This document shows positions 1 to 64,000 of a DNA stretch of 64,000 bases, piece after piece. Position 1 is the stretch's first letter. The number at the start of each line of letters is the position of its first letter. A model generated the notes under the pieces. The model ran no database searches, was not told where the DNA came from, and saw nothing but the letters and a program-made list of their open reading frames with translations. This DNA is from Aliarcobacter lanthieri (GTDB taxonomy: Bacteria; Campylobacterota; Campylobacteria; Campylobacterales; Arcobacteraceae), in NCBI RefSeq assembly GCF_013201625.1, contig NZ_CP053839.1, forward strand, positions 1,178,001-1,242,000. Direction: 5' to 3'. A program made the position numbers and the translations under genes.

Positions 1-141
1 GAGTTGAAAGAGAATTTTAAATTTACAGATTATGAAATTTACAGGTTTTTACTATGTAATTATTTAAAGGAAAAAGATTTTCATAAGAGACCTCTAAGTA
101 AGTTAATCAAAGATATTAGTGAAGATATTGGATTATTGTGA
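1..141 (+). CDS. C-terminal end of an unidentified protein (cut by window edge)
   Basis: Frame 1 is open from the window edge to a TGA at 139-141, giving 46 residues, ending ...KLIKDISEDIGLL. The stretch is rich in Lys, Leu and Phe and looks like an ordinary soluble protein tail. I do not recognise the family. The next open frame begins with a GTG overlapping this stop (138-140), so the two may once have been translationally coupled. Because the N-terminus lies outside the window no function can be given. Confidence 0.5.
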   Translation, partial: ELKENFKFTDYEIYRFLLCNYLKEKDFHKRPLSKLIKDISEDIGLL

Positions 142-266
142 ACCTATACAAATCCCTCTACACAAAAGGCATTGAATACCCCAAAGCACTTTGGCTTAAA
201 AATATAAGCCAAGTGTACTTGCACAACCTTATGAGTCAATTAAAGCCATATTTGATACTAGTATAA
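138..266 (+). pseudogene. Probable N-terminal remnant of a DUF2779-family protein
   Basis: A GTG-started frame of 42 residues contains KSLYTKGIEYPKALWL, which resembles the start of DUF2779 proteins (PD-(D/E)XK-nuclease-like family, usual pattern KS.Y..G.QCPK.LWL). The frame stops at TAA 264-266 whereas family members run to several hundred residues. The normally conserved Cys before PK is Tyr here. The codons are more C-rich (CCC, CTC) than in neighbouring genes. I read it as a decayed fragment; a chance short ORF is the alternative. Confidence 0.4.
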
Positions 267-316
267 TACTAATATTTTTATTATATAGGTAGTTATAGGG
301 TATATAAGAAAAGAAT

Positions 317-1123
317 TTATTCTTCTTTTAAACCTTTTCTCATTGCTTCAACTACCCTATTATCAGCCTTTGTATTTGTAAATAATTCAAATGCTAAAAC
401 ACCTTGATACAAAAGCATATCTTCACCATCTTTTATTTTATTATCTAAATTTTTGGCAAGAGCTAGGAATGGTGTCATTTTCCCATATATACAATCAAAA
501 GCAAAAGATGATTTACTTAATATATTTTCTAAAATCTCTTTTGGTACTGGTAGAAAATCATCTTTTAACCCAGCACTTGTAGAGTTTACAACTAAATCAA
601 ACTTTTCATTTTTGAAATTGTTTTTTTCAAAATCATCAAAAGAGAAAGATTTTATATTGTGATTTTTAAAAAACTCTAATTTCCCTTGACTTCTATTTAA
701 AACTGTTACATTGATGTTTTTTTCTTGTAAAGCTAAGGCTATTGCTTTTGCTGTTCCTCCAGCACCTAATATTAGTACATTATATATTTGTCCAAAACTT
801 TCAATAGCTTTTAAAAATCCAGGTGCATCAGTATTATATGCTACAATCTTACCATCCTCTAAAATATAAGTATTTACAGCTTCTATTTTTTGTGCTATTC
901 CTTTTACAATGTCAGCATTTTTAAATGCTTTTTCTTTGTGAGGAACAGTAATATTCGCTCCACTATAAGCATTTTTTAGAAACTCTTCTTTTATTAAATC
1001 ACCATTTTTTAAGTGATACTTTTCATAAAATCCATTAAAATTTAAGTATTCAAAACCTGCGTTTTGCATTTGTGGAGATTTTGAGTGAGCAACTGGGTCA
1101 CCAAATATACAAAACTTTTTCAT
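317..1123 (-). CDS. aroE: Shikimate dehydrogenase
   Basis: Reduces 3-dehydroshikimate to shikimate with NADPH in the cytoplasmic aromatic amino acid pathway. The 268 residues show the substrate-binding HSKSP motif (13-17), the catalytic lysine in ITVPHKEKAF (Lys63), the partner Asp in NTDAPGF (Asp99) and the NADP-binding GAGGTAKAI loop at about 120-128. Length is normal for AroE. Its start overlaps the end of the upstream methyltransferase gene by 4 bp, so the two are co-transcribed. Another pathway gene, aroB, lies 25 kb away on the other strand. Identification is secure from the catalytic motifs. Confidence 0.95.
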   Translation of the reverse strand: MKKFCIFGDPVAHSKSPQMQNAGFEYLNFNGFYEKYHLKNGDLIKEEFLKNAYSGANITVPHKEKAFKNADIVKGIAQKIEAVNTYILEDGKIVAYNTDAPGFLKAIESFGQIYNVLILGAGGTAKAIALALQEKNINVTVLNRSQGKLEFFKNHNIKSFSFDDFEKNNFKNEKFDLVVNSTSAGLKDDFLPVPKEILENILSKSSFAFDCIYGKMTPFLALAKNLDNKIKDGEDMLLYQGVLAFELFTNTKADNRVVEAMRKGLKEE

Positions 1124-1755
1124 AAATTACCTTTCTTTGCATAAAAATTAAATATTGGAAAATCTCCATAATCTCTTTTATAAATAAAAACTCTTTCATA
1201 TAAGAATTTAATAAATCCTACTTTTAAAGATATTTTTTCTAATTCCTCTTGTGTAAATCCAAAGTGATAAACTCCAGTATTATTGTGTTTTTTATGAAAA
1301 GTTCCATCTTCTTTTTCTAAATCATTTACACAAAGATAGCCACCTTTTCTCAAAGCTTTAAAGCTCTTTTCAAAAAATATTTCAAGATTTTCTATATGGT
1401 GAAGAGACATAGAAATAACTATTAAATCAAAACTATTTTCTTCCAAATTATCATTTGAAATATCATGTATTTGAGCCTTTATATTTAATAAGTTTTTATC
1501 TTTTGCTTTTTTATTAAACTCTTCTACCATTCCAGTTGAACTATCAAGACCTAAAACTTCATTTGAACTATTTACTAAATCAAAAGCTATTAGTCCTGTT
1601 CCACAACCATAATCGAGTATATTCTTTATTTTTGAAAAATCTATAGTATCTTTTAGATGTTTTAAACAAGCTTCGCTTTTATCAAGACTTATTTGTTTCT
1701 TATCCCAGTCTTTTGCTCTTTCATCAAATCTACTCAAAATCTTATCCTTAAACAA
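1120..1755 (-). CDS. Class I SAM-dependent methyltransferase
   Basis: A 211-residue Rossmann-type methyltransferase. The SAM-binding motif DYGCGTG is at about 48-54, and the later LIVISMSLHHIEN segment is the usual motif IV region. The C-terminal part (GFTQEELEKISLKVGF) matches small-molecule methyltransferases of the Methyltransf_11/25 type. The substrate cannot be read from the sequence. It is the first gene of a two-gene minus-strand unit with aroE, overlapping it by ATGA-type 4-bp coupling; this pairing does not by itself tie it to shikimate metabolism. Confidence 0.8.
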   Translation of the reverse strand: MFKDKILSRFDERAKDWDKKQISLDKSEACLKHLKDTIDFSKIKNILDYGCGTGLIAFDLVNSSNEVLGLDSSTGMVEEFNKKAKDKNLLNIKAQIHDISNDNLEENSFDLIVISMSLHHIENLEIFFEKSFKALRKGGYLCVNDLEKEDGTFHKKHNNTGVYHFGFTQEELEKISLKVGFIKFLYERVFIYKRDYGDFPIFNFYAKKGNL

Positions 1756-1798
1756 ATTTTGGCTAAATTATATCTAAAGCAAATAAAAAGAAGAAAAA

Positions 1799-2470
1799 AT
1801 GAAAATAATTTATGATTTTACAACATCAAATGATGGAAATTTAGCTTTTCATGTTGGTGATGATGAAAAAAATGTAATAAGAAATAGACAAAACTTAGCT
1901 TTGAAAATGGGATATGACTATAATAAATTAATTTATATGAATCAAACACATGGAAACAATATTCAAATAGTTGATAAAAACTCTTTTAACCTTATGGAAA
2001 ATTGTGATGGCATCATCACAAACTGTAAAAATTTACCACTTATGGTAATGGTTGCAGATTGTATTCCTATTTTAATGTTTGATGAAAAAAAAGGAGTTAT
2101 TGCAGCTGTTCATGCTGGAAGAAACTCAACGTTTTTAAAAATAGTTCAAATTACAATACAAAAAATGATCGATGAATTTGATTGTAAAGTAGTAGATATA
2201 AAAGTAGTTTTAGGAGCAAGTATTCAAAAATGTTGCTATGAAGTAAGCTCTGAATTAGCTTTTATTGTAGAAAACTCTTTTGGAAAAGAGTTTGTAAATG
2301 GTAGAAATATAGATTTACAAGGAATAAATAAAAAACTTTTAATAGAAATGGGAATAACAAATATAGAAATATCATCTATTTGTACTAAGTGCTCAAACAA
2401 GCCATATTTTTCATATAGAAAAGATAAAAATACAGGACGATTTGCTGGAATAATTTTTGTAGATAGCTAA
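1799..2470 (+). CDS. pgeF: Peptidoglycan editing factor PgeF (YfiH/laccase-domain protein)
   Basis: Family members are zinc purine-nucleoside phosphorylase/adenosine deaminase-like or peptidoglycan-editing enzymes. The 223-residue protein has the expected metal ligands: His51 (MNQTHGNN), Cys88 (VADCIPIL) and His105 (AAVHAGR). The usual HAGWRG sequence reads HAGRNS here, so the tryptophan is missing, a small departure from the family. The C-terminal CSNKPYFSYRKDKNTGR is typical and places the end correctly. It is divergent from the methyltransferase/aroE pair with a 43-bp shared upstream region. The fold is clear; the in vivo substrate is debated for the family. Confidence 0.88.
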   Translation: MKIIYDFTTSNDGNLAFHVGDDEKNVIRNRQNLALKMGYDYNKLIYMNQTHGNNIQIVDKNSFNLMENCDGIITNCKNLPLMVMVADCIPILMFDEKKGVIAAVHAGRNSTFLKIVQITIQKMIDEFDCKVVDIKVVLGASIQKCCYEVSSELAFIVENSFGKEFVNGRNIDLQGINKKLLIEMGITNIEISSICTKCSNKPYFSYRKDKNTGRFAGIIFVDS

Positions 2471-2536
2471 ATTAAGAGCTTCTTTGATAAAATTATCATC
2501 AAATTATAATAAAATATTATAAAAAATGGAGTACAC

Positions 2537-3787
2537 ATGATAAAAATTACAAAAGAAGAAGCTTTAGAATACCACGAATTTCCAAAGGCAGGAAAACTTA
2601 GTGTTGAAACAACAAAAAGATTTAAAAGTAGACAAGATTTAAGTTTAGCTTATACTCCAGGAGTTGCATATCCTTGTGAAGAGATTAGGAATAATCCATT
2701 AGATGCTTATAAATATACAACAAAAAGAAATTTAGTTGCAGTTATTTCAAATGGAACAGCAGTTTTAGGGCTTGGAAATATTGGTGCATTAGCATCAAAA
2801 CCTGTTATGGAAGGTAAAGCTGTATTATTTAAAGAGTTTGGAAAAGTTGATTCTTTTGATATTGAAGTTGAAGAAAAAGATATTGATAAATTTTGTGAAG
2901 TTGTAAAAGCAATAAGTCCTACTTTTGGAGGAATAAATCTTGAAGATATCAAAGCACCAGAGTGTTTTGATATAGAAGATAAACTTACACAAGAACTTGA
3001 AATTCCAGTTATGCATGATGATCAACATGGAACAGCTATAATTACAAGTGCTGCCCTCTTAAATGCAAGTGAACTTTTAAATATAAAATTAGAAGATATG
3101 AAAATAATTGTTGTAGGAGCAGGGGCAGCAGGAATTGCAAGTGCTAAAATGTATAAAGAATTAGGTGTTAAAAATATAGCAATGATTGATTCAAAAGGTG
3201 TTATAAATAAGAAAAGAGATGATCTAAATAAATTTAAAAGAGAATTTATAAGTGATTATGATACTTTAGAAGAAGCATTTACAGATGCAAATATGGTTTT
3301 AGGACTTTCTCGTCCAAATAGCTTTACTTTAGAACATATAAAGTTAATGAATGACGAACCTATTATTTTCTCTTTAGCAAATCCAATACCAGAAGTTTTT
3401 CCTGAAGATATAAAAACTGTAAAACCAAATGCAATTATAGGTACAGGAAGATCAGATTATCCTAATCAAGTAAATAATGTTTTAGGTTTTCCTTTTATCT
3501 TTAGAGGAGCTTTAGATGTTCAATCAAGAATGATTAATATGACTATGAAAATTGCAGCTGCAAAAGCTATAGCTTCTTTAGCAAAAGAGCCGGTAACAGA
3601 AGAAATAAAAGCAATATTTGGAGATTTAGAGTATTCAAAAGATTACATTATTCCAACACCATTTGATAAAAGACTTTTTATAGAAGTTTCAAGTGCCGTA
3701 GCATTTGCTGCTGTTGAAACAAAAGTTGCTAGAGTAAAAGAGTTTAATTTAGAAAAGTACAAAGAAGAACTAAGAGCTAGTTTATAG
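2537..3787 (+). CDS. maeB: NAD(P)-dependent malic enzyme (short form)
   Basis: Oxidative decarboxylation of malate to pyruvate, supplying NADPH and linking the TCA cycle to gluconeogenesis. The 416 residues carry the catalytic Tyr region LAYTPGVAYPCEE, the Lys/metal region MEGKAVLFKEFG, the metal-binding HDDQHGTAI and a nucleotide-binding VVGAGAAGIASAK loop at about 193-204. Unlike E. coli MaeB it has no C-terminal phosphotransacetylase domain, as is common in Campylobacterota. It precedes purU by 43 bp, a gap filled by a 12-bp perfect hairpin. Cofactor preference cannot be decided by eye. Confidence 0.93.
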   Translation: MIKITKEEALEYHEFPKAGKLSVETTKRFKSRQDLSLAYTPGVAYPCEEIRNNPLDAYKYTTKRNLVAVISNGTAVLGLGNIGALASKPVMEGKAVLFKEFGKVDSFDIEVEEKDIDKFCEVVKAISPTFGGINLEDIKAPECFDIEDKLTQELEIPVMHDDQHGTAIITSAALLNASELLNIKLEDMKIIVVGAGAAGIASAKMYKELGVKNIAMIDSKGVINKKRDDLNKFKREFISDYDTLEEAFTDANMVLGLSRPNSFTLEHIKLMNDEPIIFSLANPIPEVFPEDIKTVKPNAIIGTGRSDYPNQVNNVLGFPFIFRGALDVQSRMINMTMKIAAAKAIASLAKEPVTEEIKAIFGDLEYSKDYIIPTPFDKRLFIEVSSAVAFAAVETKVARVKEFNLEKYKEELRASL

Positions 3788-3798
3788 AAAAGATGGTA

Positions 3799-3826
3799 TT
3801 ATCCAAACTTATTTTAAGTTTGGATA
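3799..3826 (+). terminator. 12-bp perfect hairpin between maeB and purU
   Basis: TTATCCAAACTT (3799-3810) and AAGTTTGGATAA (3815-3826) form a perfect 12-bp stem with a 5-nt ATTTT loop. It ends 4 nt before the purU ATG. There is no T-run after it, so it is an unusual terminator; it may instead act as an RNA end/processing element or control purU translation, whose start has no visible Shine-Dalgarno sequence. Confidence 0.55.
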
Positions 3827-3830
3827 AATT

Positions 3831-4664
3831 ATGGAACAATATATACTTTTAATATCTACTCAAGATGAAAAAGGACTTATTTATAATATTTCAAAAGTTC
3901 TTTTTGCAAATAATATAAATATTGAACAAAATGCTGAATATGTAGATCCAGAAACAAAGAATTTTTTTATGAGAAGTATTTTAACTGGGAAAATCTCTGA
4001 AAATATTTTATTAAAAGAATTAAAAGAGGTTTTACCTGAAGGGTCATTAATAAAATTAAATAAAAAGTCAAAAAAAGATGTTGTTCTTCTTGCTACAAAA
4101 GAGAGCCATGTTTTAGGTGATTTACTTATTAGATATGTTTCTGGTGAACTAAATGCAAATATAAAAGCAGTTATTGCAAATCATGATACATTAAAAAATT
4201 TAGTTGAGAAATTTGATATTCCATTTATCTGTATAAGTGCTGAAAATATAAGTCGCGATGAGCATGAATCTAAAATGATAGAACAAATATCTCAATTTAA
4301 TCCAGACATTATAGTTTTAGCAAAATATATGAGAATTTTAACAGCTAAATTTGTAGAAAAATTCAATGGAAAAGTCTTAAATATTCACCACTCATTTTTA
4401 CCAGCATTTATTGGCGCAAATCCATATAAACAAGCTTATGAAAGAGGTGTTAAAATAATAGGAGCAACAGCTCACTATGTAACAAACGATTTAGATGAAG
4501 GTCCAATTATATATCAAGATGTTGTAAGGGTTGATCATAGCTACTCTTGGGAAGATATGAGAAATGCAGGACGAAATGTAGAAAAAGTTGTATTATCAAA
4601 TGCTTTTGAACTTCTTTTACATGATAGAGTTTTTGTTCACAGAAATAAAACGGTGATTTTATAA
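3831..4664 (+). CDS. purU: Formyltetrahydrofolate deformylase
   Basis: Hydrolyses 10-formyl-THF to THF and formate. Residues 1-80 form an ACT domain (ILLISTQDEKGLIYNISKVL), followed by a formyltransferase domain with the catalytic triad seen in VLNIHHSFLP (Asn/His) and ...TNDLDEGPIIYQD (Asp). At 277 residues it is the usual size and the ACT domain distinguishes it from PurN. There is no Shine-Dalgarno sequence, and a strong hairpin ends 4 nt upstream of the ATG. The stop overlaps the trmL start by one base (TAATG), so trmL is translationally coupled. Confidence 0.93.
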   Translation: MEQYILLISTQDEKGLIYNISKVLFANNINIEQNAEYVDPETKNFFMRSILTGKISENILLKELKEVLPEGSLIKLNKKSKKDVVLLATKESHVLGDLLIRYVSGELNANIKAVIANHDTLKNLVEKFDIPFICISAENISRDEHESKMIEQISQFNPDIIVLAKYMRILTAKFVEKFNGKVLNIHHSFLPAFIGANPYKQAYERGVKIIGATAHYVTNDLDEGPIIYQDVVRVDHSYSWEDMRNAGRNVEKVVLSNAFELLLHDRVFVHRNKTVIL

Positions 4665-5134
4665 TGTTTAATATCGTACTTCATGAACCAAGAATTCCAG
4701 GAAATGTAGGAACTATTGGAAGATTGTGTTTTGCATTGGATTGTAAACTTCATTTGATAAAACCTTATGGTTTTGGTGAAATAACTGAAAAAGAGGTTCG
4801 TCGTGCTGGACTTGATTATTGGTTTGATTTAGAGGTTTTTGAGTATGAAAATATAGAAGATTTTTGGAATAAGAATCCATTTAATAGTAGACATTTTTTT
4901 GCTACAACAAAAACAACTAAAATATATTTTGAAGAAAAATTTGAAGTAGGTGATTATTTTTATTTTGGAAGAGAAGATGCTGGACTTCCTCAATATATTT
5001 TAAATAAAAGTATGAAAGCTTGCATAACTATTCCTATGACAAATAGTGCAAGAAGTTTAAATATGGCAAATTCTGTATCAATCATAGCTTACGAAGCTTT
5101 GAGGCAAAACTTCGTAAATTTTACAATTAAATAA
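4664..5134 (+). CDS. trmL: tRNA (cytidine/uridine-34 2'-O)-methyltransferase
   Basis: SPOUT-class methyltransferase modifying the wobble ribose of tRNA-Leu. The 156 residues show the family features: HEPRIPGNVGTIGRLC near the N-terminus, FGREDAGLP at about 105-113 and the SAM-binding-knot segment CITIPMTNSARSLNMANSVS at about 124-143. Length equals that of the short, single-domain TrmL proteins. It is coupled to purU through a TAATG junction, and its 3' end overlaps by 8 bp the end of the convergent coiled-coil gene. Confidence 0.93.
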   Translation: MFNIVLHEPRIPGNVGTIGRLCFALDCKLHLIKPYGFGEITEKEVRRAGLDYWFDLEVFEYENIEDFWNKNPFNSRHFFATTKTTKIYFEEKFEVGDYFYFGREDAGLPQYILNKSMKACITIPMTNSARSLNMANSVSIIAYEALRQNFVNFTIK

Positions 5135-5360
5135 CTTTCTCACTTTTTTTAATAAGTTTAGCAATAGCTTGAAGTTTTTTTTCAAGCTCCTCTTTCTTTT
5201 TAATCTCTTTTATATCTAAAGCTTTAATTTCTTCTTTTATTTTTGCTCTTTTCTCTTTTAAATCTTCAATTATTTTTAAAACTTTTTCTTCTTTAGACTT
5301 TTTTAAATCTTCTTTTTTTAAGTATTTTTTTACTTTATCTATAATTTTACTTAGTTTCAT
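5127..5360 (-). CDS. Small lysine/glutamate-rich coiled-coil protein
   Basis: 77 residues, almost entirely charged helix (EDLKKSKEEKVLKIIEDLKEKRAKIKEEI...), with heptad spacing of Leu/Ile throughout, no signal peptide and no membrane segment. No family is recognised. Its start lies inside the 3' end of the Na/Pi cotransporter gene (14-bp overlap), so it is the second gene of that transcript and is probably translated by coupling. A role tied to the transporter or its PhoU-like tail is possible but is only inferred from position. Confidence 0.6.
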   Translation of the reverse strand: MKLSKIIDKVKKYLKKEDLKKSKEEKVLKIIEDLKEKRAKIKEEIKALDIKEIKKKEELEKKLQAIAKLIKKSEKVI

Positions 5361-7110
5361 TGTTTGTTTCTCCTATTTGTTTTAATAAGTCATTGTGCAT
5401 AAATAAAATATTTGCAACTTCTACAAGTTTTTTCTGTATAGAATAACCTGTTGCACTATCATTCATATAAGATGTTGCCATAGTTGCTTTTATTTTATCT
5501 TCCCTAATCAATGAATCTATTTCTTCTGAACTTGCTAAGTCATTTTGTGTTAATTCATTTTTTATAACTTCAAGTTGAGTTAATTTATCAGCATCATTTT
5601 CTAAATTTGCTAATGTATTAATATCAATTAAAATTTCAGCAATTTCTCTTCTTAAAATATTATACTCTTCTTTTATATATTCATTTTTACTTTTTAAATA
5701 AAAGTTTACATTTTTCTGAATATCTCTTGTATCTTTTAAAACTTCAACAATTAATGAGGCACTCCTCTTTAATTCTCCCATTTCTGTGTGTTGAAAATCA
5801 AACATATTTTCTTGTGCAAAAGATGAATATTGAATAATCTCACTATAAAGAGACTTTAAATTTGTTTGATATATCTCATCTAAATTTGTATCAATAATAG
5901 TAAAATCTTTTGCAATTTGAGTTTGTAAACTCTCTTTTGTAAGATTTGTTGTGTGAAAATTTAGTGCATGAAGCATTGCTTTTTGGCAATTTTCATATAA
6001 ATTTATAATCTCTTTTCTAATAGATACCAAAGCAGCATCAGGGTTTTGAATAACTGATGGATTAAGATATTTTGGTTTAGAAGCTGAAGATACTTTTTTC
6101 TTAATAAGTTTTTCAGATAATCTTACTAATAATGGAATAAATGGTGTTAAAAGTAAAATTCCAATTGCACTAAATATGGTATGGAATAGTGCTAGTTTCA
6201 TTCCATAGTTTTTATCACTAATTCCTAAATAAGGTGCTAAGAAGTCTACCAAATCTTTAAAGTTGAATATAAATATTGTTATAAATGTGGCAGAAACAAT
6301 ATTGAAAATAAAATGAACTAAAGCAACTCTTTTACCATTTTCATTTGAAGTAAATGATGCCAATATAGCTGTTAAAGTTGTACCAACATTTGCTCCAATA
6401 GCTAAAGCTAAAGCATTTACATATGTGATACTATCCGCATTTAAAGCTGTAATAACAATAGCTAAAGTTGCTGCACTTGATTGAATTACTACTGTTACAA
6501 TAATACCAATTAGAATATAAACAATAATTCCAATATAACCATCCATTGCATAAGAGGCTAAATCGATAGAATTTTTCATAACATCGAAACCATCTTTCAT
6601 ATATGCAATTCCAAGGAAAATAAAACCTAAGCCTAAAAGCACATTTCCTGTTCCTTTAGAAGTATTTGATTTAAAAAATCTTAAAATTACACCAAATACA
6701 ATCATAGGGAAGGCATAAGCAGATATTTTTACATCAACTCCTAAACTTGAAACAATCCAAGCTGTTGTTGTACTTCCAAGGTTTGAACCAAAAATAATTC
6801 CTATCCCTTGTACTAATGTTAGTAACTCAGCACTTAAAAAAGATATTACAACAAGTGAAATGATAGTTGAACTTTGAACTATTGATGTTGATAAAAATCC
6901 AGTTAGAATAGCATATAAAGTATTACTAGTAAACTTCTGTAAAAGTTTTTCTAAAATACCACCTGAAAGCTGTTTAAATCCATCTTGCATAAAAAACATA
7001 CCAATTATAAATATGGCAATACCACTTAAAATAACAGTAAAGTTTTCATAAGCAACAACTACATACCCTAAGAGTATTAAAATAAAAGAAATAAGAATAT
7101 TCTTTACCAA
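5347..7110 (-). CDS. Na+/phosphate cotransporter family protein with C-terminal PhoU-like domain
   Basis: Inner-membrane NptA/YjbB-type phosphate transporter. The N-terminal ~330 residues hold two inverted repeats of membrane helices, each with the family QSS motif (STSIVQSSTIISLV and TVVIQSSAATLAIV). Residues about 350-587 are soluble helices resembling PhoU. The start is TTG at 7110-7108, preceded by AAAGGAAA at good spacing, and there is no ATG before the first membrane helix, so TTG is likely right. 587 residues is normal for NptA fused to PhoU. Direction of transport (uptake or export) is not decided by sequence. Confidence 0.88.
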   Translation of the reverse strand: MVKNILISFILILLGYVVVAYENFTVILSGIAIFIIGMFFMQDGFKQLSGGILEKLLQKFTSNTLYAILTGFLSTSIVQSSTIISLVVISFLSAELLTLVQGIGIIFGSNLGSTTTAWIVSSLGVDVKISAYAFPMIVFGVILRFFKSNTSKGTGNVLLGLGFIFLGIAYMKDGFDVMKNSIDLASYAMDGYIGIIVYILIGIIVTVVIQSSAATLAIVITALNADSITYVNALALAIGANVGTTLTAILASFTSNENGKRVALVHFIFNIVSATFITIFIFNFKDLVDFLAPYLGISDKNYGMKLALFHTIFSAIGILLLTPFIPLLVRLSEKLIKKKVSSASKPKYLNPSVIQNPDAALVSIRKEIINLYENCQKAMLHALNFHTTNLTKESLQTQIAKDFTIIDTNLDEIYQTNLKSLYSEIIQYSSFAQENMFDFQHTEMGELKRSASLIVEVLKDTRDIQKNVNFYLKSKNEYIKEEYNILRREIAEILIDINTLANLENDADKLTQLEVIKNELTQNDLASSEEIDSLIREDKIKATMATSYMNDSATGYSIQKKLVEVANILFMHNDLLKQIGETNNETK

Positions 7111-7233
7111 ATCAGTTTCCTTTAAAATATTTGTAAAATAGAAAGATTATACCTAAAAATCAATTAATAGTAATAAGCAATATTTTGTTAGAATTATCAA
7201 TAAAATAATATTTTTTAGGAAAACAGTAAAATT

Positions 7234-7605
7234 ATGTATAAAAAGTATCAAGCAGATTTAAAATTAGCAAAAGACAAATTAGCTACTATTAATTTTAATT
7301 TAGAAAAAGATGATGATTATCATGCTGTTTTTGGTGATGGTTCAGTTTGGAAAATAGAATTAAATGGTAAGTGGTATGATGATTACTGTTATATTTGTAT
7401 AAAAAATGAATCTGATAAAGATGTTATTTCTGCAAAAAAAGGTTTGCCTATATGGATTTTTATGAAAATATTTGGAATCGAAACAAAAAATAGGACAACA
7501 CAAGAAAAAATAGATTTTATTCTTGCATATAAAGATAAAATTTTTGATGATAATTTTAAATATAGACAGATGTTTGATTATTTAAAAAATAGCAAGGGAA
7601 TGTAA
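7234..7605 (+). CDS. Unrecognised 123-residue soluble protein
   Basis: No family is recognised. The sequence is a mixed alpha/beta type with aromatic-rich middle (WKIELNGKWYDDYCYICIKN) and a helical C-terminus. There is no signal peptide or membrane helix. Its stop codon overlaps the start of the next ORF by one base (TAATG), and it heads a four-gene unit of two unknown proteins, a response regulator and a histidine kinase. The position suggests a link to the two-component system, but nothing in the sequence shows what it does. Confidence 0.65.
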   Translation: MYKKYQADLKLAKDKLATINFNLEKDDDYHAVFGDGSVWKIELNGKWYDDYCYICIKNESDKDVISAKKGLPIWIFMKIFGIETKNRTTQEKIDFILAYKDKIFDDNFKYRQMFDYLKNSKGM

Positions 7606-7979
7606 TGAGTACAATAGATGTATATATTTTAATTATTTCTATTTTTATTATGTTATTTGTTATAAAAAAATATAATGTTTTAAGGACCATATCCTATGGT
7701 GGAAGACTTGAAAGAGATTTTAGAGATTGCTATATTATTAGTTATCCTAAAAAAGATGAACTTCATAATAAGGGAGAAGTTTTTGATATAAATATTGAAG
7801 AATTTTTTAAATTAAATCCTAAATTAAAAGGTAAAATACCTATTGAAAAAAGAGAAGGTATTAGAAGTTTAGATGCTTTAGATATTAAAATGGAGATAAA
7901 AGAAAGAGATAGAATTAAACAAAAGTATTCTCATTTGACTAAACAAAAAAGTAAGAAAAAAAATAAAGAAGATGTTTAA
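7605..7979 (+). CDS. Unrecognised 124-residue protein with one N-terminal membrane helix
   Basis: Residues about 5-21 (VYILIISIFIMLFVIKK) form a membrane anchor; the rest is cytoplasmic and charged, ending in a lysine-rich tail. No family is recognised. It begins with ATG overlapping the previous stop by one base and overlaps the response regulator start by 8 bp, so the four genes from 7234 to 9469 are tightly coupled. It could be an accessory membrane protein of the two-component system; that is inference from position only. Confidence 0.65.
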   Translation: MSTIDVYILIISIFIMLFVIKKYNVLRTISYGGRLERDFRDCYIISYPKKDELHNKGEVFDINIEEFFKLNPKLKGKIPIEKREGIRSLDALDIKMEIKERDRIKQKYSHLTKQKSKKKNKEDV

Positions 7980-8634
7980 TATTTTAATATTAGAAGATGA
8001 CTTGCTTTTTGCAAGTACTTTAGAAGATATATTGATAGAAGAGGGCTATTTCGTAGATTTAGCAAAAAATTCTAAAGAGGCATTAGATTTTAACTATGAA
8101 AAAAATTATGACCTTTATTTATTTGATATAAATTTATCTGGACAAAATGGCATAGAACTATTAAAAGATTTAAGAGATAGTGAAGATTTAACTCCAACAA
8201 TTTTTATAAGTTCATATAAAGATAAAGATATAATTAAAAATGCTTATATAAATGGTTGTGATGATTATATAAGGAAACCTTTAGATTTAGATGAACTTCT
8301 TCTTAAAATTAGAGCTATTTTGAAAAGATTTAATAAAGGTTTAGAAACTATAAAATTAAAAGATGATCTTTTTATTGATCCAATAGAAAGAAGAGTTTAT
8401 AAAAATAATTTAGATTTAGAAATACCACAAAAAATTGTTGAACTTCTTTTGATTTTTTTAGAAAATAAAAATAAAATTGTGACAAAAGAGATGATTATAC
8501 AAAGACTTTGGAATACTTCTCAAAATTATAGTGAAGGTTCTATTCGAGTATATGTAACAAAAATTAAAAAGTTACTGAATTGTAAAGATTGTATAAAAAA
8601 TATAAAATCTATTGGTTATAAATTTGAACTTTAA
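7972..8634 (+). CDS. OmpR-family response regulator
   Basis: 220 residues: receiver domain 1-115 with acidic pocket EDD (8-10), phospho-acceptor Asp52 (YLFDINLSG) and the conserved Lys in YIRKPLDLDE; then a winged-helix DNA-binding domain at about 125-220 (Trans_reg_C, with SEGSIRVYVTKIKKLL as recognition helix region). It precedes and overlaps the histidine kinase gene by 22 bp. The unit converges on a copper-type TonB receptor gene, so metal sensing is a reasonable guess, not shown by the sequence. Confidence 0.9.
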   Translation: MFNILILEDDLLFASTLEDILIEEGYFVDLAKNSKEALDFNYEKNYDLYLFDINLSGQNGIELLKDLRDSEDLTPTIFISSYKDKDIIKNAYINGCDDYIRKPLDLDELLLKIRAILKRFNKGLETIKLKDDLFIDPIERRVYKNNLDLEIPQKIVELLLIFLENKNKIVTKEMIIQRLWNTSQNYSEGSIRVYVTKIKKLLNCKDCIKNIKSIGYKFEL

Positions 8635-9469
8635 AAAACTATATTTTTTTATATCTATAACTATAATTTTTTTGATAACACAAGTTGTAACTTTTAGTTT
8701 ATTCTATTTCTTAGTTTATAAACTAGAATTTTTTAAATCTGATATTTGGACTATTGTATTTTTTTCAATTTTTGAACTTTTAATCTTTTTTTTACTATCG
8801 AAAGAAGTTTTAGAACCAATTTTTAAAAGTGAAGATAATATTAAAAAAACTATTAAAAATACCCTTCATGAGTTGAATATTCCAGTTTCTACTATAAAAT
8901 TAAATTTAGATTTATTAAGGGATTTAAAAGAAGAAAAACATTTAAAAAGAGTAGAAAGAATAAAAAAAGCAAATGAAAATCTAATAAAATTATATAATAA
9001 TATGGAATATGAGTTAAAAAAAGAGTTAGAAAAAGTTGATTTAGAAGAGTTCTATTTTGAAGATGCACTTAAAAATTCTCTTGAAAAATTTGAAGAACAA
9101 CTTGAGAAGATAACTTTGGATATAAATATAGAAAATCCTACTATTTATTGTGATTATTTTGGTTTTATTATAGTTTTAGATAATCTTTTATCAAATGCTA
9201 TTAAATATAATTTAGATAATAATCCATATATTAAAATAGAGCAAAAAGATTATATATTGTCTATATATAATCATGGAACACAAATATTACCAGAGAATAT
9301 TATGTTGGTTTTTGAAAGATATTTCCAAGAAAATTCTTTAAATAAAGGCTATGGAATAGGGCTAACAGTCGTAAAAGAATTTTGTGATAAGTATAAAATA
9401 TCTATAAATATTAATCCTCAAGAGCAAGGAAACACTATAGTATTAAATTTGAAAAATATTATAAAGTAA
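8612..9469 (+). CDS. Small membrane sensor histidine kinase
   Basis: 285 residues with two membrane helices (about 10-36 and 46-63) separated by only a short periplasmic loop, so sensing is likely within or near the membrane. The H-box is TLHELNIPVS (His86), the N-box is DNLLSNAIKYN and the G-box GYGIGLTVVKEF. No HAMP or PAS domain is present. No ATG precedes the first helix; TTG at 8612 or 8624 is the only choice, and I keep 8612. It partners the response regulator just upstream. A strong bidirectional hairpin follows at 9469-9500. Confidence 0.85.
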   Translation: MVINLNFKKLYFFISITIIFLITQVVTFSLFYFLVYKLEFFKSDIWTIVFFSIFELLIFFLLSKEVLEPIFKSEDNIKKTIKNTLHELNIPVSTIKLNLDLLRDLKEEKHLKRVERIKKANENLIKLYNNMEYELKKELEKVDLEEFYFEDALKNSLEKFEEQLEKITLDINIENPTIYCDYFGFIIVLDNLLSNAIKYNLDNNPYIKIEQKDYILSIYNHGTQILPENIMLVFERYFQENSLNKGYGIGLTVVKEFCDKYKISININPQEQGNTIVLNLKNIIK

Positions 9470-9500
9470 ATAAAGATGAGCAATTCTGCTCATCTTTATT
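9469..9500. terminator. Bidirectional terminator between kinase and TonB receptor genes
   Basis: AATAAAGATGAGCA (9469-9482) and TGCTCATCTTTATT (9487-9500) give a perfect 14-bp stem with a 4-nt ATTC loop between two convergent genes. Flanking A- and T-rich stretches would serve both directions; the hairpin overlaps the last bases of both coding regions. Confidence 0.8.
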
Positions 9501-11466
9501 AAAAAGAGTATTTTAAATTTACATATCCATATCTACCTGGATCATTAAACAATATTTGTTCTCCACCAACCTCAACAAATCTAATATCTTGATAAGTATT
9601 TGTAGAGTTATAAACTTTATCAAATAAATTATCAACTCCCAAAGTTAATTCAAAGTTTTTAAATAACTCTTGCGAATATTTTAAATTCACAACAGTATAT
9701 CCAGCTAACTCTTGCTCTTTAGCACTTTCATCAAAATCTTTCCATCTATCAACAGCTATTACTTCTGCTTTAAATTTTGCTTGTTGGTATTGGTAGTTTA
9801 AAGCTAAATTTGTTTTTAAAGGTGGGATTTCTGCTAAATCTTTGTCCTTTCCACTATAATTTCCATCTTTTTTACCTTTTAAGTAAGCAAGACCAAAATC
9901 AAATGAAAAATTATCTGTAAAGTAGTAATATCCACTAATATCCGCTCCATATATTTTAGCATCTATATTTTCAAAAATTCCACTATTGTAAATATAATCT
10001 TTTAATTCAGAATAGAAAATCTTTGGTCTTATATTTAAGTTTCCAATATTTGCTTCATATCCAAAATCTATTTCATAGTTTTTTGTTTGATTTAAATTTG
10101 GATTTGAAGATGTTGTTTGTTGATAAAGTTCTCTAGCATCTGGAACTCTTGAAGATTTACCAACACCTGCAAAAATTTTGTTTTGTTTATTTATATTGTA
10201 TGTACCAAAAATATATCCATTGAAGCTTACAAATTTTTTATCATCTACATTTGGTCTTTGTGTTTGTATATCTGTATAGTCATATCTAAAACCAGTTTCT
10301 AAATCAAAAGAAGCAAATGATTTTTCTAACTTAGTAAAAGCTGCTTTATTATTTGTATCGGTATCATACATTTTATTCATAGTTGGATTTGGAGTAGTTA
10401 CACCAGTATTTCTATTTGTCATATACATTCCACCTTCCCAATTTCTTCTACTTGTATCAATTCCAAAAGTTAGTAAAGAATCAGCAACTTCTAAAGAGTT
10501 TTTAACTGTTGCTCCCCAAATTGAAGTTTTTAAGTGGTTTGTCATATAAGTTGGCATTGCTCCACCATTTCTTAATTGTCCACTCATAGGATGATCTACT
10601 TTTGAGTAGTAATAATCTAAATTAAGTTCTTTTGATAATCCTCCTAACTCTCTAATAGTATATCCAATAGTATAAATATCACTATCGTCATAATCGGCAT
10701 CCATAGGTCCTGCTGGATATAATACTCCATCACTTCTATTTGCTGTATATGATAGTTTTAAATCTTGATTATCTGTTAGATTAAATTGAAGTTTTGATAA
10801 AACACTTTTTTTCTCAAAAGCATCAATATTTGAATTTTTATATTGTGTAGCTAATGGAACATCTTTTTTTATTTGCTGCTCTAAAAAGTTATCACCATTT
10901 CCATCTTTATATGCTTTACTTTTTTCAATAGAAGCCGAAATCAAAGCTTTTATTTTGTTATTACCTCCACTAACAGTTGTACTTGCTTTTTTATATCCAA
11001 AACTTCCAGCATTTAGATTTATTTCACCATTTATTCCATCTTTTGGTTCAATAGTTTCAACTTTTACTAATCCACTTAAAGTTCCAAAGTTTTCAACATC
11101 GTAAGGACCTTCTATGATTTTTAAACTTTCTATATTATTTGTTAGAATATGAGAAGTTGGTGGATCCATTCTATTTGGACAAGCTCCATATATTTTTGCA
11201 CTATCTATTAAAACATTAATATTGTCTTTTTTTTGTCCTCTTAATATAATATCATTTGCAATACCATTTCTTCTAACAATGGAGATATTAGGAGAACTCT
11301 TAATCAAAGCTTCTGCTAAATCTGCACTTTTTAACTCTTCCTTGCTAATATCATTTATAAGCTTTGAATTTGTCTTTTCAACTATACTAATCTCTGTTAA
11401 AGTTGTAGTTTCGTTGGCAATTAAAGAATTACAAATTATTAGTGAATAACATATCTTTCTCTTCAT
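9499..11466 (-). CDS. OprC/NosA-like TonB-dependent copper receptor
   Basis: Outer-membrane receptor of 655 residues with a signal peptide (about 1-17), a TonB box region TTLTEISIVEK, a plug domain (about 35-145) and a 22-strand barrel ending in Phe. The plug carries CPNRMDPPTSH (Cys96, Met100) and an early barrel loop carries VDHPMSG (His292, Met294). These match the CxxxM and HxM copper ligands known from Pseudomonas OprC, so copper import is a well-supported inference. The signal peptide itself is short and Cys-containing (MKRKICYSLIICNSLIA). The gene converges on a two-component system. Confidence 0.85.
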   Translation of the reverse strand: MKRKICYSLIICNSLIANETTTLTEISIVEKTNSKLINDISKEELKSADLAEALIKSSPNISIVRRNGIANDIILRGQKKDNINVLIDSAKIYGACPNRMDPPTSHILTNNIESLKIIEGPYDVENFGTLSGLVKVETIEPKDGINGEINLNAGSFGYKKASTTVSGGNNKIKALISASIEKSKAYKDGNGDNFLEQQIKKDVPLATQYKNSNIDAFEKKSVLSKLQFNLTDNQDLKLSYTANRSDGVLYPAGPMDADYDDSDIYTIGYTIRELGGLSKELNLDYYYSKVDHPMSGQLRNGGAMPTYMTNHLKTSIWGATVKNSLEVADSLLTFGIDTSRRNWEGGMYMTNRNTGVTTPNPTMNKMYDTDTNNKAAFTKLEKSFASFDLETGFRYDYTDIQTQRPNVDDKKFVSFNGYIFGTYNINKQNKIFAGVGKSSRVPDARELYQQTTSSNPNLNQTKNYEIDFGYEANIGNLNIRPKIFYSELKDYIYNSGIFENIDAKIYGADISGYYYFTDNFSFDFGLAYLKGKKDGNYSGKDKDLAEIPPLKTNLALNYQYQQAKFKAEVIAVDRWKDFDESAKEQELAGYTVVNLKYSQELFKNFELTLGVDNLFDKVYNSTNTYQDIRFVEVGGEQILFNDPGRYGYVNLKYSF

Positions 11467-11594
11467 TATATTTTCCCTTTTTTTGAATTAAGGAAATTAT
11501 TTCTAAAATGTGTTAATTATCTATAAATTTATAATAAAAACTATTTTTAATTTACACTAAACTATAATATAGAAATTTATAAAAAGGGCTAAAC

Positions 11595-12524
11595 ATGGAA
11601 CAAAGTATTGTATTTGCTATTGCAATAATATTTTTTGCAATAGTAATAATATCAAAAGGTGTAAAAATAGTATCTCAAGCAGATTTATATGTCGTTGAAA
11701 GACTTGGGAAATTTCACAAAGTTTTAGATGGAGGATTTCATTTAATTATTCCTGTAATAGACAAAGTAAGAACTATTTTAACTTCAAGAGAACAATTAGT
11801 TGATATTGAAAGACAATCAGTAATTACAAAAGATAACGTTAATATCTCAATTGATGGAATAGTTTTTTGTAAAGTTGATGATGCTGTTCAAGCAACTTAC
11901 AATGTTATGAATTTTAAACATGCAATAGCAAATCTAGCTATGACAACTTTAAGAGCTGAAATAGGTGGTATGGATTTAGATGATACATTATCAAATAGAG
12001 AAACATTAAATGCAAAACTTCAAACAGAACTTGGAAGTGCAGCTGCAAACTGGGGAATAAAAGTAACAAGAGTTGAGATAGCAGATATTTCAGTTCCACC
12101 ATCAATAGAAAAAGCAATGAATATGCAAATGGAAGCTGAAAGAGAAAAAAGAGCTATTCAAACAAGAGCAGAAGCTCAAAAAGAAGCTCAAATTAGAGAA
12201 GCTGAAGCATATAAACAAAGTGAAATATTAAAAGCTGAAGCAATAGAAAGAATGTCAAATGCAAAAAGATATGAACAAGAACAAATTGCAGCAGGACAGC
12301 AATAAGCTATGAGATTGATAAATATATCAATGAGTGAAAATGAAAAAGCAGCAGAGTTTTTATTAGCAAAAGATAGAGTTGCTGCTTTTAAATCTTTAGC
12401 TGAAAGTAATTCAACTGATAAAATGATTTTACCTTATGATGTAACATCTATGATTGGTTCAACATCTGTTTTAGGAGATTCATTTTTCAAAGGAATAAGT
12501 AATGCAAACACTAATAACTCTTAG
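11595..12524 (+). pseudogene. SPFH/Band 7 (stomatin, QmcA-like) gene interrupted by an in-frame stop
   Basis: The first part (11595-12305, 236 aa) has an N-terminal membrane helix, the stomatin core (VVERLGKFHKVLDGGFHLIIP) and the helical EAEREKRAIQTRAEAQKEAQ region. It ends at TAA 12303-12305 after AAGQQ. The same frame continues without a gap from 12306 to 12524 with AMRLINISMSENEKAAEFLL..., which is the normal family continuation (family reads GQQEAMRL). A single GAA to TAA change would explain it. The full gene would encode 309 residues, typical for the family. The downstream NfeD partner is intact. Either a recent nonsense mutation, a sequencing error, or readthrough; the truncated protein would lose its C-terminal segment. 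Confidence 0.85.
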
Positions 12525-12942
12525 TGCATTTGATTTTTATATACTTTTTGCAATGGCAATTATTTTAATAACTTTAGAAATATTTTTATACTCTTTTGTT
12601 GTTATTTGGTTTGCTTTAGGATTTGTTATAGTTGGGTTTATAAGCCTATTTTATCATTTTGAAAGTGCAATATGGCAATTAGCAATAGTTTCTATAATAT
12701 CTTTAATATTTCTATTTTTATATAGAAAAAAACTTTTGATTAGGTTCGCAAAATCACAAAGAGTAGTAAAAGACAATTTTTTTGATGAAAAAGGTATAGG
12801 TGAAATAAAAAATTCTAAAGTATTTTATAAAGGAACTTTTTGGGAAATTGATTCTTCTTTAAATGAAAATGATTTTATTGAAAGAGAGAAAGTTGAAGTC
12901 TTAAAAATCTCAAATAATCAAGCTTTAATAAAAAAGAGGTAA
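12502..12942 (+). CDS. NfeD-family membrane protein
   Basis: Short NfeD (146 residues): hydrophobic helices at about 10-30, 32-52 and 57-73, then a soluble OB-fold domain (about 85-146: GIGEIKNSKVFYKGTFWEIDSS...). NfeD proteins pair with stomatin/SPFH proteins to organise membranes and assist protease complexes. It overlaps the end of the interrupted SPFH gene by 23 bp and has its own ribosome site (AAAGGA about 7 nt before the ATG), so it can be made even though the stomatin gene is broken. Confidence 0.88.
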   Translation: MQTLITLSAFDFYILFAMAIILITLEIFLYSFVVIWFALGFVIVGFISLFYHFESAIWQLAIVSIISLIFLFLYRKKLLIRFAKSQRVVKDNFFDEKGIGEIKNSKVFYKGTFWEIDSSLNENDFIEREKVEVLKISNNQALIKKR

Positions 12943-12954
12943 TTTACCTCTTTT
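12932..12954. terminator. Terminator after nfeD
   Basis: AAAAGAGGT (12932-12940) pairs with ACCTCTTTT (12946-12954), 5-nt loop, followed by a T-rich stretch. It lies between convergent genes and includes the end of nfeD. Confidence 0.7.
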
Positions 12955-12963
12955 ATTTGAAGA

Positions 12964-13497
12964 TTATTTTAAAGTAGCTTTTAATTCGTTTACTATTTGT
13001 GCTGATTCTACATCACCTAAAGCTGCAGCTTTTGAATACCATTTTATAGCTTCTTGTATATCTTTTCTAGTACCTTTACCTATTTCATAGATTAAACCTA
13101 TATTATAAAATGCATCTACAAAATCTTTTTCAGCAGCTTTTTTATACCAAAACATAGCTTCAGAATAATTCTGAATAACTCCATGTCCTTCATCATACAT
13201 ACTTCCAATATTAAATTGGCATTGTGCATCATCTAAATCTGCACATTTTTTATACCATTCATAAGCTAATTTCAGATTTGGTGTTATTCCTTGATGGATT
13301 TGTACATTATCATATATAAATCCTAATTGATTCATTGCATCAAGTTTTGTAATTAAATCTGGACTATTTGTTGCTTTTGTATAGTATTCAATAGCTGTTT
13401 TATAATCTTGCTTATCATAAGCTTCATCTGCTCTATCAATATCATTAGCAAAAATATTTAAACTAATTAATAACACAAATGCTATAATTTTTTTCAT
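12964..13497 (-). CDS. Secreted Sel1/TPR repeat protein
   Basis: 177 residues with a signal peptide (MKKIIAFVLLISLNIFA) and then three to four Sel1-like/TPR repeats, visible as LAYEWYKKCADLDDAQCQFN, MFWYKKAAEKDFVDAFYNIG and AIKWYSKAAALGDVESAQ, spaced by about 36 residues. Such proteins are periplasmic and act as protein-interaction scaffolds; in Helicobacter the family is called Hcp. Cys pairs (Cys86, Cys95 region: KCADLDDAQC) fit the disulphide-linked repeats of Hcp proteins. The partner is unknown. Confidence 0.85.
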   Translation of the reverse strand: MKKIIAFVLLISLNIFANDIDRADEAYDKQDYKTAIEYYTKATNSPDLITKLDAMNQLGFIYDNVQIHQGITPNLKLAYEWYKKCADLDDAQCQFNIGSMYDEGHGVIQNYSEAMFWYKKAAEKDFVDAFYNIGLIYEIGKGTRKDIQEAIKWYSKAAALGDVESAQIVNELKATLK

Positions 13498-13557
13498 AGA
13501 TTACCTTTATTGTCGAAATTTTGTTTTCAATTATACAATAAAATTTAAAGAATTATT

Positions 13558-13917
13558 ATGATTAAAAAAGAAAAAATAGTAATATATTATGATGAAGATT
13601 GTCCACTTTGTAAAAATTATGTAAATTATTTGAAGTTAAAAGATAATTATGAACTTATATTAAAAAATGTAAGAGAAGATAATAATGATACAAAAATTGA
13701 TATAAATAATGGATTTATTGTAAGTTATAACAATAAATTTTATCAAGGTTCTCAAGCCTTAGAATTTTTAAATAGTATTGTAAATAAGAGTACAATTTTA
13801 GGAAAACTACATTTCTTTTTTAAATATGATAATATTTTCTCAAAGATTTTATATAAAACCTTATTTTTACTTAGAAAAATATCACTATTATTAATAGGTA
13901 AAAAATCAAAAATCTAA
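13558..13917 (+). CDS. DCC-family thiol-disulfide oxidoreductase (DUF393)
   Basis: 119 residues beginning IVIYYDEDCPLCKNYVNYL: the DxDCPxC motif defines the DCC (DUF393, YuxK) family, a thioredoxin-like fold. The body is short and lacks a signal peptide; the C-terminal ~35 residues are hydrophobic/basic (FFKYDNIFSKILYKTLFLLRKISLLLIG) and may lie on the membrane. Substrate unknown. It converges on aat with a 4-bp tail overlap. Confidence 0.82.
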   Translation: MIKKEKIVIYYDEDCPLCKNYVNYLKLKDNYELILKNVREDNNDTKIDINNGFIVSYNNKFYQGSQALEFLNSIVNKSTILGKLHFFFKYDNIFSKILYKTLFLLRKISLLLIGKKSKI

Positions 13918-14579
13918 GATTTTAAAATTTTAAAATAATTTTCTCTACTTATTTCATAAGCTCCAAGACTTTCCAAATGTGGATTATAAACTTGACAATC
14001 TATAAGTTCTATACCATTTTCTTTTGCTTGATTACAAAGATGATAAAATGCTACTTTTGAAGCATCACTTACAAGAGAAAACATACTTTCCCCACAAAAA
14101 ATATTATTTATCAATAGTCCATAAAGTCCACCTACAAGTTCATTATCTAAATATGTTTCAATAGAAAAAGCAACTCCTAATTTATGTAGATTTGTATATG
14201 CTTTAATAAAGTTATCATCTATCCAAGAACTGTCTTCGTGTTTTCTTTTTATGTTTGAACAGTTTTTTATAACCTCTTCAAAATTTTCATTTGATTTTAC
14301 TATAAAGCCTTTATTTTCGATAGATTTTCTAAGGCTTTTTGATACTTTTATTTCATTTGGATACAATACCATTCTTTTATTTGGACTATACCAGTTTATA
14401 TATCCATAATCATCAATAAACCAAGGGAATAATCCATTTTCATAAGCGTTTACAAGTCTTTGAGGATGAAAATCTCCACCTATTGCAACTAAGTCATCAT
14501 TCATCATATCTAAAGTTGGAAAATCAAAGCTATTTTCATCTAAAAGCCAAATTTTATGTTTTTTATCTAGTAGTTTCAT
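13914..14579 (-). CDS. aat: Leucyl/phenylalanyl-tRNA-protein transferase
   Basis: Transfers Leu or Phe from aminoacyl-tRNA to N-terminal Lys/Arg of proteins, creating N-degrons for ClpS/ClpAP. 221 residues with the family landmarks DDLVAIGGDFHPQRLVNAYENGLFPWF (about 29-55), WYSPNKRMVL, the DSSWIDDNF helix and GGLYGLLINNIFCGESMFS, which forms the aminoacyl pocket. Length and order are normal. Stop codons of this gene and the DCC gene overlap. Confidence 0.95.
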   Translation of the reverse strand: MKLLDKKHKIWLLDENSFDFPTLDMMNDDLVAIGGDFHPQRLVNAYENGLFPWFIDDYGYINWYSPNKRMVLYPNEIKVSKSLRKSIENKGFIVKSNENFEEVIKNCSNIKRKHEDSSWIDDNFIKAYTNLHKLGVAFSIETYLDNELVGGLYGLLINNIFCGESMFSLVSDASKVAFYHLCNQAKENGIELIDCQVYNPHLESLGAYEISRENYFKILKS

Positions 14580-14630
14580 ATTTATATTTTATATCAATAA
14601 TGCTAATATCCAAATTTTAAAGGAAAAAGA

Positions 14631-15314
14631 ATGAAAAGAATTGATGCATATTTATCAAGTTTGGGATATTGTTCACGAAGTGAAGCAAAGAAATTTTTAA
14701 AGATGAATGAAGTTTGTATAAATGAAAATAGGGTTTTTAATACTTCATTAAAAGGAAATCATAAAGATATTACAGTAAATGGTGAAAAATTAGATGATGA
14801 AAAACTACTTATTTTACTTCATAAACCAAATGGGTATATTTGTTCTCACAATGATTCTGGAAAATTAATATATTCACTTCTACCACAAAGATGGCAAAAT
14901 AGAAATCCGAAAATATCGACTATTGGAAGATTAGATATTGATACAACAGGAGCTATTTTATTAACAGATGATGGAGAGTTGAATCATAAATTATCAAGTC
15001 CAAAAAATAGTATTTCAAAAATATATGAAGCAACTTTAGAAAATCCTTTAAGTTCTGATATTATAGATATTTTTTCAAGTGGAGAGATAATTTTAAAAGG
15101 AGAAGAAAAACCTTTAAAAGCAGCAAAATTAGATATTTTAAATCAAAATTTAGCAAGATTAGAGATAGTAGAGGGAAAATATCATCAGGTAAAAAGAATG
15201 TTTGCTTATGTTGGAAATAAAGTTTTAAAACTTCATAGAGTAAGTTTTGATAATTTTAAAATTGATGATTTAAAAGAGGGTGAATATAAGCTAATTCCTA
15301 TTAAAAGAATTTAG
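14631..15314 (+). CDS. RsuA-family rRNA pseudouridine synthase
   Basis: 227 residues: an N-terminal S4 RNA-binding domain (about 1-48: RIDAYLSSLGYCSRSEAKKF) followed by the RsuA/RluB/E/F catalytic domain with GRLDIDTTGAILLTDDGEL at about 103-121, whose first Asp is the catalytic nucleophile. The presence of S4 and the short catalytic domain suggest RsuA (16S U516) rather than RluE/F, but the exact uridine is not certain. ATG is preceded by AAAGGAAAAAG. Confidence 0.88.
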   Translation: MKRIDAYLSSLGYCSRSEAKKFLKMNEVCINENRVFNTSLKGNHKDITVNGEKLDDEKLLILLHKPNGYICSHNDSGKLIYSLLPQRWQNRNPKISTIGRLDIDTTGAILLTDDGELNHKLSSPKNSISKIYEATLENPLSSDIIDIFSSGEIILKGEEKPLKAAKLDILNQNLARLEIVEGKYHQVKRMFAYVGNKVLKLHRVSFDNFKIDDLKEGEYKLIPIKRI

Positions 15315-15924
15315 CTTTTATTTTGTTTTCTAGTTCATAAACTGTTTCAATAGCTTCATCTATATAATTAGAAAATCCCCAATTTACTAATAGAGAATCA
15401 ACTCCAGCATTTGTTGCTGCCATAATATCTTTTTTAGAATCTCCAATTAATTGAGCATTTTCTTTTTTTATATTATGAATATCTAAAATTTTATTTATCA
15501 TATCTGGATTTGGTTTTGGTTTTTCAACATCATTGTATCCCAATATAGAAGAGAAATAGTGATTTATTTCAAGATGATTTAACATCTTATTTGCATAAAC
15601 TGAATTTGCATTTGTTGCAACTGCAAACTTAAATTCATTTTTTAGATTATCTAAAAGATTTTTTATTCCATCATATAATACCAAATCAGTTAAACAATGT
15701 TTGTTGTAATAATCCTTAAAAAGTTCTTCTTGATTTTTTGTAAATTCTTTTGTTCCATAAAAGAATTCAGCACTATTTATATTTGGATCATTCACATTTT
15801 CTAAAATATAATTCCTTGGCATTGGCTCAAAACCTAGATTTTCTCTTACATAATTTACTGTATTTGCAATAGCATATCCACTATCAACAAGTGTTCCATC
15901 CATATCAAAAATAATTAATTTCAT
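15301..15924 (-). CDS. HAD-family phosphatase (phosphoglycolate phosphatase-like)
   Basis: 207 residues. HAD motif I is FDMDGTLVDSG (5-15; nucleophile Asp7), motif II is VATNANS, motif III includes KPKPNP and motif IV is LIGDSKKD. The helical cap between motifs I and II is of subclass I, as in Gph and PGMB. Substrate undetermined. Its end overlaps the convergent rsuA-like gene by 14 bp. Confidence 0.85.
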   Translation of the reverse strand: MKLIIFDMDGTLVDSGYAIANTVNYVRENLGFEPMPRNYILENVNDPNINSAEFFYGTKEFTKNQEELFKDYYNKHCLTDLVLYDGIKNLLDNLKNEFKFAVATNANSVYANKMLNHLEINHYFSSILGYNDVEKPKPNPDMINKILDIHNIKKENAQLIGDSKKDIMAATNAGVDSLLVNWGFSNYIDEAIETVYELENKIKAKFF

Positions 15925-16038
15925 AAAATTGTCCTAAAATATTTAATAAAACATTATAATATTTATATGATAAACAGAAAGTTAAAAATATTTTCGTAAA
16001 ATAGGACAAATTTTATCTTATTTTAATATTAGGAGTAT

Positions 16039-16044
16039 TATAAT
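16039..16044 (+). promoter_or_regulatory. -10 box of the sRNA/leader promoter
   Basis: A perfect TATAAT lies 7 nt upstream of the perfect hairpin starting at 16051. The upstream sequence is AT-rich with no clear -35, as is usual for sigma-70 promoters of Campylobacterota. It places transcription start at about 16050-16052. Confidence 0.6.
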
Positions 16045-16050
16045 TCTTTC

Positions 16051-16176
16051 ATAGGATATTTGTATTGAATCCTCCTACTACTAAATACAATATTTTTTAG
16101 TATCCTATACTTTTTTTGAAATGAATTGAATAATATATCAGGCTTTACAGTTTTTCCCTCTGTAAAGCCTTTTTTT
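16051..16176 (+). ncRNA. Candidate small RNA (or structured leader) with CCTCCT loop and own terminator
   Basis: Begins just after a TATAAT box. ATAGGATA (16051-16058) pairs with TATCCTAT (16101-16108); inside it TTGTATT (16060-16066) pairs with AATACAA (16084-16090), exposing a 17-nt loop containing TCCTCCT (16070-16076), an anti-Shine-Dalgarno sequence. After a short A/T-rich linker comes a strong terminator (16141-16176) whose loop is TTTTTCCCT. No ORF of note is inside. About 125 nt with two pyrimidine loops resembles Helicobacter RepG-type sRNAs in style. Because a plus-strand operon starts 55 nt after the terminator, a transcription attenuator is the other possibility, but no alternative antiterminator pairing was found. 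Confidence 0.6.
16141..16176 (+). terminator. Strong intrinsic terminator of the candidate sRNA
   Basis: GGCTTTACAG (16141-16150) pairs perfectly with CTGTAAAGCC (16160-16169), loop TTTTTCCCT, followed by seven T (16170-16176). It does not follow any protein gene on the plus strand, which is the main reason to propose a non-coding transcript upstream. Confidence 0.88.
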
Positions 16177-16230
16177 ATGCCAAAATTTATATAATCACAG
16201 ATTATTATTTACTTTAGATTGGTTTATATT

Positions 16231-16956
16231 ATGGAAACTTTTAGTTTAATATCAATTATTAGCATTGCAGTGTTTGGTTCTTTTGGTCACTGTATTGGTA
16301 TGTGTGGTGGAATTGTTGTTGCATACTCTAGTTCAAAAATAAAAGATGAATATACAAAATTAAGACAAATTATTGCACATTTAATGTATGGATTTGGAAG
16401 AGTTACTTCTTATTCTATATTAGGTGCTATTTTTGGTTTTCTAGGTTCTGTTATCGCATTTACAGCTATGACAAAAGGAATTTTATTTTTTATAACTGGA
16501 ATAATACTTGTATTAATAGGATTTTCACTTTTAGGAAAACTAAAATTTCTTACGAAAGTTGAACACTCTTTTTCAAAATCTAAAGCTTATCAAAAAATAT
16601 TTAGACAAGTTGTATCTAGTGATTCATTTTTTAGTTTTTATTTTGTAGGAATTTTAAATGGATTTTTACCATGTGGATTTGTATATGTTTTTGCTATAAC
16701 TGCTGCTAGTACAGCTAATGTTTTAGAAGGTGCTTTTGTTATGTTTATTTTTGGACTTTGCACAATTCCAGCTTTATTTGTATTGGGTTTTTTTATTGGA
16801 GTCTTTAAACAATCAAAATTAAGAGATGTTTTTATGAAGTTAGCTTCTATTTTAGTAATAATTTTTGGACTTTTTACTATGTATAAAGGATTTGTATTTA
16901 TAGCAAGTCAAAATAATATGATGATAGAACACAATCATAATATAAATAATCATTAA
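16231..16956 (+). CDS. Sulfite exporter TauE/SafE-family (DsbD_2-type) membrane protein
   Basis: 241 residues with six to seven membrane helices and the two diagnostic motifs FGHCIGMCGG (N-terminal) and NGFLPCGFVYVF (middle), which define the COG2836/DsbD_2 group often linked to copper handling and cytochrome oxidase assembly. The C-terminus is His/Asn-rich (IEHNHNINNH), a possible metal site. An upstream TTG at 16219 would add four residues, but ATG 16231 is the simpler start. First gene of a plus-strand run into the btu-like genes, preceded by the candidate sRNA. Confidence 0.85.
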   Translation: METFSLISIISIAVFGSFGHCIGMCGGIVVAYSSSKIKDEYTKLRQIIAHLMYGFGRVTSYSILGAIFGFLGSVIAFTAMTKGILFFITGIILVLIGFSLLGKLKFLTKVEHSFSKSKAYQKIFRQVVSSDSFFSFYFVGILNGFLPCGFVYVFAITAASTANVLEGAFVMFIFGLCTIPALFVLGFFIGVFKQSKLRDVFMKLASILVIIFGLFTMYKGFVFIASQNNMMIEHNHNINNH

Positions 16957-16987
16957 GAGATTTACCATATTTTGTGAAGGAGGAAAA

Positions 16988-17170
16988 ATGTTTATTAATA
17001 CAAAGAAATATTTTAGTTTTTTTGGAATTTTATTTGCAACAGTAAGTAGAAAACTTTTAAGTAATTGCTGTACAATAGAATCTATTTTGAAAAAACAAGC
17101 AAAAATAACTAAAGAGTTATTAAAAAAACAACTCAAACCAATAAAACTTTATTTAACAAATAATATATAA
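16988..17170 (+). CDS. Small basic protein of unknown function (60 residues)
   Basis: Encoded after an excellent ribosome site (AAGGAGG at 16977-16983, ATG at 16988). The product is basic with a short hydrophobic N-terminal half (YFSFFGILFATVS) containing a Cys-Cys pair (SNCCTIES), then a Lys-rich helix. No family is recognised. It sits between the TauE/SafE-like gene and the BtuB-like receptor, 15 bp before the latter, so it is part of that operon. The strong ribosome site argues that it is translated. Confidence 0.6.
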   Translation: MFINTKKYFSFFGILFATVSRKLLSNCCTIESILKKQAKITKELLKKQLKPIKLYLTNNI

Positions 17171-17184
17171 ATATAGGAAAAAAT

Positions 17185-19011
17185 ATGAAAAATAAAATAT
17201 CTACAAGCTTAGTTGCAAGCTTTTTATTAGCAACAAATCTTTATTCAACAGACACTTTAGAAACAATAACTGTTACAAGTGTTACAAAATCAGAGCAAAA
17301 ATTAAAAGATGTTACTTCTAATGTTGATGTTATAACATCAGAAGATATTGAGGCTAGAAAATTTAAAACAGTTGCTGAAGCTTTACAAACTATTGCAGGT
17401 GTTCAAGTATCACAAAGTGGTGGAATAGGGCAACAAACATCAGTTTTTTTAAGAGGAATGGATTCTAAAAAAACTTTAGTTTTAGTGGATGGTATAAGAT
17501 ACAATGACCCAAGTGGAAATGGAGCAAACTTCGAACATTTAATGATAAATGATATTGAAAGAATTGAAGTTATAAAAGGTGCTCAAAGTAGTATTTGGGG
17601 AGCAGATGCAAGTGCTGGAGTTATAAATATTATTACAAAAAGTGCAAAAGATGGAACATATGGAAGTGCTAATATTGAGTATGGAAGATATGATACAACA
17701 ATAGCAAAAGCAAATATTTCGCATAAAAATAAGAATTTTGATGCAAATTTAGGTGTAACAAGAGTTGACACAAATGGTTTTTCAGCAATGTCACCCAAAA
17801 GTAGCGAAGCTAAAAAGTATGAAAAAGATAGCTATGAAAATACAACTGCCAATATAAAATTGGGTTATAATTTTAATGAAAACAATAGATTATCAACTTC
17901 TTATGAAATAATTGATACGAAAACAGATATTGATGGAAATGATTCTTTTTATAATCCAGATCCAAATAATACAGATAAAGCAAAAACAAAAACTCACTTA
18001 GCAAATCTTACTTATGAAAATAAAAATGATATTGCTCTTACAAAAGTATATGCGAACTATACAGATATTAAAAGAGAATATACAAGTAATACTCCTAAAT
18101 ATAAAGGTACTATAAAAGAGTATGGAGTAAATACAAGTATAGATTATTTAGATAACTCTTCAAATCTTGTTTTAGGTGCTGATTATAAAAAGTTTGAAAA
18201 TAAAGCAAATATAGATAAAAATTATGACAATAAAGGAATTTTTATCTCAAATACAAATAAATTTTTTGATAATAAAACAATATTCACTCAATCTTTAAGA
18301 TATGATAAATATAGCGATTTTGAAAATAAAACAACAGGAAAAGTTGGAGTTAAACAATATATTATTGATGATTTAAATATTAGTGCAAACTATGGAACTG
18401 GATATAATATTCCAAGTACTTTTGAATTGTACGATGCTTCTAGTGGAAATATAAATTTAAAACCAGAAAAAACAAAATCTTATGATGTTGGAGTTGAATA
18501 TAAAGGTTTTTCTGCAACTTATTTTAATTCAAAAATAGAGAATTTAATAAATTGGGAATGGACAGGACCAGGAGCATATGATGGGAAAAATAAGAATATA
18601 GAAGGAAAGAGTAGATTTAAAGGTATTGAACTTGCATATAAAAACTCTATTACAGAAGATATTTTCCTTAATTTAAACTATACAAGACTTAGTGCAAAAA
18701 ATAAAGATGAACAAGAGTTTGGAAGAAGACCAAAAAATAAAGTTGGTTTTGGAGTTGATTATTATGGTTTAAAAGATTTTCATTTTAATATAAATGGTGA
18801 ATATATTGGAGAAAGATATGACTTTAATAATAAACAAGGTGCAAAGACTGGAAACTACACAATTTGGAATGCAGTCGTTGATTATGATATTAGCAAAAAT
18901 TTCTCGACTTATGTAAAACTTGATAATATTTTTAACAAAGATTACCAAATTGTTGATGGTTATTCAACAAGCCAAAGAGCAGCTTATATTGGATTAAAGG
19001 CTAGTTTCTAA
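17185..19011 (+). CDS. BtuB-like TonB-dependent outer membrane receptor
   Basis: 608 residues, the size of BtuB. Signal peptide at 1-21, TonB box DTLETITVTSVTKSE, plug domain about 38-150 (FLRGMDSKKTLVLVDGIRYND; RIEVIKGAQSSIWGADASAGVINIIT) and a barrel ending in ...AAYIGLKASF. Directly followed (1-bp gap) by periplasmic binding protein, ATPase and permease genes in the BtuF/BtuD/BtuC order, so cobalamin or a related corrinoid is the first guess; a metal chelate or heme is the alternative. No cobalamin riboswitch is seen upstream. Confidence 0.82.
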   Translation: MKNKISTSLVASFLLATNLYSTDTLETITVTSVTKSEQKLKDVTSNVDVITSEDIEARKFKTVAEALQTIAGVQVSQSGGIGQQTSVFLRGMDSKKTLVLVDGIRYNDPSGNGANFEHLMINDIERIEVIKGAQSSIWGADASAGVINIITKSAKDGTYGSANIEYGRYDTTIAKANISHKNKNFDANLGVTRVDTNGFSAMSPKSSEAKKYEKDSYENTTANIKLGYNFNENNRLSTSYEIIDTKTDIDGNDSFYNPDPNNTDKAKTKTHLANLTYENKNDIALTKVYANYTDIKREYTSNTPKYKGTIKEYGVNTSIDYLDNSSNLVLGADYKKFENKANIDKNYDNKGIFISNTNKFFDNKTIFTQSLRYDKYSDFENKTTGKVGVKQYIIDDLNISANYGTGYNIPSTFELYDASSGNINLKPEKTKSYDVGVEYKGFSATYFNSKIENLINWEWTGPGAYDGKNKNIEGKSRFKGIELAYKNSITEDIFLNLNYTRLSAKNKDEQEFGRRPKNKVGFGVDYYGLKDFHFNINGEYIGERYDFNNKQGAKTGNYTIWNAVVDYDISKNFSTYVKLDNIFNKDYQIVDGYSTSQRAAYIGLKASF

Positions 19012-19012
19012 T

Positions 19013-19846
19013 ATGAAAAAGCTACTTTTATCTTTTTTATTTTGTACTTATTTATTATCTTATGAAAGAATTATTACATTAAGTCCATCAGTAAATGAGA
19101 TAGTTTATGCCCTAGATTTAGGGTATAAAGTAGTTGCAAATACAGAGTTTTGTGATTATCCACAAGAGTCAAAAAAAGTACAAAAAGTTGGTGGATATGG
19201 TAATGTTTCACTAGAAAAAGTAGTTTTATTAAATCCTGATATTATAATAACTCACGATTTTGATGAAAAATTAAACAAAAACCTAGAAAAATTAGGCTTT
19301 GAACTTAAAGTTTATAGTACAAAAACTATGAAAGATATACAATATACTATCACAGATTTAGGAGAAGTTTTTGAACAGAAAAAAAAAGCAAATGAATTAA
19401 ACAACAAAATAAATGAAGCTTTGAACTCTTTAAAAAATATAGTAACAAATCAAAAAATATTAATCGTAATAAGCCCACAAAATACACTATCAAATCAGAT
19501 TTATGTAGCTGGAAACTATGTATATTTTGAAGATATCATAAAGCAAAGCCAAAATGAAAATGCATATTTTTCAAACTCAAAAGCTCAACCAGTTTTAAAC
19601 ACAGAGAAGATAATCAAATTAAATCCAGATATAATAGTTTTATTATCACCATTTTTAGAAGATAAAAAAAATGAAGAAGAAAAGATAATCAAACTTTGGG
19701 AAACTTTACCAATAAATGCAAGTAAAAATAAAAATATCTATTCAATTTCAAAGGAATATGCTGGTATCCCAAGTAATAGAGTAGAGTATTTTATAGAAGA
19801 TTTTAAAAAGATATTAGAAGATGTTAGAGATAAGAAATTACAATAA
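19013..19846 (+). CDS. BtuF/FecB-like periplasmic substrate-binding protein
   Basis: 277 residues with a signal peptide (MKKLLLSFLFCTYLLS) and the class III binding protein fold: RIITLSPSVNEIVYALDLG at the first lobe and VLLNPDIIITHDFDEKLN, then a long helix and second lobe with IKLNPDIIVLLSPF. RIITLSPSxTEI-type opening is typical of BtuF and of vitamin B12/siderophore binding proteins. Overlaps the ATPase gene by 26 bp. It delivers ligand brought in by the adjacent receptor to the ABC permease. Confidence 0.85.
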   Translation: MKKLLLSFLFCTYLLSYERIITLSPSVNEIVYALDLGYKVVANTEFCDYPQESKKVQKVGGYGNVSLEKVVLLNPDIIITHDFDEKLNKNLEKLGFELKVYSTKTMKDIQYTITDLGEVFEQKKKANELNNKINEALNSLKNIVTNQKILIVISPQNTLSNQIYVAGNYVYFEDIIKQSQNENAYFSNSKAQPVLNTEKIIKLNPDIIVLLSPFLEDKKNEEEKIIKLWETLPINASKNKNIYSISKEYAGIPSNRVEYFIEDFKKILEDVRDKKLQ

Positions 19847-20519
19847 CTTTATATTAAAAGATATATCATTTTTTCTAAATAATGATGAAAATCTATTAAT
19901 TTTAGGAGAAAATGGAGCTGGAAAATCAACTTTAGCAAAAGTTTTATCAAATTTAATAGCAAATGATAATGTAAAAATATTTGAAGAAAATTTATCAAAA
20001 ATTTCAAATCAAAAAAGAGTAGAGTATATAAACTATATTCCACCAAAATTTGAGATTTTTGATGAATTTATGACTGTTTTAGAGTTTTTACAAATATCTT
20101 TTATAGATAATATTGATGAAAATAAGTTAAAAGAAGTTTTAAACCTATTAAAACTAGATAAATTTATAAAAAAATCTTGTAAAAATTTAAGTTCTGGAGA
20201 AAAACAACTTTTATTAATAGCTAGTGCTATTTTACACAATGCAAAAATTACAATTTTTGATGAATTAACAGCAAATTTAGATATAAATAGAATAAAAGAT
20301 ATTTTTAATATACTTAACTCAAATTTATTAAATCAAAAGATTATTATAACTCATAATCTTGATTTTGCTTTTGCACTTAAATACAAAGTTTTATTTTTAA
20401 AAGATGGTAAAATAGAGTTTTATGGTACAAATAAAGAATTTTTTGAAGATACAAATCTAGAAAAAATTTATAATAAAACTATAAAAAAAGTTCAAAATCA
20501 TATAGTAGTAGATTTATGA
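19821..20519 (+). CDS. ABC transporter ATPase, BtuD/FecE-like
   Basis: 232 residues. Walker A GENGAGKST at about 30-38, signature LSSGEKQLLLIASAIL at about 122-137, Walker B ITIFDELTANLD and switch His in ITHNLDFAF. Signature and length fit the FecCD-type importers. The catalytic Glu is seen in FDELTAN. It overlaps the binding-protein gene upstream and the permease gene downstream (ATGA at 20516-20519), so the three form one transporter. Confidence 0.88.
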   Translation: MLEIRNYNNFILKDISFFLNNDENLLILGENGAGKSTLAKVLSNLIANDNVKIFEENLSKISNQKRVEYINYIPPKFEIFDEFMTVLEFLQISFIDNIDENKLKEVLNLLKLDKFIKKSCKNLSSGEKQLLLIASAILHNAKITIFDELTANLDINRIKDIFNILNSNLLNQKIIITHNLDFAFALKYKVLFLKDGKIEFYGTNKEFFEDTNLEKIYNKTIKKVQNHIVVDL

Positions 20520-21475
20520 AAATTACATTATATATTTTTTCATTTATAATCATTTTATTATCTCCATTTTTAGGAGATATCTCTTTAGATTTTCAAAATA
20601 TAGTTGATTTTACTTCTAAAGAAAATATTGTTTTTTGGGATTTAAGAGTTCCAAGAATAATTTTAGCTTTTTTTGTTGGTGGAATTTTAGCTTTAAGTGG
20701 ACTTATATTTCAATCAATATATAAAAATGAACTTATTACTCCATATACTTTAGGTATAGCAAGTGGAACTACGCTTTTTACAGCAATTACAATAGTTTTT
20801 TTACCTTTTATTCCTATTTTTATAGGCTCTATTTTTGGCTCTATTTTTACTATAGTGATTCTATTTTCTATATCAAAAGTTTTAAATAATAGAATAATTT
20901 CTAACTCTACAAATTCTATTTTACTTATAGGAATTGCATTATCATATTTTTATGGTTCAGCTTTAATGATGACTTTTTATATGAGTAATTTACAAGAAAA
21001 TTACTCAATAGTAAGATTTACTTTAGGAAGCTTAGATATTGTAGGTTTTAAAGATAGTTTTATCGTAATGTTTGTTGGTTTAATTTTTATATTTTTTATA
21101 AAATATTTTAAAAAAAGTATAAAATTAATACTTATTTCAAATGAAACAGCATTTTTAAAAGGTTTAAATGTAGATAAAACTAATTTAATATTACTTACTT
21201 TTGTATCTTTATGTATTGGAATAACTATTAGCTTTACTGGACCAATTGGTTTTATTGGACTTGTAATTCCACATATTGTAAAGTTAATTTATAAAAAAAG
21301 TGCAGAGAAATTGTTTTTTCCTACTTTTTTCTTTGGTGGTGTTTTTTTATTATTTTGTGATTTAATTTCAAGATTAATATCAACATCTTCTGTTATTCCA
21401 ATAGGAGTAGTTACCGCTTTTATCGGCGCTCCATTCTTTGTTTATTTACTAATTAAAAAAAATAAATTACTATAA
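20516..21475 (+). CDS. ABC transporter permease, BtuC/FecCD family
   Basis: 319 residues, about ten membrane helices. Family landmarks are DLRVPRIILAFFVGGILALSG (first third), TPYTLGIASGTTLFTA, and the ATPase-contacting segment GPIGFIGLVIPHIVKLIYKK near residue 240. Ends with the usual PIGVVTAFIGAPFFVYLL. It forms the membrane channel for the ATPase just upstream. Substrate is the same unresolved corrinoid/chelate as for the receptor. Confidence 0.88.
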   Translation: MKITLYIFSFIIILLSPFLGDISLDFQNIVDFTSKENIVFWDLRVPRIILAFFVGGILALSGLIFQSIYKNELITPYTLGIASGTTLFTAITIVFLPFIPIFIGSIFGSIFTIVILFSISKVLNNRIISNSTNSILLIGIALSYFYGSALMMTFYMSNLQENYSIVRFTLGSLDIVGFKDSFIVMFVGLIFIFFIKYFKKSIKLILISNETAFLKGLNVDKTNLILLTFVSLCIGITISFTGPIGFIGLVIPHIVKLIYKKSAEKLFFPTFFFGGVFLLFCDLISRLISTSSVIPIGVVTAFIGAPFFVYLLIKKNKLL

Positions 21476-21548
21476 AATTAATTTAAAAATTTAATTTTAC
21501 TTTAATATTAATCATATATGATGTTAAAATTTTTTTTAAAGGATTAAA

Positions 21549-22943
21549 ATGAAAAAAATGTACACCTACTTGATGATAGTAACTTTATTCTCCTTCGGGA
21601 TAGTAATAATGTTATATTTAGGATATGTCAATAGTAATGTTTCTATTGGTACTCTTCAACTTACAAGTGAAAATGGAGTTTTTAATGATTTAAAAACACT
21701 AATTCTCAATCAATTTCATCACCCTTTAGCTCTTCTTCTAACTCAAATTATTGTTATTATGATAGCAACTAGAATTTTTGGTTTTATTGCAACAAAAGTT
21801 TTATTACCAATTGTTGTAGGAGAGATTATTGCAGGGATTATTTTAGGACCATCTTTTTTAAGTTCTATGCTTCCAGCTTTTTCAGAAACTTTATTTCCTA
21901 AATCTTCTTTAGGTAATTTAAGTATGATTAGCCAGCTTGGATTAATCTTTTTTATGTTTGTTATTGGAATGGAACTAGATTGGGATAGTTTAAAAAGTAA
22001 AACAAAAGAGTCTGTTGTTATAAGTCACTCTAGTATCTTATTTCCATTTTTTCTAGGTGTTGGTTTAGCACTATTTTTATATAGTTCTTTTGCACCTGAG
22101 AATGTATCCTTTATTCCTTTTGCCTTGTTTATGGGAATTGCTATGAGTATTACAGCATTTCCTGTACTAGCTAAAATAGTAAAAGAAAGAAATATCTCAA
22201 ATACTTCTTATGGAGCTATGTCATTAACTTGTGCAGCAGCAGATGATGCAACAGGTTGGTATATCTTAGCAATAATTATCGCTATATCTTCATCTACATC
22301 ATTAGGTGCATCTGCTTTATCTTTAGGATTAATAGTTGCTTATATGCTTATTATGATATATTTGATTAAACCATTTTTAGCTTGGTTTGCTGCTAGATAT
22401 AAAGATGATACTACACTTAATATGAGTATGGTAGCAATTATTTTGATAGTTTTATTATTATCTTCACTTGCTACTGAAATCATAGGAATTCACGCATTGT
22501 TTGGGGCATTTATAGCTGGAGTTATAATGCCATCAAATAAAGATTCAAAATTAAGAGAAATGTTAATTCCAAAAATTGAATATGTAAGTGTACTTGTACT
22601 TTTACCATTATTCTTTGCATTAACGGGTCTAAGAACACAAATTGGATTGATGGAAACATCATATCATTGGTATATTTGTGGGATTATTATCATAGTTGCA
22701 ATTGCAGGAAAACTTTTAGGTGCTGCTTTATCCTCTAAATTTATGGGATTCTCTTGGTCTGATTCATTTAGAATTGGTGCTTTGATGAATACAAGAGGAT
22801 TGATGGAGCTTATTGTTTTAAATATTGGATTTGAATTAGGAATTTTGAGTGCTGAATTATTTGCTATGTTTGTAATCATGGCATTAGTTACTACAGCAAT
22901 GACAGGACCATTACTTCATCTAATAGATAAAATAAAAAAATAG
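21549..22943 (+). CDS. Cation:proton antiporter, CPA2 (KefB/NapA-type)
   Basis: 464 residues. An N-terminal helix and ~60-residue hydrophilic segment precede 12 membrane helices. The transport core is visible in AAADDATGWYILAI (Asp-Asp motif of CPA2 at about 229-242) and GIHALFGAFIAGVIMP; TRGLMELIVLNIG is the typical C-terminal motif. It has no TrkA-N domain, unlike KefB/C. Function: exchange of Na+ or K+ for H+ across the inner membrane. It follows the btu-like operon with its own AAAGGA ribosome site, and ends 2 bp from the convergent sixA. Confidence 0.88.
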   Translation: MKKMYTYLMIVTLFSFGIVIMLYLGYVNSNVSIGTLQLTSENGVFNDLKTLILNQFHHPLALLLTQIIVIMIATRIFGFIATKVLLPIVVGEIIAGIILGPSFLSSMLPAFSETLFPKSSLGNLSMISQLGLIFFMFVIGMELDWDSLKSKTKESVVISHSSILFPFFLGVGLALFLYSSFAPENVSFIPFALFMGIAMSITAFPVLAKIVKERNISNTSYGAMSLTCAAADDATGWYILAIIIAISSSTSLGASALSLGLIVAYMLIMIYLIKPFLAWFAARYKDDTTLNMSMVAIILIVLLLSSLATEIIGIHALFGAFIAGVIMPSNKDSKLREMLIPKIEYVSVLVLLPLFFALTGLRTQIGLMETSYHWYICGIIIIVAIAGKLLGAALSSKFMGFSWSDSFRIGALMNTRGLMELIVLNIGFELGILSAELFAMFVIMALVTTAMTGPLLHLIDKIKK

Positions 22944-22944
22944 T

Positions 22945-23436
22945 CTAGATATATTTTTTAGGGAACTCAAAAGAGATTAACTTTGAGTTCCTTTTTGAAA
23001 TATCTTTCCAAAAATCTATATCAAATTCTATTTCTACAATCCCACAAGTTGGAATATTTTCTTTAAACTCATTCAGTAAAAAATTACTTAAATCATTAAG
23101 TCCTGGATTATGTCCTATTAAAAAAATAGTATTATATTTATTATTTACACTTTTTATAACATTTAAAAGATTTTCAAAAGGAGCTTCATATATATTTTTT
23201 TCAAAAACTATGTCTTTTGTATAGTTAAATTCATTTATAAAATATTTTAAAGTTAATTTTGTTCTTATAGATGGTGAAGATATTATTAAATCAGGAGACA
23301 AATTCTTTTTATTCAATAGGTTTGCCATAAAAGGAGCATTTTTTTTACCTCTTTTATTTAAAGGTCTATCAAAATCATCTAATAAAATATTAGACCAATC
23401 TGATTTTGCATGTCTAATTAAAACTAATTTTTTCAT
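22945..23436 (-). CDS. SixA-like phosphohistidine phosphatase
   Basis: 163 residues of the histidine phosphatase superfamily. The catalytic RHA motif is LIRHAKSDW (His9), followed by DRPLNKRGKKNAPFMANLL and the second catalytic His in LIGHNPGLNDL (about residue 109). Small size and RHAKS are typical of SixA, which removes phosphate from HPt or PTS proteins. No HPt protein is nearby. Confidence 0.85.
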   Translation of the reverse strand: MKKLVLIRHAKSDWSNILLDDFDRPLNKRGKKNAPFMANLLNKKNLSPDLIISSPSIRTKLTLKYFINEFNYTKDIVFEKNIYEAPFENLLNVIKSVNNKYNTIFLIGHNPGLNDLSNFLLNEFKENIPTCGIVEIEFDIDFWKDISKRNSKLISFEFPKKYI

Positions 23437-23518
23437 ATATATCCCCTAAAATATTTTTTTTAATTTTAGCATAATTTAAAAAAAGTTAAAAAAACAATAT
23501 TTTAGATATAATAGTCTT

Positions 23519-24118
23519 ATGAAAATTTTTATGAGTATCTTTTTTCTACTATTTTTTACTCTAAATGCAGATTTTGTTAGTTCATCTTTAATAGATAAAG
23601 TTGAAGCTAAATATGGGAAATTTGCAAAAAATAGGTTTGTAGCCTTAAATAACCTATTGGAGAAAAATAAATCTTCAGATCTAAATACAAAGCTTGAAAA
23701 AGTAAATGATTTTTTCAATGGTGTTAAGTATGCAAGTGATCAAAGTATTTATGGGGTTAGTGATTATTGGGCAAATCCTTATGAGATGCTAGCTAGAGAT
23801 AAAGCAGATTGTGAAGATTATGTTATTGCTAAATATTTTGCATTAGAGTATTTAGGAATACCAACTTCAAAAATGTTTTTAACTTACGTTAGGGTAAAAG
23901 CATCAAATGAAGCTCATATGGTACTAACATATTTTGAAACACCAAATTCAGAACCATTAATTCTAGATAATTTGAAAAAATCTATTCAACCTGCATCAAA
24001 AAGAACTGATTTAGTTCCTGTTTTCAACTTTAATCCAAATATACTAAAAGGTGAAAAAACTGCTGCTCATAAAAAATGGGATACTTTAATTAAAAATTAT
24101 AAAGGACAGAAAATATGA
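23519..24118 (+). CDS. lapG: LapG-type periplasmic cysteine protease (transglutaminase-like)
   Basis: 199 residues. Signal peptide at about 1-18, then the bacterial transglutaminase-like cysteine proteinase (BTLCP) domain with catalytic Cys in DKADCEDYVIAKYF, His in NEAHMVLTYF and Asp in PLILDNLKK. LapG cleaves the N-terminal retention module of giant surface adhesins and is held inactive by LapD when c-di-GMP is high. The next gene, overlapping by 4 bp, is LapD-like. No LapA-type adhesin is in the window. Confidence 0.9.
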   Translation: MKIFMSIFFLLFFTLNADFVSSSLIDKVEAKYGKFAKNRFVALNNLLEKNKSSDLNTKLEKVNDFFNGVKYASDQSIYGVSDYWANPYEMLARDKADCEDYVIAKYFALEYLGIPTSKMFLTYVRVKASNEAHMVLTYFETPNSEPLILDNLKKSIQPASKRTDLVPVFNFNPNILKGEKTAAHKKWDTLIKNYKGQKI

Positions 24119-25995
24119 GTTTATTTAAACAAGTTTCAATAGTTTTAAGCTTTATCTTTTTAGTACTATTTGTATTAATTGTTGGCTTATCTTTTAATAT
24201 AATAAAAGATTCAGCTTCAAAATCTTTATATGATAATGTACAAAATAGTGTTACAAGTACAAGTTTATCTATTACAAATGCTGGGGTAGATGAAGGATCA
24301 ATAAAGACTGTCATGAATGCTAGTTTTGACAATGGTAATTATGCAAAAATTGTATTTAAAAATACAAATGAAGAAATTATCTATGAAAGAGTAAAAGAAA
24401 CAAAATCTAGTGAATATAAAAATATTCCTGAATGGTTTATCGATTTTGTTGATATCGGTGATATTTCAGCACTTGCAAGTGTATCTGAAGGATGGAATGT
24501 TTTAGGTGTCTTAGAAATTTATGGAGATAAAGAAGTTTTTTATGAACAAACATATTCAATGTTTATAAAACTTGTACAATCCTTAATAACTAGCTTTATA
24601 GTATTAATGATAATTTTATTTTTCTTATTTACTTTTATCTTAAAACCTTTAAAAATCATAAATGAACAAGCAAAAGCAGTTATGAATAATGAATTTATAA
24701 TATCAAATAAAATCCCATTTACTGAGGAGTTTAAATCTCTTACTTTTGGTATAAATAGTATGGTTAAAAAATTTGAAAGTATGTTTAAAAATACGAATGA
24801 AGTACTAAAAACAAATAAAGAGCTTCTATACTTTGATGAACACTCAAAAATGAATAATAGAAAATACTTTATATTAAAAGCGAATGAATATTTAGATAAA
24901 GATAGTACAAATAATAAAGGCTTTTTAGTATTAATAAATATAAATATTCAAGATATAAATAAAACATATGGTTTTGCAAAAACAGATAAACTTTTACAAG
25001 ATTTAGGTAAAACTTTAAAAGAACATTTTGCTGATGATATAAATGTTATAGCAAGATTAAGTGGTCCTGATTTTGTAATACTTATTCCAAATTCAAGTGA
25101 AGATATTGTAAAAGAAAATTTAGACAATTTAATAGAAAATTTAAAAACTATTGAAGAATTAAAAAATAATATATATTTTGGAATGTTGAAATATGAAAAT
25201 GAAGAAGGTATGAGAGAACTATTTACAAAAATAGATTATACATTCTCTCAATCAAAAATTCATACTGATAAAAACTATTTTTATGCTAAAAATATAGAAA
25301 AGTTTAAAACAAAAGAAGAGTGGATTAATATTTTAAATCTATCTTTAAGAGAAGAACATTTTAGACTAATTCATAGGGATATAGTTGATATTAATTCAAA
25401 ATCTGAATTATTAAAAACTATTAGTTTTGAACTTGATTTTAAAGGTGAAACTATTAGATATGGAGAGTTTATAGCACCTGTTTTAGAACAAAATAGATTA
25501 GATGAAGTATATTTACACATTATAGAAAAAGTATTCAAAAATAGTGATGAACTTGGGCTTGTATCTATTCAATTACCTACAATGTTTATTGAAAAACTAA
25601 GTAGTTATGCAAGATTAAAAGAGATGTTATCTAAATATAAAAATCTTGCAAAAAATGTTATTTTTGAAATTGAAGAAGAAGCATTTAATAAAAACTTAAA
25701 TAGTACATTGATGTATGTTGAGCTATTTAAAGATTTTAATTTTAAATTTGCAATATTCAACTTTATTGCAAATAGTGATGACTATAACTATTTAAAAGAG
25801 TTAAAACCACTTTATATAAAAGCTTCAAAATTCTTCTTACTTGAATCAAGACAAAGTTTAAATATGTTAAAAATTTTAACTCAATCTTTAGATATAAAAC
25901 TTGTAGCTACTTCAGTAGATGAAATATCTGAAATAAAAACTTTAGAAGAGATAGGAATAGACGCTATTTCTGGTTCTGTCATGGCAAAACTTTAA
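24115..25995 (+). CDS. lapD: LapD-type c-di-GMP receptor (degenerate GGDEF-EAL)
   Basis: 626 residues: membrane helix (about 8-28), periplasmic LapD/MoxY N-terminal domain (to about 150, with EGWNVLGVLEIYGDKEVFYEQ), second helix (about 158-178), HAMP, a degenerate GGDEF domain (ARLSGPDFVILIP in place of GG(D/E)EF) and a degenerate EAL domain (about 400-626, FELDFKGETIRYGEF in place of the catalytic ExLxR region). Both catalytic motifs are lost, so it should bind rather than make or cut c-di-GMP. It would sequester LapG at high c-di-GMP. Confidence 0.9.
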   Translation: MSLFKQVSIVLSFIFLVLFVLIVGLSFNIIKDSASKSLYDNVQNSVTSTSLSITNAGVDEGSIKTVMNASFDNGNYAKIVFKNTNEEIIYERVKETKSSEYKNIPEWFIDFVDIGDISALASVSEGWNVLGVLEIYGDKEVFYEQTYSMFIKLVQSLITSFIVLMIILFFLFTFILKPLKIINEQAKAVMNNEFIISNKIPFTEEFKSLTFGINSMVKKFESMFKNTNEVLKTNKELLYFDEHSKMNNRKYFILKANEYLDKDSTNNKGFLVLININIQDINKTYGFAKTDKLLQDLGKTLKEHFADDINVIARLSGPDFVILIPNSSEDIVKENLDNLIENLKTIEELKNNIYFGMLKYENEEGMRELFTKIDYTFSQSKIHTDKNYFYAKNIEKFKTKEEWINILNLSLREEHFRLIHRDIVDINSKSELLKTISFELDFKGETIRYGEFIAPVLEQNRLDEVYLHIIEKVFKNSDELGLVSIQLPTMFIEKLSSYARLKEMLSKYKNLAKNVIFEIEEEAFNKNLNSTLMYVELFKDFNFKFAIFNFIANSDDYNYLKELKPLYIKASKFFLLESRQSLNMLKILTQSLDIKLVATSVDEISEIKTLEEIGIDAISGSVMAKL

Positions 25996-26009
25996 GATTT
26001 AAATTTAAA

Positions 26010-26037
26010 CAAAAAAGGCTTTTTTTAGCTTTTTTTG
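26010..26037 (+). terminator. Probable terminator after lapD
   Basis: AAAAAAGGCT then a T-rich loop, then AGCTTTTTTT: a stem of about 9 bp with one bulged G followed by T residues. It lies 15 bp after the lapD stop and ends the lapGD unit before aroB. Confidence 0.6.
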
Positions 26038-26079
26038 GATATTATCTATACTTATACAAAATATAATGGAAAATAGATA

Positions 26080-27114
26080 ATGACTGTAAAAATAAACCTC
26101 TCAGAAGAAAATTCATACGAAATTTATATTGAAACACTAAAAGAACTAAATTTTGATAGAAAAGTTGTCATTGTTACAAACCCAACTATTAGTTCTTATC
26201 ATCTTGACTATTTAAAATCAAAACTTAGTGCAAAAGAGATTACTATTTGTACAATTCCTGATGGTGAAAAGTATAAAAATATGCAGACATTAGAGCAAAT
26301 TTTAGCTTCATGTTTTGAAGCAAGACTTGATAGAAAATCTTTGCTTATTGCATTTGGTGGCGGAGTTATTGGAGATATGACAGGATTTGCTGCTTCTATA
26401 TATCAAAGAGGTATAGATTTTATTCAAATTCCTACAACACTTCTTTCTCAAGTTGATGCAAGTGTTGGTGGAAAAACTGGAATAAATAATAAATATGGAA
26501 AAAATTTAATAGGAACTTTTCATCAGCCAAAAGCTGTTTATATAGATTCTTCTATGCTTAAAACATTACCAAAAAGAGAGTTTGGAGCTGGAGTTGCAGA
26601 AATAATTAAGATGGCAGTTACATTTAATAAAGATTTTTTTATTTGGCTTGAAAATAATGATTTAAATGAAGGAAATAATATAGATATTGCTATTCAAAAA
26701 TCTGTTGAAACAAAAGCTTGGGTAGTTTCTCAAGATGAAAAAGAACAAGGTTTAAGAGCAGCATTGAACTATGGACATACTTTTGGGCATGTAATAGAAA
26801 ATGAAACAAATTATAATACATATTTACATGGTGAGGCAGTTGGAATTGGTATGTGTATGGCAAATGCTTTAGCTGTTAAGTTAAATCTTATGAGTTTTGA
26901 AGATACAAAAAGAGTAGAAAATTTATTAAAAAAATATGATATACCAACAACTTATAAAATAAAAGATGTTGAAGATTTTTATGAACATTTTTTCTTAGAT
27001 AAAAAATCTTCAAATAATAAAATTAAATTTATTGTTCCTATTGGTATTGGTGATTGTAGAATTACTGATGAAATTGAAAAAAATGATGTTATTGAAGTTT
27101 TAAAAGGATTTTAA
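26080..27114 (+). CDS. aroB: 3-dehydroquinate synthase
   Basis: Second step of the shikimate pathway: DAHP to 3-dehydroquinate, NAD and metal dependent. 344 residues with [20 protein letters not shown] at about 88-107, [19 protein letters not shown] and the zinc-binding [11 protein letters not shown] and HGEAVGIGM. Normal length. It starts a plus-strand run with mscS, mtaB, an FtsH-like gene, bioV and mogA, with gaps of 0-12 bp. Confidence 0.95.
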
Positions 27115-28794
27115 TTGTTAAAAAAACTATTTTTAGCTTTTGTACTAATAAATTTTTCTTTTACAAGTATTTACTTTTTAAGTGCGAATGAAAAAGTAGA
27201 CAAAAAATTAGAAAATAAAAATACAAATAATGCAAATAATAAAGATGATGCTACTTTAGAAATTGAGAATATGGTTGAAATAAATATTTTATTAGAAAAA
27301 ATCAATAAAATAGAATCAAGCTTTAAAGATAATATATTATTAAAAAGATACTCTAATTATTTATCTTATAGTAAAATTTCAGCAGAATTAGATCAATTAA
27401 AAGATAGTTTAAAGAAGAAAAATAATCTAGCAGAAGAATTAGAATATCAACTTCTAAATAAAATTAGAGTAAAAGAAAATGAATTAGAATTAATAGGTGA
27501 GTATAAAGGTTCTCCTATTGGTTCGCTGATGAATCCACCAGAAATAGAGAAGTTTGAAAATATAACAAATCCTTTTGGAATAATCAATGCTTTATCAAAT
27601 ATTAAAAAAATAGAGAATAATAGACAACAATTTACTGCTTTAAAATTACAAATAGAAAATACTTTTCAAACTTTAGAAGAAGAGTTAAATAGTTATAAAG
27701 AACTTTATACTCTTGATCCCAAAAGTGAATATAAAGAGAAAATGATATTTTTAGAAAAACAAAAAAGAGATTTTGATATTGTTTTAGATATTGTAACTAC
27801 AACTCAGGAAGTATATGGTAAAAAGATTGAACAGATAATTTTAGAGATTAAAAACCAAATAACTCAACAAATACAAAAAATGTTTTTAATATTTGGTATT
27901 ATAATTTTCTTATTTGTTATTTCATTTTTAGTTAAACTTACTTTGAAAAGATACTTTTCACAAACTGAAAACTATTATATGGTAAATAAAATCATAAATT
28001 TTACATTGGCATTTTTAGTTTTGATGGTATTACTTTTTTCTTATATCGATAATGTTTCATATCTTGTAACAATCCTTGGATTTGCATCTGCAGGTATTGC
28101 TATTGCTTTAAAAGATTGGTTTATGTCACTTTTTGGTTGGATGGTTATTGTAACTTCTGGATTTATTCAAGTTGGAGATAGAATTAGAGTAACAAAAGGA
28201 AATGTTGAAACAGTTGGAGATGTTTTAGATATCTCACTATTTAAAATTACTATAAGAGAAGATATTACTTTAATTACATATATGCATAATAGAAGAGCTG
28301 GAAGAATATTCTTTGTTCCAAATAACTATATTTTTTCTGAACTTATAGCAAACTATAGTCATAGTGAATTGAAAACTGTTTGGGATGGTATTGATATGAC
28401 TTTAACTTTTGATTCAAATCATAAAAAAGCACAAAAGATAATTAGAGAAATATTAAAACATTACTCAAAAGGTTATAGTGATATTACAAGAAAACAATTA
28501 TCTAAAATGAGAAATAAATATCAGTTAAGAGCTACTGGAGTAGAACCAAGAGTATTTACTTTTATAGAACCACATGGCGTTGTGATTTCTGGTTGGTATC
28601 TTACAAACTCTTTTGCTGCATTAGTTTTAAGAAGTACAATTAGTACAGAAATTCTTGAAGCATTTATGAAAGAGAGTGATATTCATATTGCTTACCCAAC
28701 ACAACAAATTAATATTAATAGAACATCAAATCCTTATGGTCCAGCAATGAATAGAAAAGTTGCTCCTGAAGAATTAGAAGAGATGAAATTATAG
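27115..28794 (+). CDS. MscS-family mechanosensitive channel with long N-terminal domain
   Basis: 559 residues. Signal-like N-terminus (LKKLFLAFVLINFSFTSIYFLSA), a periplasmic coiled-coil region to about 255, then membrane helices; the pore-lining helix is LGFASAGIAIALKDWFMSLFGWMVI (about 321-345) followed by the beta domain (VGDRIRVTKGNVETVGDVLDIS). Function: release of solutes on hypo-osmotic shock. The start is TTG at 27115, immediately after the aroB stop and with AAAGGATT upstream; no ATG would keep the signal peptide. Confidence 0.88.
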   Translation: MLKKLFLAFVLINFSFTSIYFLSANEKVDKKLENKNTNNANNKDDATLEIENMVEINILLEKINKIESSFKDNILLKRYSNYLSYSKISAELDQLKDSLKKKNNLAEELEYQLLNKIRVKENELELIGEYKGSPIGSLMNPPEIEKFENITNPFGIINALSNIKKIENNRQQFTALKLQIENTFQTLEEELNSYKELYTLDPKSEYKEKMIFLEKQKRDFDIVLDIVTTTQEVYGKKIEQIILEIKNQITQQIQKMFLIFGIIIFLFVISFLVKLTLKRYFSQTENYYMVNKIINFTLAFLVLMVLLFSYIDNVSYLVTILGFASAGIAIALKDWFMSLFGWMVIVTSGFIQVGDRIRVTKGNVETVGDVLDISLFKITIREDITLITYMHNRRAGRIFFVPNNYIFSELIANYSHSELKTVWDGIDMTLTFDSNHKKAQKIIREILKHYSKGYSDITRKQLSKMRNKYQLRATGVEPRVFTFIEPHGVVISGWYLTNSFAALVLRSTISTEILEAFMKESDIHIAYPTQQININRTSNPYGPAMNRKVAPEELEEMKL

Positions 28795-28805
28795 GATAAT
28801 ATTTT

Positions 28806-30074
28806 ATGAATTTTTCACAAAACAAACCAAAAGTATATTTTAAAACTTTTGGCTGTAGAACAAATCTTTTTGATACTCAAGTTATGATTAGTAATTTAAG
28901 AGATTTTGAAGTAACACAAAATGAAAAAGAGGCAAATATTGTAATAATAAACTCTTGTACAGTTACAAATAGTGCTGATAGTACAGCAAGAAGTTATATA
29001 AATGGTCTAAAAAATCTACCTACAAACCCAAGAGTTATATTTACTGGTTGTGGAACAAGAACAAAAGGAGAAAAGCTTTTTAGTGAAAATAAAATTGACT
29101 CTCTTTTTGGACACTCTGAAAAAGAGAATATTAATGAACTACTTTTAAATAATGATAGATTTTTTCAGCTTGGTGATTTAACTCACTTAGATAAAACTAT
29201 AGTTGAAGAGTTTGTTGGTAAAAGTAGGGCATTTATAAAAATTCAAGAAGGTTGTGATTTTAGATGTTCATACTGTATTATCCCTTATGTAAGAGGTGAT
29301 GCCAGAAGTTATGAAGAAAAAGTTATATTAGAACAAATAGATACTTTAGCACAAAATGGTTTTAGTGAGTTTATTTTAACTGGTACAAATGTTGGAAGTT
29401 ATGGTAAAAAACAACATACTTCATTGGCAAAATTACTAAAAAAAATGTCTCAAATTAAAGGTGTAAAAAGAATACGAATGGGAAGTATTGAACCAATACA
29501 AATAGATGATGAATTTAAAGAACTTATAAATGAACCTTTTATGGCAAAACATTTGCATATTGCACTTCAACATACTTCAAAAGATATGTTAAAGATAATG
29601 AATAGAAGAAATAAAGTTTTAAGTGATTTAGAACTTTTTGAATTTTTAAAAGATAGTGGATATGCACTAGGAACAGATTTTATAGTAGGACACCCTGGTG
29701 AAACACCTGAAATATGGAAAGAAGCTATGATAAATCTTAAAAAGTTTCCATTAACACATGTTCATGCATTTACTTATTCAAAAAGAGATGGAACACCAAG
29801 TGCTACTATGAAACCTGATATAAAAGGTGATATAGCAAAAGATAGATATATTGAACTTGTAGAAACTATAAAACAAAAAAACTATGATTTTAGAAAAAAT
29901 AATAGAACTAAACTTGAAGTATTAGTTGAACAAGAAAAAAATGGAAAATATATAGGACTTGATCAATACTTTAATCAAATTGAAATAAGTAGTGATAAAG
30001 ATTTAGTTGGAGATTGGTTATATTTAGAAGATTATGAAGTGGAGTTTACTAAAAATGCAACAAGATTCAAATAA
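28806..30074 (+). CDS. mtaB: tRNA t6A37 methylthiotransferase (MtaB-like)
   Basis: Radical-SAM methylthiotransferase converting t6A37 to ms2t6A in tRNAs reading ANN codons. 422 residues: UPF0004 domain with FGCRTNLFDTQVM, SCTVTNSADSTARS and FTGCGTR (three cluster Cys), a radical SAM core with CDFRCSYCIIPYVRG (CxxxCxxC) at about 149-163, and a short C-terminal TRAM-like tail. The pattern GCRTN distinguishes MtaB/YqeV from MiaB (GCQMN). The end overlaps the next gene. Confidence 0.9.
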   Translation: MNFSQNKPKVYFKTFGCRTNLFDTQVMISNLRDFEVTQNEKEANIVIINSCTVTNSADSTARSYINGLKNLPTNPRVIFTGCGTRTKGEKLFSENKIDSLFGHSEKENINELLLNNDRFFQLGDLTHLDKTIVEEFVGKSRAFIKIQEGCDFRCSYCIIPYVRGDARSYEEKVILEQIDTLAQNGFSEFILTGTNVGSYGKKQHTSLAKLLKKMSQIKGVKRIRMGSIEPIQIDDEFKELINEPFMAKHLHIALQHTSKDMLKIMNRRNKVLSDLELFEFLKDSGYALGTDFIVGHPGETPEIWKEAMINLKKFPLTHVHAFTYSKRDGTPSATMKPDIKGDIAKDRYIELVETIKQKNYDFRKNNRTKLEVLVEQEKNGKYIGLDQYFNQIEISSDKDLVGDWLYLEDYEVEFTKNATRFK

Positions 30075-31542
30075 TAAAAATATAGAAAAAAACTTTAAGT
30101 TGATGATTATATCAGCTATTGTTCTTGTAGTTTTATTTTCTTATACTATTTATAAAAGTAGTTCAAGTATACAAGGAAGTTCATATTATATAGGTATAGG
30201 TTTTTTATTTGTTTTACTTATCTTTTCTCTTGTCTTAAGAGCAAATCAAGATAAACTAAGAAAATATTTAGAGAAAAAAAGAGGAGTAAAAACTACTACG
30301 AACTCTTTTGATATTGAACTTCAAAAAACAACTCAAAAAGTTACACAAAAACCTCAAGAAGATTTTGAAAGTAATATTAAACCAGTAACTTCAAATATAA
30401 CTTTTAAAGATGTTGCAGGAATAAAAGAGATAAAAGAAGAGCTTGAAGAGATTGTTGATTTCTTAAATAATCCTAACAAATATAACAAATTCGGTGTAAA
30501 ACTTCCAAAAGGAGTGTTACTTGTAGGAGCACCTGGTGTTGGAAAAACTTTAATAGCACGAGCAGTAGCAGGAGAAGCACAAGTACCATTTTTTTATCAA
30601 AGTGGTGCTAGTTTTGTACATATTTATGTGGGAATGGGAGCAAAAAAAGTAAGAGAACTTTTTACTCAAGCAAAATTAAATGCTCCTTCAATAGTATTTA
30701 TTGATGAAATAGATGCCGTTGGAAAAGCAAGAAGTGGAAAATCAAATGATGAAAGAGAATCAACTTTAAATGAACTTTTAACTCAAATGGATGGATTTGA
30801 TGGAGAAAGTGGAGTTATAGTAATAGCTGCAACAAATAAAATTGAAGTTTTAGATGATGCACTACTAAGAGCAGGGCGATTTGATAGAAGATTGTATGTA
30901 GGACTTCCAAATATTGAAGATAGAAAACAGATTTTAGAGTTATATTTAAAAGATAAAAATAGTAAAGTTGATATAGAAAAGCTTGTAAATGAAACTGCTG
31001 GATTTAGTTCTGCTGCTCTTTCTACACTCGTAAATGAAGCACTTTTAAATATGATAAAAAATGATAAAAAAGTCTTAGATTATAGTGATATTGAAGTTGC
31101 AAAAAATAAATTAGAGTTTGGAAAAAAACAAATAAAAATATTAGATAATGAGCAAAAAGAGATTTTGGCTATTTATCAAGTAAGTAAAGCATTTATTTCA
31201 AAAAGTAAAATATCTCTTTTAGATGAAAGTGTCTCAAAATTGAACTCAACTTATCCATCTTATAGTGAATTATGTGAAAATATAAAACGTGATTTATCTG
31301 GTTTGGTAGGTCTTGAAGTAATAAAAAAAGAAAAATTTGCTATAAATAGTGAAGATTTAGAAAGAGCATACAAATTAGCTGATATGGTTGTAAATAAATA
31401 TAAAATGGCAAATAATATTGATGAACTTATACTAAATATTAAAGATGAACTAAAAGTTGAATTATCTTCAAATGTAAGTGAAATATTAAGATTAAAAGAT
31501 ATTATGCTTAAAAATGAGGTAATAACTCTTGATGACTTGTAA
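30055..31542 (+). CDS. FtsH-like AAA ATPase lacking the protease site
   Basis: 495 residues from ATG 30055 (an in-frame ATG at 30034 would add 7; both overlap mtaB). Two membrane helices (about 15-35 and 45-62 of the N-terminus), then an AAA module with Walker A GAPGVGKT, Walker B IVFIDEIDAVG, the pore-loop region SGASFVHIYVGMGAKKVREL and the SRH ATNKIEVLDDALLRAGRFD. In FtsH a zinc protease follows with HEAGH; the equivalent place here reads EILAIYQVSKAFISK, without His or Glu. It should be an ATP-driven unfoldase or assembly factor without zinc-protease activity. Confidence 0.85.
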   Translation: MQQDSNNKNIEKNFKLMIISAIVLVVLFSYTIYKSSSSIQGSSYYIGIGFLFVLLIFSLVLRANQDKLRKYLEKKRGVKTTTNSFDIELQKTTQKVTQKPQEDFESNIKPVTSNITFKDVAGIKEIKEELEEIVDFLNNPNKYNKFGVKLPKGVLLVGAPGVGKTLIARAVAGEAQVPFFYQSGASFVHIYVGMGAKKVRELFTQAKLNAPSIVFIDEIDAVGKARSGKSNDERESTLNELLTQMDGFDGESGVIVIAATNKIEVLDDALLRAGRFDRRLYVGLPNIEDRKQILELYLKDKNSKVDIEKLVNETAGFSSAALSTLVNEALLNMIKNDKKVLDYSDIEVAKNKLEFGKKQIKILDNEQKEILAIYQVSKAFISKSKISLLDESVSKLNSTYPSYSELCENIKRDLSGLVGLEVIKKEKFAINSEDLERAYKLADMVVNKYKMANNIDELILNIKDELKVELSSNVSEILRLKDIMLKNEVITLDDL

Positions 31543-32047
31543 GAATTTTTTTAGTGGTTTTTGCTTTATTAATGAATGTGAACTTTTTGAAGATTATATA
31601 GTTAAAAATGATTTTACAATTCAGGGATTTTCGTATGGTGCTATAAAAGCTTTTGAGTATGTCTTAAATTCTAAAGAAAGAATAGATAAACTTCAACTTT
31701 TATCCCCAGCTTTTTTTCAAACAAAAGATGATAAATTTAAAAGAATGCAGCTTATGTTTTTTAAAAAAGATGAAAGTTCATATATAAATACTTTTTTAGG
31801 AAATGTTAAATCTCCAATTTATAAAGATATAGATAAATATTATAAAAAAGGAAGTTTTGAAGAGTTAGAAGAACTTTTAAACTATGTTTGGAATGAAGAA
31901 AATTTAAAAAAAGTTATAGAAAAAGGTATAAAAATAGAAGTCTTTTTAGGTGGAAAAGATTTAATAGTTGATAGTTTAACTGCAAAAGATTTTTTTAAAA
32001 ACTATTCAACTGTATATTATTTTAAAGATAAAGGACACTTATTATGA
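31532..32047 (+). CDS. bioV: Pimeloyl-ACP methyl ester esterase, BioV type
   Basis: 171 residues. Starts CKNFFSGFCFINECELFEDY, the typical opening of the short BioV esterases of Helicobacter and relatives, which replace BioH in biotin synthesis by cleaving the methyl ester of pimeloyl-ACP. The nucleophile is Ser34 in GFSYGA (GxSxG), the acid is in LGGKDLIVDS and the His in KDKGHLL at the C-terminus. ATG 31532 overlaps the upstream ATPase gene by 11 bp; a TTG at 31529 would add one residue. No other biotin gene is in the window. Confidence 0.88.
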   Translation: MTCKNFFSGFCFINECELFEDYIVKNDFTIQGFSYGAIKAFEYVLNSKERIDKLQLLSPAFFQTKDDKFKRMQLMFFKKDESSYINTFLGNVKSPIYKDIDKYYKKGSFEELEELLNYVWNEENLKKVIEKGIKIEVFLGGKDLIVDSLTAKDFFKNYSTVYYFKDKGHLL

Positions 32048-32571
32048 TAGCAAAAATTGGGATAGTAACAACAAGTGATAGAGCAAGTGCTGGAATATAT
32101 GAAGATTTATCAGGAAAGGCTATAATAGACACTCTAAATGATTATTTAAAATCTCCTTGGGAAGCAGTTTATAGATGTATTAGTGATGATAGAACTACTA
32201 TTGAAGAAACTTTAAAAGATTTAGTTGATGAGCAAAATTGTTGTTTAGTTGTAACAACTGGTGGAACAGGACCAGCTGTTCGTGATGTAACGCCTGAAGC
32301 CACAGAATCTGTTTGTGATAGAATGATGCCAGGTTTTGGGGAACTTATGAGAAGTGTGAGCTTACAATATGTTCCAACTGCAATTTTATCAAGACAAACA
32401 GCAGGATTACGAGGAACTTCTTTGATTGTAAATCTTCCAGGGAAGCCAAAATCTATTAAAGAGTGTCTTGATGCAGTTTTTCCAGCAATACCATATTGTA
32501 TAGATTTGATGGAAGGTCCATATTTAGAAACTAATGAAGATATTATAAAAGCTTTTAGACCAAAAAAATAG
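32044..32571 (+). CDS. mogA: Molybdopterin adenylyltransferase
   Basis: Adenylates molybdopterin before molybdate insertion in Moco synthesis. 175 residues with IGIVTTSDRASAGIYEDLSG at the N-terminus, VVTTGGTGPAVRDVTPEAT (about 69-87; the GGTG loop and catalytic Asp) and LPGKPKSIKEC. Matches MogA rather than MoaB by the conserved SDRAS and the RDVTPEA pattern. Overlaps bioV by 4 bp, ending the aroB-to-mogA run before the SRPBCC gene. Confidence 0.93.
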   Translation: MIAKIGIVTTSDRASAGIYEDLSGKAIIDTLNDYLKSPWEAVYRCISDDRTTIEETLKDLVDEQNCCLVVTTGGTGPAVRDVTPEATESVCDRMMPGFGELMRSVSLQYVPTAILSRQTAGLRGTSLIVNLPGKPKSIKECLDAVFPAIPYCIDLMEGPYLETNEDIIKAFRPKK

Positions 32572-32579
32572 GACTAAGA

Positions 32580-33026
32580 ATGTTTAAAAATGAGATAAAA
32601 ACATATATAACAATACATTCAACACCAAATAAAATATGGCAAGAACTTATAAATTTTAAAGAGTATAAAAATTGGAATCCATCTATTATAGATATTAATG
32701 GAGAGTTATATGAAAATAAAACTCTAAAAATTGTAGTAAAAATAGATGAAAAAACTATGATTTTTAAACCTAAAATTTTAAAATATGAAGAAAATAAAGA
32801 GTTAAGATGGCTTGGTAAAATATTTTTAAGTGGAATATTTGATGGAGAACACTATTTTTTAATAAAAGATAATAATGATGGAACAACTACTTTTATTCAA
32901 GGTGAAAAGTTTAGTGGAATCTTAATACCATTTTTTGGGAAAACTATTTTAAATACAAAAAAAGGTTTTGAAGCTATGAATGAAGAGCTTAAAAAAAGAG
33001 TCGAAAAGACTATAAATAATCAATAA
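32580..33026 (+). CDS. SRPBCC (START-like) domain protein
   Basis: 148 residues of a single SRPBCC/polyketide-cyclase-like fold: HSTPNKIWQELINFKEYKNWNPSI at the N-terminus and FSGILIPFFGKTILNTKKGFEAMNEELKKRVE as the long C-terminal helix. Such proteins bind hydrophobic ligands; no ligand can be named. It follows mogA by 8 bp and may be the last gene of that transcript. Confidence 0.8.
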   Translation: MFKNEIKTYITIHSTPNKIWQELINFKEYKNWNPSIIDINGELYENKTLKIVVKIDEKTMIFKPKILKYEENKELRWLGKIFLSGIFDGEHYFLIKDNNDGTTTFIQGEKFSGILIPFFGKTILNTKKGFEAMNEELKKRVEKTINNQ

Positions 33027-33045
33027 AATTTAAAAGGAAAAAACA

Positions 33046-33063
33046 ATGAATACTTTATATTAA
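33046..33063 (+). CDS. Possible five-residue leader peptide (MNTLY) of the ABC-F gene
   Basis: ATG at 33046 is preceded by AAAAGGAAAAAAC, one of the best ribosome sites in the neighbourhood, yet the frame encodes only MNTLY and stops at TAA 33061-33063. It lies just before the competing hairpins that control access to the ABC-F ribosome site. Leader ORFs of this kind are known for antibiotic-induced genes including ABC-F genes; here it is a prediction. Confidence 0.45.
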   Translation: MNTLY

Positions 33064-33064
33064 T

Positions 33065-33124
33065 TCAAGGATAAAATCTAAAAATATAATTATCCTTGAT
33101 ACTAATCTGCAACTAAATCAAGGA
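33065..33124 (+). promoter_or_regulatory. Mutually exclusive hairpins covering the ABC-F ribosome site
   Basis: Arm 1 TCAAGGATAA (33065-33074) pairs perfectly over 10 bp with arm 2 TTATCCTTGA (33090-33099). Arm 2 (TCCTTGAT, 33093-33100) also pairs perfectly over 8 bp with arm 3 ATCAAGGA (33117-33124), which contains the AAGGA ribosome site 5 nt before the ATG at 33130. Pairing 1:2 frees the site and pairing 2:3 hides it. This is the layout of a translational switch; ribosome movement on the MNTLY ORF could set the choice. Confidence 0.55.
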
Positions 33125-33129
33125 ATTTC

Positions 33130-34617
33130 ATGCAACATTTACAAATAAACAATCTTACATTCAAATATACAGATAGAAATATATTTACAAATCTAAATCT
33201 TAATTTTGAGCCTTTTTCTTGGAATTGTATAATTGGAAATAATGGTTCAGGTAAAACTACTCTTTTAAAGCTTATTTCGAAAAAAATAACCCCAGAAACT
33301 GGAAATATAGTTGGAAATGATTTAGTATATTATTGTCAACAAAATCTTGATGAAACTCCTAAAGGCTTTGATGATTTTATATATACTTACAATAGTAAAA
33401 CTTTTAAGTTAAAAGAGTCACTTCATATTCAAGATGAATGGTTTTATAGATGGCAAACTTTAAGTTATGGTGAGAAAAAAAGAATTCAAATTGCTATTGC
33501 TTTATATCAAGAAGTAGATGTATTATTGTTAGATGAACCTACTAATCATTTGGATTATAATTCAAAAGTTATTGTAGTAGAAGCTCTAAAATATTTTAGA
33601 GGTATCGGTATTTTAGTTAGCCATGATAGAGAAATTTTAAATTCTTTATGTACAAATACAGTTATAATAGAAAATCAAAATATTTATACTTATAAAAGTA
33701 CTTATGAAAATGCAATAAAAGAGTTACATCAATATAAAAACTTTTTGCACAAAGAGAATGAAAATATAAACAAAGAACTAAAAAAACTTAAAAAAAATAT
33801 TCAAACTCAAAAAGAGAAAGTATTAACATCTAAATCTAGATTATCAAAAAAGTATGTAGATAGAAATGATAAAGATTTAAAAAATAAAATTAATCTTGCT
33901 AAACTTACAGGTAAAGATAAAAATGATTCAAAATTAGTCTCAAATTTTTCTAAAAAATATGAAGAAAAAGTATTAGAAAGAAATATTATAGATAAAGAGT
34001 TTGAAAAAGGGATACAAATAGAAAATGATATTTTAAAAAAAGATTTATTCTCTTTTTATTTAAAGGAAGGAAGTTTTAAATTATCAGAAGATAAAACTTT
34101 ATATTACCCAAGTTTAACTATAAATTCAAATGATAAAATCGCAATTATTGGAGATAATGGAGTGGGAAAAAGTAGTTTTTTAAAATATCTTATTTCAAAA
34201 ATATTTTTAAATAGTAGCTATTTATATCTTCCACAAGAAATAGAAAACAATCAAGTTAACAAACTATATGAAGACATAGAATCTTTTGATAATAATAAGA
34301 AAGGATTACTTTTTACTTTTGTAAGAAGATTGTCTTCTAATCCAGAAAATATTTTAAATAATATTTTTGCTAGTCCTGGAGAGCTTAGAAAACTTTTTAT
34401 AGCAAAAGCTTTATTAGAAAATATTAGTTTAATTATCCTTGATGAGCCTACAAATCATATGGATATAAATTCTATTGAATCTATTGAAAAAGCTTTAAAA
34501 GAGTATAAAAAAACTTTAATTATTGTAAGTCATGATAAAATATTTATTGAAAAATTAGAACTAAAATTATGGAATATTACTAAAAGAAATATTCAAGAAT
34601 TTACTTTAGTTATTTAA
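33130..34617 (+). CDS. ABC-F ATPase, probable ribosome-protection type
   Basis: 495 residues with two ABC domains and no membrane segment. ABC1: Walker A GNNGSGKTTL, signature LSYGEKKRIQIAIAL, Walker B LLLDEPTNHLD. ABC2: GDNGVGKSSF, SPGELRKLFIAKALL, LIILDEPTNHMD. Between them is a long charged coiled linker (about 190-300) with RLSKKYVDRNDKD and LAKLTGKD, features also seen in Lsa/Vga-like antibiotic resistance ABC-F proteins, where the linker reaches the ribosomal P site/peptidyl transferase centre. Length is nearer Lsa/Msr than housekeeping EttA or Uup. Drug specificity is unknown. Preceded by a possible leader ORF and switch. Confidence 0.82.
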   Translation: MQHLQINNLTFKYTDRNIFTNLNLNFEPFSWNCIIGNNGSGKTTLLKLISKKITPETGNIVGNDLVYYCQQNLDETPKGFDDFIYTYNSKTFKLKESLHIQDEWFYRWQTLSYGEKKRIQIAIALYQEVDVLLLDEPTNHLDYNSKVIVVEALKYFRGIGILVSHDREILNSLCTNTVIIENQNIYTYKSTYENAIKELHQYKNFLHKENENINKELKKLKKNIQTQKEKVLTSKSRLSKKYVDRNDKDLKNKINLAKLTGKDKNDSKLVSNFSKKYEEKVLERNIIDKEFEKGIQIENDILKKDLFSFYLKEGSFKLSEDKTLYYPSLTINSNDKIAIIGDNGVGKSSFLKYLISKIFLNSSYLYLPQEIENNQVNKLYEDIESFDNNKKGLLFTFVRRLSSNPENILNNIFASPGELRKLFIAKALLENISLIILDEPTNHMDINSIESIEKALKEYKKTLIIVSHDKIFIEKLELKLWNITKRNIQEFTLVI

Positions 34618-34621
34618 AAAA

Positions 34622-34647
34622 ATGAAGAGATTTTATAATCTCTTCAT
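34622..34647. terminator. Terminator between the ABC-F gene and ribB
   Basis: ATGAAGAGATT (34622-34632) pairs with AATCTCTTCAT (34637-34647), loop TTAT, between convergent genes; flanked by A-rich sequence on the left and AT-rich on the right. Confidence 0.7.
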
Positions 34648-35276
34648 ATAATTTTATTTTTTGTTCTATATTCAATAATCTCTTTTATACTTATAATTGG
34701 CATTGAATATTTTTTAGCAAAATCTGTTATTTGTTCACCTTTTGCCATTGTTCCATCTTCATTTGTTATTTCACATAAAACTGCATTTGGTTCTAAATTT
34801 GATAACTTCATCATATCAACACTAGCTTCTGTATGACCATTTCTTTCTAAAACTCCACCTTCTTTTGCACATAATGGAAATATATGCCCTGGAGAAATAA
34901 TATGATTTATTCCATCATTTTTTAGTGCTGATTTTATAGTTGTTACTCTATCTTTTGCACTAACTCCAGTTGTTATACCTTCTTTTGCTTCTATTGAAAT
35001 AGTAAAAGGTGTTTGAAATCTTGAGTTATTTGATTTAACCATCATAGAAAGATTTAATTCTTCAACTTTTTTAGGAGTTAAACATAAACATACAATTCCA
35101 CTACATTCTCTGATAAGTAGTGCCATTTGTTGATTTGTGATTGTATTTGCATGAAAGATAATATCTGCTTCATTTTCTCGATTTTTATCATCAGTTATGA
35201 TGATACCATCTCCATTTTGAAGTGCTTTTATAGCTTTGTCAATATTTTTTTGAGAATTCGACATTTGTTGATTCAT
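34644..35276 (-). CDS. ribB: 3,4-dihydroxy-2-butanone-4-phosphate synthase
   Basis: Forms the four-carbon precursor of riboflavin from ribulose 5-phosphate. 210 residues: DDKNRENEADIIFHANTIT (catalytic Glu region, about 29-47), CLTPKKVEELNL, TTGVSAKDRVTTI (acid pocket) and SPGHIFPLCAKEGGVLERNGHTEA. It is the single-domain form; no GTP cyclohydrolase II domain is fused. The start at 35276 is 75 nt downstream of an FMN riboswitch, so expression falls when FMN is plentiful. Confidence 0.95.
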   Translation of the reverse strand: MNQQMSNSQKNIDKAIKALQNGDGIIITDDKNRENEADIIFHANTITNQQMALLIRECSGIVCLCLTPKKVEELNLSMMVKSNNSRFQTPFTISIEAKEGITTGVSAKDRVTTIKSALKNDGINHIISPGHIFPLCAKEGGVLERNGHTEASVDMMKLSNLEPNAVLCEITNEDGTMAKGEQITDFAKKYSMPIISIKEIIEYRTKNKII

Positions 35277-35351
35277 AGTTTTCCTTTTTTATAAAGTAAA
35301 CTTATTGAATCAGGGCAATAAACCTAATTTTGTTAACAAAATAATAAAGTT

Positions 35352-35490
35352 TAATCTTCTCTTTCATCCAGACTATAACTGTTGGTTTTGGATTCTCACC
35401 AAATCTGCTTGACCCTTATAAATATAAGGCGCTCGTGGACTTCTATAAAATAGTTACCACCAGTAAGGAATTTCACCTTGCCCTGAGAAA
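35352..35490 (-). promoter_or_regulatory. FMN riboswitch (RFN element)
   Basis: Read on the minus strand from 35490: CTCAGGGCAAGGTGAAATTC, then CCTTACTGGTGG, a variable hairpin with GTCCACGAGCGCC, then GTCAAGCAGATTTGGTGAGA, ATCCAAAACCAACAG and TTATAGTCTGGATGAAAGAG. These are the conserved strands of the RFN element in order. It lies directly upstream of ribB on the same strand. Confidence 0.93.
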
Positions 35491-35529
35491 ATAAATTTGC
35501 TGGAATTGTAACTAAGTATTACTTAATTA

Positions 35530-35802
35530 CTATTCGCTTTTTATTAAAGTATTTGTTAATCTTCTTACAATTGGAAGAAGAATTAATAAAATAGGAAAGG
35601 CTATCATCCAAGATATAACCCATGAACTCATCCATAAGCTAACTAATGTATCTTGAAACCCAACTACTCTGATTGTACTTATAAATGATACAATAAGTGT
35701 CATCAATGATGATAAAATAAATGGCATGATAATAGCACTTGATTTTGTAGGAAATTTTGGAATTCCTAATAAGATTGTTTGTTTTTTGAGATTTTTACTC
35801 AT
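35530..35802 (-). CDS. DUF2798 family small membrane protein
   Basis: 90 residues from ATG 35802, which follows AAAAAAGGGTACTATT; an upstream in-frame ATG at 35835 would add 11 residues but lacks a ribosome site. Two membrane helices: about 27-46 (MPFILSSLMTLIVSFISTIR region) and 58-80 (WMSSWVISWMIAFPILLILLPIV), the spacing and PIVRRLTNTLI end typical of DUF2798. Function unknown. Placed just upstream of the FMN riboswitch on the same strand, but separately transcribed or read through from it. Confidence 0.75.
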   Translation of the reverse strand: MSKNLKKQTILLGIPKFPTKSSAIIMPFILSSLMTLIVSFISTIRVVGFQDTLVSLWMSSWVISWMIAFPILLILLPIVRRLTNTLIKSE

Positions 35803-36196
35803 AATAGTACCCTTTTTTACACTAAACAGCTTCAAAAACGCTAATCTATATTTTATAGTTAAATATCTGGATCTGTCCAGTGTACTATATTAAATTTAGC
35901 GCATTGATTGACGTTAATGCTCACGACTACTCTAAATGAGTTTGCGATGAAATTCTATTTTATAGTAGCTTAATTTTTAATAAAACAATTCATTTAGCAA
36001 ACAATTGTTAAAATTAATAAAATTTTATAAGATATTGATATTATAAATACAAATAAAAACAGAAAGATTAAATATAAGAACTTTTCATAACAATTATTTA
36101 ATGGATATTTTTGATATTTGCAAAGATAAAGAGATTTGTAAATATTTATAGAAACATGATTAATAGTTTTATGAAGTTTGAGTTTAAGAGTTTAAA
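35803..36196. other. 394-bp non-coding region with a series of short hairpins
   Basis: No gene found. Between 35846 and 35965 several small inverted repeats follow one another: CTATATTTTATAG (35846-35858), CTGGA/TCCAG (35867-35880), GCATT/AATGC (35901-35920), ACTC/GAGT (35929-35941) and CTATTTTATAG near 35954. GC content is locally higher than in the rest of the gap. A minus-strand frame of about 31 codons ending ...HWTDPDI is open here and may be a decayed gene end. The stretch 35970-36196 is AT-rich and holds the promoter region of the next gene. Confidence 0.4.
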
Positions 36197-37222
36197 ATGA
36201 AAAAATTTTTAGAAGAAACAGAAATAATTGACTTTAATAACAAAGAAGTTTTTAATCTTGCAATTGAGTTGGCAAAAGATTGTAAAACAGATGAAGAAAT
36301 AGCAAAAAATTGTTTTTTGTATATAAGAGATAATATTCATCATAGTGGTGATTTCAAAGATGAAATAACTACTTACAAAGCTAGCGATGTTTTGAAATAC
36401 AAAACTGGTTGGTGTTATGCAAAATCTCATCTTTTAGCAGCACTTTTAAGAGCAAATGGTATTCCTGTGGGATTTTGCTATCAAAGATTATCTTGTAGTG
36501 AATATAAAAAAGATATTTATTGTTTACATGGATTAAATGTGATTTATTTAAAAGAATTTGGTTGGTATAAAGTTGATGCAAGAGGAAATAAAAAAGGTGT
36601 AAATGCGCAGTTTACTCCACCTTTGGAACAACTTGCTTTTAAGCTAGAAAAAGATGAGTTTGATTTACCAAATATTTATTCAAAACCTTTAGATGTTGTA
36701 ATTGAAGCTTTGAAAAAAAATAAAACTTATGATGAAATGATAGATATTTTTCCTGATATTTCATTTTTAATAGTTGATTATAATAAAAAATATTTAAAAC
36801 AAATAGTTGAATTATTTACAAATACAATTTATAATATAAATAAAAAAGATTACTCAAAAGAGCAGTTAAATGCTTGGGCAAATCCAAAGTATAATTTAGA
36901 ACTTTGGGAAAAAAGATTTGAGAAATCAAAACCTTTTTTATGTATTTTAGAAGATGAAGTTGTTGGCTTTTGTGAGTACTATGATGGATATATTGATTGT
37001 TTTTATGTTCATCATAAATATCAAAATTGTGGTATTGGGAAACTACTTTTAAATCATATATTTAAAATTTCAAAAGAAGAAAATATAGATAAAATCAAAG
37101 CAGATGTTAGTATTACTGCAAAATCATTTTTTGAGAAATTTGGTTTTATGGAAGTTAAAAAAAATTTAGTTAAAATAGATAATATTGAGTTGATAAATTT
37201 TAGTATGAAAAAAAACAACTAA
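36197..37222 (+). CDS. Fusion of a transglutaminase-like domain and a GNAT acetyltransferase
   Basis: 341 residues. Residues about 20-180 are a transglutaminase-like cysteine peptidase/amidase fold: Cys73 in KTGWCYAKSHLLAALLRA, His111 in YCLHGLNVIYL and Asp127 in YKVDARGNKKG. Residues about 193-335 are a GNAT acetyltransferase: FVHHKYQNCGIGKLLLNHIF-type acetyl-CoA loop (about 272-290) and FFEKFGFMEVKK near the end. Both modules look complete. The combination suggests hydrolysis or transfer on an amide followed by acetylation of a small molecule, but no substrate is known to me. Confidence 0.82.
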   Translation: MKKFLEETEIIDFNNKEVFNLAIELAKDCKTDEEIAKNCFLYIRDNIHHSGDFKDEITTYKASDVLKYKTGWCYAKSHLLAALLRANGIPVGFCYQRLSCSEYKKDIYCLHGLNVIYLKEFGWYKVDARGNKKGVNAQFTPPLEQLAFKLEKDEFDLPNIYSKPLDVVIEALKKNKTYDEMIDIFPDISFLIVDYNKKYLKQIVELFTNTIYNINKKDYSKEQLNAWANPKYNLELWEKRFEKSKPFLCILEDEVVGFCEYYDGYIDCFYVHHKYQNCGIGKLLLNHIFKISKEENIDKIKADVSITAKSFFEKFGFMEVKKNLVKIDNIELINFSMKKNN

Positions 37223-37239
37223 TAAGAAAAGGATAATAT

Positions 37240-37479
37240 ATGCCATTTTCAAAAGAAGAGAAAGAAGAACTTTTAAAAGTAAAATTTGTAGGAGAAACTG
37301 TTATAAAAAGATTTGAACAAATAGGAATTGACTCTTTAGAAAAACTTTCAAATAGTAGTGTAGAAGAGATAACAGATATTGTTTCAGATATTTTAGGAAG
37401 TTCTTGTTGGAAAAACTCTCCACAAGCTAAAAAAGCTGTTTTTAATGCTATTGAGTTTGCAAAGAATTCTAAAAAATAA
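37240..37479 (+). CDS. Small helix-hairpin-helix protein (Cdd1/pathogenicity-locus-like)
   Basis: 79 residues. VKFVGETVIKRFEQIGIDSLEKLSNSS has the form of a helix-hairpin-helix unit with a following helix, as in the small Cdd1 (PF11731) proteins; SSCWKNSPQAKKAVFNAIEFA is the second helical part. These usually bind DNA non-specifically. It follows the fusion gene by 17 bp with AAAGGA at the right distance, so likely co-transcribed. Confidence 0.65.
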   Translation: MPFSKEEKEELLKVKFVGETVIKRFEQIGIDSLEKLSNSSVEEITDIVSDILGSSCWKNSPQAKKAVFNAIEFAKNSKK

Positions 37480-37574
37480 AGATGAAAATTAAAATTTAAA
37501 AATAATTATTCTAATATGAGTATAATTCTAGTTATGATAGTATTTCTTAAAATTTTCTAAAGGATTGCTCTTTT

Positions 37575-38054
37575 ATGGTACAGTATTATCAGGAATTAGT
37601 ATATTATGTCCAAAAAATGATAGGTGATAAAGACAAAGCTAAAGATATAGTACAAGAGTCTTATATTAGAATGTTAGATGCAAAGATAGCTACTCCCATA
37701 GAAAATCAAAGAGCTTTTTTATATAAACTTGCAAGAAATATTGTTTTTGATCTTTCAAGAAAAGAGAAACACTCAATGTCAATAGAATATGAAGAAAATA
37801 ATTTTAGTATTCCAAAAGAAGAACAACCTGAAGAATTATTATTAGAAGAGTATCAACAAGAGTTATTATTTCAGATATTGGAAACTATTCCACCTAAAAA
37901 TGCTCAAGCATTTATTTTTCATGTTTTTGAAGGATTAAGTAGAAAAGAGATATCAATAAAGATGGGGATAAGTGTAGCTGCAGTTGAAAAGCATATTATT
38001 CGAGCTAGTGAAAAGATAAAAGAAAAATTAGAAAGTATTGAAGGGTTTAATTGA
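37575..38054 (+). CDS. FecI-type ECF sigma factor
   Basis: 159 residues. Region 2: VQYYQELVYYVQKMIGDKDKAKDIVQESYIRML (about 2-34); region 4: FEGLSRKEISIKMGISVAAVEKHIIRASEKI (about 118-148). No region 1 or 3, so an extracytoplasmic-function sigma factor. It overlaps fecR by 4 bp and is followed by a TonB receptor with an N-terminal signalling domain, the standard cell-surface signalling trio. Preceded by AAAGGATTG 9 nt before ATG. Confidence 0.92.
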   Translation: MVQYYQELVYYVQKMIGDKDKAKDIVQESYIRMLDAKIATPIENQRAFLYKLARNIVFDLSRKEKHSMSIEYEENNFSIPKEEQPEELLLEEYQQELLFQILETIPPKNAQAFIFHVFEGLSRKEISIKMGISVAAVEKHIIRASEKIKEKLESIEGFN

Positions 38055-38989
38055 TGATAAATATTGATGAACAAGCTATTTATTGGCTTATAAAAGAAAA
38101 AGAAGGATTAAATCCAAATGAAAAAAAAGAGCTAGACAATTGGTTAGAAATAGATCCATCTCATAGAAAATCTTATAATTCAAATAAACTATTAAGACAA
38201 AGATTTATAGAACTTCCAAACAGTATGAAAGAAAAACTAATAGAGAAAGCAAATAAAGGTGCAACAAAAACAAGATTTATAGAAAAAACTAAAAAATTTG
38301 CTATTGCTGCTTCTATTTTTCTCTGTATTGGATTTGGAGTAGATTATTATTTTATTCCTACATATTCACAAAGTTTTGTTTCAATAAAAGATATGCAAAA
38401 TACTGTAACTCTTCCTGATGACTCAAAAATAGCTTTAGATGTACACTCAAATATGAATATCAATTATTATAAAAGTAGTAGAGATATAGAATTATTAGAG
38501 GGAAGGGCAGTTTTTTATGTTGAAAAAGACAAACAAAGACCATTTATCGTAAAAACAAAAGATATTCAAATAGAAGTAGTTGGAACAGCTTTTGAAGTAT
38601 CAAATTTTGATGATGATATCAATATAAATGTAAAAGAAGGAACTGTAAAAGTATCTTTTGATAAAAAATATATCTATTTAAATAAAGGAGATAAAATAGA
38701 TATAAATAAAGATAAAAAATTGGAAGTTTCAAAAGTAGAGGTAGATTATATAGCAACTTGGGAAACTGGTTTTTTAAATTTCAATAAAATACCTTTAGAA
38801 GAAGTTTTAAAAGAATTTTCAAGATATACAGATATAAATGTACAGTTTCAAGATGAAAAAGTTTCAAATACACAAATAACTGGAAACTTTGCAATCAATG
38901 ATTTTGATAAATTTTTATTAGCTTTACCAAAGATATACTCTATAAAAGTTGATAAAAATGAAAATAATTTAAGATTTTCAAGAAAATAA
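38051..38989 (+). CDS. FecR-family transmembrane anti-sigma regulator
   Basis: 312 residues. Cytoplasmic DUF4880 domain (about 5-48, EQAIYWLIKEKEGLNPNEKK...), one membrane helix at about 84-100 (FAIAASIFLCIGFGVDYYF), then the periplasmic FecR domain (VTLPDDSKIALDVHSNMNI...; LLEGRAVFYVEKD) and a C-terminal STN-like DUF4974 domain. It holds the adjacent sigma factor and activates it when the receptor signals. The first residues are MMINID; either Met may start. Confidence 0.92.
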   Translation: MMINIDEQAIYWLIKEKEGLNPNEKKELDNWLEIDPSHRKSYNSNKLLRQRFIELPNSMKEKLIEKANKGATKTRFIEKTKKFAIAASIFLCIGFGVDYYFIPTYSQSFVSIKDMQNTVTLPDDSKIALDVHSNMNINYYKSSRDIELLEGRAVFYVEKDKQRPFIVKTKDIQIEVVGTAFEVSNFDDDININVKEGTVKVSFDKKYIYLNKGDKIDINKDKKLEVSKVEVDYIATWETGFLNFNKIPLEEVLKEFSRYTDINVQFQDEKVSNTQITGNFAINDFDKFLLALPKIYSIKVDKNENNLRFSRK

Positions 38990-39021
38990 TTAATATATCA
39001 TTAAAAAAAATGATATATTAA
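38990..39021 (+). terminator. 13-bp hairpin between fecR and the receptor gene
   Basis: TTAATATATCATT (38990-39002) pairs perfectly with AATGATATATTAA (39009-39021), loop six A. No T-run follows, so it may separate the regulator and receptor transcripts weakly or stabilise RNA ends. Confidence 0.5.
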
Positions 39022-39132
39022 AACTACAAAAAGCTTATAAAAACAAACTTTTCTATATAAAATTATAAAATTCCAAATTTTTTTAAAAAAAGTGTCTGAT
39101 TTTTAAATCTCAAACGTCATATAATCCAAAGA

Positions 39133-39151
39133 AACAATTTCAATAATTGTT
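39133..39151 (+). promoter_or_regulatory. Dyad upstream of the siderophore receptor
   Basis: AACAATT (39133-39139) and AATTGTT (39145-39151) form a dyad 24 bp before the receptor start. It overlaps the expected 5' region and could be an operator or mRNA hairpin. It does not match a Fur box well. Confidence 0.3.
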
Positions 39152-39174
39152 CTTATATTTTATTAGGAGAAAAT

Positions 39175-41514
39175 ATGACAAAGTTTAAATCAGTTATTAT
39201 TGCTCCTGCATTAGCTTTTCTTTTAACTACAAGCTTAAATGCAGAGCAATTTTCAATCACAAACTTATCTTTAAAACAGGCGATAGAAGAGATAAGTAAA
39301 AAATCAAATATGCCATATATGGTAGATGGAAAGCTACTAGAAGGTAAAAAAGCACCAAATATAAACAATATTGAAGGTGTAGAAAATGCTTTAAATGAAA
39401 TTCTAAAAGGTAGTGGATTAGAAGCTACTATTGAAAATAATACTATTTTAATAAGTCCTACTCAAGGAGCTATAAAAGTTATAAATGGGACTTATATACT
39501 TGATGATGTTTCTGTAAAAAGTACTTTTGGAAGTACAACAGAAAATACAAATTCATATACAACAGGTAGTATGAATACTTCTACAAAATTAGATTTATCA
39601 ATAAGAGAGACTCCACAATCAGTAAAAGTTTTAACAAGAGAATATTTAGATGATACAAATATCACTTCATACCAAGAGTTATTTGATAATATTACAGGTG
39701 TAACTACAAATAGAATGGATGAAAGAATACAACCAACCGCAAGGTCATTTGAAGTAGATTATTATCTTATTGATGGAATTCCAAGTGTAATGGGATTATC
39801 AGAAAGAGACCCAGATTTAATTATTTATGATAGAGTAGAACTTGTAAAAGGTGCAAATGGGCTTATGACAGGTGCTGGTAACCCTGGACTTGGAATAAAT
39901 TTTATACGAAAACATGCAAATAGTAAAGTATTTAAAGGAGATATAAATTTATCTGCTGGTTCTTGGGATAATTATAGTGCAACTTTAGATGTGCAAACTC
40001 CATTAAATTCTGATGGAACTATAAGAGCTAGACTTGTAGCAAAGCATCAAGATAGTAAATCTTTTTTAGATCATTATGAAAAACAAAAAGATACTTTTTA
40101 TGGTGTAGTTGATATGGATTTAACTGATACTACTTTTCTATCACTTGGTGCAAGCTATGAAAAACTTAATAGAGATTGGGTAAAATGGGTGGGATTACCT
40201 GCTTTTTATACTGATGGTACTAGAACAAATTTTGATAGATCAACAAATATCAGTTCAGATTGGACTTATTGGAATAGTGAGACTACAACAATATACGCAA
40301 AAGCAACACAATACTTATATGAGGATATTTCTTTAAATATAAATTATTTATACAAAGAATATACTCCTGAAACTGCCTTATTCTTTTTTGGTGGAAAAGT
40401 TGATAAACAAACAAGTTTAGGTAATGGATTCTTTTCTCTTTCATCAGTCGAGAGCAAATCAAAAGAGAATAATATTGATATTTATGCTTCTATTCCATTT
40501 AAACTTGGAGGATTAGACCATGAAATAGTGACTGGTTTTATGTATAATAAAAATGAATTAGTAAAAAGAAAATTAGGAACTCCTGTTTTAAGTAGTAAGA
40601 ATTTATATTTTAATAATATAAATATTCCTTTAGCAACTCCAATTATTAGAAATAGAAATGGAGATTTAGATGAAACAATACAAACAGGAATATATTTAGC
40701 TGGTAAATTTTCTTTGATGGAAGATTTAAAACTTATTACTGGGGTTAGAGTTTCAGATTGGGAATATAAGAATAAAACTACTGGAGCTGGAAATAGAGAG
40801 TTTAATAATGAAATTACGCCTTATGCAGGGTTGGTTTATGATATAGATGAACATCATTCAGTTTATGCAAGTTATACAGATATATTTAAAACACAAACAA
40901 GTAAAGATATAAATGATCAATATCTTGACCCAATAGTAGGAAAAAACTATGAAACTGGTATTAAAGGTGAATATTTTGATAAAAGACTAAATACTGCATT
41001 ATCTATATTTAGAGTAGAGCAAGATGGAGTTGCTACAGAAGATGAAAGTGGACCAAATATAGTTACTGGTGGAACAGCTTTTAAGGCTGCAAAAGGAGTT
41101 GTAAGTAAAGGAGTAGAGTTTGATATAAGTGGTGAAATAACTGATAACTGGAATCTTAGTTTTGGTATAGCAAACTTTGAAGCAAAAGATGCTCAAGATG
41201 AAAAATTTGAAACAAGTTCATCAAGAACAACTGCAAATTTATTTACAAAATATAAAATAAATAAAGATTTTGCTATTGGTGGTGGATTAAACTATAAAAG
41301 TAAGATTTATTCAGGAAGTGGAGCTAAGCAAATTACTCAAGATGCTTATATCTTAGCAAATATTATGGCTTCTTATGATGTAACAAAAGATTTAAAACTT
41401 CAGTTAAATATCAATAACTTATTTGATAAAAAATATTATTCTGGTATAGGCTCAAATAATATGCATTATGGAGAACCTAGAAGTTTTGCTGTTAATATGA
41501 GATATTCATTTTAA
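39175..41514 (+). CDS. TonB-dependent siderophore receptor with STN signalling domain
   Basis: 779 residues. Signal peptide 1-24 (ALAFLLTTSLNA), STN domain about 25-100 (FSITNLSLKQAIEEISKKSN... ENNTILISP), TonB box near YILDDVSVKS, plug with RETPQSVKVLTREYLDD and YDRVELVKGANGLMTGAGNPG, then a barrel ending ...RSFAVNMRYSF. RETPQSV and the GAGNPG plug motif are typical of FpvA/FhuE/FoxA-type ferric-siderophore receptors. The STN domain passes the signal to the adjacent FecR and sigma factor. The siderophore is not identifiable. Confidence 0.92.
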   Translation: MTKFKSVIIAPALAFLLTTSLNAEQFSITNLSLKQAIEEISKKSNMPYMVDGKLLEGKKAPNINNIEGVENALNEILKGSGLEATIENNTILISPTQGAIKVINGTYILDDVSVKSTFGSTTENTNSYTTGSMNTSTKLDLSIRETPQSVKVLTREYLDDTNITSYQELFDNITGVTTNRMDERIQPTARSFEVDYYLIDGIPSVMGLSERDPDLIIYDRVELVKGANGLMTGAGNPGLGINFIRKHANSKVFKGDINLSAGSWDNYSATLDVQTPLNSDGTIRARLVAKHQDSKSFLDHYEKQKDTFYGVVDMDLTDTTFLSLGASYEKLNRDWVKWVGLPAFYTDGTRTNFDRSTNISSDWTYWNSETTTIYAKATQYLYEDISLNINYLYKEYTPETALFFFGGKVDKQTSLGNGFFSLSSVESKSKENNIDIYASIPFKLGGLDHEIVTGFMYNKNELVKRKLGTPVLSSKNLYFNNINIPLATPIIRNRNGDLDETIQTGIYLAGKFSLMEDLKLITGVRVSDWEYKNKTTGAGNREFNNEITPYAGLVYDIDEHHSVYASYTDIFKTQTSKDINDQYLDPIVGKNYETGIKGEYFDKRLNTALSIFRVEQDGVATEDESGPNIVTGGTAFKAAKGVVSKGVEFDISGEITDNWNLSFGIANFEAKDAQDEKFETSSSRTTANLFTKYKINKDFAIGGGLNYKSKIYSGSGAKQITQDAYILANIMASYDVTKDLKLQLNINNLFDKKYYSGIGSNNMHYGEPRSFAVNMRYSF

Positions 41515-41516
41515 TA

Positions 41517-41541
41517 TAAAGAGAGAAATTCTCTCTTTATA
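41517..41541 (+). terminator. Terminator after the siderophore receptor
   Basis: ATAAAGAGAGAA and TTCTCTCTTTAT form a perfect 12-bp stem with a one-base centre (so effectively a shorter stem with small loop), followed by ATCTTTT. Confidence 0.7.
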
Positions 41542-41547
41542 TCTTTT

Positions 41548-41644
41548 AGTATGAGTTTCAAAGTAGTTTTATTTTAATTAAGATTTCGATGATTTTAAAC
41601 GGCAGACAATTTTTACTTTTCCTTTATACTCTGGAACTCATACT
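41548..41644. repeat. 97-bp element bounded by 18-bp inverted repeats (MITE-like or hairpin RNA)
   Basis: Left end AGTATGAGTTTCAAAGTA (41548-41565); the right end (41627-41644) is its reverse complement with 2 mismatches in 18. The inside is AT-rich with no ORF. It lies between the receptor terminator and the frameshifted rhuM gene. Short non-autonomous element or long hairpin are both possible; no clear target-site duplication can be assigned. Confidence 0.45.
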
Positions 41645-41739
41645 TAATGATATAAATAAAATCTTACAAAATGTAATATTCTTCATGCAATTTTTCTTTT
41701 TATGATAGAATTTTAGAATTGTTATCATAAGGATAAAAA

Positions 41740-42572
41740 ATGGAAGAACTATCAAATTTAGTAGTCTATAATGATGGTGAACTAGAACTTAAATTTCGGT
41801 GGACAATCAAACAGTTTGGTTGAATCAAAACCAACTATGTGAGTTATTTGATAGAGATAAATCTGTTATTTCAAGACATATAAAAAATGTCTTTATTGAA
41901 AAAGAATTAGAGAAATTTTCAACTGTTGCAAATTTTGCAACAGTTCAATTTGAAGGGGAAAGAGAAGTAACAAGAGATGTAGAATATTACAATCTTGATG
42001 TAATAATTTCTGTTGGGTATAGAGTAAAATCTCAAAAAGGTGTGAAGTTTAGACAATGGGCAACATCTATTTTGAAGAGTTATATCCAAAATGGATATGC
42101 TAAAATAACTGAACAAAGATTATTATCATTAGAAAATGATGTAAATATTTTAAAATCTAAAATAAAAGAGAATAAACTTGAAAAAGATAGTGGAATATTT
42201 TATGATGGACAAATTTTTGATTCATACTCTTTTGTAAATGATTTATTGAAGTTATCAAAAAATGAAGTTATTTTGATAGATAACTATATAGATGATACAG
42301 TTTTTACTCTTTTGAGTAAATATCCAAATATAAATTTTACTATTTATACAAACAATATTTCAAAACAATTAAATTTAGATTTTGAAAAGTATAAAAAGCA
42401 ATATAAAAATATATCTTTAAAAACTTTTAAAAATTCTCATGATAGATTTTTAATACTTGATAAAAAAGAGATATATCATTTGGGTGCTAGTTTAAAAGAT
42501 TTGGGCAAAAAATGGTTCGCTTTTTCAAAAATGAGTTTAGATATAGATGAGATTTTAGATAAATTGATATAG
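41740..42572 (+). pseudogene. rhuM-family gene with a one-base deletion near the start
   Basis: ATG 41740, preceded by AAGGAT, starts MEELSNLVVYNDGELELK, the standard RhuM opening, but then runs out of frame at about 41793 (TTTCGGTGG where GTTTCGGTGG would continue as VSVD). From 41799 another frame reads VDNQTVWLNQNQLCELFDRDKSVISRHI to the normal end at 42572 (257 residues). The middle, VKSQKGVKFRQWATSILKSYI, is the RhuM signature. The C-terminal half resembles a phospholipase-D-like module (SHDRFLILDKKEIYHLGASLKDL). Single deletion or base-call error; a GTG at 41799 could still yield a shortened protein. Confidence 0.8.
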
Positions 42573-42575
42573 AAA

Positions 42576-43172
42576 TTACTTAAATTTTTTTCTTATTCTA
42601 CTTAAATGAGTAGGAGATATACCTAGATAAGAAGCAATTTGGTATTGGGGTATTCTTGAAATGATATGTCCAAATTCATTTTTAAATCGTTCATATCTTT
42701 TGTGTGCATCTTCTAAAACTAAAGAAAGACCAGTATCATCTTTATGTAATACCCAATGTTTTTCTAAATAAAAAATATGATACATTTTTATATCATCATA
42801 TTTCATCAAAAGCTCTCTATATTTATTATGATTTATATCTATTACAATAGAGTCTTCTATTGCTTGAACAGCTGAATTTAAAGGTTTTTTATACAATAAT
42901 GCAACCATAGGACCATAAAATCTAGTTTCCCAAAAAAAACTTTTTGTATATTCTTCTCCATTTTCATTTAAAGAAAATGTCCTAAATAAGCCTTTATATA
43001 CATAACTTATTTCATTTACTTCATCATATAAATCAAAAGCATATTCATTCTTTTTTATATATTTAATTTTACATATTTTTTTAAATTCTTCCCATGATTC
43101 ATTTGAAATAGGATAATAAGAGCTTAAAGTGTCTCTTAAAGAATTAAAAATTTCATTATCAGTTATATTCAT
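42576..43172 (-). CDS. Crp/Fnr-family transcriptional regulator
   Basis: 198 residues: a cyclic-nucleotide-binding-like domain (about 20-130, KNEYAFDLYDEVNEISYVYKGLFR) and a C-terminal helix-turn-helix with YQIASYLGISPTHLSRIRKKFK. It lacks the N-terminal Cys cluster of FNR. The effector is unknown. It is divergent from the EamA transporter gene across 115 bp, suggesting it controls that gene. It converges on rhuM with a 3-bp gap. Confidence 0.85.
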   Translation of the reverse strand: MNITDNEIFNSLRDTLSSYYPISNESWEEFKKICKIKYIKKNEYAFDLYDEVNEISYVYKGLFRTFSLNENGEEYTKSFFWETRFYGPMVALLYKKPLNSAVQAIEDSIVIDINHNKYRELLMKYDDIKMYHIFYLEKHWVLHKDDTGLSLVLEDAHKRYERFKNEFGHIISRIPQYQIASYLGISPTHLSRIRKKFK

Positions 43173-43287
43173 ATTTCTACTTAGTAAGTTTTTTTACTAG
43201 GATACAAAAAACTATTTAAAAAATCAACCTATGTAAATGAATAAAAAAAATTGTTTCAATAATATTTCATAAAAAAAAGGAGATACG

Positions 43288-44169
43288 ATGCAAAAAAATA
43301 CAAACGCACATCTTTTAATATTATTTGCAACTTTTTTATCTGGTGGTTCTTTTATAATTACGCAAAAATTAACAGGAGGAATAAGTCCATATTCTATAAC
43401 ATTACTTAGGTTTACAATTTCATTTTTAATTCTTTTACCTTTTGTATTTATGAAAAAAGAGTATAGAAAAAATCTTCTATCTACTTTTAAAAGAGCTATG
43501 ATTATTAGCTTCTTTTATGCAGCTTTCTTTATAGGAATGTTTATTGCTTTAGAATATACAACAGCATTAAATACTGGTACTATTTTTACTTTTGTACCTT
43601 TAATAACAGCAATATTTTCTATATTTGCTTTTGGTCAAAAAATAGCTTTAAGAAAATATTTTATATATTTTATTGGTATTATAGGTACATCTTTGGTAGT
43701 ATTCAAAGGTGATATAGATATGTTTTTTTCTTTATCACTTAACAAAGGTGATATTATATTTTTTATTTCAATTATATTTATAGCTTTATATTCAATTTCT
43801 GCTAAATATTTTTATAGAAAAGATGACAATATATTGGTTCTTGTATTTATGACTTTGGTTGGAGGTTCTATTTGGATGGCTATGGCTATTTTTATTCTAA
43901 ATATTTCTTTAGAATGGGATAAAATAGATAGTAAACAATTTTTATATATAGGATACTTAAGTATAGCAGCAACTTTAATAACTGCATATTTATATCAAAA
44001 AACGAATATTGTATTAGGACCAAAAAAAGTTATGGCATATACTTATTTAACTCCTGCAACTATTGCTCTTTTATCTTTTATTTTTGAGTTTAAACTTATA
44101 AATATTTGGATGTTTATAGGGATTTTAATATCTTCATTAATAACTATTGTATTATTAAAAGGAGAGTAG
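43288..44169 (+). CDS. EamA/DMT-family transporter
   Basis: 293 residues, ten predicted membrane helices in two EamA repeats; SPYSITLLRFTISFLILLPF and ALEYTTALNTGTIFTFVPLITAIFS are typical of repeat 1, and YQKTNIVLGPKKVMAYTYLTPATIALLSF of repeat 2. Probable exporter of amino acids or other small metabolites. Good ribosome site AAAAAGGAG. Divergent from the Crp-like regulator, which may control it. Confidence 0.88.
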   Translation: MQKNTNAHLLILFATFLSGGSFIITQKLTGGISPYSITLLRFTISFLILLPFVFMKKEYRKNLLSTFKRAMIISFFYAAFFIGMFIALEYTTALNTGTIFTFVPLITAIFSIFAFGQKIALRKYFIYFIGIIGTSLVVFKGDIDMFFSLSLNKGDIIFFISIIFIALYSISAKYFYRKDDNILVLVFMTLVGGSIWMAMAIFILNISLEWDKIDSKQFLYIGYLSIAATLITAYLYQKTNIVLGPKKVMAYTYLTPATIALLSFIFEFKLINIWMFIGILISSLITIVLLKGE

Positions 44170-44172
44170 AGC

Positions 44173-44514
44173 TTAATTTATAATAGCTCCCATATCTTTT
44201 GCATATTGTTCACCCCATTTACTCATCATATCAAATACTTCGAGTAATCTTTCTCCATGGATTGTTAAAGAGTATTCAACTTTTGGTGGTACTTCGGGGA
44301 AAACAATTCTATTTACTAAAGCAACTTCTTCTAAAGCTTTTAATTTTCTACTTAAAGTTCTTTGAGAAATATCACTTATCTTTTCTGATAATTCACTAAT
44401 TCTTAATGGTTTTGTAGATAGATTCCAAAGAATTAAGAACTTCCATTTGTCATCAGCTAAATCCATAGGAATTTGGCTTGGACATTCATATTTTATTCCA
44501 TTTAATTCAATCAT
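44173..44514 (-). CDS. HxlR-family transcriptional regulator
   Basis: 113 residues, winged helix of the HxlR/MarR-like type: Cys10 followed by PSQIPMDLADDKWKFLILWNL, then FRISELSEKISDISQRTLSRKL-type recognition helix and the wing region VFPEVPPKVEYSLT. The N-terminal Cys is often redox- or electrophile-sensing in this family. Divergent from a NAD(P)H oxidoreductase gene, with a dyad in the gap; a classic regulator-target pair. Confidence 0.9.
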   Translation of the reverse strand: MIELNGIKYECPSQIPMDLADDKWKFLILWNLSTKPLRISELSEKISDISQRTLSRKLKALEEVALVNRIVFPEVPPKVEYSLTIHGERLLEVFDMMSKWGEQYAKDMGAIIN

Positions 44515-44578
44515 TAAGAGCCTTTAATAAATTTTTATTTAAAATAAGTATATCAAAAAATCTAGAATAATGCAATTC

Positions 44579-44610
44579 GGACAATAAAGTCTATACTTGA
44601 CAAAAATGTC
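44579..44610. promoter_or_regulatory. Candidate HxlR operator
   Basis: GACAAAAATGTC (44599-44610) is a perfect 4-4-4 palindrome; a related GACAATAAAGTC lies 19 bp upstream (44580-44591). Both sit between the divergent hxlR and oxidoreductase genes. HxlR proteins commonly bind such dyads. Confidence 0.5.
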
Positions 44611-44653
44611 TTAATTGGATAATATTCTAAAATTTTAAAAAAAAGGTCTAAGT

Positions 44654-45178
44654 ATGAAAAAAATATTAATTAATGTTGTTCATCCAAAACTAAATAGTGA
44701 ATCAAGAGTAAATAAAACTTTAGTTGAATTTGCCAAAAAAGAACAAAATATAACAATCAACAATCTTTATGAAAAATATCCAGATTTTAAAATTGATGTA
44801 AAAAAAGAACAAGAACTATTACTTGAAAATGATGTTATAGTTTTCCAATTTCCTATGTATTGGTTAAGTTCTCCAGCACTTTTAAAAGAGTGGTTAGATA
44901 TGGTTTTAGAATATAATTTTGCTTTTGGTGAACATTATAGATTAGAAAATAAAGTTTTAGCAATAGCTACAAGTGTTGGAAGTGGAATAGCTCAATATAA
45001 TGCAAATGGAAGTAATAAATTTACAGTTGAAGAACTTTTAAATTCATTTGAAGCAACAGCAAATTATGTAAGAATGAACTATAAAAAACCTTTTGTTACT
45101 TATGAAACTTTTGTTATAAGTGATGAAAAACTACAAGAATCAGCAGAAAATTACATAAATTATTTACAAGAACTATAA
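44654..45178 (+). CDS. NAD(P)H-dependent flavin oxidoreductase (KefF/MdaB-like quinone reductase)
   Basis: 174 residues, flavodoxin-like fold: ILINVVHPKLNSESRVNKTLVE at the N-terminus (FMN/FAD phosphate loop), DVIVFQFPMYWLSSPALLKEWLDMV (about 56-80, typical of the Flavodoxin_2 family), and YNFAFGEHYRLENK. Reduces quinones or nitro compounds with NAD(P)H. Control by the divergent HxlR regulator is likely. Confidence 0.88.
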   Translation: MKKILINVVHPKLNSESRVNKTLVEFAKKEQNITINNLYEKYPDFKIDVKKEQELLLENDVIVFQFPMYWLSSPALLKEWLDMVLEYNFAFGEHYRLENKVLAIATSVGSGIAQYNANGSNKFTVEELLNSFEATANYVRMNYKKPFVTYETFVISDEKLQESAENYINYLQEL

Positions 45179-45181
45179 AAA

Positions 45182-45216
45182 TATAAACAAAGAGAATAAT
45201 CTTTTCTTTGTTTATA
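45182..45216. terminator. Bidirectional terminator between oxidoreductase and hydrolase genes
   Basis: TATAAACAAAGA (45182-45193) and TCTTTGTTTATA (45205-45216) form a perfect 12-bp stem with an 11-nt loop between convergent genes. Confidence 0.7.
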
Positions 45217-46036
45217 AAATTCTATAAAAATCTATTAGTATTTTAGTGAGTTTTTCAGGCTGTTCTTCTGATATATAATGTCCACAATTTTCCATAACTT
45301 TAGTTGTAACTTGATTAGATATTTTTTGCATAGCAACTCCTACTTGTTCTTTCAATGCAAATTCACCACCAATAGCTAAGATTTTTATATCTAGTTTTGA
45401 AGTTAAAACTTTATTTTGTTTCGCACTTTCTTGAAAATATCGATAATACTCAAAGCCATTTTTCATTTTATCTTTATATGCTAAATAGTAGTTTTGTATA
45501 TCTTCTTCATTTATTGCATCTTTTATGTAAGATTTCTTATTAAAATACCAAGAAATGTACTCTTTTTCTCTACCTTTTACTAAAAATTCAGGTATTTCTT
45601 CAACACTATGAAAGAAAAATTGCCAGATTTTATTTGTATTTTCTAAACAAAAAAGTTCATCTGGTATAAGCCCAGGTATTCCTGCATCTATGATAGTTAA
45701 ACTTTTTAAACTTTCTTTAAAATATATACAATAAGTCGTTGCAACCCAAGCTCCAATATCATGTCCAACTAAATGAAATTTTTCTATTTTAAGCTTTTTT
45801 ACAAATTCGTTTAAAATTGTAGCTATATTCTTTGTATCATAACTTTTTGCAACACTACTATTTCCAAGTCCTGGTAAATCTAAAGTTATAACTCTAAATT
45901 TTTTAGATAAAACAGGAGTAATTTTTCTCCACATATAAGAAGTTTGTGGCCAACCATGAAGTAAAATTATAGTCTCACCTTGCCCTTCTATATTATATGA
46001 AATACATATTTCATCGATATTTGTACTTTTTTGCAT
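45212..46036 (-). CDS. Alpha/beta hydrolase with Asp nucleophile (epoxide hydrolase-like)
   Basis: 274 residues. Oxyanion region HGWPQTSYMWRKI (about 26-38), nucleophile elbow LVGHDIGAWVA where the nucleophile is Asp, and catalytic His in NCGHYISEEQPEKL near the C-terminus. GHDIG is typical of epoxide hydrolases and haloacetate/haloalkane dehalogenases, not of serine esterases. Divergent from a TetR gene with two repeated operator-like dyads between them, so probably repressed by it. Confidence 0.85.
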   Translation of the reverse strand: MQKSTNIDEICISYNIEGQGETIILLHGWPQTSYMWRKITPVLSKKFRVITLDLPGLGNSSVAKSYDTKNIATILNEFVKKLKIEKFHLVGHDIGAWVATTYCIYFKESLKSLTIIDAGIPGLIPDELFCLENTNKIWQFFFHSVEEIPEFLVKGREKEYISWYFNKKSYIKDAINEEDIQNYYLAYKDKMKNGFEYYRYFQESAKQNKVLTSKLDIKILAIGGEFALKEQVGVAMQKISNQVTTKVMENCGHYISEEQPEKLTKILIDFYRIL

Positions 46037-46052
46037 ACTATCTCCTAATTAC

Positions 46053-46102
46053 TTGACTTAAAGGTCAAATAGAATTTTAATAAAATTTGACTAATAAGTC
46101 AA
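46053..46102. promoter_or_regulatory. Pair of operator-like dyads between hydrolase and tetR genes
   Basis: TTGACTTAAAGGTCAA (46053-46068) and TTGACTAATAAGTCAA (46087-46102) share the pattern TTGACT-N4-(A/G)GTCAA. Centres are 34 bp apart, about three helical turns, so both lie on one DNA face. The second ends 8 bp before the TetR start. Confidence 0.65.
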
Positions 46103-46110
46103 GTTGAAAA

Positions 46111-46704
46111 ATGTTACAATACAAAATGGAAAAAAATACAAGACAAGAATTGATAAACAATACATTTGATGAAATCTACACAAAAGGTTATCAAGGTGCT
46201 TCTTTAACGGATATTTTAAAAAATGCAAAAGTACATAAAGGTTCTATGTACCACTTTTTTGAAAATAAAAAAGAGATGGCAATAGCTTCAATAAAAGAGA
46301 AAATTTATGAAAAATTTGTACAAAGATACTCTACAATTTTAGAATTAGAAAAGGATTATTTAGAAGCTTTTATTGAAAGTTTAAAAGATACTTCTTCAAG
46401 AGATTTCAACAAAGGTTGTCCAATAGCAAATATTATACAGGAGATGTCAAATATTGATGAAGATTTTAAAGTTTTGATGAAAGAGATTTATGAAGCTTTA
46501 AAAAACAATATAAAAAATATTTTAGATAAAGCAGTTGAAAAAGACGAAATTAAAGAGTGTGATACAAAAAAACTTAGTTTATATATTGCTTCAACATTAG
46601 AAGGTGCTATTTTATCTGCAAAAGCCAGTGGAAATATACAAGATTATCTTGATGTAATAGATATTTTATCTTCTTATTTGCTAAGTTTAAAAAACAGTAT
46701 TTAA
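46111..46704 (+). CDS. TetR/AcrR-family repressor
   Basis: 197 residues. N-terminal helix-turn-helix: RQELINNTFDEIYTKGYQGA...LTDILKNAKVHKGSMYHFFENKKEMA (about 10-60). The C-terminal ligand domain contains FNKGCPIANIIQEMS, the TetR_C_16/YxaF-LmrA-like pattern. An internal ATG at 46126 could also start the protein (192 residues); neither has a clear ribosome site. Most likely represses itself and the divergent hydrolase through the paired dyads. Confidence 0.9.
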   Translation: MLQYKMEKNTRQELINNTFDEIYTKGYQGASLTDILKNAKVHKGSMYHFFENKKEMAIASIKEKIYEKFVQRYSTILELEKDYLEAFIESLKDTSSRDFNKGCPIANIIQEMSNIDEDFKVLMKEIYEALKNNIKNILDKAVEKDEIKECDTKKLSLYIASTLEGAILSAKASGNIQDYLDVIDILSSYLLSLKNSI

Positions 46705-46751
46705 AATATATTTTCATAAAAACATTAAGACCTTTTAGATACAATTCGCTC

Positions 46752-48953
46752 ATGGAAAATTTAATTAAAAAACTAGACTTAAATGACTATATAACAAGCT
46801 TTTCAAAACTTTTTGCTAGAGAAAAATCTATAATTTTAGAAGGTGATATAAATATTCACTACAAAATTATAAGTGAATTATCAAAATACAATATTAATCA
46901 ACCTTTAAATGTAGAAAATTTAGATTCTCAACTTATGCATATACAAAAACAAGGTGTTTTAAGAGTTTATGAAATTTATGAATTTATAAAGATAATAAAC
47001 TATTTTTTATATTTAAAAAAATTCAATTTTGAAGGAAAACTTCTTGAAATGATGGATAAAATCATCATTCCAAGTGATATTTTAAAAATTTGTGAATATT
47101 TTGATGATAAAGCAAATTTAAAAGAAGGAATTGATGAAGACTACGACAATATAAAACAAGCTCTTTATAAAAATAAAGAAGAGATAAAACAAAATCTTTA
47201 TAAAATCATAAATTCTTCAAAAATAAAACCATATTTAGTAGATATGCAAGTTCATTTTATTAATAGTGAAGAGTGTTTATTAGTTCGTGGTGGTTTTAAT
47301 CATGTACTTAGTGGAAGTGTAATTGACAGATCAAATGCAGGTTTTTTCTATGTTGTTCCACATAGTGTTAGTGATTTGAAACAAAAACAAAATGATTTAA
47401 AGAATAAACAAGAAGAAATTTTATTTAAACTTTGTAAAGAAATATCACATATTTTTGAAAAGAATCTACTATTTTTAAAGTTTATAAATAAAGAATTTGA
47501 CAAATTTGATCACTACCAAGCTAGAATATTTTTCTCTAAAATTGGAGATAAAAATTTTATTTTACCTTCAAAAAATGGTGAAAATAGACTTGTTGATTTT
47601 TGTCATCCAGCTTTAAGTAATCCAAAACCAATAACTATTGATTTTTCTAAAAGTGTTATTATGATAACTGGAGTTAATGCTGGTGGAAAAACTATGATGT
47701 TAAAATCAATTTTAAGTTCAATTTTTCTATCAAAATATTTACTTCCATATAATGCACATAAAAGTACAGTCGTAAGCAATTTTAAATCTATAAATGCAGT
47801 TTTAGATGACCCACAAAGTGTTAAAAATGATATTTCAACATTTGCTGGAAGAATGGTAGAGTTTTCAAAACTTTTTGAAGTAAAAAATGCAATAGTTGGA
47901 GTTGATGAAATAGAGCTAGGAACTGATTCAGATGAAGCTGCAAGTTTATTTAAAGTAATAATTGAAGATTTAATAAAAAATGATATAAAAATCATCATAA
48001 CTACTCACCATAAAAGACTAGCAGCACTTATGGCTTCAAATCCAGATGTTGAGTTGATAGCTGCTTTATATGATGAAGAAAATCAAAGACCTACTTATGA
48101 TTTTTTACAAGGAACTATTGGAAAATCTTACGCATTTGAAACAGCTTTAAGATATAAAATTCCATTAGGAGTTGTAAAAAGAGCAAAAGAAGTTTATGGA
48201 GAAGATAAAGATAGATTAAATGAATTAATTGAAAGAAGTAGTGAATTAGAAAGAGAATATAAACAAAAGATAGCAAAACTTGATGAAGAAATATCTAATA
48301 TGCAAAGAATTTCAAATAATTTAAAAGATCAGAAAGAAAAACTTGATGAACATATTTATAGTGAGAAATCAAAACTTCATAAAGAGTACAAAGATGCAAG
48401 AGAAGAAGCAAAAAAAGCTATAAAAGCAAAACTTATAAAAGAATCTCATCAACATCTAAATATTTCTCATAAAAAAGTCCAAGAAATACAAGTTGAAAAA
48501 ATACAAGAACCTATCGAATTTAAAGTAGGGGATAGAGTAAAATATAGAAATACTAAAGGAGCTATTGTTTCTATAAAAGGGAATAAAGCTTTTATTGAAA
48601 ATGATATGGGTATGAAAGTTCAAGTTCAACTTAGTGATTTAAGTAGAAGTGGAAATCCTCCACCAAAAATACCTACAAAAAAAGCTATTGTAACTGTGCA
48701 AAAACCTGAAACTGGAAGTATAAAATTAGATTTACATGGACAAAAAGCAGAAGAAGCTATCGAAAATCTTGATAAATTTTTAAGTGATGCATTACTTGCT
48801 GGATTTGAAGAAGTTTTAGTATATCATGGAATTGGTACTGGAAAACTAGCTTTTGCAGTAAAAGAATTTTTAAAAAAGCATCCAAGAGTAAAAGGTTTTG
48901 AAGATGCACACCCAAGTAGTGGTGGATTTGGAGCTAAAGTTATAAAACTTTAG
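46752..48953 (+). CDS. mutS2: MutS2 family DNA/ribosome-associated ATPase with Smr domain
   Basis: 733 residues. MutS core and lever region in the first ~300 residues, ATPase with Walker A TGVNAGGKTMM (about 307-317) and Walker B VGVDEIELGTDSDEA, a long coiled coil (about 490-580), KOW-like segment (KVGDRVKYRNTKGAIVSIKG) and a C-terminal Smr nuclease domain (LDLHGQKAEEAIENLD; VYHGIGTGKL). Known roles are suppression of homologous recombination and, in Bacillus, splitting of collided ribosomes; in Helicobacter it also acts in 8-oxoG repair. Overlaps the convergent CNNM gene by 14 bp. Confidence 0.92.
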   Translation: MENLIKKLDLNDYITSFSKLFAREKSIILEGDINIHYKIISELSKYNINQPLNVENLDSQLMHIQKQGVLRVYEIYEFIKIINYFLYLKKFNFEGKLLEMMDKIIIPSDILKICEYFDDKANLKEGIDEDYDNIKQALYKNKEEIKQNLYKIINSSKIKPYLVDMQVHFINSEECLLVRGGFNHVLSGSVIDRSNAGFFYVVPHSVSDLKQKQNDLKNKQEEILFKLCKEISHIFEKNLLFLKFINKEFDKFDHYQARIFFSKIGDKNFILPSKNGENRLVDFCHPALSNPKPITIDFSKSVIMITGVNAGGKTMMLKSILSSIFLSKYLLPYNAHKSTVVSNFKSINAVLDDPQSVKNDISTFAGRMVEFSKLFEVKNAIVGVDEIELGTDSDEAASLFKVIIEDLIKNDIKIIITTHHKRLAALMASNPDVELIAALYDEENQRPTYDFLQGTIGKSYAFETALRYKIPLGVVKRAKEVYGEDKDRLNELIERSSELEREYKQKIAKLDEEISNMQRISNNLKDQKEKLDEHIYSEKSKLHKEYKDAREEAKKAIKAKLIKESHQHLNISHKKVQEIQVEKIQEPIEFKVGDRVKYRNTKGAIVSIKGNKAFIENDMGMKVQVQLSDLSRSGNPPPKIPTKKAIVTVQKPETGSIKLDLHGQKAEEAIENLDKFLSDALLAGFEEVLVYHGIGTGKLAFAVKEFLKKHPRVKGFEDAHPSSGGFGAKVIKL

Positions 48954-50262
48954 CTTCAATCTCTTTTTTTTGACATAATATTCTTTTTATACGATTATTT
49001 TCTACTTCTAAAATTTTGTATATACAATCTTTATCTTCTATAGTTTCACCTTCTATTGGTAATCTTCCTACAATATTTATAATTCTTCCACCAATAGTTA
49101 CAGAAAGTTCTATTTCATCAAAACTAATATCTAAAATTTCTTCAACTTTTTCAATATTTACCATACCATCTAATTCATAGTTATTTTCATCTATTTTTTT
49201 GATAGTTTCTTGTTTTGGATCATGTTCATCTGTTGTTTCACCAATAATCTCTTCTAAAATATCGTCCATAGTAATCAATCCAGAAGTCCCACCATATTCA
49301 TCAATAACTAACGCTAAATGAATTCTACTTTTATTCATTCTTGTTAAAATGTTTGAAATAGATGTATTTTCTGGAACCATAATAATTGGACGAACAAAAT
49401 TTGACATATCTATTTCTTTACCTTCTAAAGCATTATTTAGTAAATCTCTAGTATGTATCATACCTGTGATATTGTCTTTTCCTCCATGGCAATACGGATA
49501 TCTTGTAAATCTTGTTTTTACAATTCTTTCCATATTTTCTTCTAAAGTTCTTTCAGAATTTATACAAATCATATCTCTTCTTGGAGTCATAATCTCTTTT
49601 GCAACTGTTTCAGAAAAATCAACTGCATTTTTAATAATTTCACTCTCAATAGAATCAATATGTCCACCTCTAAAACTTTCATTTACAATAATTCTAAGTT
49701 CTTCTTCAGAATGAGACAACTCATGCTCTGTTGCTGGTTTCACTCCAAGCATTCTAAGAACAGATGCTGCAACAATATCAAAGAAACGAATTAATGGATA
49801 AAAAACTATCCAAAATATATATAAAGGTCTTGCAATATATAAAACCATAACTTCAGCTTTTGCAATAGCAATAGATTTTGGAACAATCTCTCCAAAAACT
49901 ACATGTAAAAATGTAACAATAGCAAATGCAATTACAAAGCTAACAGTATGTAATAAAACAGGGTTATTCGCTAAAAAAGTAAAATTTGATTCTATAAGTT
50001 TAGCAAGAGCTGGTTCACCTATCCAACCTAAAGCAAGAGAAGAAAACGTAATTCCAAGTTGAGTAGCACTTAAATAAGTATCAAGAGAGTTAGACATTTT
50101 TAGTGCTAAAATTGCACCTCGTCTGCCTTGTTTAACAAATTCTTCTAATTTTGTTTTTCTAACTTTTACAATAGCAAACTCTGAAAGAACGAAAAAACCA
50201 TTTAAAAACACTAAAAATAGTGCAACAATCAACATCAATACGGACTGTATATCGGGATCCAA
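48940..50262 (-). CDS. CNNM/CBS-domain membrane protein (CorC/HlyC-type hemolysin family)
   Basis: 440 residues: CNNM membrane domain with about four helices (1-200), a CBS pair (about 205-330; IMTPRRDMICINSERTLEENM and ...VIDEYGGTSGLITMDDILEEIIGE) and a C-terminal CorC_HlyC domain. Family members move Mg2+ or Co2+ or Na+; the name hemolysin is historical. Length and domain order are normal. Confidence 0.9.
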   Translation of the reverse strand: MDPDIQSVLMLIVALFLVFLNGFFVLSEFAIVKVRKTKLEEFVKQGRRGAILALKMSNSLDTYLSATQLGITFSSLALGWIGEPALAKLIESNFTFLANNPVLLHTVSFVIAFAIVTFLHVVFGEIVPKSIAIAKAEVMVLYIARPLYIFWIVFYPLIRFFDIVAASVLRMLGVKPATEHELSHSEEELRIIVNESFRGGHIDSIESEIIKNAVDFSETVAKEIMTPRRDMICINSERTLEENMERIVKTRFTRYPYCHGGKDNITGMIHTRDLLNNALEGKEIDMSNFVRPIIMVPENTSISNILTRMNKSRIHLALVIDEYGGTSGLITMDDILEEIIGETTDEHDPKQETIKKIDENNYELDGMVNIEKVEEILDISFDEIELSVTIGGRIINIVGRLPIEGETIEDKDCIYKILEVENNRIKRILCQKKEIEAKVL

Positions 50263-50332
50263 AAAAATTCCTTTTTAGTAAAATTATAATTTAATTAGAA
50301 ATATAAGCTATAAAAACTTAATATTTGCTTGA

Positions 50333-53200
50333 TTATTTTATTTTTTCTATATTCAAATCAATATTTTTATTTGACTTTGCTATATTAAAATCAATAATAA
50401 CTTGTTTTTCATCTATAGATTTTTCTTTTACTAAATAATCTTTTATATTTTCAACTCTTTGTTTTCCAGTACTTCCTTTCTCCTTTTTAGTATCAAAAGA
50501 TGGATAAATTTTTATAGCAAATTCACTTTTTTCTTTTAATATAATTGCAATTTTATCTAAAGTCTCTTTTTGAATAGGAGTTATTTCGCTTTCATTTAAT
50601 TCAAAGTTTACACTTTTTATCTCATCTTCACTAAAATTAAATAAAGAACCAATTAATGAGAATGGTGATGTCACTGCTTTTGTAATAAGATTAATAAGTG
50701 CTTTCCATACAATAGAACCAACTGAAAATTGTGGATCATCAACATTTCCTGAAATAGGAAGATTTATATCTATTGTATTTGAAGAATCCTCTAAAAGTGC
50801 AATAGCCAAATCAAGAGGTAAATTCATGGCATCAGGACTTTCAATTTTATTTCCTAACTCTATTTTTTTGATAAGAATATTGTTTTTAGCTTTTAAATTT
50901 GATTCAGTAATATTATAATTTAAATCTAACTCTAATTTTCCATCTTTTATTTCACGTCCTACAAACTTAGCTGTATATGGAGTAAAACTTTTCATAGAAA
51001 TATTCTGAAATTTCATATTTACATCAGTTAAAATTTTAATATTATTTGGATTCACAATTCCAGTTATTTTTGCAACTCCATACTCATCAACTACACCTTT
51101 TATTTCAAGATTTGAAGTACTATTTTCTTTATTTTTAACTTCAGAAACTGTTCCATTTAATTTTGAAATAGTCGTCTTAAAAGGAAGAGGAAGATTTTTG
51201 TCTTCAAAATCAAAATTCATATCTTTAATATCAACTGGACCTAAAACAAATCTAAAAGGTTTTTTATCTACTAACTTAGTACCTTCTTCTATTTTTATTT
51301 CTTCTTCTTTTATTTTATTAGATTTTGGTAATATTATAGATAAATGAGGATTTGTTAAAGCTGTTTTTTCTATTTTAAAAAATGTTTCTTTACTTATCAA
51401 TTTCTTTAAATTCAAATCTATATTTTTTGCTTCAATTTTAAGATTTGATTCTAAGTTTTCAACTTGTATTTTTGGGTCTTTATATTTAATTTCTCCAATA
51501 AGAAGAGTATCTTTTTTATATTTAAGATCTGCTAGTTGTAAATTTGCACTTTTAGTATCCACTTGTATGCTATTTGTTGCATCAAAAAAGTTTATATCTG
51601 ATTTTGTAAGTTCACTACCTTTTAGTGAAATATTATTTGTTTTATCTAATAAAAAATTATTAGCTTTTAAATTTATATTCTTTGAATTTATTGATATTTT
51701 TGAATTCAATTCTTGGAAATTAAAATCATTTGTTTTTAAATTTGCTACATTAAATGAAATATCATCAAAAATAGATAATTTTGATAAGTTTAAATCAATA
51801 TTTTTAGAAACTAATTTAATTTTTGAATTGTTTTCATTAAATTCTAAGCCATTTTTTGAAATAGCTATATTTCCAACATCAGTTTTTCCATTTTCTACTT
51901 TTAAATTATTTACTTTTATATTTGTTTTATTTGAATTTACATTAAAATTATTTTTAGTATCTTTATAATTTACATTTGAAGTTGATAAATTTGCATTATC
52001 TAAAAGAACTAAACTATCAACTATATGTAAACTATCAGCACTTAAATTTATAGCTTTTATTGTTAAGTTTGAATTATTTAAACTATCAATAAGATTATAA
52101 TTTCCACTTAATTTAATATCCGAAAGATTAATAATCCAAGGTTGTTGCTCATCATTATTTATATCTTCTTGCGACTGAGTAGAACTATTTACTAAATTTG
52201 CAAAATTTATTCCACTTTTATCCAAGCTCATCTTTGCAACTAAATCTTGTATAAGTATATCTTCTAAATTTATAATTTGTGAATTGAAATCAAAGTATAT
52301 TTTTTTAATATCAAGTTTATTTAAAGTAGCTATCTCTTTATTGTTTTGATTTAATTTTACATTATTTATATCAAGTAAATCTGTACTTAATTGCATTTTA
52401 AATCCATCTTTTAACTCAATATTATAGTTTAAAATCAAATTTAGATTTGCTTCTTTATTTAACTCAAAATTAAAAAGTTTTTTATCAAAATCTAAAATCT
52501 CTTTTATTTTTAAATCTTTTATATTTATTTGTCCATATGCTTCAAATGGATCTAGTTTTATTCCACCACCAATTTTTACAAAACTATTTTCATTTAGTAT
52601 AAACTCCAGATTATTTGATGAAAGTGAATTTTTATATGTTCCAAAATCATAAATAGTATAATTAATATCTTTTAAATTTAGAGCATATTTTTGTTCATCA
52701 ACTAAACTTCTATAGTCTATGTAGGCATTTTTTAATACAATCTTTGAAATAAGATATTTTATAAATTCTGTTGAATTATCTTCTATATTTTCTATTTCTT
52801 CTACTTGGTCATTATTACTATCTTTTAATAGTTCTGTAATATTGAAGATTCCTTTTTCTTTTTCTATAATATTTGCATAAATTCCATCAAGAGTAATATT
52901 TTTTACACTTAAATATCTTTTTTCAATAGATTTAAAAGGAGCAAATTGTAAAGAAAAGTTATCAAATGAAATTACATATTCATCTATTGATTCATCAACT
53001 AAAGCAAAATGATCTACTTCTATATATAAAGTCAAAGGATTAAAATATATTTTTTCAATTTTTGTCTTTGTTGTAAGAAGTTCATCTAGATTTTTAATAA
53101 TTTGATTTTTAGCAATATAAGGAACTAAAAAAAATCCAGCAAGAGTATAAACTACAATTAAAGATATTAAAGTATAAAAAATAATTCTTAAAGTTTTCAT
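50333..53200 (-). CDS. AsmA-like DUF748 protein (955 residues)
   Basis: N-terminal membrane anchor (about 7-30, IFYTLISLIVVYTLAGFFLVPY), then a very long beta-rich periplasmic body typical of AsmA/DUF748 proteins, with repeated Asn/Asp/Lys-rich strands in the middle (about 400-640), DVNMKFQNISMKSFTPYTAKFVGREIKDGKLELDLNYNI-type conserved core near 730-790, and an OmpA-like end (EITPIQKETLDKIAIILKEKS...). Such proteins bridge inner and outer membranes in lipid transport. Start overlaps the ABC ATPase end by 4 bp, so they are co-expressed. Confidence 0.85.
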   Translation of the reverse strand: MKTLRIIFYTLISLIVVYTLAGFFLVPYIAKNQIIKNLDELLTTKTKIEKIYFNPLTLYIEVDHFALVDESIDEYVISFDNFSLQFAPFKSIEKRYLSVKNITLDGIYANIIEKEKGIFNITELLKDSNNDQVEEIENIEDNSTEFIKYLISKIVLKNAYIDYRSLVDEQKYALNLKDINYTIYDFGTYKNSLSSNNLEFILNENSFVKIGGGIKLDPFEAYGQINIKDLKIKEILDFDKKLFNFELNKEANLNLILNYNIELKDGFKMQLSTDLLDINNVKLNQNNKEIATLNKLDIKKIYFDFNSQIINLEDILIQDLVAKMSLDKSGINFANLVNSSTQSQEDINNDEQQPWIINLSDIKLSGNYNLIDSLNNSNLTIKAINLSADSLHIVDSLVLLDNANLSTSNVNYKDTKNNFNVNSNKTNIKVNNLKVENGKTDVGNIAISKNGLEFNENNSKIKLVSKNIDLNLSKLSIFDDISFNVANLKTNDFNFQELNSKISINSKNINLKANNFLLDKTNNISLKGSELTKSDINFFDATNSIQVDTKSANLQLADLKYKKDTLLIGEIKYKDPKIQVENLESNLKIEAKNIDLNLKKLISKETFFKIEKTALTNPHLSIILPKSNKIKEEEIKIEEGTKLVDKKPFRFVLGPVDIKDMNFDFEDKNLPLPFKTTISKLNGTVSEVKNKENSTSNLEIKGVVDEYGVAKITGIVNPNNIKILTDVNMKFQNISMKSFTPYTAKFVGREIKDGKLELDLNYNITESNLKAKNNILIKKIELGNKIESPDAMNLPLDLAIALLEDSSNTIDINLPISGNVDDPQFSVGSIVWKALINLITKAVTSPFSLIGSLFNFSEDEIKSVNFELNESEITPIQKETLDKIAIILKEKSEFAIKIYPSFDTKKEKGSTGKQRVENIKDYLVKEKSIDEKQVIIDFNIAKSNKNIDLNIEKIK

Positions 53201-53985
53201 AAAATCTCTTCGATGAAGTATCTATTATTTTTTTCTTTAATTGTAAGCTCTGTATCAAAAGTAATACTTAAATTCTCACTAGTTAAAATATCTTCTTTTT
53301 TCCCTATTTTATAAATTGTATTATTATAAATTAAAGCAACATTTTCTATTTCTTCAAAAACTTCTTCAAGGTGATGAGTTACTATTATAATTGTTGAATT
53401 TATAGAAAGTTTTTTTAATGTTTTTATAAAATTTATTTGAGCTTTTATATCCAGTCCAACTGTTGGTTCATCTAAAATAAATGCTTTTGGATCATGTATT
53501 AAAGCTCTACCTATTATACATTTTCTTAATTGTCCTGTACTCATAGCAGATACTTTTTTATATCTTAAATCTTCAATCTCTAAAAAAGCCATAACTTCTT
53601 TTGCTTTTTCTATCTGCTCTTTTGTAAAATCTTGATGAGTAAAAATTCCAACAGAACTATAATATCCACTTAAAACAACTCCAAAACCATTTAGATATCC
53701 AGCTTCTCTTTCAAAAGTATTATGTAAATCATTAGTAATTATTCCTAACTCTTTTCTTAATTCAAAAATAGAATATCTACTTTTACCAAAAATCTCTTTT
53801 TTAAACTCTTTTGTATGTCTTGGATAAATTTGTGATTGAATTAACTTCATTAAAGTTGATTTTCCACTTCCATTTGCACCTAGTATTGCAAAGTGTTCTT
53901 TATCTTTAATTTTTAGATTTAAATCTTTTAATATTATATTCTCATCGTATCCTACATCTATATTTTCAAAGTCAATTATATACAT
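53197..53985 (-). CDS. ABC-type ATPase (ModF/YusV-like, no permease nearby)
   Basis: 262 residues. Walker A GANGSGKST (about 36-44), signature MSTGQLRKCIIGRALI (non-canonical MSTGQ for LSGGQ), Walker B FILDEPTVGLD and switch His in VTHHLEEV. No permease or binding protein adjoins it; instead it overlaps the gene for a large AsmA-like protein by 4 bp. ModF-like cytosolic ATPases have a similar signature. Whether it works with the AsmA-like protein is inferred from coupling only. Confidence 0.85.
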   Translation of the reverse strand: MYIIDFENIDVGYDENIILKDLNLKIKDKEHFAILGANGSGKSTLMKLIQSQIYPRHTKEFKKEIFGKSRYSIFELRKELGIITNDLHNTFEREAGYLNGFGVVLSGYYSSVGIFTHQDFTKEQIEKAKEVMAFLEIEDLRYKKVSAMSTGQLRKCIIGRALIHDPKAFILDEPTVGLDIKAQINFIKTLKKLSINSTIIIVTHHLEEVFEEIENVALIYNNTIYKIGKKEDILTSENLSITFDTELTIKEKNNRYFIEEIL

Positions 53986-54130
53986 TTTATATCCTTATTT
54001 AGGGGCTTGTTTATTTTATAATAAATAAACTAACTATTTAATTAAGCATTTTAATAGTACAATTTTCCCGAAATTTTTTTGTTTGATCTACATACAAAAA
54101 AACTTACTACTTACAAAAGGAGCGTTTAGC

Positions 54131-55111
54131 ATGAATAATCAAATTAAAGTTGCAATTGTTGGATACGGAAATTTAGGAAGAGGTGTTGAACTTTCTATTT
54201 TAAAAAATCCTGATATGAGTTTAGTGGCGGTTTTTTCAAGAAGAGACCCAAAAAGTGTAACTACGATAAATACTCCTGTATATTCTTTAGATAATATTTT
54301 AGATTTTAAAGAAAAGATAGATGTTTTAATTTTATGTGGTGGTTCAAAAGATGATTTACCTATTCAAGGACCAAAATATGCAGAGCATTTTAATGTAGTA
54401 GATAGCTATGATAATCATGCTGAAATCCCAGCATACTTTGCAAGTGTTGATAAATCTTGCCAAAAAAATAAAACTATAGGAATGATTTCAATTGGTTGGG
54501 ATCCTGGAATGTTCTCAATAAATAGAATCTATGGAGAAGCTCTTTTACCTGATGGTGATACATATACATTTTGGGGAAAAGGTTTAAGCCAAGGACATTC
54601 TGATGCAATAAGAAGAGTTGAAGGTGTAAAAGCTGGAGTTCAATATACAATTCCATCTAATGAAGCTATTGAAAAAGTAAGAAGTGGAATTAGACCAAAT
54701 TTAACTACAAAACAAAAACATGCAAGAGAGTGTTTTATTGTATTAAAAGATGGTGTAGATGCTAAAAAAGTGGAAAATGAAATAAAAACTATGCCAAACT
54801 ATTTTGAACCTTATGATACTACTGTAAATTTCATAAGCCAAGAAGAGTTTGACAAAAATCACAATACAATGCCTCATGGAGGATTTGTAATTAGAAGTGG
54901 AAAATCAAGCGACAATGTAAATCAAGTAATTGAATATGCTTTAAAACTTGATAGTAATCCAGAATTTACTGCTAGTGTACTTGTTGCTTATGCAAGAGCT
55001 ACATATAGAATGTCTAAAAAAGGTGAATTTGGAGCAAAAACAGTATTTGATGTAGCACCAATTCTTTTATCGCCAAAATCTTCTCAAGACTTGATAAAAG
55101 AACTTTTATAA
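54131..55111 (+). CDS. ddh: meso-Diaminopimelate D-dehydrogenase
   Basis: Converts tetrahydrodipicolinate directly to meso-diaminopimelate with NADPH and ammonia, feeding lysine and peptidoglycan. 326 residues from ATG 54131, which follows AAAGGAGCG at good spacing; an upstream ATG at 54083 would add 16 residues without support. Motifs: VAIVGYGNLGRG (Rossmann, 8-19), LCGGSKDDL, SIGWDPGMFSINR and the active-site ...MPHGGFVIRSG. Length equals known Ddh. Confidence 0.92.
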   Translation: MNNQIKVAIVGYGNLGRGVELSILKNPDMSLVAVFSRRDPKSVTTINTPVYSLDNILDFKEKIDVLILCGGSKDDLPIQGPKYAEHFNVVDSYDNHAEIPAYFASVDKSCQKNKTIGMISIGWDPGMFSINRIYGEALLPDGDTYTFWGKGLSQGHSDAIRRVEGVKAGVQYTIPSNEAIEKVRSGIRPNLTTKQKHARECFIVLKDGVDAKKVENEIKTMPNYFEPYDTTVNFISQEEFDKNHNTMPHGGFVIRSGKSSDNVNQVIEYALKLDSNPEFTASVLVAYARATYRMSKKGEFGAKTVFDVAPILLSPKSSQDLIKELL

Positions 55112-55120
55112 TTTATTAAA

Positions 55121-55138
55121 CTAAGGCTTTTGCCTTAG
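55121..55138. terminator. Terminator after ddh
   Basis: CTAAGGC (55121-55127) and GCCTTAG (55132-55138), loop TTTT, followed by CTTTTTA. Lies between ddh and the convergent relaxase-like gene. Confidence 0.75.
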
Positions 55139-55142
55139 CTTT

Positions 55143-56153
55143 TTATATAGCAATTCCTTGCATTTTTATATCTATTTTATGATTTAATTCATCTAATCTA
55201 AACTCTTTTTGTTTTATTTGTGTTTCAAGACTAGTAATAGTTGTACCTTTTAATGATATTGTATTATTTAGACTATCTAAAATATCTTCTTTGATTAAAA
55301 CCTGAGATATCAAATCGTCTAAATCATTCTCTTTTTGTTTTATTCTATTTACAATATCGTTTAAAGCATGATATTGTTCAGCTAATTTTAGACTTAATTC
55401 CTCTAACTCAATCTCTTTTGAAGCAACTTGAGTATTTATATCAAGTAAATTTTGATTTCTTATATTTATTTGATTATCTAAATTTTTTAAATCTTCTTCA
55501 TTTAAATTATTAATGGTATTTGATATTTTTTGAGGAGCATAATCCATTTTTAAAATTTGTGCAACAAATTTAAGCCTTTCAACCATATCTTTTTTTTGCA
55601 TTCTTGCATTTCTTCCAAGTTTAAAATCAAACATTGAAAAAATAGCATGAGCATGTGGAGTTAAGACTTTATTAAATTCATTTATATTAACCAATATTGT
55701 AAAGTCTTCATTTTTTTTACCATTACTACTATCTGAAGTAATAAACCAATCATTTCCTTTTTTTAGGATATTTTTATTAGGATAGTAATTTCTACCATCT
55801 TTTTGAAAATATCCTTCATCTTTATGTATTGTAAGATTTATTAATTCATGTCCCCCAAATTTCTGTTTTAATTCAAAAAATAAATCAATAATATCATCTT
55901 CTTGATGATCTTCATTTATTGATATTATTGCCTCTTGAAATAAATTAAAAATAGCACTTTTTTGCATATTTTGTTTTATTTTTTCTTTATAAATATTTTG
56001 TGCTTTTGACAAGAACTCATCATATTCATAAAATTTTTTAAAATAGTTATTACTACAATTTACAATAATTGCACAGCTAAATCCATTCAACCTTTGAGTA
56101 TGAATATCTGTATTTTGTGTTACTTTATCAACACTAAAAGAAGCTTTTCCCAT
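55143..56153 (-). CDS. Relaxase/mobilisation-like protein with long coiled coil
   Basis: 336 residues. The N-terminal ~200 residues carry ASFSVDK...HTQR (5-21), IYKEKIKQNMQK (54-65), IHKDEG (109-114, His110) and PHAHAIFS (166-173, His167/His169), which fit the HUH-type metal motif and layout of MobV/Pre-like relaxases. Residues 215-330 are a coiled coil of repeated ~21-residue units. Length is at the short end for the family. No other mobilisation, replication or conjugation gene is in the window. Assignment rests on these motifs only. Confidence 0.55.
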   Translation of the reverse strand: MGKASFSVDKVTQNTDIHTQRLNGFSCAIIVNCSNNYFKKFYEYDEFLSKAQNIYKEKIKQNMQKSAIFNLFQEAIISINEDHQEDDIIDLFFELKQKFGGHELINLTIHKDEGYFQKDGRNYYPNKNILKKGNDWFITSDSSNGKKNEDFTILVNINEFNKVLTPHAHAIFSMFDFKLGRNARMQKKDMVERLKFVAQILKMDYAPQKISNTINNLNEEDLKNLDNQINIRNQNLLDINTQVASKEIELEELSLKLAEQYHALNDIVNRIKQKENDLDDLISQVLIKEDILDSLNNTISLKGTTITSLETQIKQKEFRLDELNHKIDIKMQGIAI

Positions 56154-56303
56154 AATTTAATCCTTATTGTTTCCTGTGGTGCTACATAGCACTATTAATT
56201 CTAACTTAAAGTATCTTAAAAGTTTGCTTAAAATAAAAAAATAATTATAAGAATTTGTAAAATATAGGTAATAAAGTAAAGATATAATCTTTACTTTATG
56301 TTT

Positions 56304-57671
56304 TTAAATAGTTTTTGAGAATCTTCTTTTATCTTCAGGAATTTTATTTAGATATGCATCAAATGGCATACAAATATTTCTTATTAGCATAGTTCCAGTG
56401 GGAAAAACTTCAATTTTTTCATCATTTATTTTTATAAGTTCTGCATCTTCAAACTCTTTTAATAAAAGTAGGGCATCACTAAAATAATCTTTAAAATTTA
56501 TTTTAAATTCATTTTCAACTCTTTTTATATTTAAAGAAAAGTTACTCATAAGCTCCATAATAACAAATTGTCTAAGAATGTCATCATCTGAAAGCTTATA
56601 TCCTTTAAATACTGGTAAATCACCATTATCAATAGCTTTTTCCCAAGAATCTAAATCTTTAAAATTTTGTGCATAATAATCAACACCATTTCCAATAGAA
56701 GTTAGTCCAATACCTATTAAATCTGCACCACCTTTAGTTGTATATCCTTGGAAATTTCTATGCAGTTCACCTTTCTCAATGGCTTTAAACAGTTCATCTT
56801 CTGGCTTAGCAAAGTGATCCATTCCTACCATTTTATAACCATTTGATATAAAAAAGTCTATAGTATCTTTTAACATTTCAAGTTTAACTTCTGGAGTTGG
56901 AAATGTTGTTTCATCAAATTTCCTCATAGTTTTCATAAGCCAAGGAACATGTGCATAATTAAATACAGCAAATCTATCTGTATTTAATGTAACCATTTGT
57001 TCTAAAGTCTTCTTAAAACTTTCTCTTGTTTGATATGGTAAACCATAAATTAAATCTGTATTTATAGAGTTTATTCCAGCATTTCTTGCAATATTTATAA
57101 CATTTTGTGTTAGTTGAAAAGGTTGTATTCTATGAATAGTTTTTTGTACATCCTCATCCAAATCTTGAACTCCAAAACTAAGTCTATTACAGCCTCCATC
57201 TTTTAGAACATTCATATGTTCAACTGTAAAAAATCTAGGATCTACTTCACAAGATATTTCAGCATCAGAACTAAAGTTTGGGAAAATCTCTTTTATAGCA
57301 ATAATTACTTCCTTTAATTGAGAAGGAGAGAAGAATGTTGGAGTTCCACCACCAAAGTGCATTTGAGTTACAACTCTTTTTGTATTTAAATGGTTTTTTA
57401 GTATATTTAACTCTTTTTTTAAATATTCAATATATTTCTCTTTTTTATCTTCTTTTGAAGTAAATATCGTATTACAACCACAAAAATAACAGGCACTTCT
57501 ACAAAAAGGCATATGAATATAAAGAGATAATGCTCTTTCATCACTTTGGTTTTTATAAAACTCTTTTAAATCTTCTTGTGTAAAACTTTCACTAAACTCA
57601 GGAGCAGTTGGATATGAAGTATATCTTGGTCCTGGTTTTGAATATTTTACAAATTTTGCAAAATCTATCAT
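56304..57671 (-). CDS. hemN: Oxygen-independent coproporphyrinogen III oxidase
   Basis: Radical-SAM enzyme of heme biosynthesis, converting coproporphyrinogen III to protoporphyrinogen IX without oxygen. 455 residues, normal for HemN. YTSYPTAPEFSE near the N-terminus, cluster motif CRSACYFCGCNT (CxxxCxxCxC, about 55-66), GGGTPTFF and NRLSFGVQDLDEDVQ. The C-terminal HemN_C domain is present, and the CGC variant separates it from HemW. It follows argF by 4 bp on the same strand. Confidence 0.94.
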   Translation of the reverse strand: MIDFAKFVKYSKPGPRYTSYPTAPEFSESFTQEDLKEFYKNQSDERALSLYIHMPFCRSACYFCGCNTIFTSKEDKKEKYIEYLKKELNILKNHLNTKRVVTQMHFGGGTPTFFSPSQLKEVIIAIKEIFPNFSSDAEISCEVDPRFFTVEHMNVLKDGGCNRLSFGVQDLDEDVQKTIHRIQPFQLTQNVINIARNAGINSINTDLIYGLPYQTRESFKKTLEQMVTLNTDRFAVFNYAHVPWLMKTMRKFDETTFPTPEVKLEMLKDTIDFFISNGYKMVGMDHFAKPEDELFKAIEKGELHRNFQGYTTKGGADLIGIGLTSIGNGVDYYAQNFKDLDSWEKAIDNGDLPVFKGYKLSDDDILRQFVIMELMSNFSLNIKRVENEFKINFKDYFSDALLLLKEFEDAELIKINDEKIEVFPTGTMLIRNICMPFDAYLNKIPEDKRRFSKTI

Positions 57672-57675
57672 TTAA

Positions 57676-58605
57676 TTATTTCTCATCTCTTTTTCTATCT
57701 AGCCAAACCATAACAGCTTTTTGTGCATGAAGTCTATTCTCAGCTTCCTCAAAAATACGACTTTGACTTCCTTCAAGTACACTTGAGCTCACTTCATATT
57801 CTCTATAAGCTGGTAAACAATGTAAAAATATTGCATTTTCTTTTGCTAATTTCATCATATCTTCATTAACCATATATCCAGCAAAATCTTTTATTCTTTT
57901 CTCTTTTTCAGCCTCTTGTCCCATTGAAATCCAAGTATCAGTTGTAACAACTGTAGCATCTTTTACAGCTATTTTTGGATCAAAGCTAATAGATATTTTT
58001 GCACCACTTTTTTTAGCTTCATTTAAAGCATTTTCTAAAACATCACTATCTACTTGATAATCTTTTGGAGTTGCAATTCTTAATTCAAATCCAAGTTTAG
58101 CTGCAAGATTTAACCAAGAATGTGCCATATTATTACCATCTCCAATATAAGCAACAACTAAATCTTTATCTAAACCTTCTTCCATAATTGTAAGATAATC
58201 AGCTAATAATTGAACTGGGTGAAATTTATCTGTAAGTCCATTTATAACTGGAACTTTAGAATATTTGGCAAAATCTTCAAGTTTTTCTTGCTCAAAAGTT
58301 CTAATCATTACCATATCAACCATTCTTGAAATTACTCTGGCTGTATCACTCATAGGTTCACCACGACCTAGCTGAATATCATTTGATGATAAAAACAATC
58401 CAATTCCACCTAGTTGATAAATACCAGTTTCAAAAGATACTCTTGTTCTAGTAGAACTTTTTTCAAATATCATACCTAAAACTTTTTTAGGCATATAATC
58501 TTTAAATTCTCTTCTTTTTGTTTCATCTTTTATCTGTCTTGCTAAAGAAAGTATTTCTAAAATCTCATCTTTTTTATAGTCAATTAAGCTTAAGAAGTGT
58601 CGCAT
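57676..58605 (-). CDS. argF: Ornithine carbamoyltransferase
   Basis: Carbamoyl phosphate + ornithine to citrulline in arginine synthesis. 309 residues from ATG 58605, which follows AAGGAAATC; an upstream ATG at 58665 would add 20 residues without a ribosome site. Motifs: carbamoyl-phosphate-binding [11 protein letters not shown] (about 45-55), [24 protein letters not shown] and the ornithine/catalytic [10 protein letters not shown]. All expected residues are present. Confidence 0.94.
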
Positions 58606-58784
58606 AATGATTTCCTTATATTGATTGAAAGCAAACATTTTATTTAATTTATCTTTTATAAACACTTAAAAACAACATTAAATCTATTTTAAAAGTATCA
58701 TAAAATGACACTTTTGTGACAAAACTAGTTACCAACTATTAAGATCTTCTTACATAAACTTTTAAAATTAAGAAAGGATAAAAA

Positions 58785-60902
58785 ATGATTGATTATATTT
58801 TAAAAAGAGATGGATCAAAACAAAAGTTTGAAGCTTTTAAAATTGAAGATGCAATAAAAAAAGCTTTTAAAAGTGTAAATATTAAATATGATAAAGAAGC
58901 TTTTTTCTCAGTATTATTTCAAATAAAATCAAAAAGTATAAAAGAAGTTGAAAATATACAAGATTTAATAGAAAAAGAACTTTATAAAATTGGATATTTT
59001 GATGTTATGAAAAGTTTTATGCTATATAGACATCTTCATAAAATTCAAAGAGAACAGATTTTAGGCTTAAATGATGATACAACTTATATAAATTCAACTC
59101 AAACAATTCAAGAATATATAAATGGTGAAGATTGGAGAATAAAAGCAAACTCAAATACAGGATATTCTCATGCAGGACTTATAAACAACAGTGCTGGAAA
59201 AATAATAGCAAACTATTGGCTTGATAAAATTTATACAAAAGAACAAGGTTATGCACATAGAAATGCAGATATTCATATTCATGATTTAGATTGTTTGAGT
59301 GCTTATTGTGCTGGTTGGAGTTTAAGAGTTCTTTTAGATGAAGGGTTTAATGAAGTTCGTGGAAGAGTAGAAAGTTTTGCTCCAAATCATTTTAGAGAAG
59401 CCTTAGGACAAATGGCAAATTTTTTAGGAATACTTCAAAGTGAATGGGCTGGTGCTCAAGCTTTTAGTTCTTTTGATACTTATTTAGCTCCTTACGTATT
59501 TAAGGATCAATTAGAATTCAAAGATATAAAAAAAGCTATTCGTAGTTTTATTTATAATTTAAATGTTCCAGCACGTTGGGGGCAAAGTCCTTTTACAAAT
59601 ATTACTATTGATTGGACTATTCCAAATGATTTAAAAGATCAAATACCAACTCGTCACCAAAAACATCTTTTATTAAACATATCAGATAATAATCTTTTAA
59701 AAGAGGCTAAAAATAGGGGAGTTAATACTCTAGAAGAACTAACATATAAGCATTTTCAAAAAGAGATGAATCAAATTAATAAAGCATATTATGAAATAAT
59801 GACAGAAGGTGATAAAACTGGTCAGCCATTTACTTTTCCAATACCCACAGTAAATATAACTGAAGATTTTGATTGGGAAGGTGAAAATATAGATATTTTA
59901 TTTGAAAATACAGCAAAAATAGGAAGTAGTTACTTTCAAAATTTTATAGGAAGTCAATACAAGAAAGATGAAAATGGTAATTTAGTAGTAAATGAAGAAG
60001 CTTATAAACCTGGTCATGTAAGAAGTATGTGTTGTAGACTTCAATTAGATTTAAGAGAACTTTTAAAAAGAGGTGGTGGTCTTTTCGGAAGTGCTGAAAT
60101 GACTGGAAGCATTGGAGTAGTAACTATAAATATGGCTAGGCTTGGATATTTATATAAAAATGATATCAAAGGTTTATATAATAGAATTGAAGAGCTTATG
60201 GATTTAGCAAAAGATAGTTTGGAAAAGAAAAGAATTTTTGTACAAAATATGTATGATAGAGGTCTTTATCCTTATACAAAAAGATATTTGCCTCACTTTA
60301 ATAATCACTTTTCAACTATTGGTATAAATGGTATGAACGAAATGTTAAAAAACTTTTTTGAAGATGAAAGCATAGATTTATCTACATCAAAAGGGATTGA
60401 TTTTACATTAGAATTATTAGATTTTATGCGAGCAAAAATGGTTGAATATCAAGAAAGAACTGGAAATTTATATAACCTTGAAGCAACTCCAGCAGAAGGA
60501 ACAACTTATAGATTTGCAAAAGAGGATAAAAAAAGATACAAAGATATTATCCAATCTGGATTTGAAAAAAACATTTACTATACAAACTCTTCTCAACTAC
60601 CAGTAGATTTTACAGATGATCCCTTTGAAGCTTTAGAATTACAAGATAATTTACAATGCAAATATACAGGAGGAACAGTTCTTCATCTATATATGAAAGA
60701 ACAAGTTTCAAGTATTCAAGCTTGTAAAAAATTAGTAAAAAATGTGATAACAAACTTTAGATTACCATATATTACTATAACACCACTGTTTTCAGTTTGT
60801 CCTAAACATGGTTATTTAACTGGAGAATACGAGTATTGCCCAAAATGTGATAATGAAATTTTAGAAAAGGAATTAGAAAATGGAAAAAATAAAATTGCTT
60901 GA
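58785..60902 (+). CDS. nrdD: Anaerobic (class III) ribonucleoside-triphosphate reductase, main chain lacking the radical loop
   Basis: Reduces NTPs to dNTPs without oxygen. 705 residues: ATP-cone (about 1-90), then the ten-stranded NrdD barrel with NADIHIHDLDCLSAYCAGWSL, PARWGQSPFTN, MCCRLQLDLREL and TPAEGTTYRFAKED. The C-terminal zinc site is VCPKHGYLTGEYEYCPKC. In one-chain NrdD proteins the glycyl-radical motif RVxGY follows shortly after; here the chain stops at ...NGKNKIA with no such motif, which is instead encoded by the overlapping ORF at 60880. The active enzyme would then need both chains and NrdG. Confidence 0.92.
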   Translation: MIDYILKRDGSKQKFEAFKIEDAIKKAFKSVNIKYDKEAFFSVLFQIKSKSIKEVENIQDLIEKELYKIGYFDVMKSFMLYRHLHKIQREQILGLNDDTTYINSTQTIQEYINGEDWRIKANSNTGYSHAGLINNSAGKIIANYWLDKIYTKEQGYAHRNADIHIHDLDCLSAYCAGWSLRVLLDEGFNEVRGRVESFAPNHFREALGQMANFLGILQSEWAGAQAFSSFDTYLAPYVFKDQLEFKDIKKAIRSFIYNLNVPARWGQSPFTNITIDWTIPNDLKDQIPTRHQKHLLLNISDNNLLKEAKNRGVNTLEELTYKHFQKEMNQINKAYYEIMTEGDKTGQPFTFPIPTVNITEDFDWEGENIDILFENTAKIGSSYFQNFIGSQYKKDENGNLVVNEEAYKPGHVRSMCCRLQLDLRELLKRGGGLFGSAEMTGSIGVVTINMARLGYLYKNDIKGLYNRIEELMDLAKDSLEKKRIFVQNMYDRGLYPYTKRYLPHFNNHFSTIGINGMNEMLKNFFEDESIDLSTSKGIDFTLELLDFMRAKMVEYQERTGNLYNLEATPAEGTTYRFAKEDKKRYKDIIQSGFEKNIYYTNSSQLPVDFTDDPFEALELQDNLQCKYTGGTVLHLYMKEQVSSIQACKKLVKNVITNFRLPYITITPLFSVCPKHGYLTGEYEYCPKCDNEILEKELENGKNKIA

Positions 60903-61044
60903 GAAAAATATAGAAAAAAGAACTAAATGTATAGTATATACTAGGGTTATGGGATACCATAGACCAGTTGAAAGTTTCAATATAGGAAAAAAAGGTGAAC
61001 ACAAACAAAGAGTTAAATTTACTGAACCAAAAAATTGTTTATGA
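60880..61044 (+). CDS. Separate glycyl-radical segment of class III ribonucleotide reductase (54 residues)
   Basis: A small ORF in the +1 frame relative to nrdD, overlapping its last 23 bp. ATG 60880 is preceded by AAAAGG. The product contains KCIVYTRVMGYHRPVESF and NIGKKGEHKQRVKF, matching the C-terminal glycyl-radical loop of NrdD (RVxGY; radical glycine would be Gly25). The nrdD chain itself lacks this motif. Overlaps the GTG start of nrdG by 50 bp. Either a true split subunit, or the product of a +1 frameshift at the A6 run 60884-60889, or a sequencing error; the independent start signals and extra helical linker favour a true split. Confidence 0.75.
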   Translation: MEKIKLLEKNIEKRTKCIVYTRVMGYHRPVESFNIGKKGEHKQRVKFTEPKNCL

Positions 61045-61699
61045 TTTTACAAGGTTTACAACAACAGATTATGTAGGTGAAATATCCTGCATAGTTTGGC
61101 ATATATCTTGTAATCTTAGATGCAGTTATTGTTATAATGATAATATAGTTTTTGCTAAACAAGGCTTATATACGCATAATGATATTTTAGAGTTTTTAAA
61201 TAAAAGAAAGAGCCTTTTAACCGCTGTTGTATTATCTGGAGGAGAAGCTACTATTCATAATTTAGTATATTTCTGCGAAAAGATTAAAAAATTAGGATTT
61301 AAAATAAAACTTGATACAAATGGAATAAATTTTAAATCTATAAAAGAGCTTATTTCTAAAAATCTTATTGATTTTATAGCAATAGATTTTAAAGCTCCAA
61401 AATATAAATTTAAACTTATAACAAAAAAAGATGATTATGAGAAGATGTTAAAGACAATAAAATATCTTTTAAAAATAGATTTTCCTTTTGAAATTAGAAC
61501 TACAATAAATAGAGATATATTAGATGAAAATGATATAAATGAGATTATAAATACAATTTATTGTTTAGGTTATAATAATATTTATTATATACAAAATTTC
61601 TTACAAACAAAATCAAATATTGGGAATATTACCCAAAATATGGTACTTAATAGAAGTTTAATAGATGATTCAAAATTAACCATTAACTACAGAAATTAA
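60995..61699 (+). CDS. nrdG: Anaerobic ribonucleotide reductase activase (radical SAM)
   Basis: Makes the glycyl radical on its reductase partner using SAM and a 4Fe-4S cluster. 234 residues: VYDFTRFTTTDYVGEISCIVWHISCNLRCSYCYN with CxxxCxxC cluster ligands (about 41-48) and LSGGEATIHN. Longer than E. coli NrdG and of the PflA-like anaerobic activase type. Starts with GTG 60995 after AGGAAAAAAA; no ATG is available before the core. It begins inside the 54-residue radical-segment ORF. Its end overlaps the convergent response regulator by 24 bp. Confidence 0.9.
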   Translation: MNTNKELNLLNQKIVYDFTRFTTTDYVGEISCIVWHISCNLRCSYCYNDNIVFAKQGLYTHNDILEFLNKRKSLLTAVVLSGGEATIHNLVYFCEKIKKLGFKIKLDTNGINFKSIKELISKNLIDFIAIDFKAPKYKFKLITKKDDYEKMLKTIKYLLKIDFPFEIRTTINRDILDENDINEIINTIYCLGYNNIYYIQNFLQTKSNIGNITQNMVLNRSLIDDSKLTINYRN

Positions 61700-62341
61700 A
61701 TATCCCTGAGATGATATATTTTCTATTAAAGTTTTTGAGGTTTTGACTCTTAATCTTCTTACAAAAGTTCGTACTCTATCATCACTAACTTCTTCATCTT
61801 CCCATAGTTTTTTTATATTATTAAGTGTTACAAATGAATTCTTATTTTCAATTAAAAGAGACAGAAATCCTTTTTCTCTTTTAGTTAGATTTATCAAATT
61901 ATCATTTTTATATAAATTTATACTACTATTATTAAATAAAAAACCATCTTTTAAAGTTATTAATTTGGCTTTTTCAATTTTATTCGATAACTCTTTTAAA
62001 TATTCAATAAAACTTTCAATATCAAATGGTTTTATAAAATATTTAGATATTCCTAAATCAATAGCTTGTAAAAGCATATCTTTATGACTATATGCACTTA
62101 ATATAATAATAGGGATTGAAGTATTTTGCTCTTTTATCTTTTGACTCATTTCTAAACCATTCATATTTGGCATCATAATATCACTAATAATAATATCAGG
62201 CTTAAAAATTTTAAATTTTCTAAGTCCTTCAACTCCATCTTTTACACAAACAACTTTAAAAAATAAATCTTTAATAGAAGATTTAATAAGATTACCTAGT
62301 TTTTGTTCATCTTCTACTATTAAAACTTTTAGATCTTTCAT
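61676..62341 (-). CDS. OmpR-type response regulator
   Basis: 221 residues: receiver domain 1-120 with VLIVEDEQ (acidic pocket), phospho-Asp in IIISDIMMPNMNG (about Asp55) and Lys in KYFIKPFDIESF; C-terminal winged-helix domain about 130-221 (LTKREKGFLSLLIENKN; DDRVRTFVRRLRVK). It is the second gene of a unit with the PAS kinase, 3 bp downstream of it. Converges on nrdG with a 24-bp overlap. Confidence 0.88.
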   Translation of the reverse strand: MKDLKVLIVEDEQKLGNLIKSSIKDLFFKVVCVKDGVEGLRKFKIFKPDIIISDIMMPNMNGLEMSQKIKEQNTSIPIIILSAYSHKDMLLQAIDLGISKYFIKPFDIESFIEYLKELSNKIEKAKLITLKDGFLFNNSSINLYKNDNLINLTKREKGFLSLLIENKNSFVTLNNIKKLWEDEEVSDDRVRTFVRRLRVKTSKTLIENISSQGYLISVVNG

Positions 62342-62344
62342 AAT

Positions 62345-63427
62345 TTAACTTTGTAATGGGAATTTAAGAGTAAATTTTGAACCATTATTTGTCTTATTAT
62401 ATAAAATATGCCCATTGAAGCTATTTTCTATGATTACTTTCGAAATAAATAGTCCAAGTCCTGTTCCAGTACTTTTATATTTTGTTGTAAAATATGGTTC
62501 ATAAATATGATTTTCTATATCTTTAGGAATACCTAAAGCATTATCAATAAACTCTAAATATATAAATTCACTATCTTGATAGCTTTTTAAAATAATCTCT
62601 TTTTTTAATATTTTATTTTCATTAAAAGCATCTTTTGAGTTAGAAATTAAGTTTAATAAAACTTGTACTAATTCATTCTTAATACCTAATAATTCTAAAT
62701 CTTTTGTTATATCAAATTTTATAGATATTTTTTCATCTTCGATTAATCTTGATAATATTTTTAGAGCTTCACTTATTGAAAGATTTAATAAAAATCTCTC
62801 TTTTTGTTTTTGAGGATTAAAAAAATTTGTAAAATCTTCAATAGTATCTGACATACCTAAAATAAGATTTTTTGAACTATTATAAAAAGTATCAAAGTCT
62901 TTTCTTTCTTTAGATTCAAAAGCTTTTTTTAGATTAAATAAAGATAGATTTAATTCAGTTAAAGGCTGTCTCCATTGATGTGCAATATTTGCTAACATTT
63001 GACCCAGACTTGCCATTCTTGATTGTAAAAAGATTATTTTTTGCTTTTCTTCAAGCTCTTTTTGAAGCATTACCTCATTTGTAATATCATATCTTATTGC
63101 AACAAATTCAATAATATTTTCAAATTCATCTAAAATAGGAATAATTGTCGTATTTAAGTATAAATCTTTTCTATTTTTTGATAGATTTTTAACCGTAGTT
63201 TTATATACTTGTTTATTTAAAATAGAACTCCAAAGAGCTTCAAATTTCTCTTTTGGAGTATCAGGATGTCTTACTATATTATGATTTTTACCAATAAGTT
63301 CATCTTTTGTAAAACCAAAAAGATTACAAAACTCATCATTTACAAATGTGATAACTCCATTTATATCTGTTTTTGATACTATATTTGAGTTTTCTATGGC
63401 TTTTTGGTAATTATTTACTTTTTGCAT
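62345..63427 (-). CDS. Cytoplasmic PAS-domain sensor histidine kinase
   Basis: 360 residues, no membrane helix. PAS domain about 12-120 with GKNHNIVRHPDTPKEKFEALW, the pattern of FAD-binding Aer-type PAS domains (redox/energy sensing). Kinase core: H-box NIAHQWRQPLTELNLS (His150), N-box VLLNLISNSKDAF, G-boxes DNALGIP and GTGLGLFISK. It pairs with the following response regulator. Location beside nrdDG and the Aer-like PAS suggests response to oxygen or redox state; ligand is inference. Confidence 0.88.
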   Translation of the reverse strand: MQKVNNYQKAIENSNIVSKTDINGVITFVNDEFCNLFGFTKDELIGKNHNIVRHPDTPKEKFEALWSSILNKQVYKTTVKNLSKNRKDLYLNTTIIPILDEFENIIEFVAIRYDITNEVMLQKELEEKQKIIFLQSRMASLGQMLANIAHQWRQPLTELNLSLFNLKKAFESKERKDFDTFYNSSKNLILGMSDTIEDFTNFFNPQKQKERFLLNLSISEALKILSRLIEDEKISIKFDITKDLELLGIKNELVQVLLNLISNSKDAFNENKILKKEIILKSYQDSEFIYLEFIDNALGIPKDIENHIYEPYFTTKYKSTGTGLGLFISKVIIENSFNGHILYNKTNNGSKFTLKFPLQS

Positions 63428-63615
63428 GTTATGAGTATATCATCTTTAATCTTTAGTAGTTTATGTTTTTTTAAATAGTTTATATCCTTTTGGGCTCTTT
63501 TTGTAGAGTCTTTGAAACTTGCTAATTAAAATTAGTTGTAATATTCAATAAATTTAAAAGTAAAATCTAATTATTTTGTTGATAATATTTTATAAAAATA
63601 TAAGGAGTATGAAAT

Positions 63616-64000
63616 ATGAAAAATATTTATTTTGGAATGGTTCTATTTGTGGTATTATTTAGTGGTTGTGCTAGTGTAAAAATGGATTCAGCAGAAGCAT
63701 CAAATAATGCTAAAAAGTTTAATAATCCAAATAAAAATAAATCAGGATTGTATATTTATAGAGATAGTTCTCATTTTGGTGGGGCTTTAAAAAAGAAAGT
63801 TTATATAAATGATAATTGTATTGGTGAAACTGCACCTAGTGTTTTCTTTTATGAAGAAGTTGATGGAGATAAAGAGTATAAAATATCTACACAATCAGAG
63901 TTTTCAAACAATGATTTATTATTAAAAGTTGAAAATGGTAAAAATTATTATATAAGACAATACATTAAATTTGGTGTTTTTATTCATGGAGCTGATTTAG
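63616..64000 (+). CDS. DUF2846 lipoprotein (start only; cut by window end)
   Basis: ATG 63616 follows AAGGAG (63602-63607). The signal peptide ends in a lipobox LFSGCASVK (Cys18), so a lipoprotein. The mature part GLYIYRDSSHFGGALKKKVYINDNCIGETAPSVFFYEE and ...ENGKNYYIRQYIKFG matches the DUF2846 pattern (YxYR..., YYVR). At least 128 residues are in the window and the frame is open to the edge. Function unknown. Confidence 0.78.
   Translation, partial: MKNIYFGMVLFVVLFSGCASVKMDSAEASNNAKKFNNPNKNKSGLYIYRDSSHFGGALKKKVYINDNCIGETAPSVFFYEEVDGDKEYKISTQSEFSNNDLLLKVENGKNYYIRQYIKFGVFIHGADL

Follow-up and report, generated by a model that had tools for sequence, protein, structure and literature searches.

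IsrR of Staphylococcus aureus works without Hfq, and so does RepG of Helicobacter pylori, which uses a CU-rich loop and comes from the same phylum as the Arcobacteraceae small RNA (sRNA) presented here. To our knowledge, Hfq is absent from this class of bacteria, and we know of no RyhB in Campylobacterota. RyhB itself requires Hfq (PMC11257911). IsrR (S596/Tsr25) has C-rich regions that pair with the ribosome sites of mRNAs for iron enzymes, brings about an iron-sparing response, and has a predicted Fur box (PMC11257911). The nearest described RNA within the phylum is CjNC140 of Campylobacter jejuni, which is reported to have a CU-rich first stem-loop and a terminator stem-loop, a proposed role as a functional homologue of RyhB linked to iron, conservation in thermotolerant Campylobacter, and p19 (activation) and CjNC110 as demonstrated partners (PMC10470494); we liken the two RNAs by this description of their stem-loops. 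A computational survey of the intergenic regions of Arcobacter sp. L exists (PMC6429828). Its supplementary lists aside, where an unnamed earlier sighting of the region is possible, no Arcobacter regulatory sRNA was found in the literature searched, and the gene described below is apparently undescribed.

The stretch of DNA analysed here comprises 64,000 nucleotides (nt) of the Aliarcobacter lanthieri genome and is termed the window herein. The RNA predicted from it would resemble RyhB in being short, in having an operator-like promoter, and in lowering the synthesis of iron proteins by masking ribosome sites. The most similar mode of action is that of IsrR, a likeness of mode and not of homology. 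Both have a C-rich, single-stranded seed complementary to the Shine-Dalgarno sequence, which in the Arcobacteraceae sRNA is mostly unpaired in the predicted ensembles and conserved in the alignment, but IsrR has three such regions, in contrast to one main CCUCCUAC loop here, comes from a different phylum, and has no known sequence relation to the RNA described here. No Rfam family matched the element at the gathering threshold when the whole window was scanned, and over positions 15900-16300 only chance matches appeared at E values of up to 10. The RyhB covariance model (RF00057) likewise gave no match in the window at the gathering threshold, nor at E values of up to 10 over 15900-16300. Elsewhere in the window (35352-35494, minus strand), the same scan recorded an FMN riboswitch with 125 bits, far over its gathering score.

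Parts and predicted fold of the sRNA

The features of the locus are collected in Table 1. The initial annotation had read this protein-free gap as a candidate small RNA with an anti-Shine-Dalgarno loop, composed of a TATAAT box, a two-part hairpin exposing TCCTCCT in a 17-nt loop, and a terminator with seven T, and each of these parts is present. In the predicted fold, the hairpin consists of an outer stem of 9 bp (16051-16059 with 16100-16108) and an inner stem of 7 bp (16060-16066 with 16084-16090) that close an apical loop of 17 nt (16067-16083) containing TCCTCCTAC. Two details differ from the earlier description: the terminator stem is perfect over 11 bp rather than 10 bp, and conservation of the seed extends beyond TCCTCCT. 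The terminator escaped our terminator scan because its 9-nt loop exceeds the maximum of 8 allowed there. As also proposed initially, it serves no upstream plus-strand gene, because the upstream neighbour, a gene for a HAD phosphatase, lies on the minus strand. The minimum free energy of 16051-16176 is −27.1 kcal/mol, compared with −14.2 ± 2.7 kcal/mol for 200 dinucleotide shuffles (z = −4.75; 0/200).

TABLE 1 Features of the sRNA locus and its neighbours (window coordinates)
Feature	Position	Strand	Basis or remarks
HAD phosphatase gene, upstream neighbour	15301-15924	−	
Operator-like palindrome ATAGGACAAATTTTATCTTAT	16001-16021	+	7-1-7 geometry GGAYAAA-T-TTTATCY; overlaps −35 region
−10 box TATAAT of the sRNA promoter	16039-16044	+	Sequence; position kept in genus alignment
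Predicted sRNA, ~126 nt	16051-16176	+	Inferred start 7 nt past −10 box; end at T run
Two-part hairpin	16051-16108	+	Fold; helix swapped for unrelated complementary sequences in distant genus
Loop seed TCCTCCTAC, single-stranded	16070-16078	+	Complementary to GTAGGAGGA; mostly unpaired in predicted ensembles
Intrinsic terminator	16140-16176	+	11-bp perfect stem (16140-16170), 9-nt loop TTTTTCCCT, seven T (16170-16176)
TATAAT, likely separate −10 box of downstream operon	16190-16195	+	−10-like hexamers in same gap elsewhere
DsbD_2-family membrane protein gene, first of downstream operon	16231-16956	+	PF13386, E = 4e-50; synteny
Small protein gene, 60 amino acids (aa), conserved	16988-17170	+	Ribosome site AAGGAGGA, without seed extension

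Conservation and covariation in Arcobacteraceae

The conservation search in Aliarcobacter suggested by the initial annotation was positive. Each of the 31 genus genomes has some match to the 301-base region around the element, and 29 hold the complete element, the other two being fragmented assemblies (G016, with 210 contigs, and G017, 54% complete). A covariance model (R1) built on an alignment of 29 sequences from this one genus (A1) recovers the element from 47 of 104 genomes of the family, distributed over five genera (29 genomes of the window's own genus and 18 in four other Arcobacteraceae genera). A second model (R2), built on a wider alignment and combined with inspection of its matches, added four members from genus g9. 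Weak R2 matches in six genomes (G041, G056, G058, G059, G076, and G082) lack a CTCCTAC or CCTCCTA loop there and were discarded, and the loci of the downstream operon in Sulfurimonas, Sulfurovum, Sulfurospirillum, and Malaciobacter yielded no copy of the sRNA.

In A1, 98.5% of the paired cells hold, and seven pairs change on both sides, whereas slid controls, in which the partner was moved by 1 to 3 columns, gave 30 to 49% paired cells and 0 to 2 double changes. The terminator contributes compensatory changes in six of its nine modelled pairs, with 100% of the cells paired. The outer helix is nearly invariant in sequence within the window's own genus, which is more than a mere scaffold requires. 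In genus g9 (for example, L139 to L142), the helix AUAGGAUAU/GUAUCCUAU is swapped for GAAAAUUAAAA/UUUUAAUUUUC, while CCUCCUACUAC is retained in the loop and a terminator at the end. Across the aligned members, CCTCCTAC is found in 40 of 44 and is largely unpaired in most of the predicted ensembles. Since the apical helix of the distant genus is wholly different around the same CCTCCTAC loop, the loop is the selected part, and its persistence in an unpaired state while the helix changes indicates that selection holds it as a displayed single strand. The proposed small RNA with an anti-Shine-Dalgarno loop is strongly supported by its conservation, its structure, and what seems to be a transcription unit of its own; the gap almost certainly contains a real small RNA gene of a new sRNA family.

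A conserved palindrome over the promoter

The operator-like palindrome, which the initial annotation had overlooked, is matched nowhere else in the window when up to 3 mismatches are allowed (0.05 sites expected), and it is kept upstream of the sRNA in most genomes of the genus; in several sRNA members, chiefly of other genera, the box is weak or absent. In five genomes (G007, G008, G009, G017, and G024), the same palindrome occupies the gap separating the divergent sufB and nifU genes, and it is nearly perfect in G024 (AAATAGGACAAATTTTATCCTATTT). At this divergent promoter, it was seen as AAATAGGAYAAATTTTATCYTAWTT in L452 (1571-1589), L453, L454, L456, and L030. A variant of the box, AAAATAGGATATTTTTTATCTTATATT, stands upstream of a diheme peroxidase gene in G025 (L457, about 1540-1600, minus strand). 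The palindrome at sufB/nifU and at the sRNA is a candidate operator of an Fe-S/iron regulon of Aliarcobacter. An operator common to the sRNA and to Fe-S assembly genes suggests a sensor of iron or redox state, and the 7-1-7 geometry resembles that of Fur-family operators. We infer that the sRNA is controlled by an iron- or redox-sensing regulator.

Other genera have direct repeats, TTTAACA-N5-TTAACA, near the −35 region (L127 to L144), which replace or join the palindrome. These repeats look like a response-regulator site, and, as they lie nearer the promoter, a second regulator is likely in those genera.

Candidate targets of the loop

Candidate targets in the A. lanthieri genome were picked by a search for TAGGAGG followed by ATG at 3 to 11 bases, with AAGGAGG as the control pattern. 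At real genes, the pattern stands before nrfA, the gene for a SoxA-like c-type cytochrome, ccoN, a diheme peroxidase gene, rpsO, an M14-like gene, and a frame of 44 aa; it also matches five 16S rRNA genes and chance sites within reading frames. Four of the seven TAGGAGG genes encode heme proteins, versus none of the control genes (0/11, the control set numbering about 11 genes; Fisher P = 0.011 in this one genome). The suggestion that the loop could pair with strong ribosome sites elsewhere proved a productive lead: its duplexes reached −18.8 kcal/mol with the SoxA-like cytochrome, −17.7 kcal/mol with nrfA, −16.5 kcal/mol with ccoN, and −15.9 kcal/mol with the diheme peroxidase, compared with −10.3 to −15.3 kcal/mol for control sites and a median of −5.1 kcal/mol for 60 long frames of the window; as these energies were computed on sites chosen by pattern, they rank candidates and are not a test of enrichment. 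The small gene at 16988 had been put forward as a target on the strength of the AGGAGGA at 16978-16984. That motif exists, but the site reads AAGGAGGA, without the U-A extension of the seed, and its duplex (−12.7 kcal/mol) is no better than those of control AAGGAGG ribosome sites. It is thus a poorly supported target, and we rejected it as the prime one.

Within the genus, GTAGGAGG stands before the ATG of ccoN in 29 of the 31 genomes, the remaining two (G024 and G027) having CAGGAGG and TTAGGAGG there. Further GTAGGAGG sites that recur among the 31 genomes belong to the SoxA-like cytochrome (12 genomes), hydA of the NiFe hydrogenase (5), a 114-aa protein (4), and nosZ (3), and single sites precede genes for a cytochrome b561, a DHC diheme cytochrome, a hemerythrin-like protein (just under the Pfam cut-off), and, in one sister species, nrfA. 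The 114-aa protein (L175 and L200) was considered as a ferredoxin; this identity is unsupported by Pfam or NCBIfam, and the protein was therefore left out of the iron proteins. We also discarded nrfA as a universal target, since the gene occurs in 6 of the 31 genomes and the seed match in two sister species only. With 40 AAAGGAGG sites plus the control sites of the A. lanthieri genome as the control sample, Fe/Cu enzymes made up 8 of 18 gene families for GTAGGAGG versus 3 of about 26 (3/26) for AAAGGAGG (P = 0.017), and strictly iron proteins 6 of 18 (P = 0.084); the families were assigned from Pfam and NCBIfam matches and by eye, so that these P values are indicative only. Among genera, ccoN has TAGTAGGAGGA or GTAGGAGGA in five of five with the sRNA versus three of ten without a detected sRNA (P = 0.019, with kinship ignored). 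Those three (g2, g3, and g15) keep the extended site and may have a divergent, undetected copy of the sRNA; the other seven have TTTAGGAGGA, AAGGAGGA, or similar.

An sRNA that acts in trans through an anti-Shine-Dalgarno loop might also have a regulon that is not centred on iron and heme and might instead tune translation in general or serve in copper/respiratory control. Any strong ribosome site is complementary to the loop, and GTAGGAGG also precedes ribosomal and flagellar genes, the genes unrelated to iron being rplF, flgF, ybaB, and those for an M23 peptidase, a VgrG-like protein, and an ATP-grasp protein. Highly expressed genes often have a strong Shine-Dalgarno sequence, so that a need for strong translation could by itself explain GTAGGAGG at respiratory enzymes. 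The copper version draws on a NosL-like gene (by motif, with no Pfam match) that opens the downstream operon in many species and on nosZ as a candidate target. However, few heme proteins are found at the control sites (AAGGAGG and AAAGGAGG), each of the longest duplexes that we examined in the A. lanthieri genome involves a heme protein, and the box over the sRNA promoter is met again at Fe-S assembly genes; a regulon centred elsewhere appears unlikely to us. The anti-Shine-Dalgarno mode of action in trans is itself highly probable; that iron and heme respiratory enzymes form the main regulon is a reading towards which we lean with moderate confidence.

The sRNA and the downstream operon

The DsbD_2 gene is the constant downstream neighbour of the sRNA and is followed in its operon by the genes for the small protein, a TonB receptor, a binding protein, and an ABC transporter. 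The last three (window positions 17185-21475, plus strand; the transporter is of the FecCD type) are closest to vitamin B12/heme systems, below the curated cut-offs. A protein of 55 to 61 aa without a Pfam family is kept between the DsbD_2 and TonB receptor genes in several genera (window positions 16988-17170, plus strand; L012, L137, L139, and others). Most genomes of the genus have an additional gene of about 170 aa between the sRNA and the DsbD_2 gene; its product has a DCGM motif and is NosL-like by eye, without a Pfam match, and its presence varies within one genus (L003, 1742; L012, 1765; L015, 1785).

The element lies directly upstream of the DsbD_2/TonB operon in all genera that have it, even where the HAD gene sits elsewhere, and a hairpin followed by a terminator is also the layout of a riboswitch-like leader or attenuator acting in cis on that operon, with the terminator as its off state. 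Four observations speak against such a leader, which we regard as quite improbable: a further −10-like hexamer lies between the terminator and the next gene at 27 of 32 loci versus 16.9 expected from shuffles; the hairpin and the terminator fold independently and do not compete in the predicted folds, with no antiterminator seen; the distant genus tolerates another helix sequence but keeps the loop; and no Rfam riboswitch or aptamer matched, even at an E value of 10. With its own −10 box, its own terminator, and a second −10 box for the downstream operon, the sRNA looks like a stand-alone unit, a view also favoured by the NosL-like gene that separates it from the DsbD_2 gene in most genomes of the genus.

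Proposed mechanism

The gene structure, the conserved displayed seed, and its complementarity at conserved ribosome sites are read directly from the DNA; expression of the sRNA, repression by ribosome-site occlusion, and iron or redox control are proposals. In our model, the palindromic box over the −35 region is bound by a metal- or redox-sensing repressor, and the RNA of about 126 nt would be made once this protein dissociates. Its hairpin presents an invariant single-stranded UCCUCCUAC loop, which would mimic the anti-Shine-Dalgarno end of 16S rRNA, extended by UAC. The loop and the 3′ end of 16S rRNA have CCUCCU in common, so that the sRNA would compete directly with the 30S subunit, and the UAC extension would make the loop prefer GTAGGAGGA sites, with the best pairing at ribosome sites reading (A)GTAGGAGGA. 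Pairing would block translation of mRNAs for iron and heme (and some copper) respiratory enzymes, the chief target probably being ccoN, a subunit of the cbb3 oxidase, joined according to species by the SoxA-like diheme cytochrome, the NiFe hydrogenase, nosZ, or nrfA. Overall, the cell would spare iron or tune its respiration, in a response like that of RyhB or IsrR. Taken as a whole, an independent, trans-acting sRNA that represses iron and heme respiratory enzymes by masking their ribosome sites, under iron or redox control, is in our judgement the probable, though by no means assured, function.

The loop might instead titrate another RNA rather than bind mRNA ribosome sites, much as the CU-rich loop of CjNC140 pairs with the GA-rich loop of CjNC110 in C. 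jejuni (PMC10470494); no GA-rich partner sRNA is known in the bacteria considered here, and GTAGGAGGA, the extended complement, is repeatedly found at start codons, which leaves a sponge or partner RNA very improbable. Promoter-like matches are common in this sequence (41 found versus 38.9 expected), but a chance hairpin in an AT-rich gap is contradicted by the conservation, the covariation, and the z score and can practically be dismissed.

Going beyond the repressing sRNA that we favour, we suggest only tentatively that Arcobacteraceae may have evolved an iron-sparing sRNA independently of RyhB, PrrF, FsrA, and IsrR, possibly run by the regulator of Fe-S assembly, in which a decoy of the 16S anti-Shine-Dalgarno sequence with a UAC extension would select the mRNAs of respiratory metalloenzymes, above all that of the high-affinity oxidase. 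A helix that is free to change, combined with a fixed anti-Shine-Dalgarno loop, makes the sRNA a clean test case for an sRNA competing directly with the ribosome. It bears on the question of how iron is saved in Campylobacterota, in which no RyhB is known, and, if the proposed function is true, it would account for the way in which these bacteria match their oxidase and denitrification enzymes to the metal available.
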